In this document: piece by piece, positions 1 through 47,980 of the stretch
How positions within the stretch are numbered: the stretch's first letter is position 1
Layout: every line of letters begins with the position of its first letter
Assembly: GCA_012519385.1 (NCBI GenBank)
Contig: JAAYQI010000114.1
Location: 1-47,980, forward strand
DNA from: Candidatus Epulonipiscium sp.
GTDB lineage: Bacteria; Bacillota; Clostridia; Lachnospirales; Anaerotignaceae
DNA: 47,980 nucleotides
Reading direction: 5' to 3'
The notes under the pieces: generated by a model
Seen by the model: only the letters and a program-made list of their open reading frames with translations
Databases searched by the model: none
What the model was told of the DNA's origin: nothing
Position numbers and translations under genes: made by a program

Positions 1-1
1 A

Positions 2-1737
2 GGACTTACATCCATCACTATCCCTGACTCTGTAACCACCATTGGTAATTACGCATTCTACAATTGCTCGGGGCTTACTTCCGTCACCTTCGGCAACTCC
101 GTAACGTCTATCGGAGAGAATGCATTTTACAACTGCACAAATCTTACGAATCTCTATTTTAAAGGTGATGCCCCAGAGATTAAAGCAAATGCTTTACCTA
201 ACACAAATATAATATTGCACTTTTCAAATGCAAAAAATTGGCCTATCAGCGGTGGTAAATACACCTGTAATGGTGTTTCCTATGACGTGGAAGCAAACGT
301 TCCTGTACTTTACTTCAACAGCAACGGCGGCACAGGTGTTACTCCTCAGGCTTTAATAGCCGGTGAAAAAGCCGTTAAGCCTCAAGACCCCACAAAAGAA
401 GGCTATACCTTTGCGGGCTGGTTTAAAGACGTAGAACTGGAAAACCAGTGGGATTTTGAAACCGATACCATGCCAGCGGACGACTTAACTCTCTACGCAA
501 AGTGGAGTACTAATGCCTATACAGTCACATTTAACAGCATGGGCGGAAGCACTATAGCCTCCCAGCAAGTAAACAAAGGGGCATATGCAGTCAAACCCGA
601 TGACCCAGTTAGGAAGGGTTATACCTTCATCGGTTGGTACAAAGACAGTAATCTCCAAACTGAGTTCCATTTTACTGAGTCCATAACAGACAATATCACC
701 CTTTATGCAAAATGGAAGGTTAAATCTTCATCTTCAGGCACATCTGGCGGCGGAAGTAACGATACCTCTCCTGCCCCAGTCGTAAGCCAGTTCCAAAGTG
801 GCGAGATTATTACCAACGCAATCCTTAACCAACTGGTGGCTGAAGGGAAGTCCTTAACCATAGAGGATAAAAGTGGAGCGAAGCTAGTGTTTGATACCGA
901 GGCATTAAAAGGCATCATCAGCCAGAGCACAGATTCATTAAAGTGGAAATCAAGGATGTTTCCAAGGAATATCAAGAAACCTATCCGGATAGAGCGGTGT
1001 TTTCCCTCAGCGTTTTCTCTGGCGGCAGCATCATCTCCAATTTTGGTGGAAAAGTCACTGTTTCCCTGCCCTACACGCTGAAAGAAGGAAAACGGGCAGG
1101 TGACGTCACCGTCTGGTACATGGCAAATGACGGCACTTTGACCGAAATTCCCTGTACCTACAACTCAGTGAAAAAGCTAGCAAACTTTACAGTTGCACAC
1201 TTTTCCCTCTATGTAGTAGGTGTAGTAGATGGCAAGCCTTGGGTGAACCCCTTCACCGACGTGAGCAAAAATGACTGGTTCTACAGTGCAGTGGAATATG
1301 CAAACCAAAACGGACTTTTTGCGGGTACCACTACCAATACCTTCTCGCCAAACCTCCCCATGACCCGTGCCATGCTTTGGACCGTGCTAGGACGTATGAA
1401 CGGACAAAATCTTTCTGGTGAAGATGTATTTGATGTTGCTCGTATCTGGGCTATAAATGCTGGCATTACAGATGGCACTAACCCTAGCAAAGATGTTACC
1501 CGTGAACAGATGGTCACAATCCTGTGGCGGTATGCAGGTTCTCCCAAGACCGACGGCGATTTGAGCAATTTTTCCGATGCAGGCAGTGTATCCAGCTATG
1601 CGATAGACGCTATGGTCTGGGCAGTAGAAAACGGCATCCTTTATGGTTCTAATGGAGCCTTAATGCCTCAAGGCAACGGCACTCGTGCTCAGGCAGCCGC
1701 CATTTTGCAAAGATTTATGGAATCGACAGCCAAATAA
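2..1737 (+). pseudogene. BspA-like LRR / InlB-repeat / SLH surface protein, 5'-truncated by the window and frameshifted
   Basis: The reading frame is open from base 2 and begins with BspA-type leucine-rich repeats (repeated S-x-x-T-I-G-x-x-A-F-Y-N-C-x-x-L). Two InlB B-repeats (Listeria-Bacteroides type, ending LTLYAKW and ITLYAKW) lie at about 299-505 and 515-715. A Ser/Gly linker and a pre-SLH beta-rich domain follow, then SLH repeats from about 1240 to the TAA at 1737. Near 940 the frame shifts: frame 2 reads SLKWKSRMF and stops at 1081, whereas frame 1 continues the same domain as [10 protein letters not shown] to the end. Adding one A to the AAA run at 939-941 restores one protein. The product would be a secreted protein held to the wall by SLH domains. 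The second SLH unit looks shortened. Either a genuine mutation or a sequencing error is possible. If the frameshift is real, the anchor is lost. Confidence 0.8.
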
Positions 1738-1750
1738 ACACAGCTACAAA

Positions 1751-1791
1751 AAAGCATTAGAGGGAACCAAATTGATTCCCTCCAATGCTTT
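1751..1791. terminator. Bidirectional intrinsic terminator between convergent surface genes
   Basis: A 16-bp stem with one mismatch (1751-1766 with 1776-1791, 9-nt loop) is followed by TTTATTTTTA on the + strand and has an A-run on the left side, so it can serve both the + gene ending at 1737 and the - gene ending at 1822. Confidence 0.85.
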
Positions 1792-1821
1792 TTATTTTTA
1801 CACCTGCAATTTGAAATTTTA

Positions 1822-4800
1822 TTATTCTACCGCAGTATCACTGGAAGCCTCCAGTTCAACAAAGCGGCGTAGTACTGATGACACCTCTGCACGGGTAGCT
1901 GTACCCTGTGGGTCAAAAAGGTTATTATTTCTGCCGCTGATAATGCCTGCCATCTGCACCTGTTTTACGTCCTCTTTAGCATAAGCACTGATTTTAGTGC
2001 TGTCACCAAAGGTGTTTTCCTCATGAACTTTTGGCAAGGTTAATTCCACTGCTTTAGCATAACTTTGCAGTATAACTGCCATCTGCTCACGAGTTATGCT
2101 TTTATCTGGAGCAAATTTTCCATCACCGATGCCCATTACAATGTTATTTTTATTTGCCCACTCAACGTAGCCCATATAGTAGGCGTCAGATTTTACATCG
2201 GTAAAGCTTGATTGCGTATAAGTGCTTACATCGGCATTTGCAAGTCTACCAAGTGCGGTAACAAACATTCCCCTTGTCATGGAAAGGTCAGGGCTAAAGT
2301 TGGTTGCGGAGGTTCCACTAAATATCCCCCGATTTGCAACAAAAGCAATGTCATCCTTTGCCCAATGGTCACTGATGTCGATGAAACTAGGTGCATCCTG
2401 CTTGTAACCCACACCATAGATAGAGAAATGATTGGTGGAAAAGCTCAGTTCTCCTTTGGAACTGTCATAAACAGAATCTAGCCACTGCAAATTGCCTTTT
2501 TCATCCACATATACCGCCTGTATATTCTCAGGGTTTTCATTGGCACCAAGGGTATAGGCAACAGTAACGGATACACTGCCTGCGCCAAAGTTTTGTACCG
2601 CTTTGCCGTTATCGCAGTCTGCTTTAAAGTTAAACACTGGTCGGTCGCCGATAGCATCCTTAGCGTTACCAGTAAGAGTATCCTTATTCACACGGTTGAT
2701 GTTGAGACTTACGTTCCCTCCCGCCTGAAGATTCATTTCCTTTAATGCCGCTATATCCATACTTATGGCAATGTCAGAGCCACCTACCGTAATGGTAAGA
2801 ACGGATACTCCCTTCCCTATGAGGGTATCCTGCACTTCCTTTGACAATTTTACCGAAAGGTTATCTACAGGCTTGCCATCTGTATTAATATCTAGTATGA
2901 GGGTAATACCATTTTGCTGGGTGCCATTTTTTCCTGCCTCTTTCATTGCTTTATCAATAGCATCGAACACCGTTTTGTTTGCAATATCGGCTACGACATT
3001 ACCGTTATTATCCACCGTACCTTGGATATTCACGCTCTGCTGTGTAGGGGCATTGGATGCCTTTGGAGAAGAAGCAACCCCACCACCAGCGCTACTATTG
3101 CTCTCAGAAGAACTGTCATTACCGCCAGAGGAGCTACTGCTGCTAGAAGGCCGTTTTACAGTTACGGTAGCCATATCGCTACCGATACCATCGGTACCAT
3201 CTGTATCGAACATACAAAAATACTGATATGTCCCTAGGGTTAGATTTGCGGGGATGGTAAATGTACTGCTTGTTGCACCTGGTATACGCTCCGCGTTATC
3301 ACTACCGATACCGCCTAAAGCACGATGCCATTGATAGCGAACAGGCTTACCATTGTTTGAGATAGCTTTCGCTTCCAAAGTTTCATGAATTCTGCCCTGT
3401 GTTACAGTTATATCCTGAGGGTGCTTTGTAATGGTAATAGTTGGAGTTGTATCTTCCGCTGTAGTTGCCGTTATCATTTTATATGCCGCCATGCCCTCGT
3501 TATCGTCTAAGACGAGTATATTAAAGTAATAAGTGGTATTGGGTGACAGGTCATTGACAACATAGGTATTTATGTCATCAGAGCTGTTCAACGGTGGGTA
3601 CTTATACTTTAAGCATTCTATCACTGTGGAAATGTCTGGGCTTGTGGATTGAAACACAGCATATTGCAAACCGCCGCCTACCGTAGTTGTGGCTCTTTCC
3701 CAGTTAAGCGTCAGAGAGTTTCCTGTAATGTTATCCACCGTGATTGTTCCTGTATCGCCTGGTATTGGTGCAACATTCTCGCCAATGCCTGTAATTTTAC
3801 AAGCAATATCCACCGTGCCTTCCACAGAATTTATGGTATAGGTGCTTTCCGTTCCGCTGATTGCTTCCCCACCATGGGTGCCACTCCATTCGTATGTGTA
3901 GTTTTCTGCACCAAAACCCATAGCGGTAAATGTAACTCCAGTTCCTTCTTCAAGATAACCGCCAGAAGGTATATAATCAGGGTTTCCTATCCAAGGTCCT
4001 TGGGAGATGAAAACTCCTCCATCGGTTGTTGTTCCGTCCTTGACAGCGGAATAGTTAACTGTATAGTAATCCAGTGTGGCATCAACGGGTGCATAGGCTA
4101 CAGTAATAGTTACATCTGTGTAAGAATATCGGCCCTCACAGACTCTCCATGTGCCTTTTCCTACTGACACTGTTCTGGTTTCACCCGTTCCTGTCATTAG
4201 GACTTGCGTGGTTTCGCTCCCCTTTTTAAGTTCCAAATAATATGCTCTCTCTTGAGAGGTAAATGGAGCACCATCCTTGCGAATATTTAACGTAACAGGG
4301 TAAGTTTGGTTCAGTGGTTCTATTGTCACAGTGGCTATCTCGCTAGTGGTGGTAGCGGTTTTATTTGTAGTAGCTTTGTCGTTGGTACTTGTAACTACAC
4401 AATAATAGTAGCTTGTGCCCACCGTATCAGTGGATGGCGTACACCCATTTACAGACGCCGAGCCAGAGATTGGTGTTCCGCCATCTGTGCTTTCTGTTGT
4501 ATTTTTGTACCACTGGTAGGAAAGGCTACCGCCATCTGTGCTACTTGCCAACACCAACAAATCCCTGGGCGTCTCGTTTTGCTCATAGGTTGCGCTGGTG
4601 GGATGTTCGTAGATGTTTGGCGGTTCAGCATCGGTCGGCGCTATATATGCTGGTACTTCGAAGCAGTATAGCTCGCTCTTTACACCTGCATCGTTTTCAA
4701 TTTGAAGATATAAATCAAGAATATCATACGCAGAGATATCAGTATTTACTGGGGTAACATTGTATTCTTGGATACTCATCATGTCATGGTTTAACCAAAG

Positions 4801-5028
4801 GTCAGTCGGTGCAAGTGAGCCTTGTTTCTTAATTACATATCCAAACTTTCCAGTGGTGCTTGGGGTAAAGTAAAAATTGACTGTTTGCTCTCCGACGCGC
4901 TCAGCCCGAAAGCCTGTTACAAAAGGTTCCTCTCCCGACTCATCAGCAAGCACCATTGTAGGCAACATGGTAAATATCATGCAAAAAGCTAAAAAAAGAC
5001 TGCCAATCCTTTCCCATAATCTTTTCAT
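1822..5028 (-). CDS. Large secreted Ig-like/fibronectin-like protein with three C-terminal SLH domains
   Basis: This is a cell-surface protein of about 1068 residues. It has a signal peptide (Lys/Arg start, hydrophobic stretch, likely cleavage after TMVLA at about residue 29) and several beta-sandwich modules with SYQWYKN- and RYQWHR-type Ig-like cores. A fibronectin-III-like segment (LTLNWERA ... LSPNTTYYFNILV) follows, then a Ser/Gly-rich linker near residue 640, a pre-SLH domain related to that of the + strand gene, and three SLH repeats in the last 190 residues (FIDISDHWAKDDIAF, FTDVKSDAYYMGYVEW, FGDSTKISAYAKEDV). SLH domains normally bind secondary wall polysaccharide. The ligand is unknown. 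I chose the ATG at 5028 because AGGAGG lies 9 bases upstream; the ATGs further upstream lie in or before that site. It converges on the frameshifted SLH gene and shares its terminator. Confidence 0.85.
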   Translation of the reverse strand: MKRLWERIGSLFLAFCMIFTMLPTMVLADESGEEPFVTGFRAERVGEQTVNFYFTPSTTGKFGYVIKKQGSLAPTDLWLNHDMMSIQEYNVTPVNTDISAYDILDLYLQIENDAGVKSELYCFEVPAYIAPTDAEPPNIYEHPTSATYEQNETPRDLLVLASSTDGGSLSYQWYKNTTESTDGGTPISGSASVNGCTPSTDTVGTSYYYCVVTSTNDKATTNKTATTTSEIATVTIEPLNQTYPVTLNIRKDGAPFTSQERAYYLELKKGSETTQVLMTGTGETRTVSVGKGTWRVCEGRYSYTDVTITVAYAPVDATLDYYTVNYSAVKDGTTTDGGVFISQGPWIGNPDYIPSGGYLEEGTGVTFTAMGFGAENYTYEWSGTHGGEAISGTESTYTINSVEGTVDIACKITGIGENVAPIPGDTGTITVDNITGNSLTLNWERATTTVGGGLQYAVFQSTSPDISTVIECLKYKYPPLNSSDDINTYVVNDLSPNTTYYFNILVLDDNEGMAAYKMITATTAEDTTPTITITKHPQDITVTQGRIHETLEAKAISNNGKPVRYQWHRALGGIGSDNAERIPGATSSTFTIPANLTLGTYQYFCMFDTDGTDGIGSDMATVTVKRPSSSSSSSGGNDSSSESNSSAGGGVASSPKASNAPTQQSVNIQGTVDNNGNVVADIANKTVFDAIDKAMKEAGKNGTQQNGITLILDINTDGKPVDNLSVKLSKEVQDTLIGKGVSVLTITVGGSDIAISMDIAALKEMNLQAGGNVSLNINRVNKDTLTGNAKDAIGDRPVFNFKADCDNGKAVQNFGAGSVSVTVAYTLGANENPENIQAVYVDEKGNLQWLDSVYDSSKGELSFSTNHFSIYGVGYKQDAPSFIDISDHWAKDDIAFVANRGIFSGTSATNFSPDLSMTRGMFVTALGRLANADVSTYTQSSFTDVKSDAYYMGYVEWANKNNIVMGIGDGKFAPDKSITREQMAVILQSYAKAVELTLPKVHEENTFGDSTKISAYAKEDVKQVQMAGIISGRNNNLFDPQGTATRAEVSSVLRRFVELEASSDTAVE

Positions 5029-5384
5029 TTCCTCATTCCTCCTCATCATTATTTTGGCTTTGTATTACTCACCAGAGGATAGAAGCATCCCTAAGACCTC
5101 CTCTAGCATAATGAATCCCCCGCCAGTCCAGCAGATTGACCTGCTATTGGTATATGGTTTGCAAAGTTGCCGCTATCAATCAGAGTGGCAAAGTCAGATT
5201 CCATTTCCATAAGCCACTCCCCTTCCACACACATCATAAAGGGCAAAACGTATTCCTAATTTTACCATACCCAAAAATCAAAAGTGGCGAGAGTAACAAA
5301 ATTGTTACTCTCGCCACAAATATCTTTTTAAAATCGCTGTTCTTCTTTCTCAAAACAGTGTTTTTCTATTGCATAAAACTATGT
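5029..5384. other. Intergenic region upstream of the large SLH gene
   Basis: No credible gene is visible. It carries the upstream signals of the - strand SLH gene and one very strong hairpin at 5284-5317 listed separately. Confidence 0.5.
5284..5317. terminator. Perfect 14-16 bp hairpin, probably an intrinsic terminator
   Basis: GTGGCGAGAGTAAC (5284-5297) pairs perfectly with 5304-5317, and the stem can extend by two more A:T pairs. It is followed on + by AAATATCTTTTTAAAA and on - by TTTTGATTTTTGG. No intact gene ends here on either strand, so it may belong to a lost neighbour. Confidence 0.6.
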
Positions 5385-5814
5385 TTCATGTGAGCCTGTA
5401 AGCCCTATTGTAGGAAAAGGCTCTGCTACCTTCGCCATAGTATTTAAGCCTTCCTTGTAGGGACTAAAACGGCTGAAGTAACCATAACTGGCAAAGATGC
5501 AGTAATTTGATACTGCTCGTAACTGGGCTATAGACACTGGTATCACAGACGGTACAAACCCTAGCAAAGATGTTACCCGTAAACAGATGGCCGCAATCCT
5601 GTGGCGATATGCAGGTTCTCCCAAGACCGACAGTGATTTAAGCAAGTTCTCCGATGTAGGCAATGTATCCAGCTATGCTGTAGACCCTATGGTTTGGGCG
5701 GTGGAAAAAGGCATTCTCCATGGCTCTAATGGTGCTTTGATGCCTCAGGATAGTGCCACCCGTGCTCAGGTAGCTGCCATTTTGCAAAGATTTATGGAAT
5801 TGACTGAACAATAA
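5385..5814 (+). pseudogene. Decayed SLH surface-protein tail (paralogue of the 3' end of the first gene)
   Basis: From about 5505 to the TAA at 5814 the + strand encodes the second and third SLH repeats (TARNWAIDTGITDGTNPSK ... QVAAILQRFMELTEQ). It aligns without gaps to 1428-1737 at a constant offset of 4077 bases. Similarity stops abruptly just before 5505. Upstream, 5385-5505 holds fragments of a different surface-protein beta-sandwich (GKGSATFAIVFKPSL, then in another frame TKTAEVTITGKDAV) interrupted by in-frame stops and frame changes. There is no start codon with a ribosome binding site and no signal peptide. I read this as the degenerate end of another SLH protein, possibly rearranged with the first gene. 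An open frame of about 75 codons remains (5587-5814) but is unlikely to be expressed on its own. Confidence 0.75.
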
Positions 5815-5820
5815 ACATAA

Positions 5821-5854
5821 AAAAAGGAGTGTTTCTCTTGAAGCACTCCTTTTT
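5821..5854. terminator. Intrinsic terminator after the SLH remnant
   Basis: A 15-bp stem with one G:T pair (5821-5835 with 5840-5854) and a TCTT loop, ending in TTTTTTT on the + strand. It is also A-rich on the left, so it could serve the - strand. Confidence 0.85.
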
Positions 5855-5945
5855 TTATAGTTTTAGCACGTATACCAAAACCAATATAATTGATAAAAGA
5901 AAATTGTTTTGTTTACACAAGGCGAGAAATTCGGCTACTCTCCGA

Positions 5946-7646
5946 TTAAGGAAGGTTGAACTTTTGTACCATTTCCTCCAAAACGGTAGCTTGTGCGCTC
6001 ATTTCTTCTGCCGAAGCTGCGCTTTCTTCTGCAAGAGCACTGTTAGACTGTATAACGGAAGCAATCTGATCGACTCTCATATTAATCTCGTCAATTGAGT
6101 TTCTTTGTAATTGAGATGCTTCATTTACCAGTTGTATGCTTCTTGCATTTTCGGCAGATATCAGTGACATTTCTCTGAGTTTTTCTTCTGCCTTCCGCAT
6201 GGTTTGACTTCCCAGTTTCACACTGCGTTCACTGTTTTCAATCATATGAACTGTTTCTCTTGCGGCTTCCGCACTCTTTTGTGCCAAATTCCGCACTTCA
6301 TCTGCCACAACTGCAAAACCTTTGCCCTGCTGTCCAGCACGAGCTGCTTCCACAGCCGCATTCAGTGCCAGAATATTGGTACGAAAAGCAATATCGTCTA
6401 TTACCTTTATAATATTGGAGATTTCTCGGCTATCCCTCTCGATGGAGGTCATAGCTTCGCTCAGCTGATTTATTTGCTCAACGCTTTGTTCAATCAACTC
6501 ACTGGCTTTTGCCACTTGTTCCAAAGCTTTTGCCGTCGCCTCCGTATTTTCCTTCGCCTGATGATGGACATCAGATATGGAAGATGAAAATTGTTCCAAT
6601 GTAGTAGCTTGCTCTGAAGCACCTGTGGCCAAGGATTGAGCAGTACTTGCCACCTGAGATGCACCACACGCTACCTGTTGTGAAGAGTTTTGAATTCCTG
6701 AAATCAAACTAATATTGTTATCCAATATGAGCTTAATGGCTCGGTTAAGCTCGTCCTTTGGACTTCTCGGAGCAATGTCAACCGTATAATCGCAATCAGC
6801 AATCCGAGTGAGAACTTCCACTTGATGCCTAGTGCTTTCGGCCATTTTATTAAAAGCTTGTATTAACTGTCCAATTTCATCGAGATAGGTTGACTTAACA
6901 TTGATGTCCATGTCACCAACCGCAATTTGATTGGATGCTACTGCCAATTCATCAATGGGTCGGCCGATTTTTCTGTTTATATACCGTACTATAACAAAAC
7001 CCGATAACAAAGACGTGATAAGTGCTGCACCAAGCAGCTTTAATCCAAACAACAATACTGCCTTCATTACTGTACTGAGAGAAATATCGACACCAACGAC
7101 ACCCACAACCTGTCCTTTGGAATTCGTAACAGGTGCAAATCCCGAAACCATCTTGCCGTATTCACCGCTTTGGTATATTTCGGAGATACTCGGCTCACCA
7201 GTTTCTAAGGTGACGAAAGCTTTTTCACTGTAGGTTCCTGCCGGCTCAACTTCTCCGAATTTACCGATATCCTTAATATCCTCTGTTGGTGTTTGTCCCT
7301 CTGCAACATATTTAATCTTTCCGTCAACACCATTGTTAAGCCCGTACAAGTATCTGCTGTCTGTTTGCGTTTTTATTTCATCAAAAAGTGCCTTTAATTC
7401 GTCGTAATATTCGTCTTCGATTGAAGATTGCGCCAATTTTTCGTATTTATCTCCGTCTATGCCAGCAGCTGTGCTTAATGCAATTTTCTGTGCTAAATTT
7501 GCATTGGCTGCAACTACACTTCTGTCATAAAAGAAAAGGCCAAGTGCACCAATAATAAGAGCCGAAGCAAGTAGCAATGTCAACATAGAAAAAGTCAGGG
7601 TAAGCGCGAGTGATGATTTTATCTTATACATAGTATTATGTATCAT
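5946..7646 (-). CDS. Methyl-accepting chemotaxis protein
   Basis: This is a membrane chemoreceptor of 566 residues. It has a short cytoplasmic start, TM1 at about residues 10-37, an extracellular sensor region of about 155 residues (Cache-like, ending [14 protein letters not shown]), TM2 at about 197-222, a HAMP linker ([21 protein letters not shown]), and a long coiled-coil signalling domain. The hairpin tip carries the highly conserved kinase-contacting sequence ([23 protein letters not shown] ... [13 protein letters not shown]). The C terminus has no CheR-tethering pentapeptide. It would pass a ligand signal to CheA/CheW, but neither is in this window, so the receptor stands alone. The ligand is unknown. 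The ATG at 7646 is preceded by GGGAGGG; the TTG three codons upstream is too close to that site. Directly repeated 11-mers lie upstream of its promoter. Confidence 0.92.
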
Positions 7647-7697
7647 AATTATCAAACCCTCCCTTCAAGTACAGTAATTAATAAATTTACTATGAAT

Positions 7698-7736
7698 AGT
7701 ATACTACAGAGATTGTTCTAAAGAAAGATTGTTCTA
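7698..7736 (-). promoter_or_regulatory. Promoter region of the chemoreceptor with directly repeated 11-mers
   Basis: On the - strand a TATACT -10 element (7698-7703) has no good -35. Instead, two perfect copies of TAGAACAATCT (7726-7736 and 7710-7720), spaced 16 bases start to start, cover the -35 region. This is the arrangement expected for an activator or other regulator binding in tandem. Confidence 0.45.
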
Positions 7737-8066
7737 CATATTTTTTCATTTTTTGGAAATTCTAACAAAAAACACAAAAATATGATGACTATTTGCTGCA
7801 CAAAAGGAGTAAAAACTGTAGAATAATAACAACTAAATCGAAAGTGCAAACATATTAGCCAAAACGTTTATGAGTAAAATTAATGTCATAAAACAGATAT
7901 GAGGCAGTTTTAAAGGAATACACCAAATTAGACATACGTGATGAAATAAAAAATGAATTAATAAAGAAGATTATAGACAAAATAATGCATATGCGTCTCG
8001 GCTAAACGGGACGATAATTTAAATCAGAAGTTAAATTAAAAAATCAAACAGAAAGGCGGTGTCCCT
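7737..8066. other. A+T-rich intergenic region with a short orphan reading-frame remnant
   Basis: No complete gene is visible. On + at 7892-8005 an open stretch of 37 codons ends at TAA and reads NRYEAVLKEYTKLD ... NELIKKIIDKIMHM. It has amphipathic, charged, coding-like composition but no start codon with a ribosome binding site. It vaguely resembles the C-terminal end of large serine recombinases (x-x-Y-x-x-I-x-E-L ... L-I-x-K-I), but this is too short to claim. The ribosome binding site GAAAGGCGGTG for the next gene is at its right end. Confidence 0.35.
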
Positions 8067-10094
8067 ATGACAAATCAAGCAAAAGTACCCAATAGATTGA
8101 TTTCTGAAAAATCCCCCTACCTCTTACAGCACGCATACAATCCTGTAAACTGGTATCCTTGGGGAGAGGAAGCCTTTACTAAGGCGAAACAAGAAAATAA
8201 GCCTGTTTTTCTTTCTATCGGTTATTCCACCTGTCACTGGTGTCATGTGATGGAAAAGGAATCTTTTGTGGATAAAGAAGTAGCCGAGCTATTAAACCAA
8301 AACTTTATTTCCATTAAAGTAGATAGAGAAGAACGACCCGATGTAGATTCTATTTATATGTCTGTATGTCAGGCATTAACAGGTTCTGGGGGCTGGCCTT
8401 TGACCATTTTGATGACGCCAAGCAAGATGCCCTTTTATGCCGCTACCTATCTGCCAAAATATCAGCGGTATGGTACGGTTGGGCTTCTTTCCTTATTGGC
8501 AGAAGTCACCTCTCTCTGGAAAACCGACCAAAACCAGCTTTTGGCTTCTGGCGAAAAAATTTCAGAGCAAATCAAAAAACATTTGGAAGCCTACGAGTCC
8601 CCCTGCCAACCCAATAAGGCTATGTTTTACTTGGCATGGGAGGAATATCGCCGTAGTTTTGATGAGACCTATGGCGGCTTTGGCACAGCACCAAAATTTC
8701 CTGCTCCTCATAATCTTCTGTTTCTGCTACAATATGCTGCCTTAGAGGAGGAAAAAGATGCCCTCTCCATGGTAGAAAAAACTCTGGTACAAATGTATCG
8801 AGGAGGCATATTTGACCATATCGGCGGCGGATTTTCCCGTTATTCCACAGACCAAAAATGGCTTGTACCTCATTTTGAAAAAATGCTCTATGACAATGCC
8901 CTTTTGGCTATGACGTATTTGGAGGCGTATCGTACTACAAAAAATAGCCTTTACAGCCATGTGGCTGAAAAAACACTGCAATATATCCAAAAAGAGCTGA
9001 CCCATGCTGATGGCGGATTTTATTGCAGCCAAGATGCCGACAGCGAAGGGGTAGAAGGAAAATATTATGTTTTTACCCCAAAAGAAATAGAAGCGGTATT
9101 GGGTAAACAAGAAAGCCTCTCCTTCTGCCAGTGGTTTGGCATCACTTCAGAAGGTAATTTTGAAGGAAAAAACATCCCAAACCTATTAGAAAACCAAGAG
9201 TATAGCCACACTCCTTCTTCCATTACAGCTTTATGCCAAAAGCTATATGATTATCGTAAAACACGTACAAAATTGCATACCGATGATAAAATTCTCACCT
9301 CTTGGAATGGCTTAGCAATTACCGCCTTTGCCGATGCCTACCGTATTTTGGGGAAAGAAGAATATCTCACCATAGCAAAAAATGCAGTACAATTTATAGA
9401 AACTCATTTGCAAAACCCTGACGGAACCTTATTTATCCGCTGGCGAGAAGGAAATCGGGCACATCAAGGACAGCTTGACGATTATTCCTTTTATACCAAT
9501 GCACTACTGGGGCTTTATGAGGCTTGTTTTGAAGTTTCCTATTTGCAGAAGGCGATTGCTATGGCACAGCATATGATTTCTCTATTTTTTGACCAAGATT
9601 TAGGAGGGTTTTACCTTTATTCCAAAGAGGGAGAACAGCTTCTTAGCCGTCCCAAGGAGTTATATGATGGAGCCATGCCTTCTGGAAACTCCGTAGCGGC
9701 ACAGGTGCTGATTCGTCTGGCACAGCTAACAGGAGAACCCGTATGGCAAGAATATTCCGATAAGCACCTTGCTTTTTTAGCGGGAAATATCGGTCAATAC
9801 CCTACTGCTCACAGCTTTGCTTTATTGGCTATGACACAGGCTCTCTATCCTTCTGAGCAGCTTCTTTGCACCTGTTCTGGGCAAATACCAGTAAAGGAAC
9901 TGCATCATTATGTCGGCCAAGTAAAGCTACCCCTTACCATATTGGTAAAAACAGCACAAAACCAAGCAGTGCTGGAAGAAGCTGCACCCTTTGCAAAAAA
10001 TTATCCCCTCCCTCAAGAGGGAAACGCATATTATCTGTGCCAAGGAAATACTTGCTCGGCACCTGTCACAGATTTGAATGCACTGTTATCTTAA
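8067..10094 (+). CDS. YyaL/SSP411-family protein: thioredoxin-like domain plus alpha/alpha-barrel
   Basis: At 675 residues this matches the full length of the family known as YyaL, DUF255 or spermatogenesis-associated protein 20. The N terminus ([21 protein letters not shown]) is the family signature. The thioredoxin-like domain (about residues 10-170) carries C56-H-W-C59-H, followed by [14 protein letters not shown] and [11 protein letters not shown]. The remaining 500 residues form the (alpha/alpha)6 barrel related to N-acylglucosamine epimerases and glycosidases ([41 protein letters not shown]). The substrate is not established; a cytoplasmic redox or sugar-related role is inferred. GAAAGGCGG precedes the ATG by 8 bases. 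It is monocistronic, with its own terminator and no partner on the same strand. Confidence 0.9.
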
Positions 10095-10097
10095 TAA

Positions 10098-10145
10098 AAA
10101 AAGAAGTCCAAGTTCTTCCTTTCTGGAAAAATCGGACTTCTTTTT
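10098..10145. terminator. Intrinsic terminator after the YyaL-like gene
   Basis: AAAAAGAAGTCC (10098-10109) pairs with GGACTTCTTTTT (10134-10145). The T-run on + and A-run on the left make it usable by the convergent rubredoxin gene as well. Confidence 0.85.
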
Positions 10146-10156
10146 ATTATCATTTC

Positions 10157-10321
10157 TTATTCTTTTACTTCTTCAAAATCTTCTTTGCCTACGCCACATA
10201 ATGGACATTCCCAACCATCTGGCAATTTTTCAAATGGTGTTCCTGGTGCAATGCCATTATCAGGGTCGCCGATTGCTGGGTCGTAAATGTAACCGCATAC
10301 TGTGCATTCATACTTTTTCAT
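10157..10321 (-). CDS. Rubredoxin
   Basis: This is a complete 54-residue rubredoxin: [15 protein letters not shown] ... [19 protein letters not shown]. The two CxxCG motifs (C6, C9, C39, C42) bind a single iron, and the [13 protein letters not shown] and F-E-x-L-P-D-G-W elements are canonical. AGAAGGAGAGGA stands 6-8 bases before the ATG. Rubredoxins pass electrons to flavodiiron proteins and superoxide reductases. Both partner types are encoded within the next 3.5 kb on the same strand, though each appears to have its own promoter. The protein is cytoplasmic. Confidence 0.97.
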
Positions 10322-10450
10322 ACGATATCCTCTCCTTCTGATTCAATAAATGTTACCCAAGCCTTCCAAAAAAGGAAGATGGGCATATTATGAAATTTAT
10401 ACTCTCCTTGAGGATATTACCCTATAAAACAGGGATTCATTCAAAGAAAA

Positions 10451-11266
10451 TTATAAATTGCAGTAACCGATAATTTCAAAATCTTCAGGAATTACAACAG
10501 AGCTTGCTGGTCTTGTTAACTTCCAGCTTAAGCTAAAGAGAGTGCTATCCACAATTGCCTGGAAGAACAGCATAATAATACCTGCTGCAATTTTTTCTTC
10601 ATAGGAAGAAAGTTCTTCTTTCTTAACAGCTAAAATAACATTACCGCCATCAATTAAGAATCTCCAAGGCTGTTTGTTCCATGCGGAAGGAGCAAGTCTT
10701 GCAAATGCAAATGCATCTAAGATACCTCTTTCTTCTAAAGTGGTATTATCTGCACCGTTGCCCCATGTATTCAGGTAAACAATTTCATCCAAGCCCATGC
10801 GGTATGCAGGGTTTAAAGTAGCCTTGCCAATTTTGGGCTTGTCTAACTCAAAACCAAGAGCAATCAAAGCAACTACTTCCTTGTCAGAAACAATGTTTAA
10901 TTTTTCTTTTACTGCTTTGCTGTCACTAAAGGTAACCCAACAGGAATCCACGCCGATTTCAGTTGCTTTTAAAATCAATTCTTGACCTACAAAGCCAGCA
11001 TTTTCGATGTAATGCTCCGCAACGTCGGAAAGTAAAATAATATACGCAGGTGCATCTATCATATGTCCTTTATAGCCTGCAATGCCATCTAAAGGAAGAT
11101 ATACTTCGTTGTTAGCCATAATTCTAACATCCAAAGCGATAGAAGACACTAACTTTTTGCAATCATTTGCATAATCCTTAATTGCTTTTAAATCTGCGTT
11201 TTTTACAGCGTCCTTTTTAAAATCTCTCACGGACTTTGTGTTCAAAATTAGAGTTTGATAATCCAA
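10451..11266 (-). CDS. Nitroreductase-family flavoprotein (TM1586 type)
   Basis: This encodes about 271 residues with two nitroreductase-like halves, as in the putative TM1586 nitroreductase family. The first begins with ILNTKSVRDFKKDAV (the R-S-V-R-x-F signature), followed by PAYIILLSD and a segment near residue 100 (GQELILKATEIGVDSCWV) typical of the FMN-binding fold. The second has ILDAFAFARLAPSAWNKQPWRF, the usual A-P-S-A-x-N-x-Q-P-W FMN contact. It would be an FMN-dependent oxidoreductase; the substrate is unknown. I chose the TTG at 11266 because AGGAGG sits 8 bases upstream. The ATG at 11290 has no ribosome binding site and would place that motif inside the coding region. It lies directly upstream of rubredoxin with a 129-base gap. 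Confidence 0.85.
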   Translation of the reverse strand: MDYQTLILNTKSVRDFKKDAVKNADLKAIKDYANDCKKLVSSIALDVRIMANNEVYLPLDGIAGYKGHMIDAPAYIILLSDVAEHYIENAGFVGQELILKATEIGVDSCWVTFSDSKAVKEKLNIVSDKEVVALIALGFELDKPKIGKATLNPAYRMGLDEIVYLNTWGNGADNTTLEERGILDAFAFARLAPSAWNKQPWRFLIDGGNVILAVKKEELSSYEEKIAAGIIMLFFQAIVDSTLFSLSWKLTRPASSVVIPEDFEIIGYCNL

Positions 11267-11329
11267 ACCGAGCCCCTCCTCATAATCCATAAATGATATT
11301 TATAAAATCCCTTTTATTACGAAAAACAG

Positions 11330-11535
11330 AGAATTAGAAATCGCTTTCTATACAGAATTTCTTTTCCTTTTTTCGCACTGCCCGTATCTTGCGTGGACAT
11401 TTATCATAAAAGCGAAGATAAACAGACAAACAAACGCAAGCCGCAAATTTTCATTTGGGACTTGTGTTTGGAAGCCACCCTTGCATAGTAAGGGTCAAGA
11501 ACTCCCGCAGGATTCTAGGTTCTCCGCTTCTAAAT
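11330..11535 (-). ncRNA. Candidate structured non-coding RNA of about 200 nt (class not identified)
   Basis: A near-consensus promoter on the - strand (see 11542-11570) starts a segment with no coding potential but much pairing: ACCCTT/AAGGGT around ACTATGC, CAAAT-GAAA-ATTTG inside AAG.CC/GG.CTT, CTTGCG/CGCAAG enclosing TTTATC/GATAAA, and a long-range closure of TTAGAA (11528-11533) with TTCTAA (11334-11339). Length, isolation, promoter strength and end-to-end closure suggest an abundant housekeeping-type RNA. 6S RNA and the raiA-type RNA of Clostridia are possibilities, but I cannot confirm either. It could instead be a long leader of the nitroreductase gene 65 bases downstream. Confidence 0.55.
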
Positions 11536-11541
11536 AACATG

Positions 11542-11570
11542 ATTATACCATATACCCCTATATTTTACAA
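11542..11570 (-). promoter_or_regulatory. Strong sigma-A-type promoter for the candidate RNA
   Basis: The - strand has TTGTAA (11565-11570), exactly 17 bases, then TATAAT (11542-11547). Transcription would start near 11535. Confidence 0.75.
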
Positions 11571-11618
11571 ACATATTTCCCACTTTATTGCGGTATCTCC
11601 ATTGTAAAAAATAAGGTT

Positions 11619-12824
11619 TTATTGCCGTCCCATAGACTGAGCAATAGCATCTGCCATGGCATTAATTTCTGCCAGCTGGTCTTTCTTTAAAGTGGATTTA
11701 ATACTTACCTTTTGCTCCAAAATAGTCATGTTTTTGCATTTTTCAAGCTCAGCACAAATTAGCTTTCCGCTGACAGGTGCCCAAGAACCGTTTTCAATGA
11801 CTGCTACGGTACGGTTTTGCAGGTTATGGTTCACAATATCAAAAATAAGTGCCTCCATACTGATAAACATACCGTTATTATATGTTGTGGATGCAAATAC
11901 TAAGTGGCTGTAACGAAATGCTGCCGCTACAATATCGGAAGTGTGTGCTACAGAAACATCAAACATTACTGTTTTGATTCCTTTATCCCATAGGCGAGAA
12001 GCCAATATCTCCGCAGTATTTTCCGTATTGCCATAAACAGAGGCATAAGCAATCATAACGCCTTCTTCTTCAGGAGTATAGGTACTCCATCTTTCATATT
12101 TCTCCACATACTTCTCAATATCTTTTCTCCATACAAAACCATGGAGAGGACATAAGAGTCGAACATCCTGTGCAGAAATCTTTTTTAGTACTGCCTGCAC
12201 TTGCTGACCATACTTGCCAATAATATTGGCATAGTATCTTCTTGCTTCTTGCATATAGTTGTGTTCAAAATCCACTTCATCGGCAAAAATAGCACCGTTT
12301 AATGCACCAAAGCATCCAAATGCATCAGCGGAAAACAATATTCCGTCTGTTTTATCATAGCTCATCATAACCTCAGGCCAGTGCACCATAGGTGCCATAA
12401 AAAAGGTTAGCTCATGCTTGCCTGTAGAAACGATATCGCCTTCTTTTACCACCAGCACACGGGAATCAATATCAAAATCAAAAAATTGCTTAATCATGGT
12501 AAGTATTTTTGCATTACAGATAATCTTCACATCAGGATAGCGAAGCACCAGTTCTTCCAGTGTAAAGGAATGATCTGGCTCCATATGATGCACTACCAAA
12601 TAATCTAACTTTCTGTCACCCAATGCTTGTGTTACGTTTTCAAAAAAAACTCTGCTGACTGCTTTGTCTACCGTATCAAACAAAACCGTTTTTTCATCTA
12701 ATAACAAATAGGAATTATAGGATACTCCGTCAGGCACAGAATATACTCCTTCAAACATTGCCAAACGGCGGTCATTTCCTCCAACCCAAGTTAAATCATC
12801 GGTAATCTTTTTTAAGCAATACAT
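11619..12824 (-). CDS. Flavodiiron protein (FprA family A-type flavoprotein)
   Basis: At 401 residues this is a class A flavodiiron protein. The N-terminal metallo-beta-lactamase-like domain (1-250) has the diiron ligand motif H80-x-E82-x-D84 (VVHHMEPDHS), the later MAPMVHWPE, FSADAFGCFG and CPLHGFVW segments supplying the remaining ligands. The C-terminal flavodoxin domain starts with IAYASVYGNTENTAEILA, the FMN phosphate loop, and includes ASTTYNNGMF and ENGSWAPVSGKL. These cytoplasmic enzymes reduce O2 to water and/or NO to N2O using electrons from rubredoxin, which is encoded 1.3 kb away. AAGGGGAAGG precedes the ATG. A Fur-box-like promoter lies about 240 bases upstream. Confidence 0.95.
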   Translation of the reverse strand: MYCLKKITDDLTWVGGNDRRLAMFEGVYSVPDGVSYNSYLLLDEKTVLFDTVDKAVSRVFFENVTQALGDRKLDYLVVHHMEPDHSFTLEELVLRYPDVKIICNAKILTMIKQFFDFDIDSRVLVVKEGDIVSTGKHELTFFMAPMVHWPEVMMSYDKTDGILFSADAFGCFGALNGAIFADEVDFEHNYMQEARRYYANIIGKYGQQVQAVLKKISAQDVRLLCPLHGFVWRKDIEKYVEKYERWSTYTPEEEGVMIAYASVYGNTENTAEILASRLWDKGIKTVMFDVSVAHTSDIVAAAFRYSHLVFASTTYNNGMFISMEALIFDIVNHNLQNRTVAVIENGSWAPVSGKLICAELEKCKNMTILEQKVSIKSTLKKDQLAEINAMADAIAQSMGRQ

Positions 12825-12882
12825 ATAACCTTCCCCTTTCCGCCTATATTTACTGTTACCCTAAAAAACATTTCCTCTTGAT

Positions 12883-12906
12883 AGGCAATAGATACTACCA
12901 TTGCCT
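12883..12906. promoter_or_regulatory. Inverted repeat in the flavodiiron leader, possible operator
   Basis: AGGCAAT and ATTGCCT form a perfect 7-bp inverted repeat separated by 10 bases, just downstream of a TTGACA on the - strand (12951-12956 region). The centre-to-centre distance suits a dimeric regulator. No matching factor is recognised. Confidence 0.3.
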
Positions 12907-13067
12907 TTGATATCATGATGAAGCAAAAACATAGGGTTGTCAATATTTTCACCAAACTTTTCAAATATTATTGAAGAAAATAATACATATTTATCAAATC
13001 GGCGGAAAACTCTATGGTCTTTCCTTCATGCCAAGCACAGAAACCTATAAATCAAGCTATTTATAAT

Positions 13068-13096
13068 ATTATATATCAACCGATAATTATTATCAA
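13068..13096 (-). promoter_or_regulatory. Promoter overlapped by a Fur-box-like palindrome, upstream of the flavodiiron gene
   Basis: On the - strand TTGATA (13091-13096), 17 bases, TATAAT (13068-13073). The spacer and -35 are covered by CGATAATTATTATCA (13081-13095), one base from the 7-1-7 Fur consensus TGATAATnATTATCA; it fits PerR (TTATAATnATTATAA) less well, with three differences. Iron-dependent repression of the downstream flavodiiron gene is the inference, through a leader of about 240 nt. Confidence 0.6.
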
Positions 13097-13120
13097 TCAT
13101 TTTTTATAAAATTTCCCTAC

Positions 13121-13152
13121 AAAAAAAGTCACAGAAGCTTCCTTCCGTGACT
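13121..13152 (-). terminator. Intrinsic terminator of the HTH-desulfoferrodoxin gene
   Basis: On the - strand AGTCAC-G-GAAG / CTTC-T-GTGACT (13127-13152) is followed by TTTTTTT. It separates the regulator gene from the flavodiiron promoter. Confidence 0.85.
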
Positions 13153-13169
13153 CTTTATGCATATCCTTT

Positions 13170-13760
13170 TTATTTTTTACTCTCATGCACCCATAACCCA
13201 TGTTGGCTACACCCAAAGTACAGCTTGCCTCTGCGTATTTTAGGAAAGCGCAGTTCATTTCCCTGCTCGGGATATAAGCGAGTCAAAAGCATTCTATCAT
13301 AATCTGCATAAGCGATAAAATTAATATAATGCTCCTTTTTCATATCATGGGAAAATGTAATATACAACTCCCCATCCATTTCCTCCACCTGAATAAAATG
13401 CTGTGCATCCTCAGGTTTTGGCAAAAGCGCCTCTAGCTTTCTGCCGCAGCAGGATACTTCTGGCTCTCCTGTAGCAGTTACAATGTTTCCACAGGCAGGG
13501 CAGGTATAAAATTTTATTCGTCTCATATTTCCTCCATCCTTTTCATTGCTTTGCATATTTCCCGTTAAAATCCGTTCAATATTCATTTCCAAAACTTCAG
13601 AAAGCTCCGGTAACAAAGACACATCGGGACAGCCCAACCCTCGTTCCCATTTTGATATGGTGCGGTCACTTAGATTCATTTTATCTGCCAGCTGTTTTTG
13701 GGTCCAGCCTTTTTCTTTTCGTAAACTCAGTATCAGCTTTCCGATTTGCGTGTTATCCAT
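13170..13760 (-). CDS. XRE-family HTH regulator fused to a desulfoferrodoxin-type domain
   Basis: In this 196-residue protein, residues 5-60 form an XRE/Cro helix-turn-helix (IGKLILSLRKEKGWTQKQLA ... SDRTISKWERG). Residues 84-110 match the desulforedoxin-like iron site, with C87-x-x-C90 and C104-C105. Residues 118-192 match the superoxide reductase fold. All five centre-II ligands appear in place: H121, H138, H144, C184 and H187 (CSQHGLW where the family has CNLHGLW). The Glu-Lys pair usually found before the first His is replaced by Ala-Gln, so catalysis may be weakened. The likely role is a DNA-binding sensor of superoxide, peroxide or iron; this is inference. AGGAGGTGAAGGT precedes the ATG. 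The gene has its own promoter and terminator, beside flavodiiron and rubredoxin genes. Confidence 0.88.
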   Translation of the reverse strand: MDNTQIGKLILSLRKEKGWTQKQLADKMNLSDRTISKWERGLGCPDVSLLPELSEVLEMNIERILTGNMQSNEKDGGNMRRIKFYTCPACGNIVTATGEPEVSCCGRKLEALLPKPEDAQHFIQVEEMDGELYITFSHDMKKEHYINFIAYADYDRMLLTRLYPEQGNELRFPKIRRGKLYFGCSQHGLWVHESKK

Positions 13761-13780
13761 ACCTTCACCTCCTGTAAAAC

Positions 13781-13809
13781 AGTATACGAAAACAACTGCT
13801 GCAAAACAA
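13781..13809 (-). promoter_or_regulatory. Promoter of the HTH-desulfoferrodoxin gene
   Basis: On the - strand TTGTTT (13804-13809), 17 bases, TATACT (13781-13786), giving a leader of about 15-20 bases before the start codon. Autoregulation at this site would be plausible but is not shown. Confidence 0.6.
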
Positions 13810-13857
13810 CAAACGCTCCGTAGAGTTAGGGAAATTCCTTAGTAGCTAGGTGTTTTC

Positions 13858-14427
13858 TTATAGTAGCTGCTTTAATTTTTGCAAGTCTTCCCCATATACG
13901 GCAGATAATTTTTGATTATAAATCACTGCCGCAGGGTGATAAAGAGGAAATACCTTCTTGCCCGATGGGCTTATCAAAAGCCTGCCATGCACCTCGCCTA
14001 TGGTAATGGCTTCTTTTTGCATTACCGCCTTTAGGGGTACATTCCCCAGGGTAACAATATATTCTGCATTTACAATATCCAACTCCTCCAATAAAAACGG
14101 AGTAAAAAATCCCTTTTCTTGAGTATCAGGAGGTCGATTAATGGGTTTTCCCGTTTTGGGGCTTAGGCGAAAGGGACGTATTTTTACCACATTGGTGATA
14201 TATAAATCATCTCTGTTTAGTCCTACGGCATTTAAAAATTCCGTAAGGTTTTTCCCTGCCTTACCCACAAAGGGATGACCTTGCTTTTCCTCCTCTGCTC
14301 CGGGAGCTTCTCCTATCATGCAGATTTTCCCGCCTAGTACGCCCTCTCCCAAAACCATTTTTCTACCAGGAAAAGCTAGTGTAGCTTGCGTCATTAATCT
14401 TTGCTGAAATTCTTCTACGGTATTCAT
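13858..14427 (-). CDS. Uracil-DNA glycosylase, family 4-like
   Basis: This encodes 189 residues of the uracil-DNA glycosylase superfamily, which removes uracil from DNA in base excision repair. Visible motifs are GEAPGAEEEKQGHPFVGKAGKNL (residues 39-61, the catalytic loop and base pocket), YITNVVKIRPF (normally TNVVKCRPP), IVTLGNVPLKAV, and the late LYHPAAVI motif. Only one cysteine (C36) remains, so the four [4Fe-4S] ligands typical of family 4 are absent. A cluster-less relative is the likely reading. The ATG at 14427 has AAAGGAG about 11 bases upstream; the ORF extends 17 codons further but without a better site. DnaA boxes lie just upstream. Confidence 0.85.
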   Translation of the reverse strand: MNTVEEFQQRLMTQATLAFPGRKMVLGEGVLGGKICMIGEAPGAEEEKQGHPFVGKAGKNLTEFLNAVGLNRDDLYITNVVKIRPFRLSPKTGKPINRPPDTQEKGFFTPFLLEELDIVNAEYIVTLGNVPLKAVMQKEAITIGEVHGRLLISPSGKKVFPLYHPAAVIYNQKLSAVYGEDLQKLKQLL

Positions 14428-14470
14428 TTTTTTGTGGACTCCTTTCCAAAATAATGAGATTTTTTGAGAC

Positions 14471-14515
14471 TTATCCACATATCCACTCGGTTGTCCACAA
14501 GATTTTTGTGGATAA
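14471..14515. promoter_or_regulatory. Cluster of DnaA boxes (I)
   Basis: TTATCCACA at 14471-14479 (exact), TTGTCCACA at 14491-14499 (one mismatch) and TGTGGATAA at 14507-14515 (exact, reverse). Two further one-mismatch boxes follow at 14620-14628 (TTTTCCACA) and 14633-14641 (reverse of TTATACACA). They occupy the gap between the glycosylase and rhomboid genes. Confidence 0.65.
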
Positions 14516-14662
14516 CCTCAATTTGTGCACACTATATTTAGTATAAAGAGAAAATATATTTCCTGAAAAACGGGGTTTTCCTGTTATTTGCAGTTACAGC
14601 ATATTGTGGTTACCCTATTTTTTCCACAGAAATGTGTATAACGTTATCATTTTATTCTCAGA

Positions 14663-15760
14663 CTATTGTGGACTACTTTCTTTTTCCAAGGCCAGCAAAA
14701 TTCCAGCCACAATCATCCCCGTCAAAAACCCTCCGATATGTGCCGCAACATCCACATTGGTATCCAAAAATCCTGATAAAAGACCCACCACTGCCAAAAG
14801 TACCAATGTGGCATAGTTAAGGCCAATATTTTTCTTACCATGACAATAGCTATAGCTAAGGATAGACCCTATCAGCCCAAATACCGCTCCCGATGCCCCA
14901 ATGGCAAGGTGACCGCTAAAAAACACACTGGCTATACTTCCTCCTATGCCCGATAAAAAATAGAGTAGCAACATATCTCCTTTCCCAAACAAAAGTTCAT
15001 TCCGACTGCCGAAAAAATAAAGATAAATGCTATTTTGAGCCAAATGCAGCAGGCTGCCATGGAGAAATAATGCTGTAACCAAACGGTAGAACTCTCCCTG
15101 CATCACCACAGCCCTTCGCTCCACACCAAATGCCATTATCCACTCATCTTGTTGCCCGCTAGTGTACATCAGTATAAAAATCAACACATTGATGCCAAGA
15201 AGTGCATAGGTAATCAAAAGGTTAGAGGTTTTTGCAACGGGGAGGGCATCATAGGCCGCCCTTTCCTTTACCTGCTCCAAAGATAGCATATCATTAGAAG
15301 GAAGGCTATCCGCCAAAAAGGCTTCTTTCAAAATACTTTGTATATTCAATAATTTATCTGGATGACCCTTGGCCGCTAAAATTGTCTGATTTTGTGGATT
15401 AATGTACCACCAAATCGTATGAAGTTTTTCACCTGGTAAAAAATCTTTGTTATACACATATTCCACAGTTCCAGGTATCCTCTGGTTATCCACAAGAAGT
15501 GTTAAGCAAACAGCGTGCCTGCATCCATACTCCACAGCAGTATCCTGCCATGCCAAAGTCAGCTTGGCAATCCATTTTTCATATTCTTCTCTTTCCATAA
15601 CAGAAGAATCCAATATGGATACCATATAAAAAACTGGGCTTTCCGCTTTGGCAAAAAGCAACGGCGGCAGTTCCCATTTGGGCATATCTTTTACCTGTAT
15701 CTCATGAAATCCACTACGAATTAAGCCTGCCACTACTTCTTTTATGTAGGAAGAATACAT
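14663..15760 (-). CDS. Rhomboid-family intramembrane serine protease
   Basis: In this 365-residue protein the N-terminal 175 residues are a soluble domain (EVVAGLIRSGFHEIQVKDM ...) as in the longer Firmicute rhomboids. At least six membrane segments follow. The catalytic dyad is visible: S290 in AIGASGAVFGLIG and H341 in DVAAHIGGFLTG. The oxyanion-side motif HGSLLHLAQNSIYLYFFG corresponds to the usual H-x-x-x-x-H-x-x-x-N. It cleaves transmembrane substrates within the membrane; its targets are unknown. AAGGTGAGG precedes the ATG by about 3-5 bases. It is a housekeeping-type copy, different from the shorter rhomboid in the Ter island. One exact DnaA box (15486-15494) lies inside it. Confidence 0.92.
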   Translation of the reverse strand: MYSSYIKEVVAGLIRSGFHEIQVKDMPKWELPPLLFAKAESPVFYMVSILDSSVMEREEYEKWIAKLTLAWQDTAVEYGCRHAVCLTLLVDNQRIPGTVEYVYNKDFLPGEKLHTIWWYINPQNQTILAAKGHPDKLLNIQSILKEAFLADSLPSNDMLSLEQVKERAAYDALPVAKTSNLLITYALLGINVLIFILMYTSGQQDEWIMAFGVERRAVVMQGEFYRLVTALFLHGSLLHLAQNSIYLYFFGSRNELLFGKGDMLLLYFLSGIGGSIASVFFSGHLAIGASGAVFGLIGSILSYSYCHGKKNIGLNYATLVLLAVVGLLSGFLDTNVDVAAHIGGFLTGMIVAGILLALEKESSPQ

Positions 15761-15820
15761 GGCCTCACCTTCTTTCTGTCTATTGGTATTTATTGTATCA
15801 TATTTACTCTTTGTTGCAAT

Positions 15821-15856
15821 AAAAAACTCATTGGAGGGTTTCCAATGAGTTTTTTA
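15821..15856. terminator. Bidirectional terminator downstream of bofA
   Basis: AAAAAACTCATTGGA pairs with TCCAATGAGTTTTTT around a short GGGTT-type loop, with T-runs on both strands. On - it ends the DUF2508-BofA unit before the rhomboid gene. Confidence 0.85.
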
Positions 15857-15918
15857 TTGGGCGATAAGAAATGGGGGTTTCTTATCCTGGAGTTTATCCT
15901 ATTCACTATGGAGTTTAG

Positions 15919-15960
15919 TTATGCACAAAAATATATATATTATCCACAACTTTATCCACA
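15919..15960 (+). promoter_or_regulatory. Cluster of DnaA boxes (II) beside an A/T tract
   Basis: TTATGCACA (15919-15927, one mismatch), TTATCCACA (15940-15948, exact) and TTATCCACA (15952-15960, exact), all in one orientation with the last two 12 bases apart, flanked by an AAAATATATATAT stretch. They lie in the 250-base gap between the rhomboid and bofA genes. Confidence 0.7.
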
Positions 15961-16013
15961 TTCATCATAACATTACTTTTTTGGTACGTCAACGTAAATT
16001 AAGTAAAAATATT

Positions 16014-16262
16014 CTACAAAAAAATACTTAAAACCAATAAACCCGCCAAACCTGGAATTCCTAACAGCCCCACAAATGCGGCAGTAAGAAAATTGGCTCC
16101 CAAGCCTAAACCAATGCTGTTAAAAAAGTATAACAGCCCACCTCCCACTAAAGCACTGATGATAAATTTCAATAAAAACTTAATAGGTTTTGCCAAAAGT
16201 ATCAATAACAATAATCCCAGACAAACCAATATCATTGCTGTAATGATTCCCGTAGAATCCAT
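16014..16262 (-). CDS. bofA: BofA-family protein (pro-sigma-K processing inhibitor-like)
   Basis: This is a small membrane protein of 82 residues: two hydrophobic segments (IITAMILVCLGLLLLILL and the GGGLLYFFNSIGLGLGANF ... AGLLVLSIFL region) joined by KPIKFLLKFIISALVGGG, the family pattern. In Bacillus BofA holds the intramembrane protease SpoIVFB inactive in the outer forespore membrane. Whether the clostridial protein does the same is not established. The ATG at 16262 follows AAGGGGGGATATAGT. It lies 23 bases after the DUF2508 gene, the same order as yaaL-bofA in Bacillus, which supports the call. Confidence 0.8.
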   Translation of the reverse strand: MDSTGIITAMILVCLGLLLLILLAKPIKFLLKFIISALVGGGLLYFFNSIGLGLGANFLTAAFVGLLGIPGLAGLLVLSIFL

Positions 16263-16285
16263 ACTATATCCCCCCTTATGCACAT

Positions 16286-16549
16286 TTAACTGATTTTATA
16301 AAACATATCTTTTACTAGTCCCATTTCTTTTGCAATTTTTAAATAGTACTCATACTTTTTATGGAGTGCAGTCATTTCGTAAATATAACACTCAATTAAT
16401 GCATCATCTGTTGCGGCATCAAATCGAGCTTTTGAATCTTCTAACTGTTGCTTTATTTCTTCAATCGCCGCAATAATGGTTCTGCCTTCCTCGGAAAGAT
16501 GGCTGATTTTAGAGCTATTTCCTGCAGTTCTATTTTTTTTGACTCCCAT
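16286..16549 (-). CDS. DUF2508 (YaaL-like) protein
   Basis: This is an 87-residue soluble, helical, charged protein: ISHLSEEGRTIIAAIEEIKQ, then a central region with Phe-Asp-Ala-Ala-Thr-Asp-Asp and ALHKKYEYYLKIAKEMGLV. The pattern, size and position directly before bofA match DUF2508. The function is unknown. I chose the second in-frame ATG (16549) because AGGAGG is 7 bases upstream of it but only one base upstream of the first. It probably forms a two-gene unit with bofA that ends at the hairpin at 15821. Confidence 0.75.
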   Translation of the reverse strand: MGVKKNRTAGNSSKISHLSEEGRTIIAAIEEIKQQLEDSKARFDAATDDALIECYIYEMTALHKKYEYYLKIAKEMGLVKDMFYKIS

Positions 16550-16674
16550 GCACATTCCTCCTATTGTTATTTATTATAGGACAAAATCGCATGATTTATT
16601 CCTAAAAAATGGAAAACTTGTAGCATACCCACATTCCATTCTGTAGTTGGCACCAACTCTCAAAAGTGCATCAA

Positions 16675-16700
16675 AAAAGGGTGCATTTCTGCACCCTTTT
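16675..16700. terminator. Intrinsic terminator of nifJ
   Basis: AAAAGGGTGCA / TGCACCCTTTT, an 11-bp stem (16675-16685 with 16690-16700) with a 4-nt loop, followed on - by TTTTTTGATG. Confidence 0.9.
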
Positions 16701-16737
16701 GCAAAAGAAAGGGGGGCTTTCCTTTGCATCTTTCTAT

Positions 16738-19700
16738 TTAAAATTGTTGAGCTAGGCGTAAATAGGTTTTATATTTTTCCTCTGCTGCCTTTTTTGCTTC
16801 TTCCAAAAGCACTTCGGCTCTTTCAGGGAAAGTACGCAGTAAGGAAGCATATCTTACCTCTCCCATAAGGAAGTCTTTATAATCTCTCGTTGGCGCACCA
16901 GAGTCCAAAATAAATGGATTTTTGCCTTCCTTCTTCAAATCAGGATTGTAGCGATATAAGTGCCAGTAACCAGATTCTACTGCCAATTTAGATTCTTCCT
17001 GAACACTATTCATGCCCTTGGAAATACCATGATTGATACATGGTGCATAGGCAATAATCAGAGATGGGCCTTTATAGCTTTCTGCCTCTTTCAGCACCTT
17101 AATTAAGTGAGCAGGATTTGCACCCAATGCCACCTGTGCTACATAAATATGGCCATAACTCATAGCCAGCATTCCCAAATCCTTTTTCACACTTGGTTTT
17201 CCAGCAGCAGCAAACTGTGCTACAGCACCGATTGGTGTTGCCTTAGAAGCCTGACCACCTGTATTGGAATAAACCTCTGTATCCACAACCAATACATTTA
17301 AGTCTTCTCCTGTTGCCAGTACATGGTCTAATCCACCATAACCGATATCGTATGCCCAGCCGTCACCACCATACATCCACATGGATTTTCTCACTAAATG
17401 CTCCTGGTTATTTAAAATTTCATCTTTTAACGCTGCTGTTTCTCCCGATACCTTGAGGTTATTCAGTGCTTCCAGAAGAACTCTGGTATCTTCCTTGCTT
17501 CTATGACCTTCATCAAAGTATTCCAGCCATGTATTAGCAGCCTCTAAGAAGGCAGCATCTTGTGTCATGCCCATCAGCTCTTTTATCTTCATGGCTACTC
17601 TCTGTCTTTGCTGTTGAACAGAAAGCAACATTCCTAAGCTGAATTCCGCATTATTTTCAAACAAGGAGTTACTCCATGCAGGGCCATGACCATCTTTATT
17701 GGTGGTATAAGGCACAGAAGGTGCAGCCGCACCCCATGCTTGGGTACATCCTGTTGCGTTTGCAAGATACATTCTATCTCCATAAAGCTGTGTCATCAAT
17801 TTTGCATAAGGAGTCTCTCCACAGCCTGCACAAGCACCGGAGAACTCCAACAGAGGTTTTTCAAACTGGCTGCCTTTTACACTGTATTTATCCAAAGGAT
17901 TTTCTTTTTCAGACAATGCCAAAGAATACTCCCAGTTTTCCATTTGACCTAACTGTGTTTCCAATGGACGCATGGTAAGTGCCTTACCCTTTGCAGGACA
18001 AACCTGCGCACAGCTTCCGCATCCTGTACAATCCAGTGGGTCTACCTGTATTCTAAACTGATATCCTGCCATAGATTGACCGCCGGCCGCCTTCTTTGTT
18101 TCATAGGTTTTAGGGGCATTTTTCACCTCTTCTTCCGTCAATAAGAAAGGACGAATACTAGCATGAGGACAAACATAGGAACACAAGTTACACTGAATAC
18201 ATTTGGTAACATCCCATTCCGGTACATCAATGGCAACACCACGTTTTTCGTAGGCACTGGTACCCATAGGTGCTGTTCCATCTTCTCTTCCCATAAATAC
18301 GCTGACAGGAAGGCTATCTCCCTTTAAGGCGTTCATTGGAATCATAATTTTTTCCACATATTCTGGTAAAATACGTTTGATTTCTTCTTGTTTATCCTGT
18401 GCATCAGCCCAGTGTGCAGGCACATTGATTTTTACCAAACCACTGATGCCACGGTCAACAGCGGCATAGTTCATAGCCACAATTTTTTCTCCCTTTGCAC
18501 CATAGGATTTATCAATTGCCGCCTTCATATATTTTACGGCATCATCCACAGGAATTACATTGGCAAGCTTGAAGAAAGCCGCCTGCAATACGGAGTTTGT
18601 TCTGTTACCAAGACCTATTTCACGGCAGATTTCTACAGCATCTATGGTATAAAAATGAATGTTATTTCTAGCAATATACTGCTTTACCTTAGCAGGAAGC
18701 TTGTGCTCCAATTCGTCCTCTTTCCAGCTACAGTTCAGCAAGAAAGTACCATTTGGTTTTACTTCAGAAACAATATCGTATTTTGTTATGTAAGATTGAT
18801 TATGGCAAGCAACAAAGTCTGCCGAGAATACCAAATAGCTGGAGCGAATAGGAACATGGCCAAAACGAAGATGGCTCTTTGTAATACCGCCTGATTTTTT
18901 GGTATCGTATTCAAAGTAGGCTTGTGCGTATTGGTCGGTATGGTCACCAATAATTTTGATGCTGTTTTTATTGGCACCTACTGTTCCGTCAGAGCCAAGA
19001 CCCCAGAATTTGCAAGAAACTGTTTTTGCATCCATTACATCAGGCTCTTCACCTACAGGTAAGGATAAATGAGTTACATCATCTACAATACCTACGGTAA
19101 AATGATTTTTAGGCTCATCAAGTTTCATATTTTCAAACACAGCCACCATTTGTGCTGGTGTTACATCCTTGGAGGAAAGACCATATCTGCCCCCGTAAAT
19201 TTTTACAGGGATACCTTTTTCCATCATTGCGGAACAAACATCCAGATACAATGGCTCACCCAATGCGCCTGGTTCTTTTGTTCTATCCAAAACAGTAATC
19301 TTTTTCACTGTTTTTGGTAAAGCATCTACAAAGTGGCTAATGGAGAAAGGACGATACAGGTGTACCTGCAAAAATCCTACCTTTTCACCTTCATTATTTA
19401 ACTTCTCTACAACTTCCTGAATCGCACCTTTTACAGAGCCCATAGCAACCACTACATGCTCTGCATCTGCCGCACCATAATAATTAAATAACTTATAATC
19501 TCTTCCTGTAATGCGGTTGATTGCATTCATATACTGCTCTACAATCTCAGGAAGACGGTTATAATAAGGATTGGCAGCCTCTCTTGCTTGGAAAAATACG
19601 TCAGGGTTTTGCACTGTGCTTCGCTGCACAGGACGCTCAGGGTTTAAAGAATTTTTGCGGAATTTTTCAAGCTCATCGTAATTCAATAACTTACCTAAAT

Positions 19701-20271
19701 CTTCATAATCCAGTACTTCTATTTTTTGTATCTCATGGGAAGTACGGAAACCATCAAAAAAGTGCATAAATGGAACATGGCCTTCAATAGCCGCTAAGTG
19801 TGCTACCGCACCCAAATCCATAACCTCCTGCACCGATGCGGAGCAAAGCATTGCTGTACCAATTTGACGGCAAGACATTACGTCAGAGTGGTCACCAAAT
19901 ATAGAAAAAGCATGAGTACCCACTGTACGGGAACTAATGTGGAACACACCTGGTTTTAACTGCCCTGCAATACGGTATATTACAGGAAGCATTAATAATA
20001 ATCCTTGGGATGCCGTATATGTAGTGGATAATGTACCCGCCTCCAGCGAGCCATGCATAGCGCCTGCGGCACCAGCCTCAGACTCCATCTCAACCAAGCG
20101 AACGGTTTGACCAAAGAGATTTTTTTTGCCGTTTGCAGACCAAGTATCTACGTGCTCCGCCATTGGGGAAGATGGCGTAATGGGATAAATGGTAGCAACT
20201 TCTGTGAATGCATAGGAAACATAAGCCGCAGCTTCATTTCCATCCATTGTTTTCATTATCTTTGTGCTCAT
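16738..20271 (-). CDS. nifJ: Pyruvate:ferredoxin (flavodoxin) oxidoreductase
   Basis: This single-chain homodimer-type enzyme of 1177 residues oxidises pyruvate to acetyl-CoA and CO2 while reducing ferredoxin, the central step of clostridial fermentation. Domain order: pyruvate-binding domain I (ATIYPITPSSPMAEHVDTW), domain II, a ferredoxin-like insert with two [4Fe-4S] motifs (CIQCNLCSYVCP and CTGCGSCAQVCP), and the thiamine diphosphate domain (GACAGCGETPY, NATGCTQAWG, GDGWAYDIGYGGLDHV, DTEVYSNTGGQ). The single Cys of the third cluster region is also present. I chose the ATG at 20271 (MSTKIMKTMDGNEAAAYV) because AAAGGAG lies 8-9 bases upstream; 31 more codons are open upstream but run through the promoter. 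It is cytoplasmic and monocistronic. Confidence 0.97.
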   Translation of the reverse strand: MSTKIMKTMDGNEAAAYVSYAFTEVATIYPITPSSPMAEHVDTWSANGKKNLFGQTVRLVEMESEAGAAGAMHGSLEAGTLSTTYTASQGLLLMLPVIYRIAGQLKPGVFHISSRTVGTHAFSIFGDHSDVMSCRQIGTAMLCSASVQEVMDLGAVAHLAAIEGHVPFMHFFDGFRTSHEIQKIEVLDYEDLGKLLNYDELEKFRKNSLNPERPVQRSTVQNPDVFFQAREAANPYYNRLPEIVEQYMNAINRITGRDYKLFNYYGAADAEHVVVAMGSVKGAIQEVVEKLNNEGEKVGFLQVHLYRPFSISHFVDALPKTVKKITVLDRTKEPGALGEPLYLDVCSAMMEKGIPVKIYGGRYGLSSKDVTPAQMVAVFENMKLDEPKNHFTVGIVDDVTHLSLPVGEEPDVMDAKTVSCKFWGLGSDGTVGANKNSIKIIGDHTDQYAQAYFEYDTKKSGGITKSHLRFGHVPIRSSYLVFSADFVACHNQSYITKYDIVSEVKPNGTFLLNCSWKEDELEHKLPAKVKQYIARNNIHFYTIDAVEICREIGLGNRTNSVLQAAFFKLANVIPVDDAVKYMKAAIDKSYGAKGEKIVAMNYAAVDRGISGLVKINVPAHWADAQDKQEEIKRILPEYVEKIMIPMNALKGDSLPVSVFMGREDGTAPMGTSAYEKRGVAIDVPEWDVTKCIQCNLCSYVCPHASIRPFLLTEEEVKNAPKTYETKKAAGGQSMAGYQFRIQVDPLDCTGCGSCAQVCPAKGKALTMRPLETQLGQMENWEYSLALSEKENPLDKYSVKGSQFEKPLLEFSGACAGCGETPYAKLMTQLYGDRMYLANATGCTQAWGAAAPSVPYTTNKDGHGPAWSNSLFENNAEFSLGMLLSVQQQRQRVAMKIKELMGMTQDAAFLEAANTWLEYFDEGHRSKEDTRVLLEALNNLKVSGETAALKDEILNNQEHLVRKSMWMYGGDGWAYDIGYGGLDHVLATGEDLNVLVVDTEVYSNTGGQASKATPIGAVAQFAAAGKPSVKKDLGMLAMSYGHIYVAQVALGANPAHLIKVLKEAESYKGPSLIIAYAPCINHGISKGMNSVQEESKLAVESGYWHLYRYNPDLKKEGKNPFILDSGAPTRDYKDFLMGEVRYASLLRTFPERAEVLLEEAKKAAEEKYKTYLRLAQQF

Positions 20272-20335
20272 GAAAAGACTCCTTTCTCTATTCTGCAGTG
20301 GACAGAATTGCACATTGTATACATGATATAGTATA

Positions 20336-20364
20336 AGAATATCCTTATGTTTATAGATTGTCAA
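20336..20364 (-). promoter_or_regulatory. Promoter of nifJ
   Basis: On the - strand TTGACA (20359-20364), 17 bases, TATTCT (20336-20341). The consensus -35 and spacing fit a highly expressed gene. Confidence 0.7.
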
Positions 20365-20736
20365 TAGGTCTTAAAGATTTCCAGCGTATTTTTTTGAAGA
20401 AATCATTTATTTTGTATAAAACCATATACATTATCCAAATATTATTATACATTTGTTAGATTTTTCTTTTTTTCCTGTCCTTACTCTTTTTGTTTTGTAC
20501 AACATATTGTACATAATATTTTGCATAAAAAATGTAAATTCACGAAAATTTGACTTGGTTTTGTGGTAATTTTTTTTATGTTCTCAAAAAAATACATTAT
20601 AGTTTTTCCTGTTGTCTTACATCCCCTCCCTTGTTTTATTTGTTTTTTTCATCATCTGCTCTCTTGTGATTTTACGTATGGGAAAAGTGCCCCTTGAATA
20701 CAATAAAAGTATATTTCATAAAAGGTGTGATGATAT
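20365..20736. other. A+T-rich divergent intergenic region
   Basis: The region holds the nifJ upstream area and the start signals of the + gene at 20737. A pair of TTGTACA elements (TTGTACAA-CATA-TTGTACAT, 20495-20514) is the only structured motif I noticed; it may be an operator. No gene is seen. Confidence 0.4.
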
Positions 20737-21672
20737 ATGTTGGGAATTATCACCTATGATTGTCAAGGAAATCTTTCTTGCAAAAAAACAGAAAAGTCTT
20801 TCTTGCCTTCCAAAGTAATGCATTTTTACATAGAACATTTTCGCCCTTATACCATCTGCGAAACAGAACTGCTGGGAGCAAAAGGATATCACGCAAAGAT
20901 ACACCTTTCGGAGGAGCAACTACAAAAAAAAGAATTAAAAGGACAAAAAATAATAGAAAAAATGTTAAAAAACCTAGAAGAACTGGGTGTGCAGATTGTT
21001 GTACCGCCGCCAAAGCAGGGAAATATCCCTACTGGAATTCTTCCCATCTCTAACGGCAAAATTGTGAAGGGGCTTTATGTAATGGAGGCTATCACAAAAT
21101 TTTTAACCCTTCAAAAAAAAGACCTAAAGGATGCTCGTATTGTATTGGTGGATGGTGGAAATGTTCTGACTCATCTAATATTGGACAGGGTATATCCGAA
21201 TGTGAATTTTCTTTCTATCTTAACCGACAGACAGGAGGATTTTGAAAAAAAGATTCAAGCAATTTATGAAGACTGCGGTTTAAATGTATATTTATTTTCA
21301 AATGGGAAAAATACTGCCATGGCAGAAGCCGATATTATTCTGAATTGTGGCTGCGAAATGGAAAACTATGATTATACCATAAAACCACAAGCATTTTATT
21401 TTGACATTGCTCAAAATAGAAGAAAGCTACAACGGCTGATGCTACGGCGTGATGATATCTTTATTGCTGATGGTATCTTATTACAAAAGGAAAAAAAGCC
21501 CTACACCGATAAAGAAGTAGAGGCGGCGGCATATGTAAGCAAAAACGAATTTAAAACCCTTGTGTCCTCGGCTTATGATTTACAGGAGGCGCTCAGTGCC
21601 AAACATAGCCTTGATACCCAAGCCTTGAAATTTTTGGGCTTTACTTGTCTGGAAAAAAGGGTTCGGCCTTGA
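20737..21672 (+). CDS. Unrecognised protein with a Rossmann-like C-terminal half
   Basis: This is a cytoplasmic protein of 311 residues with no signal peptide or membrane segment, which I do not recognise. The N-terminal half contains a Lys-rich segment and VQIVVPPPKQGNIPTGI. The second half has a typical beta-alpha-beta pattern: DARIVLVDGGNVLTHLILDRVYP, then LSILTDRQEDFEKKIQAI, LNVYLFSNGKN and EADIILNCGCEM, resembling NAD(P)-binding or shikimate-dehydrogenase-like folds, though without a clear G-x-G-x-x-G loop. GGTGTGATGATAT precedes the ATG. It stands alone between nifJ (divergent) and greA. A sporulation or metabolic role cannot be told from the sequence. Confidence 0.75.
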   Translation: MLGIITYDCQGNLSCKKTEKSFLPSKVMHFYIEHFRPYTICETELLGAKGYHAKIHLSEEQLQKKELKGQKIIEKMLKNLEELGVQIVVPPPKQGNIPTGILPISNGKIVKGLYVMEAITKFLTLQKKDLKDARIVLVDGGNVLTHLILDRVYPNVNFLSILTDRQEDFEKKIQAIYEDCGLNVYLFSNGKNTAMAEADIILNCGCEMENYDYTIKPQAFYFDIAQNRRKLQRLMLRRDDIFIADGILLQKEKKPYTDKEVEAAAYVSKNEFKTLVSSAYDLQEALSAKHSLDTQALKFLGFTCLEKRVRP

Positions 21673-21689
21673 TACTTGTTGGGAAAACA

Positions 21690-21718
21690 TTGACAAGGCA
21701 ACAGGGGTAGAGTATAAT
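21690..21718 (+). promoter_or_regulatory. Consensus promoter of greA-lysS
   Basis: TTGACA (21690-21695), exactly 17 bases, TATAAT (21713-21718): a perfect sigma-A-type promoter starting 18 bases after the preceding gene and giving a leader of about 180 nt before greA. Confidence 0.85.
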
Positions 21719-21754
21719 TTTACAATGAAATTTGGGGCATATATTACTGCCTAG

Positions 21755-21774
21755 GGCTACGGATTAGCCTTTTT
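21755..21774 (+). terminator. Terminator-like hairpin in the greA leader
   Basis: GGCTA (21755-21759), loop CGGAT, TAGCC (21765-21769) then TTTTT. It lies downstream of the greA promoter as well as of the gene ending at 21672, so it may act as that gene's terminator and as an attenuator. Confidence 0.55.
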
Positions 21775-21801
21775 AAAAAAAAAGAAGTTTTTGACATCTT
21801 G

Positions 21802-21820
21802 GGCAGGTACTGCACCTGCC
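21802..21820 (+). promoter_or_regulatory. Second leader hairpin upstream of greA
   Basis: GGCAGGT (21802-21808) and ACCTGCC (21814-21820) form a perfect 7-bp stem with loop ACTGC, followed by TATTTTATGG. It resembles a weak terminator in the greA leader. Confidence 0.5.
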
Positions 21821-21904
21821 TATTTTATGGCAATCATGACAGATATGGTAAATATTCGCCGCAAATGTGGCTGCTGAAAGATAAAACTGAGGGAGTGAAT
21901 CGCA

Positions 21905-22381
21905 ATGGCAGAAAAAAAGGTGGTTCTGACTTATGAAGGTCTCAAAAAAATGGAGGAAGAACTGGAAACCCTAAAGACCGTCAGAAGAAAAGAAGTTGCG
22001 GAAAAAATCAAAGAAGCCAGAGGACAGGGGGATTTGTCCGAGAATGCAGAGTATGACTCTGCCAAAGAAGAACAGGCTGAAATTGAGGCCCGCATCGTTG
22101 TTTTAGAAAAAATGCTTCGCAATGCAGAAGTAATTGATGATGAGGAAGTAAGCCGTGATGTCATCAGCGTTGGCTCTATTGTAAAGCTGTATGACCTTGA
22201 ATTCAATGAAGAAGTAGAGTACATTATTGTAGGCTCTGCCGAGGCGGACCCCATGAATGGAAAAATCTCCAACGAATCTCCCGTAGGGAAAGGGTTATTA
22301 GGGCATAAGGCAGGAGAAACCATCACCATCGATACCCCTTCTGGAGATGTCGTATTCCGCATCGAAGCAATTAATAAATAA
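21905..22381 (+). CDS. greA: Transcription elongation factor GreA
   Basis: This 158-residue protein is full length for GreA, which binds the secondary channel of RNA polymerase and stimulates transcript cleavage in stalled complexes. The N-terminal coiled coil ([21 protein letters not shown] ... [22 protein letters not shown]) ends in the tip motif D-L-S-E-N-A-E-Y with the catalytic acidic residues. The C-terminal FKBP-like domain has [55 protein letters not shown] precedes the ATG. It is followed 36 bases later by lysS, a common Firmicute pairing, under the promoter at 21690. Confidence 0.97.
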
Positions 22382-22417
22382 CTGGCCTATGGTAGATACT
22401 ATAAGGAGGAAACAGCA

Positions 22418-23929
22418 GTGGCAAAAGAAACCAATGATATGCAAGAAACCGTTGAGCTAACACAACAAGAGTTAAGTGAGCAAAATAGAATTCGTAGAGA
22501 AAAGCTCATTCAGCTACAGCAAGAAGGAAAAGACCCCTTTCAAAAGGTAAAATATGATGTAACAAAGCATAGCAATGAAATCAAAGAGGACTTTGAAGCC
22601 TTAGAAGGTAAAGAAGTTGCCATTGGCGGCAGATTAATGTCCAAACGTATCATGGGCAAGGCTTCTTTTTGTAATGTTCAAGACAGAAACGGAGTCATTC
22701 AATGCTATGTTAGTAAAAATGATATCGGCGAGGAAGAATATGCCGATTTTAAAAAGCTGGATATAGGCGATATTGTTGGCGTAAAAGGCTTTGTGTTTAA
22801 AACAAAAACGGGAGAAATCTCTATCCACGCAAAAGAGCTGGTACTCTTGGCAAAGAGCCTTCAGGTATTGCCTGAAAAATTCCACGGCCTGCGTGACCAA
22901 GAGCTTCGCTATCGCCAAAGATACATGGATTTGATTGTAAACCCCGAAGTAAAAGATACCTTTATGAAGCGTTCCGCAATCATTAAGGAAGTTCGTAATT
23001 TCTTAGATGCTAGAGGATATTTGGAGGTAGAAACCCCTGTACTGCAAACCATTGCAGGAGGTGCATCCGCTAGACCTTTTATCACCCATCATAATGCTTT
23101 GGATATTGATATGTATATGCGAATTGCATTGGAACTACCTTTAAAACGCTTGATTGTAGGCGGTTTTGAGAGAGTTTACGAAATCGGACGAGTATTCCGT
23201 AACGAGGGTATTTCCATCCGTCATAACCCTGAGTTTACCCTCATTGAAATCTATGAAGCATTTACAGATTATCACGGTATGATGGATTTAACTGAGGATT
23301 TATTCCGCACTGTTGCACAAAAGGTTTTAGGTAAAACCACAGTACAATATGGCGGTCACGATATTGATTTGGGCAGTTCCTTTGCTAGAATGACTATGAT
23401 TGATGCAGTTAAAAAATATGCAAATGTGGACTTTGACGCTATTGCTACTACAGAAGAAGCAAAGGAAATTGCAAAAGCGCATCACATTCCATTTGAGGAC
23501 CGTCATGCCAAAGGTGACATCTTAAATCTTTTCTTTGAAGAATATGTGGAGAAAAACTTGATTCAGCCAACCTTTATTATGGATTACCCTGTGGAAATTT
23601 CTCCTCTTACTAAGAGAAAGCCTGATAAACCAGAGTATACCGAACGTTTTGAGCTGTTTATTGTAGGTAGAGAATACGGCAATGCTTATTCTGAGTTAAA
23701 CGACCCTATCGACCAAAGAAAACGCTTTGAGCATCAAGAAGCAATGCGTGCTGCAGGTGATGACGAGGCAAATATGATTGATGAAGATTTTATGACAGCT
23801 TTGGAATACGGTATGCCTCCTACAGGCGGGCTTGGTATCGGTATTGACCGCTTGGTAATGCTCTTAACAGGTTCCGTTTCCATCCGTGATGTCATTTTGT
23901 TCCCAACAATGAAGAGCCCTAATAACTAA
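22418..23929 (+). CDS. lysS: Lysyl-tRNA synthetase, class II
   Basis: This 503-residue enzyme charges tRNA-Lys. The N-terminal OB-fold anticodon-binding domain (about 60-165: [26 protein letters not shown]) is followed by the class II core. Motif 1 lies near [16 protein letters not shown], motif 2 near [24 protein letters not shown], and motif 3 is [15 protein letters not shown]. The C terminus [13 protein letters not shown] is typical. The start is GTG with AGGAGGAAACAGCA upstream. An alternative GTG is not needed because the N terminus matches family length. It is cotranscribed with greA. The terminator is probably the hairpin at 24110. Confidence 0.98.
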
Positions 23930-24109
23930 AGGACGAACGGCATTACTGATGATGGCCTTAGAAAGCCAGAGTATTTGTAGTCAGCCACTAGTTGCCAACA
24001 AATAATACACCATCAAAGGCTCATTCAGGATACCGTATGGATTTTGAACCATACATTCTAGGTCATATATGGTATCGCTAAATCTGTAATACCAAATTAG
24101 TAATAAATC

Positions 24110-24156
24110 AAGACACTTACGTGTTGGTAGAAATGCCATTCGTAGGTGTCTTTTTT
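24110..24156 (+). terminator. Probable greA-lysS terminator
   Basis: AAGACACTTACG (24110-24121) pairs with CGTAGGTGTCTT (24141-24152, one G:T), followed by TTTT. It lies 180 bases after the lysS stop. Confidence 0.7.
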
Positions 24157-24404
24157 ACGTAAAACAGTGATTCGTTGCAATATAAATCATCTGACTTACA
24201 GGTTCGCAAAATATAATATACCTATGCCTGTGGAAGAATCTATGCTTTATAGTATATGGAGTGCTTCAAGATTACAGATAACGTCGCATTTTTATTGAAA
24301 ATGTCAAATAATTCGAGTATACTCGATTACAAGAAAGTATCTTAAAATTGGATATAGTGGGGGTAAGGGGTAATTCATTATCATTTACAATATGTGCTAT
24401 ATGA

Positions 24405-24437
24405 GCGTTGTGAGGATGAACCTATGCAACGCTTTTC
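24405..24437 (+). terminator. Hairpin with T-rich tail upstream of the Ter island
   Basis: GCGTTG (24405-24410) and CAACGC (24427-24432) followed by TTTTCTTC. It may insulate the island from upstream transcription or act in the leader of the next gene. Confidence 0.45.
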
Positions 24438-24540
24438 TTCTTGAAATGAGAACACCTAGTTTAAAAAAACATCTTTTAGTTTGTTTGATTTAAAGAAAAA
24501 TAGTTTGGGGTTATTAAATTAAGAAACGAGGGATAGTTAA

Positions 24541-25641
24541 GTGGGATATGTGGAAAGCGACTTAGTTCGGATTGCAAAAAGAGAAAACAATACAAAAAGA
24601 GGATATTTAGTGGTAGATCCGCTTCAAGGAAAACATATTCCGGTGTCTCCTTCCAAAGCTTTAAAATTGTTTAGTGATCTTGCAGATGTATTCAGAAAAT
24701 CCTATCAAAATGAAAGATTATTGTTGATTGGTTTTGCTGAAACTGCGACAGCTATTGGAGCTCAGGTGGCAATTTCTATAGGTGCAAAATATATTCAAAC
24801 AACAAGAGAAATGATACCTGATGTAGAGTATCTGTTTTTTTCGGAAGAACACAGCCATGCAACCGAGCAAAAGCTAATAAAGGATGATATCGATTCAATT
24901 ATGGATGATACTGATAGGATTATTTTTATTGAAGATGAAGTTACGACTGGTAAAACAATTTTAAATATAATCTCAATTTTGGAAAAAAAGTATCCGAGCA
25001 AAATGAAATATTCTGTAGCCTCTATTCTTAATGGCATGAGCGAGGAGCACCTTAATCTGTATGAGAAAAAAGGAATTATGCTACATTATTTAGTAAAAAC
25101 CAATCATAGTACCTATGATGAGCATGCTAATCAGTTCAAAGGAGATGGTCATTACTATGAAATGTACGAAAAAAACACAATTAATTATTCTCTCCTAAAA
25201 GTTAATGGTGCTATAAACCCTAGAAGATTGGTAAATTCCAAAGATTATTGGAAAGCATGTCAAAAATTATGGAATGAAATACATAATGTAATTGGACATA
25301 TAAGTGAGCAAAGTATCTTGGTGATAGGTACGGAAGAAACCATGTTTCCAGCATTATTTATCGGGACCGAGTTAGAAAAGCTAGGGAATAAAGTTCTAAG
25401 TCATTCAACAACAAGGAGTCCAATCGCTGTTAGTTTAGAAAATGAATATCCGCTACATACAAGATATCAGTTAAAGAGTCTGTATGATGCCCAAAGAAAA
25501 ACTTTTATTTATGATATTGGTAAATATGATAATGTACTCATTGTGACGGATGCACCAGAGTCAGAAACTGAAGGACTAGAAACATTGATAAATGCTGTAG
25601 CAGTTAAAAATAATACTATTACATTAATAAGGTGGTGCTAA
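24541..25641 (+). CDS. Phosphoribosyltransferase of Ter systems (PRTase_2 with C-terminal TRSP domain)
   Basis: This 366-residue protein has an N-terminal phosphoribosyltransferase fold (about 20-225) with the PRPP loop IIFIEDEVTTGKT at 127-139, including the E-D pair and T-T-G-K-T. A C-terminal domain of about 120 residues contains the signature SHSTTRSPI that names the TRSP domain, and ends VLIVTDAPESETEGLETLINA. This pairing occurs almost only in Ter-linked gene sets, where it is proposed to help make a nucleoside-like metabolite; the reaction is not proven. The start is GTG with GAGGG 8 bases upstream. It is followed one base later by a second phosphoribosyltransferase, which starts at TTG, so the two are surely cotranscribed. 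Confidence 0.88.
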   Translation: MGYVESDLVRIAKRENNTKRGYLVVDPLQGKHIPVSPSKALKLFSDLADVFRKSYQNERLLLIGFAETATAIGAQVAISIGAKYIQTTREMIPDVEYLFFSEEHSHATEQKLIKDDIDSIMDDTDRIIFIEDEVTTGKTILNIISILEKKYPSKMKYSVASILNGMSEEHLNLYEKKGIMLHYLVKTNHSTYDEHANQFKGDGHYYEMYEKNTINYSLLKVNGAINPRRLVNSKDYWKACQKLWNEIHNVIGHISEQSILVIGTEETMFPALFIGTELEKLGNKVLSHSTTRSPIAVSLENEYPLHTRYQLKSLYDAQRKTFIYDIGKYDNVLIVTDAPESETEGLETLINAVAVKNNTITLIRWC

Positions 25642-25642
25642 T

Positions 25643-26692
25643 TTGAGAAGCTCATATTCTAAAGATGATGTGATTCTTCTATTAAAAGATATAACCGGAT
25701 TGGTTGAACCTCTGCCAACAGAGGAAAGAGAAAAGCAGATTCAGGCAGGAAGGCATTATTGTGAAATGCTTCCTCTTGAATATGTGCCTACAGAAAAATA
25801 TATGCAGGTATATAATTCTGCTTTGAAGAATTATGCAGGCGTAGTTGCAAATGCAGTTGGTAACTTGGCAGACAAAGTTGTTACTCAAAGAGGCCAAAAT
25901 ATAGTTTTGGTCTCCCTTGCCAGAGCTGGAATTCCTGTAGGAATTTTATTAAAACGCTATATTAAGTTTAAATATGGATATAATGTTCCCCATTATTCTA
26001 TTTCCATTATTAGGGAAAGAGGAATAGATGATAATGCTATGAATTATCTGCTAGAACGGTATCAAGCTAAACAATTACTTTTTGTGGATGGTTGGATAGG
26101 TAAAGGTGCAATATTAAACGAGTTAAAAAAAAATCTTGCTGCTTATCATGGTGTATCATCGGATATCGCAGTTATTGCTGATCCAGCAAATGTTACTGAA
26201 TTGTGTGGTACTCATGAGGATATATTGATTCCTAGTTCTTGTCTTAATAGTACAGTATCAGGCTTGGTTAGTAGAACATTTCTTAGGGAAGATATTATTG
26301 GAACCAAAGATTTCCATGGGGCGGTTTATTATGGCGAACTAAAGGATTCGGATCTTTCGTATCAATTTATTAATGCTATTGAAAGGCATTTTACAGAACA
26401 ATCTAGAAAAGATACTTTTGAACTCGAAGGTTTTGGAATTGATGAAGTGAGATTTTTGGCTAAAAAATATGGAATTGATGATATTCATTTAATCAAACCA
26501 GGAATAGGTGAAACAACAAGAGTGTTGCTACGTAGGGTTCCTTGGAAAGTGTTGATTGATGAAAAATACAAATACGATGCTCAGTTAGAACATTTGATTA
26601 GGTTGGCGGATGAGAAGAAAGTTCCAATAGAATATTGCTCTTTGAACCATTATAAATGCTGTGGAATAATAAAAAAATTAGCTGATGCGTAA
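25643..26692 (+). CDS. StiP/PRTase_1-family protein of Ter systems
   Basis: This 349-residue protein matches the family first named cysteine protease StiP and later reclassified as a phosphoribosyltransferase (PRTase_1). The family features are an N-terminal segment with GLVEPLPTEEREKQIQAGRHYCEMLPLEY, VLVSLARAGIPVGILLKRYIK, HYSISIIRERGIDDNAM, and the PRPP-type loop LLFVDGWIGKGA near residue 149 (D-G-W-x-G-K-G). The C-terminal quarter has FGIDEVRFLAKKYGI and IKPGIGETTRVLLRRVPWKVL. The reaction is unknown; partnership with the upstream enzyme is inferred from the one-base gap. The start is TTG with AGGTGG 7 bases upstream. It is cytoplasmic. Confidence 0.85.
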   Translation: MRSSYSKDDVILLLKDITGLVEPLPTEEREKQIQAGRHYCEMLPLEYVPTEKYMQVYNSALKNYAGVVANAVGNLADKVVTQRGQNIVLVSLARAGIPVGILLKRYIKFKYGYNVPHYSISIIRERGIDDNAMNYLLERYQAKQLLFVDGWIGKGAILNELKKNLAAYHGVSSDIAVIADPANVTELCGTHEDILIPSSCLNSTVSGLVSRTFLREDIIGTKDFHGAVYYGELKDSDLSYQFINAIERHFTEQSRKDTFELEGFGIDEVRFLAKKYGIDDIHLIKPGIGETTRVLLRRVPWKVLIDEKYKYDAQLEHLIRLADEKKVPIEYCSLNHYKCCGIIKKLADA

Positions 26693-26741
26693 GGGAGTAT
26701 CAAAACTAAAGATGGGCAAGTAATAATAGGAGGAATTAATC

Positions 26742-27446
26742 ATGTTATCATTTGAAACAATCAATGAACTTACCCTTAAGGTAACCTGTACAGGCAGTGA
26801 TGTTCTTTTTGTAAAAGCAGGTGCATTTATCGCTGGCGAAAATCCTGGAGGAAAAAACTACAAGTTTGAAAAGGTTATTCTTGGACCTCAGAATAATATA
26901 GGGCAAGCACTTCTCGGTCAACTGGCAAGACGTGTTACGGGGGAAAACCTTCCACTTATGAAGGTCAACTTTAATGGCGATTCTGTAACATACTATGCTA
27001 ATTATGGACAGCATGTTGTTATATATCACCTAGAACAAGGGGAAACAATTTCTGTCGAATCTGAGAACATTTTAGCTTTTACTCAAGACTGCGATTATAG
27101 CGTTAGATTTATAGGTGTGGGCGTACTTTCGCAGAGGGGTTTAGCAACTACCACTCTCACTGCAAGAGGAAGAAATGCATATGTCGCAATCCTTTCCGAT
27201 GGAAACCCTATTGTTTTAAGCAATGTTATGACTAGAGATACAATTTCAGTTGACCCTAATGCCGTAATATGTTGGATTGGTAATGGTCATTGTGACCCAC
27301 AGGTTACAGCTGATGTTTCTTGGAAAACATTCCTTGGTCAAACATCTGGTGAATCCTATCAATTCGAATGGAACGGTAGTGCTGGTGTTACTGTAATTAT
27401 TCAGCCATCTGAACATCGTGGTGGAATTAAAATCAGTATGGATTAA
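26742..27446 (+). CDS. AIM24-family protein
   Basis: This 234-residue all-beta protein matches the AIM24/TIGR00266 family. The pattern of short beta repeats is clear: LKVTCTGSDVLFVKAGAFIAGE, a Gly-rich region, VTYYANYGQHVVIYHLEQGETISVESENILAFT, LTARGRNAYVAILSDGNPIVL and SVDPNAVICWIGNGHCDPQVTADVSWKTFLG. AIM24 proteins have a tryptophan RNA-binding attenuator-like double beta-sandwich of unknown biochemical function and recur beside Ter genes in bacteria. AGGAGG lies 8 bases before the ATG. It is third in the + strand unit after two phosphoribosyltransferases, 49 bases downstream. It ends at a hairpin shared with the convergent HAD gene. Confidence 0.82.
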   Translation: MLSFETINELTLKVTCTGSDVLFVKAGAFIAGENPGGKNYKFEKVILGPQNNIGQALLGQLARRVTGENLPLMKVNFNGDSVTYYANYGQHVVIYHLEQGETISVESENILAFTQDCDYSVRFIGVGVLSQRGLATTTLTARGRNAYVAILSDGNPIVLSNVMTRDTISVDPNAVICWIGNGHCDPQVTADVSWKTFLGQTSGESYQFEWNGSAGVTVIIQPSEHRGGIKISMD

Positions 27447-27536
27447 AGAGAAGATATGATGCTATTTGCGAGGTCAAAGGGACTAACTGGCTTCTCAAAG
27501 GTTGGATGTACTTCCATAAACTACATACAATAAATA

Positions 27537-27565
27537 AAAGCGGGGCATCATCTTTGCTCCGCTTT
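27537..27565. terminator. Bidirectional terminator between AIM24 and HAD genes
   Basis: AAAGCGG (27537-27543) pairs with CCGCTTT (27559-27565), with an inner GC/GC pair. The HAD stop codon lies inside the loop. Confidence 0.7.
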
Positions 27566-28315
27566 ACTTATTATTTCAAGGCATCTTAATAATAATGCAT
27601 CTGAAAATATCTTATTTGATTCCATTTCTTCTAGTTTAAAATCAATACAAAATTGCGATGTAAATGCAAAAGGAACTAAACCAATATCTACCGCCTTTAG
27701 CATTGAAATATCAAATTCACTATCACCAGCTGCGATTGAAAACTTAGCTCCTATATAATCCATAAATCGCTTTACAGCTCTTCCTTTATTTAATGCTTTA
27801 GGAACAATATAAACCTTTGTACCATTATGAAAGATGTCTACAAATTTTTCATCTAGTTTTCCCTTTAACTCATCAACAACATCTTCTGGCGAATCACATT
27901 TTGTGAAAACAAATAGATTTTCGATATATCTCAGTTCAAAGGTTCGCCTCGGGTCTTTATCAAGAATACGAATTCCCTTTAAGACTGTATCTTTGCTATC
28001 TCTTATTTCTTTTATGGATTCATTGTACCACCAATCAACTTTTTTGCCATTTTCTAGCAATACCCCACCATTACATACAAGTGCATATTTAAATACACCT
28101 ACACCCAAATCTATCCTCTCATATTGTTCAACTGTCCTTGTTGATGTTGGTATAACAAGAATCTGTTCTCTCAATCTCTTTAAATACGCATAAGTATCTT
28201 CTGTAATAAAAGATATCTCTCGCCCTTGATAGATTTCAACATTTCTCTTGCGAAGACCTATATCATGCTTATATGAGTATATAATTGTATTATCTAAATC
28301 TGTAAAAAATATCAT
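27548..28315 (-). CDS. HAD-superfamily hydrolase of the Ter island
   Basis: This 255-residue Cof-like haloacid dehalogenase-type phosphatase starts MIFFTDLDNTIIYS, giving the nucleophile/acid pair D6-L-D8. VIPTSTRTVEQYERI is motif II (Ser/Thr), K in NKGRAVKRFMDYIG is motif III, and AAGDSEFDISML is motif IV with the Mg-binding acids. A C2-type cap occupies the middle. Ter biosynthetic modules regularly contain such a phosphatase, proposed to act on the phosphorylated product of the phosphoribosyltransferases. The substrate is unknown. The ATG at 28315 starts exactly at the motif I strand with GGAG about 11 bases upstream; a 12-codon extension is open but hydrophobic and without a good site. 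Confidence 0.85.
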   Translation of the reverse strand: MIFFTDLDNTIIYSYKHDIGLRKRNVEIYQGREISFITEDTYAYLKRLREQILVIPTSTRTVEQYERIDLGVGVFKYALVCNGGVLLENGKKVDWWYNESIKEIRDSKDTVLKGIRILDKDPRRTFELRYIENLFVFTKCDSPEDVVDELKGKLDEKFVDIFHNGTKVYIVPKALNKGRAVKRFMDYIGAKFSIAAGDSEFDISMLKAVDIGLVPFAFTSQFCIDFKLEEMESNKIFSDALLLRCLEIISKAEQR

Positions 28316-28396
28316 AATCCATTCTACTCCATAAAAAATGTGGTACAGCAAATATTACTGTACCATATTCTCTTCGTAATTCAAAATTTACAATTT

Positions 28397-31030
28397 TTAC
28401 TTGCGAATAATAGCCTTTCTTACCATATCAACTGGAATAATCAAAATTGCCAAAGCCATTGAAACCAATAATGCCTTAACATCAAGAGTTGTTGTACTAA
28501 ATACGCTTCCGCCAATCTCAATGATTATCGTTTGAAGAATAAAAATTGCTCCCATAACCAGCATAAAATTCTTATTCTCCCCAATATGCTCAAACAAATT
28601 AAATCTCTCGGATCTGGTATTTAAACTATTAAATATTATTGAATAGATGAAAAAAGCAAACATAAATGTCTTCTTATAAAGTTCTGGATCCGCACAATCT
28701 GCAGGTGTAACATAACTTGTAATACCTGCAATATTTTCAAGAATTAAAATAGAACCTAATGTAATAAATATCGAACTTGTTCCAATCGCTGACTTAATAT
28801 AGGTGGTAAGAATATTATCTGTTCTCTTTGCAGGTTGATCCTCCATATATCTGTTAAGAATCGGCTCACTACCAAAGGCCATAGCAGCTAATGTATCCAT
28901 AATCAAATTAATCCAAAGTATCTGCACAATGGAAAATGGCTCTGTCCATCCAAGTATTGGTGCAATTATATTCATTAACAATGTACTAATATTAACTGTA
29001 AGCTGGAAGATAAGGAATTTTCCAACTGATTTTGCCATTGTTCTACTGTTCAGAACACAGTCCTTAATAGAAGTCAAACTGTTATTAAGAATTACCACAT
29101 CTCCTGCTTCTTGAGCTACGGCAGTACTATCTCCCATAGAAAAACCAATATCTGCTTGCTTCAAAGCTGGTGCATCATTAACACCATCCCCAGTCATACC
29201 ACATACATTATCAAGCTGCTGTGATATAGTAACAAGTCTTTTCTTATCAAGGGGCTTCGCTCTACTTACAACACGAAGGTTAGGTAATTTCTCCTTCAAT
29301 TCCTCATCGGACATACGCTCAAGCTGTTCATGAGTGAGTACTACATCTGTTGCTTCGTTCTTAAGAATACCTGTTTCTTTTGCAATTGCAACCGCTGTTT
29401 CTTCGGCATCACCCGTAACCATTACCACCTGAATACCGGCAGAATTAAGAATTTTAACAGTCTCAACAGCATCTGCTCGAACATTATCTCTTAAACAAAG
29501 AACCGCCAATAATACTGTCTTATCATTTGCAATCTTAACAACAGATAATAGTTTCATTGTACGTTTTGCCTGTGCAATCATCTGTTCTTGAACAGCCTTT
29601 TTATCCGCAGAAGTAAACTCTCTTTCTTCTCCATCTGGCAGAGCATAATGCGTAACCTGATCAATAATATTTTCTGTTGCACCTTTCCAATATACAATGC
29701 CATTTTTAAGACTTGCAGTTGCACACTTCTTCTCTGAATCAAATCCACTTATTTTGTCTACTCTATCTGGATCATTCTTAGAATCATCATATCCATTTTG
29801 AAGAGCATATGTAAGAAGTGCTCTATCCATATTATTACTACCGATAGATTTTCCTTCCGATATTTTTGCTAAGTTATTGAGGGTTATTGCTTCGATAAAC
29901 TCTCTACTTTGAATGTTATCTACAATTTTACCTGCGCCAGTAATAAATTCAACCAATGAGAGGTTTCCCTGAGTAAGTGTCCCTGTTTTATCACTGAACA
30001 GAATATTCATATATGCAGAATCAGAGAAAGCAGCTTTGTGACTTACAAGAATATTCTTTTTATACATTGATTCAGTATTCATGGACTGAACCAAGCTATT
30101 CATCATTGGTAAACCTTCTGGAACAGCCATAATTACAATGGAAGCCATAAGCATTACCGCTTCAGCAACTAAAAGAATAACGGAAACAGCTGAAGCTCCA
30201 CTTGTTGCTCTCGTCAAAGAAAGAACCACATGAAGTGCACCTGCGATTGTTGCGGCAGATACACCAAGCTTACCAATTCCAGCAGCTACTACTTCAAGCT
30301 TAAGACTAGAAGTATCTTTTCTTTCCTCTTCCTCGTTATTGTCGGTAAGGGATTTATTAATCTTTCCAAGCTCTGATGCATCACCAATTACGGTTGCAAT
30401 CATATATGCTTCTCCAGCTGTTACTACAGAGCCCATAAATACCTTTGATGTGGAAGAATAATCTGTAGATTCCGCTTCATCCATTGTTAAAGTAGCAGAT
30501 TTATTTTCATCTCTAGATTCACCATTTAATACAGCTTGTGAAACTTTAATATTCCCCTCAAAAACCAAGCCATCAACCGGAATCTTATCCCCTGCCTGCA
30601 CAAGAATGGTATCGCCCTTAACTATTTCACTCGTAAGAATATTTACAAGTTTTCCATTACGCATTACTTTAGCAAATGTCTTGCTATATTCCTCCTGAAG
30701 GGCTTCGCTTCTAGTTGTATTTCTGTACTCAGATAATGTACTAAATCCCGTTGCTAAAGCTATTGCCAACAATATACTTATGATTTCTATAACATCATTT
30801 TCTCCAGTAAGAGCAGGAACAAATACTCCAAGAACTGCTAGCACAATCTTCAAAACAAGTGCAGCACACAACACCTTAATCCAGATATCATCAAAGGCGC
30901 CGATAAACATTGACCATAATGACTCTGTTTCTTTTTTAGCAAGTTCATTTGTTCCATATTTCGCCTTGCTATCATTGACTTGTAAGTCGGACAGACCCCG
31001 CATCAATTCTTCTTTGCTCATACTACTCAT
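28397..31030 (-). CDS. P2-type calcium-transporting ATPase (PMCA/SERCA-like)
   Basis: At 877 residues this is full length for a bacterial cation-transporting P-type ATPase. The actuator domain carries VLNGESRDEN, TM4 has the PEGLP motif (304-308) of the P2 calcium/manganese pumps, and D347 in DKTGTLT is the phosphorylated residue. KGATENI, VMVTGDAEETAVAIAKETGI and MTGDGVNDAPALKQADIGFSMG complete the nucleotide and hinge motifs. There are about ten membrane segments. It would export Ca2+ from the cytoplasm using ATP. P-type calcium pumps recur with TerD genes, and TerD binds calcium, so a joint role in calcium signalling or homeostasis is inferred. A hairpin at 31069 separates it from the upstream terD gene. 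GGAGG lies 12 bases before the ATG. Confidence 0.92.
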   Translation of the reverse strand: MSSMSKEELMRGLSDLQVNDSKAKYGTNELAKKETESLWSMFIGAFDDIWIKVLCAALVLKIVLAVLGVFVPALTGENDVIEIISILLAIALATGFSTLSEYRNTTRSEALQEEYSKTFAKVMRNGKLVNILTSEIVKGDTILVQAGDKIPVDGLVFEGNIKVSQAVLNGESRDENKSATLTMDEAESTDYSSTSKVFMGSVVTAGEAYMIATVIGDASELGKINKSLTDNNEEEERKDTSSLKLEVVAAGIGKLGVSAATIAGALHVVLSLTRATSGASAVSVILLVAEAVMLMASIVIMAVPEGLPMMNSLVQSMNTESMYKKNILVSHKAAFSDSAYMNILFSDKTGTLTQGNLSLVEFITGAGKIVDNIQSREFIEAITLNNLAKISEGKSIGSNNMDRALLTYALQNGYDDSKNDPDRVDKISGFDSEKKCATASLKNGIVYWKGATENIIDQVTHYALPDGEEREFTSADKKAVQEQMIAQAKRTMKLLSVVKIANDKTVLLAVLCLRDNVRADAVETVKILNSAGIQVVMVTGDAEETAVAIAKETGILKNEATDVVLTHEQLERMSDEELKEKLPNLRVVSRAKPLDKKRLVTISQQLDNVCGMTGDGVNDAPALKQADIGFSMGDSTAVAQEAGDVVILNNSLTSIKDCVLNSRTMAKSVGKFLIFQLTVNISTLLMNIIAPILGWTEPFSIVQILWINLIMDTLAAMAFGSEPILNRYMEDQPAKRTDNILTTYIKSAIGTSSIFITLGSILILENIAGITSYVTPADCADPELYKKTFMFAFFIYSIIFNSLNTRSERFNLFEHIGENKNFMLVMGAIFILQTIIIEIGGSVFSTTTLDVKALLVSMALAILIIPVDMVRKAIIRK

Positions 31031-31068
31031 ATTTTCGCATGTCCTCCTCTAAATTTATGTTTAAAAAA

Positions 31069-31094
31069 AGGGGAACTATCTTGATAGCTCCCCT
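31069..31094 (-). terminator. Hairpin between terD and the calcium ATPase
   Basis: AGGGGAGCTATC / GATAGTTCCCCT on the - strand with a 2-nt core loop (31069-31094, one G:T-type pair), followed by TTTTTTT. Expected to reduce readthrough from the Ter operon into the ATPase gene. Confidence 0.8.
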
Positions 31095-31119
31095 ACCATT
31101 TATGTAAATGTTTTGGTAA

Positions 31120-31731
31120 TTAAGTATAACGTACACAAAGTTCGCCAAGTCCAGGATCTTTTGTACCCTGACCGATAGCACTAAATTTCCATTCGCCGTT
31201 ATGTCTATATACTTCACCAAAAATCATTGCTGTCATGCCAGAATAATTCTCTGTTAAATTGTATTTACACATTTCATTGTTGTTTCTAGCATCTACAAGT
31301 CTAATAAATGCATTCTGAATCATTCCGAAATGCTGTCTTCTCTGTACTGCTTGATAAATATTTACAACAATCACTATCTTATCATACTCAGCTGGAACCT
31401 TTGAAAGGTCAATAAGAATCTGCTCATCATCACCATCGCCTGCACCTGTAAGGTTATCTCCCATATGCTGTACAGTTTTTGACCTATGTGTCAGATTACC
31501 AAAATAAACTAAATCTTCTTTATCAACAAGCTTTCCATTTTTAAGCATAATTGCTGAAGCATCACAATCTATGGCTTGTCCACCGCCACCGCCACCGAAC
31601 AATGCACCCAACAGTCTGCCCCCACCAGTCGTAGGTGCCTCATCCCAGCCAAGCCCTACTACAATCTTAGCAAGACCTGCGTTATCTTTTGACAGACTTA
31701 CTTTCTGTCCTTTTTGTAAACTAATTGACAT
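31120..31731 (-). CDS. TerD-family protein with a glycine-rich insertion
   Basis: This 203-residue protein has the TerD fold: [27 protein letters not shown] at the N terminus, [19 protein letters not shown] (the conserved calcium-binding acidic loop), [25 protein letters not shown], and GEVYRHNGEWKFSAIGQG. Unlike its neighbours it carries an insertion of about 22 residues at 31-52 rich in Gly (TTGGGRLLGALFGGGGGG) just before the C-D-A-S core, replacing the usual F-D-x-D-x-D. The acidic first calcium site may therefore differ. TerD proteins bind Ca2+ in the cytoplasm and confer stress tolerance. AGGAGG lies about 8 bases before the ATG. It is the last terD before the calcium ATPase, 183 bases after the preceding terD gene. 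Confidence 0.9.
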   Translation of the reverse strand: MSISLQKGQKVSLSKDNAGLAKIVVGLGWDEAPTTGGGRLLGALFGGGGGGQAIDCDASAIMLKNGKLVDKEDLVYFGNLTHRSKTVQHMGDNLTGAGDGDDEQILIDLSKVPAEYDKIVIVVNIYQAVQRRQHFGMIQNAFIRLVDARNNNEMCKYNLTENYSGMTAMIFGEVYRHNGEWKFSAIGQGTKDPGLGELCVRYT

Positions 31732-31914
31732 TCTTTGTCCTCCTCGCGAAAATTATCTTCTTCCAGCTTTCCATCTAAGTCCCCAATTTGAAAGCCTTAT
31801 CAAGCCAGATAAGAATCCCTGTTTTACTGGTCATTCATTCTAATTATAATTGACTAAAAATTCTCTAAAATCTGCAGGGGATTTCTTTTGGAAATTTACT
31901 TTTATGTATTCTCA

Positions 31915-32496
31915 CTATTCAACTTCTATTCCATAGTTGTTGCACAACGCAGCTAGGCCACCCTGATAACCGCTTCCGATGGCATTGAATTTCCACTCAT
32001 TACCATTTTTATACAATTCACCAAAAACTGCCGCTGTTTCGATAGAAAAGTCTTCTCCTAAATCATATCTGAGAAGTTCTTCTCCTGTAGACTCATTATA
32101 AATTCGAACGAATGCATTGTTGACCTGCCCAAAATTCTGATGTCTTGCCTCAGCTTCATAAATTGTAACTGTAAATGCAATCTTAGTAATATTAGCTGGA
32201 ACCTTTGTAAAGTCAATCTTAATCTGCTCGTCATCACCTTCGCCTACACCTGTAAGATTATCTCCTAAGTGCTGAACACTTCCTGACGCATGAATAAGAT
32301 TTCCAAAAAATATAAAATCGTTCTGGTTTGAAACTTTACCTGTGTCTGTAAGTAAAAATGCCGCAGCATCAAGGTCAAAGTCTCCGCCTGTATCAAAACC
32401 ATTTACATCCCATCCAAGTCCAACTACCACATTGGTTAGTCCAGGATTTCCTTTGGTCAGACTAACCTTCTGACCCTTCTGTAAACTAACTGGCAT
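31915..32496 (-). CDS. TerD-family calcium-binding stress protein
   Basis: This 193-residue canonical TerD-domain protein contains [24 protein letters not shown], with the repeated acidic D-x-D pattern, and [19 protein letters not shown], the two calcium-ligand regions of the fold. [20 protein letters not shown] and [35 protein letters not shown] close the domain. It probably arose by tandem duplication with the next gene upstream, which it resembles along its whole length. It is cytoplasmic, with 13 bases between the two genes and an AGGAGG-type site before the ATG. Confidence 0.95.
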
Positions 32497-32509
32497 TAAC
32501 TTACACCTC

Positions 32510-33091
32510 CTATGCTACCTCAATTCCAAAATGTCCGCAAAGTGCAGCAAGCCCACCCTGGAATCCACTTCCAATGGCATTGAACTTCCATTCACCATTA
32601 TTTCTATACAATTCACCAACAACTATTGCTGTTTCGATTGAGAAATCTTCTCCAAGATCGTATCTAATAAGCTCTGAACCGTTTGAGTTATCTACCAAAC
32701 GAATAAATGCATTTGAAACCTGACCAAAGTTCTGACGTCTTGCTTCGGCATCGTAGATTGTAACAGTAAATACAATCTTTTCGATATTTGCAGGAACCTT
32801 TGACAGGTCAATAAGAATCTGCTCATCATCACCATCCCCATCGCCAGTAAGGTTGTCTCCCTGATGCACTACTGCCTGGCTTGAGTGAGAAAGATTTCCA
32901 TAGAATACAAATTCCTTATCTGTTGGGCATTTGCCATCTGCTCCGAGCATAAATGCTGCAGCATCAAGGTCAAAATCTGAGCCTGAATCGAATGCATTAA
33001 CATCCCATCCAAGTCCAACCATCACATTCTTGAGTCCAGGATTTCCTTTTGTTAAGTCTACCTTCTGTCCTTTTGATAAATTAATTGGCAT
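32510..33091 (-). CDS. TerD-family calcium-binding stress protein
   Basis: This 193-residue TerD protein is the closest paralogue of the gene ending at 32496. Acidic motifs are intact: [24 protein letters not shown] and [15 protein letters not shown], followed by [23 protein letters not shown] and [30 protein letters not shown]. In the family each domain coordinates calcium through these acids. The start ATG has AGGAGG 8-9 bases upstream. It follows telA by 62 bases and lies in the rhomboid-yceG-telA-terD-terD unit. Confidence 0.95.
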
Positions 33092-33153
33092 TATAAAACC
33101 TCCTTAAGTGTGTTTTTTAAAATTTAGTTTATTTAATTGCGCTTACGCATAAA

Positions 33154-34305
33154 CTACTTTTTTGCTGGAGGCATATGATACTGCTTTTGGAAGTCTTCCT
33201 TAATTGCCTCAAGTCTTTTCTGATCTTCAATACGTTTCTTTCTGGCATCCTGTTCAATTCTTTTTGTTTCTTCGATACCATTTGTAATTGTTCTCCAAGT
33301 GGTTTCAAGTGTTTCAATCTGAATTGAGCTTCCTGATGCAAGTTTAGCTGTCTGCTTAGTAATTTCCATGTTATTCTGAGCATTCTTGATAAGCATCTCA
33401 TTTGTCTTCTTGTCAAGTGCAGCCATCGACTCAGCCTGAAGCTTTTGTCTTTTAAGCATAATAGCCTGGGCAAGAGCCTGCTTGAATACAGGAAGAGTAA
33501 TAATGAACGCAGAGTTAATCTTTCTAACCAAATTGTAGTTGCTAAATTCCATAGTTTTAATCATTGGAATTGACTGTATAGCTATATTTTCAGCGGTTCT
33601 AAGATCTTGGGTACGCTGCTCCATCATCATAAGTGCCTGATTAAGACTAGTAAGTTCAAATTGAATTGACTGATCTCCAGTTGATTCCATATCCTGCTGT
33701 CTCTGTGCAATGTAGTCCTCAATTTCCTTACATGCCTGTTCACCAGCAAGAATATATTTTACTAACTCATGATAATAATTCACATTAGCCTCAAACATCA
33801 TTGCAAGCTTACGATTTGACTGTTTAATCTCCGATTCATAGCCCTTTAACTGAACATAAATCTTATCAATTTCTTCCCCCATGGTATGATATTTTGCAAG
33901 AATCTTATCTAACTGCTTTTTCAAATTTCCAAAAAGCTTACCCAAAAGAGATGGATTCTCCTTTATCTCATCAATATCAAACTGATCCATAATCTTAGCA
34001 AGAATTTTTAACATCTCACTTGTTTCATCAAGCTGAGACATATTCATGCTATTTAAAACTACATCCGATGCCTTAGAAATCTCTTCAGCAACTTCAGATC
34101 CAAATGTTACAATTGTATCAAGGTTATGAACCTCAATAGTACTTACAATACGATCAACTTCTTCTGAATTGACAAGCTCCTGATTCATCTTCTGTCTGTC
34201 AGCAACGATATCGTACTGCTCAACTACAGCAATCTCATTTTTTGTGTCTGCCATAGTTGTTGTTGGTGTCGCTATATTCGTTGGTTTACTAAAATCAAGT
34301 CCCAT
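33154..34305 (-). CDS. telA: Toxic anion resistance protein TelA (YceH/KlaA family)
   Basis: This 383-residue, mostly helical protein of the TelA family starts MGLDFSKPTNIA, with IVSTIEVHNLDTIVTFGSEVAEEISKASDVVL and MDQFDIDEIKENPSLLGKLFGNLKKQLDKILAKYHTMGEEIDKI as family hallmarks. Further coiled coils and the segment IKTMEFSNYNLVRKINSAFIITLPVFKQALAQAIMLKRQ follow. It is cytoplasmic or membrane-associated; the biochemical role is unknown, with tellurite and stress tolerance reported for relatives. The chosen ATG (34305) has AGAGAGG 8 bases upstream and overlaps the end of the yceG-like gene by 11 bases, which implies translational coupling. A 16-codon longer reading frame exists but lies inside the neighbour. 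Confidence 0.93.
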   Translation of the reverse strand: MGLDFSKPTNIATPTTTMADTKNEIAVVEQYDIVADRQKMNQELVNSEEVDRIVSTIEVHNLDTIVTFGSEVAEEISKASDVVLNSMNMSQLDETSEMLKILAKIMDQFDIDEIKENPSLLGKLFGNLKKQLDKILAKYHTMGEEIDKIYVQLKGYESEIKQSNRKLAMMFEANVNYYHELVKYILAGEQACKEIEDYIAQRQQDMESTGDQSIQFELTSLNQALMMMEQRTQDLRTAENIAIQSIPMIKTMEFSNYNLVRKINSAFIITLPVFKQALAQAIMLKRQKLQAESMAALDKKTNEMLIKNAQNNMEITKQTAKLASGSSIQIETLETTWRTITNGIEETKRIEQDARKKRIEDQKRLEAIKEDFQKQYHMPPAKK

Positions 34306-36583
34306 ACTTATTACCTCTCTTAAATATTTTATCATGCCAAGAAGGACGTGCATTATTTAATGAAAGACGCTTCAGGTCAGGAACTTGTAGATCATATTTG
34401 TATTCCCCTATCTGATGTTCTTCCATCAGTTTCTTGTTAAAATGCTTTTCTATACACTGATAACCAGTTGGAACAAAGAAAATTACATCAAACCCAATAA
34501 GGTTTAAAAAAGCCGTTAAAATTGAATCCTCCAAAGATATGATTGTTTCCGTAGTATTTATATAAATCAATTTTGGATTCTTTTTTGTGAAATCAAACTT
34601 TTGAATCATCCTTACAATATCTTTCGGCAAATTCAAAACTTGTGCAATCACGGTATATTCTGTTCCATTCTCACCAATTCCTCGAATTAGCTTCTGGTCA
34701 ATCAGTACTTGAAGCTTATCCAAAATGAAATCTTGCATATCCTCGCGTAATATACTATAAGGATAATTCGGATGATTTTTAATTTTATTCCGTTGAAGCT
34801 TTCCATTTTTAAAGAATTCTGCGGAAAAAGATTTCATTGGATTTGGAGCCGTAGATTTAATATATGGTGCACTTGTTATTACGATTGTGTCATTTGTAAT
34901 CAGTTCCTTGATGTATACCCAATACGGAGCTATGAGTCCATCTTTGACTCCTGATATTTTTGCAAATACTACTGGTATATTAACTACACCATCCACTGTA
35001 CTAAAGCTCGGTCTATACTTCAATTCTTGATCCCAAAGAATCTTGATTTCTTCATACATCGTTTGAAGGCTAATTACATTTGCCTTTCCATATTGCTGAA
35101 TTCTATACATTCCTGTATCCTGATACATTAATGTATCAAGTTCCCGTTCTGCATGGTAAGCAACTGTTCCTATCTTCACTTGAGAGGACTCTTCAGGATA
35201 TTTTGTTATCGACAAGCTCTCTGAATAATTCACTTCATAAAGCAACTTGTCCTCAAGGCAACATTTTTTATTTAGATTAGGACATAGAATCAACACATCT
35301 ACTGGCAATCTTGCAAGAAAACTCAAGAACATAGCCTCATTATCATTCTTACAACCACCCATATATATGAAACATCCTATATCCGGCATTTTCCAGTTTG
35401 CTAACAAATCTGGAAGATATCTTTTAAACCAACACAATAAATATATCGCCTTATTGGTCAGTTTATTAAGGTTGCTTCCTTCTTTTTTTTGTTCCGCAAG
35501 AATTGCATCCACAAAACTTTTATGTACAATACGCTTTAATTCAATATTAGAAATAAAGTTGAGATTTTTTGCCAAATCAAGAATCATCTGATCGTGCTTT
35601 GTATAATTACCTCTCTTTATCCCAGCTATCTCTTCAGGCGTAGGCTTTGCAATTTCTTCGTTTACAATAACTAGTTTACGTTTTGAATTTCTTATTTCCT
35701 GTTGAAGTAGAAAAAGCTCATTCGTATAAGTAAGTTTATCTTGCACTCCATTCATTCTGCAAAAACAATTATAAAAGAACTTAGAATCATTTCCTCGAAT
35801 CGTTACACTTTCTCGGACGTCATCTAACCCCTTTCCTTTTATCCATGCATTTGTGCAATTATTGACTGTAGGTTTTGTTCCATACAATCTCTCATTATTC
35901 ATATCATTTTGGAGTTCATCTCTTATTGCCTTTATGCAAAATCCTTCAGGCCATGCCTGCATACCCTTCATCTGAAGGTTGTCAGACAAATACGAGTTGG
36001 CATCTACTTTAAGATAGCCCTCATCCCCGTGATATTGAAGTAAAACTACATCACATCCTGCCTTCGAAAGAATAGATATTAGCATCAATTCATATTTACT
36101 AATATCCCCCTCATAAAGCATTTTAGGGATGTTATTTTCACCTAGCTGAGTTACTATTCTCTCAAATTTGTAATATAGCCAACACATGAATTTAATATAT
36201 GCATTTTTTAGCATATTCTCTGTTTTCCCACTCTTTTGCATAGAATCCAGAGAATCATATATCGACGCAGCAACATATTGTCGCTGATAATCGTTCATTC
36301 TTGGAAGCCATTTCTTCAGACTCATAGTTATGAACCCAATATTCATTTGAAAATCCATACCCATTATTTCTGAATAATAAGCCAATTTTTTTTCGTCAGG
36401 ATTTTGTATCTTCCCTTCAATTACAACCCCGGTTCGCCTGGCTACATCATAGTATTTTTTTAAAAAATCACCTATTTCAGCCGAATATCCGTTGATACGA
36501 TAAAAATAAACTCCTTTGTCTTGCCTAGAATTCAGCTCAACAAAATAATCACCAAGGTTCCGAATCTTTTTGTGTTCTAACAT
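34295..36583 (-). CDS. YceG-family protein of Ter systems
   Basis: This 762-residue protein of the YceG type is found beside telA and terD in Bacillus and other Firmicutes. It appears to consist of two related halves. Recognisable blocks are VYFYRINGYSAEIGDFLKKYYD near residue 25, a hydrophobic core ILSKAGCDVVLLQYHGDEGYL near 178, NEEIAKPTPEEIAGIKRGNYTKHDQMILDL near 313, CFIYMGGCKNDNEAMFLSFLARLPVDVLILCPNLN near 407, and LLGFDVIFFVPTGYQCIEKHFNKK at the end. The repeated hydrophobic G-x-D-V-x-x-x-x-P/Y elements look like strand ends of an alpha/beta fold. The function is unknown. AAGGTGAG lies 8 bases before the ATG; 15 bases separate it from the rhomboid gene, and it overlaps telA. Confidence 0.85.
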   Translation of the reverse strand: MLEHKKIRNLGDYFVELNSRQDKGVYFYRINGYSAEIGDFLKKYYDVARRTGVVIEGKIQNPDEKKLAYYSEIMGMDFQMNIGFITMSLKKWLPRMNDYQRQYVAASIYDSLDSMQKSGKTENMLKNAYIKFMCWLYYKFERIVTQLGENNIPKMLYEGDISKYELMLISILSKAGCDVVLLQYHGDEGYLKVDANSYLSDNLQMKGMQAWPEGFCIKAIRDELQNDMNNERLYGTKPTVNNCTNAWIKGKGLDDVRESVTIRGNDSKFFYNCFCRMNGVQDKLTYTNELFLLQQEIRNSKRKLVIVNEEIAKPTPEEIAGIKRGNYTKHDQMILDLAKNLNFISNIELKRIVHKSFVDAILAEQKKEGSNLNKLTNKAIYLLCWFKRYLPDLLANWKMPDIGCFIYMGGCKNDNEAMFLSFLARLPVDVLILCPNLNKKCCLEDKLLYEVNYSESLSITKYPEESSQVKIGTVAYHAERELDTLMYQDTGMYRIQQYGKANVISLQTMYEEIKILWDQELKYRPSFSTVDGVVNIPVVFAKISGVKDGLIAPYWVYIKELITNDTIVITSAPYIKSTAPNPMKSFSAEFFKNGKLQRNKIKNHPNYPYSILREDMQDFILDKLQVLIDQKLIRGIGENGTEYTVIAQVLNLPKDIVRMIQKFDFTKKNPKLIYINTTETIISLEDSILTAFLNLIGFDVIFFVPTGYQCIEKHFNKKLMEEHQIGEYKYDLQVPDLKRLSLNNARPSWHDKIFKRGNKYGT

Positions 36584-36598
36584 AGAGCATTCTCACCT

Positions 36599-37189
36599 TC
36601 AATATCTATTCATTTTATCTTTGTTCATTATAAAGCCTAAGCTTGAGCCAACAGCGCCTCCTATGATATGTGTCAAATTAGAAACATTATCTTTGATAAA
36701 TATTCCATCATAAACCTGTTGTCCTATATATATACAAGCTACAAGCAAAAAGGTTACAGGGATTTTACCCTCTTTAAAACTTGTAATTGATGATAACAAA
36801 ATAAGAGCAAACACAACGCCACTTGCACCTAAAAGTTGTAAATGTGGAAAGAAAATAAAATTGATAAGACCAGTAATCAATGCTGTCGCAAGAATTACAA
36901 ACAGTATATTAGATGACCCGTATTTTTCTTCAAGCAACGGACCAACCACCAATATCATCATTATATTCCCTATAAAGTGCTCCCATCCTGCATGCCCTAA
37001 CACATGGCCAAAAAACCTTACATATGTCAATGGACTTAGCAACGATGACCTATATACACTAAAACAAGCATTCGTTGCAAAACCGCCTGTAACTATATCA
37101 AGTAGCAACACCGCAAAACACGCTATTGTAAATCCTAGAATAACAGGGGAGTTAAAAGTTAATTGTAACTTTTTACTATTATAATTCAT
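36599..37189 (-). CDS. Small rhomboid-family intramembrane serine protease of the Ter operon
   Basis: This 196-residue membrane protein has six predicted membrane segments and the complete rhomboid core. HAGWEHFIGNIMMILVVGPLLEE is the loop-TM2 block, G-A-S-G with catalytic S123 sits in LQLLGASGVVFALIL, and H174 is in SNLTHIIGGAVGS. It lacks the soluble N-terminal domain of the other rhomboid in this window (14663-15760). It is the first gene of the - strand Ter unit and ends 15 bases before the yceG-like start, so it is cotranscribed with yceG, telA and terD. Its substrate is unknown; a role in processing a stress or sensor protein is inferred from context. AGGGGG lies 6 bases before the ATG at 37189. 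Confidence 0.9.
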   Translation of the reverse strand: MNYNSKKLQLTFNSPVILGFTIACFAVLLLDIVTGGFATNACFSVYRSSLLSPLTYVRFFGHVLGHAGWEHFIGNIMMILVVGPLLEEKYGSSNILFVILATALITGLINFIFFPHLQLLGASGVVFALILLSSITSFKEGKIPVTFLLVACIYIGQQVYDGIFIKDNVSNLTHIIGGAVGSSLGFIMNKDKMNRY

Positions 37190-37224
37190 ATATATCCCCC
37201 TCAAAATATTAATTATGCACTAAA

Positions 37225-37253
37225 ATCATAACATAGTGCTGAAACGATTTCAA
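37225..37253 (-). promoter_or_regulatory. Promoter of the - strand Ter operon with an overlapping palindrome
   Basis: On the - strand TTGAAA (37248-37253), 17 bases, TATGAT (37225-37230). The palindrome TGAAA-TCG-TTTCA (37240-37252) covers the -35 and start of the spacer and is a good operator candidate; it resembles CcpA/LacI-type sites but is one base short of the cre consensus. Confidence 0.6.
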
Positions 37254-37289
37254 GACTTATGGGCTAAAAATGTGAAATTTTGTAAAATT

Positions 37290-37320
37290 TTAAGAAATTT
37301 GCAAAATTTAAATTTCTTAA
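37290..37320 (-). terminator. A+T-only inverted repeat at the end of the YceG-protease gene
   Basis: TTAAGAAATTT (37290-37300) and AAATTTCTTAA (37310-37320) are perfect 11-bp arms with a 9-nt loop, overlapping the stop codon of the gene on the - strand. It is probably a weak terminator, placed between that gene and the Ter operon promoter. Confidence 0.5.
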
Positions 37321-38795
37321 TAAAACCCTTTGGCAAACATCAAAATATTTTCATACCCTACTGCTAAGTTGATATTTTGACCATTATCCAGCCCTGCAGT
37401 ACTGATTCCTATTACCTCTCCCTGCATATTAAGTACTGCTCCTCCTGAGCTTCCTGGAGATATCGGTGCAGTAAATTGTATCATATCCTCATCTCTAATA
37501 GTTCTAAATCCAGAAATGATACCATCAGAAACCGAATTAAATAAACCAAGAGGGCTGCCAATTGCTACTACTTTCTGACCTCGAACAAGTTTTTGTTTCC
37601 CGTTATATATTGGTAGCGGCTGTAGTTTTCTTTTTATCCTGATTATTGCCATGTCAAGATTCGTATTATATTTTATAACTTCATCTGTAACATAAACTTC
37701 CTCATCATCCTCTATTCTAACGGAAAAATAACAACCACCATTTATAACATGGAAGTTCGTTAATATGTAACCATCTTTTCCTATCATAATCCCAGAACCA
37801 GTCCCTTCCACATTTCCATTTGCGTCATGCACCTCAATCATCACTATGGAAGATGCCAGTTGAGCTAACTCTTCAAAAGATTTTTCTTTGGCTTGACTTC
37901 TATTGCTTCCTTCTGTGCTAGCAGGAGTTGTAGGAATGTTTGTCCTTTGTGGGATAGCTATTTCAGATTGTGTTATTGCCATTGTCGAATTGGTTTGAGC
38001 CTTCTTCTTTGAACGGTTATGTTCTGGAATTATAACTCGCACTGGCTCCCATGGATTTTCTTTTTTTGTTATCGTGCTTACTTTATTTTTCTCTTTAGGT
38101 GGGGTATATCTCACGAATTCAGGCAATGTCAAATCTTCAAATTCCCCCAATTTAAATGCACTTGACAATCCTTTCAACTCTTCGCTAACAGATACATCCT
38201 CTTTCATTTCAAGAAGGAGTACATCGCATCCTATTTGAGTTAAAAAATAGAAAAATAAATATTCTTGTTCCTTCTTAATATTCTCTGCAACTATTTTTAT
38301 ACTTCTGCTTTCATTCCATTTACACAAAATTTCCTTCGCAATTCCATCTAACCAAAATAGCATTTTGGTAGACAAATTACGTATCATAGATTCAGATACT
38401 CCCAGTTTACATTTTTTATACACATTCGAAATATTCTGCAATGCATGAGCAACCATATTACTCAAATCTTCGGACATCATAACTGACTTTAAAGAGATGT
38501 TCTTTCCAGCCTTGAGCCAATTATCATATTCGCCAGAATAAAATAAAATATCTTTTTCTTCGGAAAGTTTCGGTAACCTTTTTAATCTAAAATAATCCAT
38601 CTTCCCATCATATGTATCTTTTCCTGCTTTTTCATCTATCTTTTTAATGACATCAATCATTGAGGAAGACACACCTAATGCTCTGACGAAATATACATCT
38701 CTTAATGAATTATTGCATCCACCTCGTATCCCCATAAAAGCTTCTAGCGAATTAATCCCCATCACATTATACCTATATGTAATCAAATTCCTCAT
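37317..38795 (-). CDS. Fusion of a YceG-like N-terminal region to a trypsin-like serine protease
   Basis: This is a two-part protein of 492 residues. Residues 30-200 align with the N-terminal region of the neighbouring 762-residue YceG-like protein: VYFVRALGVSSSMIDVIKKIDE against VYFYRINGYSAEIGDFLKKYYD, and FLTQIGCDVLLLEMKED against ILSKAGCDVVLLQYHGD. A Ser/Thr/Pro/Lys-rich linker spans about 235-305. Residues 308-492 are an HtrA-like S1C protease with H349 (ILTNFHVINGG), D381 (NTNLDMAIIRI) and S450 (SPGSSGGAVLN). There is no PDZ domain, signal peptide or membrane segment, so it is predicted to be cytoplasmic. The YceG-like part may target the protease to the Ter complex. AGGTGG lies 6 bases before the ATG. 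It is divergent from the CitE-like gene. Confidence 0.88.
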   Translation of the reverse strand: MRNLITYRYNVMGINSLEAFMGIRGGCNNSLRDVYFVRALGVSSSMIDVIKKIDEKAGKDTYDGKMDYFRLKRLPKLSEEKDILFYSGEYDNWLKAGKNISLKSVMMSEDLSNMVAHALQNISNVYKKCKLGVSESMIRNLSTKMLFWLDGIAKEILCKWNESRSIKIVAENIKKEQEYLFFYFLTQIGCDVLLLEMKEDVSVSEELKGLSSAFKLGEFEDLTLPEFVRYTPPKEKNKVSTITKKENPWEPVRVIIPEHNRSKKKAQTNSTMAITQSEIAIPQRTNIPTTPASTEGSNRSQAKEKSFEELAQLASSIVMIEVHDANGNVEGTGSGIMIGKDGYILTNFHVINGGCYFSVRIEDDEEVYVTDEVIKYNTNLDMAIIRIKRKLQPLPIYNGKQKLVRGQKVVAIGSPLGLFNSVSDGIISGFRTIRDEDMIQFTAPISPGSSGGAVLNMQGEVIGISTAGLDNGQNINLAVGYENILMFAKGFY

Positions 38796-38850
38796 AATGC
38801 ACCACCTTTTTACAATTTCCCACTTTATATTCTATCACATCTTTTTTTCG

Positions 38851-38880
38851 TTTACCATTTTTAATTGCATGTGTTATACT
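38851..38880 (+). promoter_or_regulatory. Promoter of the CitE-like gene
   Basis: TTTACC (38851-38856), 18 bases, TATACT (38875-38880). The transcript would begin near 38887 with a small hairpin GTGTGT / ACACAC (38887-38905). Confidence 0.55.
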
Positions 38881-38909
38881 ATTTCAGTGTGTCCTTTTTA
38901 CACACAGTA

Positions 38910-38933
38910 TTAAGGGGAAAGTTAAGGGGAAAG
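38910..38933 (+). repeat. Tandem 12-bp repeat in the leader of the CitE-like gene
   Basis: TTAAGGGGAAAG occurs twice in direct succession (38910-38921, 38922-38933), directly before the AGAGGG ribosome binding site. Both copies contain Shine-Dalgarno-like AGGGG, so they may act as ribosome standby sites or an RNA-protein target. Confidence 0.6.
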
Positions 38934-38947
38934 AGGGAACGTATATC

Positions 38948-39910
38948 TTGAAAAATAATATTATGTACTACAGTGTAGGTGCATTACTATACTGCCCTGC
39001 CAACCAAAAAAATATAGTGGACTCCATTATTTCCGAGAAATTGGGGACAAAGTTTTCGTTAGCTTTATGCCTAGAAGACACTATCAATGATAACTTTGTG
39101 GAAGAAGCCGAAAAAATACTAGCTGAATCACTCTATCAAATCTATATAAATTACCAAACACAACCATTTTATTTGCCCAAAATATTTGTAAGAGTAAGAA
39201 ATTCAGAGCAAATTATACGGCTCACAAAAACCTTTGGAGATGTAATTGAAATTGTCACTGGCTTTATAATACCAAAGTTCTCAACAGACAATGCTTCAGA
39301 ATATATCCAGGCAATCATTAAGGCGAATGAAATTATTTCAAAACCAATATACATGATGCCAATATATGAAAACTCCTCCATCATTAATCTTAGAAATCGT
39401 ATTGACATACTGTACAGCTTAAAAGATTCTTTATCCGTAGTGGAAGACCGTGTACTTAATATACGTGTTGGCGGTAATGATTTGTGTCATATGTTTGGCT
39501 TTAGAAGAAATTCCGATGAATCCATACATACAATTAAACCTATATCCAATATTTTCTCAGATATTATCACTATATACGGTATGGATTATGTGATTTCAGG
39601 ACCAGTATGGGAATACTATTTGGGAGATAATTGGGAAAGCGGCCTAAGACAAGAAATTAAAGATGATAAATTATGTGGCTTTATTGGAAAAGCCGTCATC
39701 CATCCTAATCAGATTGAAATAATAAATGACGCCTACAAGGTTTCACAAAACGATTTTAATGATGCTCAGGCTATTTTAAATTGGAATAAGAACTCAAACG
39801 TATTTGTCTCAGGAAATATAACTAAAGAACGCATGAACGAATACAAAACCCATAATAATTGGGCTCAGCAAACCCTATTCTTAGCAGAAGCATTTGGCAT
39901 CAAAGCATAA
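38948..39910 (+). CDS. CitE/HpcH-like carbon-carbon lyase of Ter systems
   Basis: This 320-residue TIM-barrel protein is of the HpcH/HpaI aldolase/citrate lyase beta superfamily. The start is GALLYCPANQKNIVDSII, with LALCLEDTINDNFVEEAE (the acidic metal-binding E-D), KIFVRVRN, GFIIPKFS, LNIRVGGNDLCHMFGFRR and KAVIHPNQIEIINDAYKVS, all family blocks. It corresponds to the C-C bond lyase that accompanies the phosphoribosyltransferases in Ter biosynthetic modules. The substrate is unknown. I accept the TTG start at 38948, with AGAGGGA 9 bases upstream; the ATG five codons on would leave an over-long gap. It is divergent from the YceG-protease gene and ends at a strong terminator. Confidence 0.87.
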   Translation: MKNNIMYYSVGALLYCPANQKNIVDSIISEKLGTKFSLALCLEDTINDNFVEEAEKILAESLYQIYINYQTQPFYLPKIFVRVRNSEQIIRLTKTFGDVIEIVTGFIIPKFSTDNASEYIQAIIKANEIISKPIYMMPIYENSSIINLRNRIDILYSLKDSLSVVEDRVLNIRVGGNDLCHMFGFRRNSDESIHTIKPISNIFSDIITIYGMDYVISGPVWEYYLGDNWESGLRQEIKDDKLCGFIGKAVIHPNQIEIINDAYKVSQNDFNDAQAILNWNKNSNVFVSGNITKERMNEYKTHNNWAQQTLFLAEAFGIKA

Positions 39911-39914
39911 TAAT

Positions 39915-39935
39915 AGAGGGGCAAAATGCCCCTCT
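39915..39935. terminator. Bidirectional terminator between CitE-like and SHOCT genes
   Basis: AGAGGGGCA (39915-39923), loop AAA, TGCCCCTCT (39927-39935) followed by TATCGT on + and TATTATT on -. Confidence 0.75.
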
Positions 39936-39947
39936 TATCGTATGATA

Positions 39948-40511
39948 TTACTTTAAAATTTTATCGATTTTTTCAGAATACTCATCTTTCGAAATGATTC
40001 CCATCTGAAGCTGCATTTCAATCTTTCTAAGCTTATCATAATTATCAAGCTTTTTTTGAATTACTGCTAACTTTTCGTCATATTCCTCCTGAGTAATAAT
40101 ATCTATTTCAAGTGCTTTGTTTAATTTCGCCTTTTCTTCTTCAAATTCATCCTGAGCTTTCTTTTGTAAACGAAGCTCATCTTCTCTTTTTGCATTCAGC
40201 TCTTTCTCCGCAATAGCTGTTTCAATTTCTGCAAGTTTATCAAGATCTGGCTTCATTGTCTCCAAAATATCAGACACATCAAATGCCTCTCCTCCATCTG
40301 CATTAGCCATATATTGTACATAACGTTTTCCAATTTCAGCATATGAATCTTGCAATCGCTTTTCAATAACTGATTTTTGTATCTTCAACCCTGCTAGTTC
40401 ACTTTGCTCTTTAGATGTAGAGTAAATACTAGAACCTAAAGACTTTGCAGAGTCAAAAACACTTTCACCCACTTCTTTTACAGCTTTTGTTGTTTTCTCA
40501 AACATATTCAT
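39948..40511 (-). CDS. Coiled-coil protein with two SHOCT-type motifs
   Basis: This 187-residue cytoplasmic protein has an amphipathic N terminus (FEKTTKAVKEVGESVFDSAKSL), a long charged coiled coil (about 35-150), and two C-terminal SHOCT-like motifs: LEIDIITQEEYDEKLAVIQKKL near 134 and MQLQMGIISKDEYSEKIDKIL at the end (pattern L-x-x-G-I-I-T/S-x-E-E-Y/F-x-x-K). SHOCT segments usually mediate oligomerisation or localisation. It could act as an adaptor in the Ter system, but no enzymatic role is visible. AGGAGG lies 9 bases before the ATG. It is downstream of, and probably cotranscribed with, the modified TerD gene (81-base gap). Confidence 0.8.
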   Translation of the reverse strand: MNMFEKTTKAVKEVGESVFDSAKSLGSSIYSTSKEQSELAGLKIQKSVIEKRLQDSYAEIGKRYVQYMANADGGEAFDVSDILETMKPDLDKLAEIETAIAEKELNAKREDELRLQKKAQDEFEEEKAKLNKALEIDIITQEEYDEKLAVIQKKLDNYDKLRKIEMQLQMGIISKDEYSEKIDKILK

Positions 40512-40592
40512 TTCTATTAACCTCCTTTTTATTATAATTATTTTTGTAAATATTACCTCTAAACAATGTGTACGTCCAAATAAACTAGTTTT

Positions 40593-41381
40593 TCAAACTA
40601 CCTGTACACCGTATAACTCACATAGTCCAGCAAGATCTTTTGCAACACCATTTCCTATAGCATTAAATTTCCATATACCATTATGCTGATATAATTCACC
40701 AATCATCATAGATGTAACATTTGCGTAGTATTCATCCATCTTGAAACTAACAAGCTCTCTATCGGAAGCATCCATAATACGGATATAAGCATCTTTGAGC
40801 ATACTAAAGTTTAGATGCTTTTCTAAAGCTTCATTGATAGTAAGAACAAATACAATTTTGGCAACCGAAGGATTCAATTTCGTAAAATCAACAGATACAA
40901 TTTCTCTGTCGTTGCCTTCATCTATGGAGAAAATAGTACTTCCATCTGGGCTAGATTCTTGTCCGTAAAACACAAACCACGAATCACCTATCACCTTACC
41001 AGTAGAACTGAGAAGGAATGCAGAAACATCCACATCACAATTTGCATTGGTAACGTTCCACCCAAGACATGCCTTTATACTAGATAGCTTTCCATTATTT
41101 TCTAAAGGAACTTTTTGTCCCTTTTGAATGCTATTTATTAATTGCGGAACATTTTTGAACACGGACATTGAAGCTGACATTGACGGCGTAGCTAGGGTAG
41201 CAGAATTATTTTCCGTGTTATTGGCATGAGTAGTAGGCATCCCACTAGAATTTGATTTTGATTCATTATTAATGGATAATATATTTCTCGTATTATTTGC
41301 ACCTCGAACTTTTTTTTGATTAATTGTAAGTATTGTTTGCTTGGTCAGTGGTGCAGATGATTTCATAGGAACGCTTATCAT
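40593..41381 (-). CDS. TerD-family protein with N-terminal extension and altered calcium loop
   Basis: In this 262-residue protein, residues 1-80 form a low-complexity tail rich in Ser, Asn, Thr and Lys (SAPLTKQTILTINQKK, then N/S-rich stretches), with no signal peptide. The TerD domain starts at LINSIQKGQKVPLENNGKLSSIKACLGWNVT. Its second calcium loop, GDNLTGxGxGDDEQI in the other three, reads STIFSIDEGNDREIVSVDFTKL here, so several acidic ligands are lost. VLTINEALEKHLNFSMLKDAYIRIMD and HNGIWKFNAIGNGVAKDLAGLCELYGVQVV are intact. It is probably a specialised family member with different metal binding. GGGGTG lies 7 bases before the ATG. It is the right-hand edge gene of the island. Confidence 0.87.
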   Translation of the reverse strand: MISVPMKSSAPLTKQTILTINQKKVRGANNTRNILSINNESKSNSSGMPTTHANNTENNSATLATPSMSASMSVFKNVPQLINSIQKGQKVPLENNGKLSSIKACLGWNVTNANCDVDVSAFLLSSTGKVIGDSWFVFYGQESSPDGSTIFSIDEGNDREIVSVDFTKLNPSVAKIVFVLTINEALEKHLNFSMLKDAYIRIMDASDRELVSFKMDEYYANVTSMMIGELYQHNGIWKFNAIGNGVAKDLAGLCELYGVQVV

Positions 41382-41885
41382 TTTTCGTCACCCCATAGTC
41401 ATACTAAAAAGTCTATTCTTTTAAATACAATTCTACAACCTTATAGCAAAAAATTCAATTTATTTAGCGTAATTATGCAAAATATTGTTACATATTGACA
41501 AATCACACGAATATACAACAAGGAAGCTGTATTAGCAGGATTCTTGTTGCTCTGTTTTTAATTCCAACCATAAAACCATTCCAGTAACAAATTTACTATA
41601 CAATAAAATGCGGCTTTATCCGATTTTTTTATGTGCTGATTTTTAGCAGAGAAAACACCCTGTTCTTTTCTTTCAAAAATACCGTAATATAAAATTAAGA
41701 AATTAACAGAGTTTTTATAACGCAACCTATTTTTTTATGATATAATGATATCAGTCAAAAACAGAAAACTTAAGAACCCTATTGGGGAGTTCGGCTTTTA
41801 TGAGCATAGGTCAGTCAGAAGAAAGCAACAATACAAAAAGAGGTGTTAAAACACTCTGATTATGGCACAGGAATAGGATGATTGT
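41382..41885. other. Intergenic region between the Ter island and cdaA
   Basis: About 500 bases without a gene. It holds a TATAAT (41741-41746) likely to be the -10 of the cdaA operon, with a poor -35, and leader hairpins (GAACCC/GGGGAGTTC near 41773-41791; AGAGGTGTT/ACACTCT at 41839-41857). AGGAATAGGATG is the ribosome binding site of cdaA. No riboswitch class is recognised. Confidence 0.45.
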
Positions 41886-42746
41886 ATGGAGTTTATTAGA
41901 AGGTTATTCAGCGATCTTGGTATCACGGATTTCGCTATGCCCTCCGTGGGTATCTTTGATATTTTGGATATTATTATTGTTGCATATATCCTATATAAAA
42001 TTATATTCTGGATTAAGGAAACCAGAGCATGGGCGTTATTTAAAGGGATTTTAGTCATCTTTGCCTTTGCTGCCATTGCGCTGGTTCTGCGCCTAAATAC
42101 CATACTTTGGATTTTGTCCAATACCATTTCCGTGGGCATCATTGCCATTATTGTTGTGTTTCAGCCGGAAATGCGTAAAGCTTTGGAGCAACTGGGCAAA
42201 GGTCGTTTTTTTTCTTATTTTGCCAAAATGGATGCCTCTGCCGAGGATGAAAAATCGGCAGCCAGAACCATAGATGAAATCGTAAAAGCCACCGACAAAA
42301 TGGGTGCCGAACGCACAGGTGCTTTGATACTGATTGAGCAAGATGTCCCGCTGGGAGATTTGGAACGAACAGGTATCCCTATTGATGCCGTTGTTACCAA
42401 TCAACTTCTAATTAACATATTTGAACACAATACCCCTCTCCATGATGGCGCCGTTATCATCCGCAGAAATCGAGTTGCTGCTGCCACCTGCTTTCTCCCC
42501 TTAACAGAAAGCAATGATGTCAGCATGGAGCTGGGAACCCGCCACCGTGCTGCTATTGGCGCCAGTGAGGTATCGGATGCACTGGTTATTGTTGTTTCCG
42601 AAGAAACAGGAACCATATCCATGGCAAAAGGGGGTACGCTCTATCGAAACCTAAGCTCAGAAACACTGCGTAGTATGCTTTCCCACACAAGTCAACATTC
42701 TTCAAAAAGAAAATTGATGCTATGGAAAGGAAGGCTGGGCAAATGA
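41886..42746 (+). CDS. cdaA: Diadenylate cyclase CdaA
   Basis: This 286-residue enzyme makes cyclic-di-AMP from two ATP. Three N-terminal membrane segments (about 25-45, 50-70 and 73-95) are followed by a cytoplasmic DAC domain. The catalytic motifs are D187-G-A (HDGAVIIRRNR) and R219-H-R (LGTRHRAAIGASE). ILIEQDVPLGDLERTGIPIDAV is also typical. Cyclic-di-AMP controls potassium, osmolyte and cell-wall homeostasis. It heads the conserved cdaA-cdaR-glmM operon: its TGA overlaps the cdaR ATG by one base on each side (ATGA). It has an AGGAATAGGATG ribosome binding site. Confidence 0.96.
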   Translation: MEFIRRLFSDLGITDFAMPSVGIFDILDIIIVAYILYKIIFWIKETRAWALFKGILVIFAFAAIALVLRLNTILWILSNTISVGIIAIIVVFQPEMRKALEQLGKGRFFSYFAKMDASAEDEKSAARTIDEIVKATDKMGAERTGALILIEQDVPLGDLERTGIPIDAVVTNQLLINIFEHNTPLHDGAVIIRRNRVAAATCFLPLTESNDVSMELGTRHRAAIGASEVSDALVIVVSEETGTISMAKGGTLYRNLSSETLRSMLSHTSQHSSKRKLMLWKGRLGK

Positions 42747-44068
42747 AAAAATTCCAAGAAATGATTACAAAAGATTTGGGATGGAAGCTGCTTTCTGTGG
42801 TAATTGCAGTGGTGCTGTGGTTTATGGTTATTAATCTGGAGCATCCTATTGAAAGCAGGTCTTACACCCAGTCTATTGTTTTTGAAAATATAGACTCTCT
42901 AACAAATCAAGGGCTTACCCTTCGTAACCCTGATGAGTTGGAAAACTTAAAAATAACCATAAAAGTAAAAGCACAACGAACAGAATTAGACCGCCTAAAC
43001 CAGTATAAGCACCAAATTAAAGCATCGGTAGATTTAGGAAACATCCCCAATGCTCAGGGCGGCATGGTAATAAACCTGCCCGTGCACGTGAAGTTGCCAG
43101 AAGCTGCTGGAACAGGCTTTGAAATCATCAGCAGAACTCCAAGCATATTAACCCTTTCCTTGGAGAGGCTTATTTCTGTGCAAAAAATAATTGAGCCAGA
43201 GTTTACAGGCACTACTGCCCAAGGATATGTTTTGACAGATATGTCTTTAAACCCTGAAACGGTAAAAATCTCCGGACCAGAATCTTTGATTGACCAAATT
43301 ACCACGGTAAAGGCAGTCATCAATTCCACAGAATTACAAGAGAGTATTTCTACAACTGTAGTGCCTCTTGCTTATGATGCCAAAGGAAATGTCATTAACA
43401 AAGTTCACATTTCCCCTAGTCAAGTTACTGCATCTCTAGGGATTTATCATATGGATACCCTTTCTCTTTCTGCAAGCACAGAAGGCGAGGTACGCCAAGG
43501 ATATGTTGTGGGAAAAATATCCTGCTCTCCTTCTACCGTAGAAATTATCGGAAGCAAAGAAGCATTGTCACAGTACAAACAGATGGTACTGCCCCCTGTT
43601 GATATTACAGATGCTACCAAAACAGTGATAAAAACCTTTTCCTTACGTAACTTACTGCCCGACGGCATTTTGCTAAAATCTGACAATTCGGGTCTTGTGC
43701 AGGTAATGATTGAGGTAAATCCCGAAAGCAAAAAACAATGGAAGATACCTGTAGACAATATTGTACTGACAGGAAAAAATACAGAACTTTATGACTATTA
43801 TTTTGAACAAGATACCTTTACACTGGAAGCTGCAGGTTCTGCTACTCAGATAAACGCAGTATCCCCAGAGAAGCTTTCCGCAGTTGTAAATGTATCGAAT
43901 GTATCCCCGGGAAGATATACCCTGCAAATTGCAGTAGAGCTTCCAGAAGGAGTCCGTATTTCGGGAGTCATGCCGGAAACCACCATAACCATATCGGAAC
44001 GAAAACAACCAGAAAATCTTCCGGAGTCTTCCCCTTCCCAACCACAGGATACAGAAAACGAACCATAA
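42743..44068 (+). CDS. cdaR: CdaR/YbbR-domain regulator of CdaA
   Basis: This 441-residue protein has one N-terminal membrane anchor (WKLLSVVIAVVLWFMVINLE) and four extracytoplasmic YbbR repeats, each with a P-x-T/V-V-x-I-x-G-x/K-x-x-x-x-x pattern (LNPETVKISGPESLIDQIT, CSPSTVEIIGSKEALSQYK). A Pro/Ser-rich tail ends it. CdaR binds CdaA at the membrane and modulates its activity. The ATG at 42743 overlaps the cdaA stop in ATGA with AAGGAAGG upstream; the ATG at 42722 would need a 25-base overlap and lacks a site. glmM follows 21 bases downstream. Confidence 0.93.
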   Translation: MKKFQEMITKDLGWKLLSVVIAVVLWFMVINLEHPIESRSYTQSIVFENIDSLTNQGLTLRNPDELENLKITIKVKAQRTELDRLNQYKHQIKASVDLGNIPNAQGGMVINLPVHVKLPEAAGTGFEIISRTPSILTLSLERLISVQKIIEPEFTGTTAQGYVLTDMSLNPETVKISGPESLIDQITTVKAVINSTELQESISTTVVPLAYDAKGNVINKVHISPSQVTASLGIYHMDTLSLSASTEGEVRQGYVVGKISCSPSTVEIIGSKEALSQYKQMVLPPVDITDATKTVIKTFSLRNLLPDGILLKSDNSGLVQVMIEVNPESKKQWKIPVDNIVLTGKNTELYDYYFEQDTFTLEAAGSATQINAVSPEKLSAVVNVSNVSPGRYTLQIAVELPEGVRISGVMPETTITISERKQPENLPESSPSQPQDTENEP

Positions 44069-44089
44069 CATCTATCAGGAGGATATAAG

Positions 44090-45439
44090 ATGGGAAAGCT
44101 ATTTGGAACTGACGGAGTTCGAGGTATTGCAAATACAGAATTAACTGGCGATTTTGCCTATAATTTAGGGCGTGCAGGAGCATTTGTACTGACAAAAGAA
44201 ACCAAGCAAGCACCCCGCATACTGGTGGGGACTGATACCCGTATCTCCGCAGATATGTTGGAGTCTGCATTGGTTGCAGGCATTTGCTCCGTAGGTGCTC
44301 ATGCTGTTTTGGTAGGCATTGTGCCTACCCCAGCTGTAGCATATTTGGTGCGAAAATACCGATTGGATGCAGGTGTTGTTATATCTGCCTCCCACAACCC
44401 CGTGGAATATAACGGTATTAAATTTTTTAACAGAGACGGCTATAAGCTCCCTGATGCCTTGGAGGAAGAAATTGAAGACCTTATTTTAAACCATCCCGAA
44501 AAACTTCCTTCCCCTACGGGGGCAAATGTAGGCACCAAGTCTTTGGCGGAAGATGCTCTGGATGATTACATTGCCTATTTACAAACCACTACAGATGCAT
44601 CTTTTCAGCCCATAAAGGTTGCTATTGATTGCGCTAACGGTGCTTCTTATAAGGCTGCACCAATTACTTTGTTAAATTTGGGTGCACGTTTATCCATTAT
44701 ACATAATGAGCCAGATGGTACTAATATCAATAAAAACTGTGGCTCTACTCATATAGAGGATTTGTGTACCTTAGTGAAAGAAAATGGTGCAGATGTAGGC
44801 TTTGCCTTTGATGGGGACGCTGACCGCTGTCTGGCAGTAGATGAAAACGGAAACCTTATCGACGGAGATAAAATACTGGCAATCTGCGGTCAATATATGA
44901 AGCGGCAAGGCAGACTGAATCAAAATACTATCGTGGGTACGGTAATGTCCAATTTAGGCCTTACCATAATGGGGCAAAAAGAGGGTATTTCCGTTTTGCA
45001 AACAAAGGTGGGCGACCGCTACGTGCTAGAAGAAATGATGCAGCATGGGTATAACTTAGGCGGGGAACAATCTGGCCATGTTATTTTTCTCGATTATAAC
45101 ACTACAGGAGATGGTATCCTAACAGCCATACAATTTTTAACAGTTATGAAGCACACAGGCAAAAAAGCCTCAGAATTAGCACAAATCATGGAAACCATGC
45201 CTCAGGTTTTGGTAAATGCTCGGGTAAATAATGCTAGAAAAAATGATTATTTAACCGTTCCTATCATAAAGGATAAAATAGAAGCCTTAAATAAACAATT
45301 TGAAGGCGAAGGCCGTGTGCTAATTAGAACCTCGGGTACAGAACCTCTGGTACGTGTTATGATTGAAGGGAAAAATCAAGAATTGATGCAAAAAGAAGCA
45401 GAACAATTAGCAAAAATAATAGAAGAAAATCTTCAATAA
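44090..45439 (+). CDS. glmM: Phosphoglucosamine mutase
   Basis: This 449-residue enzyme converts glucosamine-6-phosphate to glucosamine-1-phosphate for UDP-GlcNAc and peptidoglycan synthesis. S101 in VVISASHNP is the phosphorylated serine, D241-G-D-A-D-R is the Mg-binding loop, and GEQSGHVIF and [15 protein letters not shown] bind the substrate. The start [15 protein letters not shown] is the family signature. AGGAGG lies 7 bases before the ATG. It is third in the cdaA-cdaR-glmM operon, in which GlmM is known to inhibit CdaA in some Firmicutes. Two terminators follow. Confidence 0.98.
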
Positions 45440-45445
45440 CCAATG

Positions 45446-45477
45446 AACAGGTGCAGAAAATAAATTTTGCACCTGTT
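45446..45477 (+). terminator. Terminator of cdaA-cdaR-glmM
   Basis: AACAGGTGCA (45446-45455) pairs with TGCACCTGTT (45468-45477), followed by TTTTTATC, 6 bases after the glmM stop. Confidence 0.9.
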
Positions 45478-45503
45478 TTTTATCTGTTATTTTTAGGAAA
45501 AAC

Positions 45504-45546
45504 AAAAGGAACCCCTTTTTACCATCTGTAATTTGGGGTTCCTTTT
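45504..45546. terminator. Second, bidirectional terminator before the KamA-like gene end
   Basis: AAAAGGAACCCC (45504-45515) pairs with GGGGTTCCTTTT (45535-45546). It is placed to stop both glmM readthrough and the convergent - strand gene ending at 45588. Confidence 0.85.
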
Positions 45547-45587
45547 TATATTAAATGGATTTCTATATGATAGTTACAAAACTGCTG

Positions 45588-46688
45588 TTACAGGTCTTCT
45601 TCCAGCCATGTTTGATCTTCTTTGATATCACGGATGAGAATCTTTCCTCTATTTTCTGGATATTTTGCTTGATGATATTGAAATATCATCCTGCCATCAG
45701 GCAATACACCGATAATTTCAATTTTTCCTGTGGGGTGAGAAAATACAAATCGGAAACTTTTTCCATGACCGTTCTGTCTGTTTTTGGCTTCTTGAACAAT
45801 TCGGTACGCCTTTTGTAACGGTACCTGAAATTGATTTTTCACCCCTGCAACAGGGCGGCACTGAAATACGTAGTATGGGTTAATTCCATGCTTCGTCAGC
45901 TTTTGCAATAGCTCTGCCAGTATGTCTGGGTTGTCATTAACGCCCTTTAAAAGCACTGTTTGATTTCTAATAACGATACCCGCCTCTTTTAACCCTTCGA
46001 TAGCGGCAAGGGCTTCCTTGGTCAGCTCTCTAGGATGGTTAAAATGGGTTACCACGTAAATTTGTTTTTTCTTGCCATATCGTTTTAGTACTTCTAAGAG
46101 CTCTCTATCTTCCGTTATTCTTTGGGGAAAAACCACAGGCACTCTTGTGCCGAAACGAATCATATGCAAATGCTCTATTGCTGTTAATTCCCTTAAATAT
46201 TCTTCTATGACAGATGTAGTATTTAAAAAAGCATCTCCACCAGACAATAAGGCATTATTAATCTCCTTATGTCCTCGAATATAATCAATCACCGGATGAA
46301 TCTGGCTGGCTACCTCTTCATCAGACATTCCCACCAAGCGTTTGCGAAAACAATGACGGCAATACATAGCACATTGGTTCGTAGAAAGTATCATAGCAGT
46401 TTGGGGATATTTATGCTGCATCCCTTCTAAAACGGTATTTTCTTTTTCTCCACTAGTATCAAGGGAGCCGCTTTCATCTTCTTCTCCAATGGCAGGGATA
46501 CACATTTTGCGGATAGGGTCATCCTCATCCTCAAAATTAATTAACGATAAATAGTAATGGGTGACGGACATGGGGTACTTCTCCAAAATAGCTGCCATGG
46601 ATTTTTCCTCTTGTTCAGATAGGTGCAATAAATTCGCCAATTCTTTGGCTGTTGTTATGTTGTCTTTTAAATATTCAGCCCAACTCAT
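45588..46688 (-). CDS. KamA-family radical SAM protein (aminomutase-like)
   Basis: This 366-residue protein has the radical SAM cluster C106-A-M-Y-C110-R-H-C113 preceded by AMILSTNQ, followed by LLSGGDAFLNT (SAM-binding GGD) and IRFGTRVPVVFPQRIT. The overall plan is that of lysine 2,3-aminomutase, with the N-terminal YPMSVTHYYLSLI segment. Yet the chain is about 50 residues shorter, QCDLS of true lysine aminomutases reads QCRPV here, and the Gly-rich PLP loop (PGGGGK) is reduced to PTGK. Lysine is therefore an unlikely substrate; another amino acid or a modified protein residue is possible. AAGAAGGTG precedes the ATG. It is a single gene with its own upstream region. Confidence 0.85.
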   Translation of the reverse strand: MSWAEYLKDNITTAKELANLLHLSEQEEKSMAAILEKYPMSVTHYYLSLINFEDEDDPIRKMCIPAIGEEDESGSLDTSGEKENTVLEGMQHKYPQTAMILSTNQCAMYCRHCFRKRLVGMSDEEVASQIHPVIDYIRGHKEINNALLSGGDAFLNTTSVIEEYLRELTAIEHLHMIRFGTRVPVVFPQRITEDRELLEVLKRYGKKKQIYVVTHFNHPRELTKEALAAIEGLKEAGIVIRNQTVLLKGVNDNPDILAELLQKLTKHGINPYYVFQCRPVAGVKNQFQVPLQKAYRIVQEAKNRQNGHGKSFRFVFSHPTGKIEIIGVLPDGRMIFQYHQAKYPENRGKILIRDIKEDQTWLEEDL

Positions 46689-47081
46689 ACAATCACCTTC
46701 TTATCTAGTTTGATATTAAAAATAGTATCCCCCCATATGATTATAGGATACTTTCCACAAAAAACTAAAACCATAGGCTTTTAGTTCTCGTTTTTTGGTT
46801 GGAATATAAGTATACCATAACTTTTTTTGAATAAAAATCCTTATTGTGTTTATTTTTTTATACAATAAAAAATTTTGTATATTATTACAAAAAAAACGTC
46901 TTCCTTACGCATTATCACAAACAGATTCAGTAAACCCTACAAATTTCAGTTTATGCAAAATAAACAGTACTTTTGGGAAATGTTTCCTCATAAATCCGTA
47001 GACATTTCCCTATTAGCTTTGATATAATATACAGAACAAAAAAGGATGTCATACTATCCACAGCCAAGAAAGGATATACCT
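46689..47081. other. Divergent intergenic region between the KamA-like gene and yitT-type gene
   Basis: It holds a possible - strand -10 TATACT (46810-46815) for the KamA-like gene, a small hairpin ACTAAAA/TTTTAGT (46764-46785) in that leader, and the + strand promoter at 46999-47028. No gene is seen. Confidence 0.45.
46999..47028 (+). promoter_or_regulatory. Promoter of the YitT-family gene
   Basis: TAGACA (46999-47004), 18 bases, TATAAT (47023-47028), about 50 bases before the start codon at 47082. Confidence 0.65.
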
Positions 47082-47942
47082 ATGGAATTTACTTTAAAAA
47101 AAGAAATAAAACGCATCATACTTGTGCTGATTGCGGCAATTCTTACTGCGATTAACATTAAGACATTTGTACGTACAGGGGGGTTGGTACCTGGAGGGTT
47201 TAATGGATTAACTTTGCTGCTGCAAAGAAGCTGTTATCAGTTTTTTCAGATTTCTTTGCCCTTTACTGTAATTAACTTTTCTTTAAATGCGATTCCTGTT
47301 ATCATTAGCTTTAAAATGTTGGGGAAACGATTTACATTGTATTCCTGTCTTATGATTTTTTTGACAGGTATTCTAACTGATATCATACCCGCAAACCCTT
47401 TAACTTATGATATTCTTTTAATTTCTGTTTTTGGCGGTATCCTAAACGGCTTTGCCGTCAGCCTCTGCTTAATAGGCGGCGCAACCAGCGGCGGTACGGA
47501 TTTTATCGCAATCTTTTTATCAGAACGCTATAAAATTGATACTTGGTATCATATTTTGATGGCAAATGCTGTAATGCTTATGGTTGCAGGCTTTTTATTC
47601 GGATGGGATAAGGCGCTGTATTCTATTATATTTCAATTTGCCTCTACCCAGGTGGTACACACACTGCATTTGCGTTATAAAAAGCACACTCTTTTTATTG
47701 TAACGGATCACCCTAATGAGGTATATGGAGCTATAAAAGAGTGTACCCACCATAGTGCTACCATATTAAACGGCACAGGATGCTATCAGCATCAGCAACA
47801 TAGTGTGGTGTATTCCATTGTTTCCAGTGATGAGGTGAAGCTGGTTTTAAGTAAAATTCACTCAGCAGACCCAAAGGCATTTATCAATGTCATTAAAACT
47901 GACCAATTAGAAGGACGCTTTTATCATAAACCCACAGAATAG
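47082..47942 (+). CDS. YitT-family membrane protein (DUF161 plus DUF2179)
   Basis: This 286-residue protein has five hydrophobic segments in the first 205 residues. The family motifs are LTAINIKTFVRTGGLVPGGFNGLTLLL, GGILNGFAVSLCLIGGATSGGTDFIAIFLS and QVVHTLHLRYKKHTLFIVTD. The soluble C-terminal DUF2179 domain ends AIKECTHHSATILNGTGCYQHQQHSVVYSIV ... IHSADPKAFINVIKTDQLEGRFY. The function is unknown; transport is often assumed. The ATG at 47082 has AAAGGATATACC upstream. The earlier ATG (47046) directly abuts its AAGG and is rejected. It stands downstream of its own promoter; the sequence after it (47948 on) starts what may be a terminator cut by the window end. Confidence 0.88.
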   Translation: MEFTLKKEIKRIILVLIAAILTAINIKTFVRTGGLVPGGFNGLTLLLQRSCYQFFQISLPFTVINFSLNAIPVIISFKMLGKRFTLYSCLMIFLTGILTDIIPANPLTYDILLISVFGGILNGFAVSLCLIGGATSGGTDFIAIFLSERYKIDTWYHILMANAVMLMVAGFLFGWDKALYSIIFQFASTQVVHTLHLRYKKHTLFIVTDHPNEVYGAIKECTHHSATILNGTGCYQHQQHSVVYSIVSSDEVKLVLSKIHSADPKAFINVIKTDQLEGRFYHKPTE

Positions 47943-47980
47943 AAAATAAAAAAAGAACCCCCTTGATTTCACAATAAAAT

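Follow-up and report, generated by a model that had tools for sequence, protein, structure and literature searches.

The gene at positions 13170 to 13760 of the window, the whole 47,980-nt stretch of Candidatus Epulonipiscium sp. DNA that was analysed, encodes an HTH DNA-binding domain fused to a desulfoferrodoxin-like module. Comparison with its relatives makes it very likely that the product regulates transcription and does not act as an enzyme, because the lysine that precedes the first histidine of the superoxide-reducing site is rare in these fusions (7/118) and because an operator-like site is found at the gene's own promoter. We propose, with a probability of roughly 0.6, that the protein is an XRE-family transcription factor that regulates its own gene and would sense through the desulforedoxin-type Cys4 metal site within a former superoxide-reductase (SOR) module. 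The gene and the domains of its product are located as follows.

13170..13760, minus strand: HTH-Dx-SOR fusion gene (open reading frame of 196 aa, ATG at 13760)
13766..13773, minus strand: ribosome-binding site AGGAGGTG of the fusion gene (from the sequence)
13578..13727, minus strand: XRE/HTH_3 DNA-binding domain, residues 12-61 (Pfam PF01381, E 1.5e-14)
13446..13502, minus strand: desulforedoxin-like Cys4 site (centre I), residues 87-105, CX2C-X13-CC (cysteines invariant in 118/118 fusions)
13191..13427, minus strand: SOR-like domain, residues 112-190, with the centre II residues H121, H138, H144, C184 and H187 all present (from alignments)

The HTH of the 196-aa protein is of the Cro/CI type and scores above the PF01381 cut-off. 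Residues 80-193 constitute the Dx-SOR module, which matched the PDB desulfoferrodoxin 1vzg at E 5e-8 and TIGR00320 at E 9.9e-10, and profile-profile comparison aligned the canonical desulfoferrodoxins with the fusion (99.2%, E 7e-20). C87, C90, C104 and C105 align with the desulforedoxin cysteines and H121, H138, H144, C184 and H187 with the five ligands of centre II, a correspondence that is far beyond chance. Hence, the preliminary description of this DNA, which had recognized a fusion of an HTH to desulfoferrodoxin with all nine iron ligands, is borne out by Pfam, 1vzg, and the profile-profile alignments. What it called "nearly the spacing" of the enzyme is CX2C-X13-CC in the fusion protein versus CX2C-X15-CC in the enzyme, and the Glu-Lys pair before the first histidine, whose loss it had pointed out, is indeed replaced by Ala119-Gln120. 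The module scores below the curated desulfoferrodoxin cut-offs (TIGR00320, 38.7 vs 146.9 bits; PF06397, 19.5 vs 23). In the source genome, which is 83% complete, PF01880 (canonical SOR) had no match at its threshold, and a search of Rfam gave none at the fusion locus.

Within the same family, 43 of 58 genomes contain a match at E ≤1e-12, some of these matches being to the HTH alone, and in the same order the fusion was found in 104 of 392 genomes at E 1e-30. A collection of named genomes, whose scan by HTH motif is biased toward fusions with this HTH, contained fusions in Clostridia, Negativicutes, and Bacilli. The fusion is no simple replacement of SOR, because 66 of the 104 carriers in the order also encode a canonical enzyme. 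Ligands were counted in 118 distinct fusions after one row, an unrelated HTH protein, had been dropped. The four cysteines of centre I and His138 are invariant (118/118), and the centre I spacer measures 13 residues in 115 fusions and 12 in the other 3. The complete ligand set of centre II, in contrast, is present in only 57 of the 118, with His121 retained in 72, His144 in 108, Cys184 in 103, and His187 in 80. On a tree built without the ligand columns, the state changed 22 times for H187, 9 times for H144, 8 times for C184, and 6 times for H121, where each count may include the one unrelated HTH row. Among 30 canonical SORs of the same order, H2, H3, Cys, and H4 are conserved in 30/30, and Glu, Lys, and H1 in 29/29 where the sequence is complete; the lysine before the first histidine is thus constant in complete canonical desulfoferrodoxins but nearly absent from the fusions. 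All 14 fusions with two or fewer centre II ligands have kept the operator described below. Judged from these sequences, the regulatory role does not require centre II. Since Cys4 is invariant, centre II is so often incomplete, and the ligand-poor members retain the operator, metal sensing, if there is any, would most likely run through Cys4. The idea that the fusions share one conserved His/Cys set thus holds for centre I, which is never lost, but not for centre II, which is incomplete in 61 of the 118.

The promoter of the fusion gene comprises the following elements.

13807..13826, minus strand: predicted operator ACTCTACGGAGCGTTTGTTG, overlapping the -35 (matrix score 33.1)
13804..13809, minus strand: -35 of the fusion promoter, TTGTTT, whose TTG is the operator end (from the sequence)
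13781..13786, minus strand: -10 of the fusion promoter, TATACT, with a 17-nt spacer (from the family promoter geometry)

An element of the form ACTCTACG-NNN-CGT(N2)RTTG overlaps the -35 of the fusion genes' own promoters in 109 of 115 cases, all called with a weight matrix above the 99.9th percentile of shuffles. In five of the six apparent misses the site lies somewhat further upstream, and in L074 the operator precedes a flavoprotein gene at the head of the operon. By k-mer counting, ACGGAGCGT occurs in 41 of the 115 upstream regions, where about zero occurrences were expected. At the core of the element is the dyad TCTACG-N3-CGTAGA; the right arm is adapted to the -35, with whose TTG it ends. 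Positions 4-6 of the -35 are near background in the 109 family promoters, and 97 of them have a 17-nt spacer in front of a TANNNT -10. Because the site directly abuts a poor -35 at a fixed place, this geometry favours a class II activator, and we lean toward activation rather than repression. The site at 13807-13826 is the only strong matrix site in the window and the only exact copy of the operator in the assembled source genome, where matches with two mismatches occur at control level. A literature search for the operator string returned no match. The preliminary description had suggested DNA binding at 13781-13809 and 13068-13096, which instead turned out to be the -35/-10 cores of the promoters of the fusion gene and of the flavodiiron protein (FDP) gene behind it; the conserved element lies at 13807-13826, and none is found upstream of the FDP gene.

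The operator also varies with the recognition helix. Arg at residue 33 occurs in 17 fusions, and operator position 16 is G in all 17, whereas it is A in 60 of the 66 fusions with Lys33 and Arg40; among 27 fusions with Thr40, 23 have the right arm in its AG form (CGTAGG). As the tree gives good support to only two to three independent pairs, the covariation is supportive but no proof. Taken with the conserved position of the element, binding of the operator by the fusion protein itself is highly probable.

Two features follow downstream of the fusion gene.

13120..13157, minus strand: terminator hairpin and T run directly behind the fusion gene (folding energy)
11619..12824, minus strand: FDP gene, the next gene (ODP/flavodoxin domains)

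The FDP gene was considered as a target of the fusion protein and rejected. The terminator region at 13116-13165 folds with -24.6 kcal/mol (z -8.3), a hairpin that a simple terminator scan did not list. The FDP gene has its own promoter, TTGATA-N17-TATAAT at 13096-13068, whose -35 is overlapped by a Fur/PerR-like box, CGATAATTATTATCA at 13081-13095, with one mismatch to TGATAATNATTATCA. The gene was not seen next to the fusion in the neighbourhoods of the relatives. Because of the strong terminator, the separate promoter with this box, the missing operator, and the lack of conserved adjacency, FDP probably is a non-target. A generally conserved neighbourhood was dismissed as well, as most neighbours of the fusion differ among relatives.

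The fusion gene is, moreover, a recurrent insertion site of mobile elements that carry a large serine recombinase (L185/L167, L186/L168, L166, L165, and L172; G001, G002, G005, G007, and G051). The HTH is interrupted immediately behind its recognition helix, and the C-terminal part of the split fusions, from about residue 40, abuts the 3' end of the recombinase. In L186, the N-terminal half of the fusion with the operator lies about 13.6 kb away.

In samples of the order and the phylum, together about 765 genomes, the exact operator pattern has 48 matches, compared to 9 for a reversed control. Most of the sites (32/48) lie at fusion genes or their operons, two of these sites at gene halves that a mobile element has separated. 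Five precede CatA-like acetyltransferases, four of these in one genus; five precede FMN-reductase-like flavoproteins with a CX2CX2CX7C motif, two precede GIY-YIG-like proteins, one precedes an HTH-GNAT protein, and three are at nothing sensible. The CatA-like target is a CAT-family acetyltransferase (PF00302). The flavoprotein presumably resembles the iron-sulfur flavoproteins, and the GIY-YIG-like label stems from one weak match (TIGR01453, E 2e-7) and sequence likeness. Where CatA is encoded within 8 kb of the fusion it is a same-strand partner in 12 of 14 loci (2 behind a GIY-YIG-like gene), and direct same-strand partnership with the fusion holds for the flavoprotein in 6/6 loci and for the GIY-YIG-like gene in 3/3. 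Ten of the 12 genomes with a trans site encode the fusion elsewhere; in two draft genomes the element stands before the flavoprotein and no fusion was detected. Among the genomes sampled from the order and the phylum, the operator was found at no superoxide-defence gene. In the source genome (83% complete), a search run without a positive control found neither CatA-like nor flavoprotein targets and left the fusion gene as its own only target. Regulation of the listed targets by the fusion protein in the relatives is nevertheless quite probable.

Several loci deserve mention in their own right. In L175-L178, L180, L181, L032, L033, L038, and L067, the CatA-like gene overlaps the end of the fusion or begins within 50 nt of it, and CatA-like homologues elsewhere carry the same operator. 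At L216:1500-2327, an XRE HTH is fused to a GNAT acetyltransferase behind the same operator, which suggests a wider group of HTH-effector fusions with one common DNA site. Four genomes (L232-L235) share an operon that consists of the operator, a GIY-YIG-like gene, a small gene that we take to be DUF2087-like, and a fusion with a broken centre II; a gene for a MerR-type regulator comes after it.

According to the mechanism that we propose, an HTH dimer would bind the TCTACG-N3-CGTAGA dyad at the gene's own promoter. A change at Cys4, such as oxidation or loss of iron caused by O2, superoxide, or a redox-active compound, would rearrange the HTH and alter transcription, by class II activation more than by repression. 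In relatives, the regulon would also include the CatA-like acetyltransferase, the CX2CX2CX7C flavoprotein, and the GIY-YIG-like protein. Cys4 is the preferred candidate for the sensor, and iron a somewhat better guess than zinc for its metal. Cys4 sites may also serve as structural zinc sites. Superoxide is an improbable signal.

The preliminary description had instead taken the superoxide-reducing site for a direct sensor, with superoxide bound or reduced at centre II and a need for both iron sites. All five ligands are indeed present in the 196-aa protein and in 57 of the 118 fusions, and H138 is never missing. However, between one and four of these ligands are missing from the other 61, lost many times independently, although Cys4 is intact in all of them and the operator in those that were tested; the lysine before the first histidine is nearly always gone, and the operator is not found at superoxide-defence genes in the samples. 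A sensory centre II is thus improbable, and of the earlier argument for sensing over turnover, the regulator stands, in line with the rare lysine and the conserved operator-like site, whereas centre II as its sensor does not. The same full ligand sets, found in about half of the fusions including the 196-aa protein, might also indicate a bifunctional protein, a superoxide reductase whose HTH only serves autoregulation. With a canonical SOR in 66 of the 104 fusion-bearing genomes, the Lys48 equivalent lost, and ligands often lost, this is very improbable.

Another possibility is a xenobiotic sensor in which Cys4 is a structural zinc site and the remodelled SOR domain a pocket for a small toxic compound, which the CatA-like enzyme and the flavoprotein would modify. 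This would agree with the best recurrent targets, the PF00302 acetyltransferase and the FMN-reductase-like flavoprotein, and with the high conservation of non-ligand residues (M140, F148, and the YPE region). However, desulforedoxin Fe(Cys)4 centres typically show the CX2C..CC arrangement, the cysteine motif of the flavoprotein target is of the cluster type, and no ligand is known, so that we regard such a sensor as unlikely. Finally, the upstream element may be the site of a different regulator, to which the fusion genes would respond, as could be argued from the HTH-GNAT gene (L216) with the same element and from the two draft genomes in which the fusion went undetected. But the element accompanies the fusion gene even in distantly related Bacillota, and its sequence varies together with the recognition helix of the fusion protein. 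That a related HTH has this element too suggests a DNA specificity common to both HTHs; a separate regulator is rather improbable. The autoregulatory factor with a Cys4 sensor remains our preferred reading. Tentatively, and at somewhat less than even odds, the fusions may represent a widespread class of Bacillota activators in which a superoxide reductase became a sensor, with an Fe(Cys)4 redox switch, a freely decaying catalytic iron site, and a dedicated operator that ties it to genes for an acetyltransferase, an iron-sulfur-type flavoprotein, and a GIY-YIG-like protein.

The architecture itself is already known. SORGOdb (2011) named an HTH-Dx-SOR class of 19 proteins with the same order of N-terminal HTH, desulforedoxin, and SOR module (PMC3116461). 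It treats the class as superoxide reductases, and its main text is without an operator, a regulon, or a decay of centre II (PMC3116461). A search of the open-licence literature found no functional study of the class. TrtA of Treponema, an XRE-type oxygen-response regulator, was considered as a member and rejected, as it has 104 aa and no Dx-SOR domain (PMC12724145). What is new is the constraint on Cys4 as opposed to the decay of centre II, the operator, and the candidate regulon in relatives. The comparison thereby arrives at a testable regulatory system with an operator, a promoter geometry, candidate targets, and a prediction for the metal site, in a fusion class found widely among anaerobes of gut and soil and also in relatives of Bacillus. 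The Dx-SOR enzymes (PDB 1dfx, 1vzg) have homologous domains, and their nine ligands are conserved in the fusion protein; the latter differs by X13 in place of X15, the lost Glu-Lys, and scores below the curated cut-offs, and its relatives often have a broken centre II. Like SoxR, FNR, and PerR, the fusion combines DNA binding of the HTH type with a metal site. Outside the enterics, SoxR controls drug-modifying enzymes and efflux. In contrast to these three regulators, the fusion has a mononuclear Cys4 site of the desulforedoxin type, an SOR fold, an XRE-type HTH, and an unrelated operator, and if Cys4 is the switch, it would to our knowledge be the first case of a redox regulator with a desulforedoxin site at its core.
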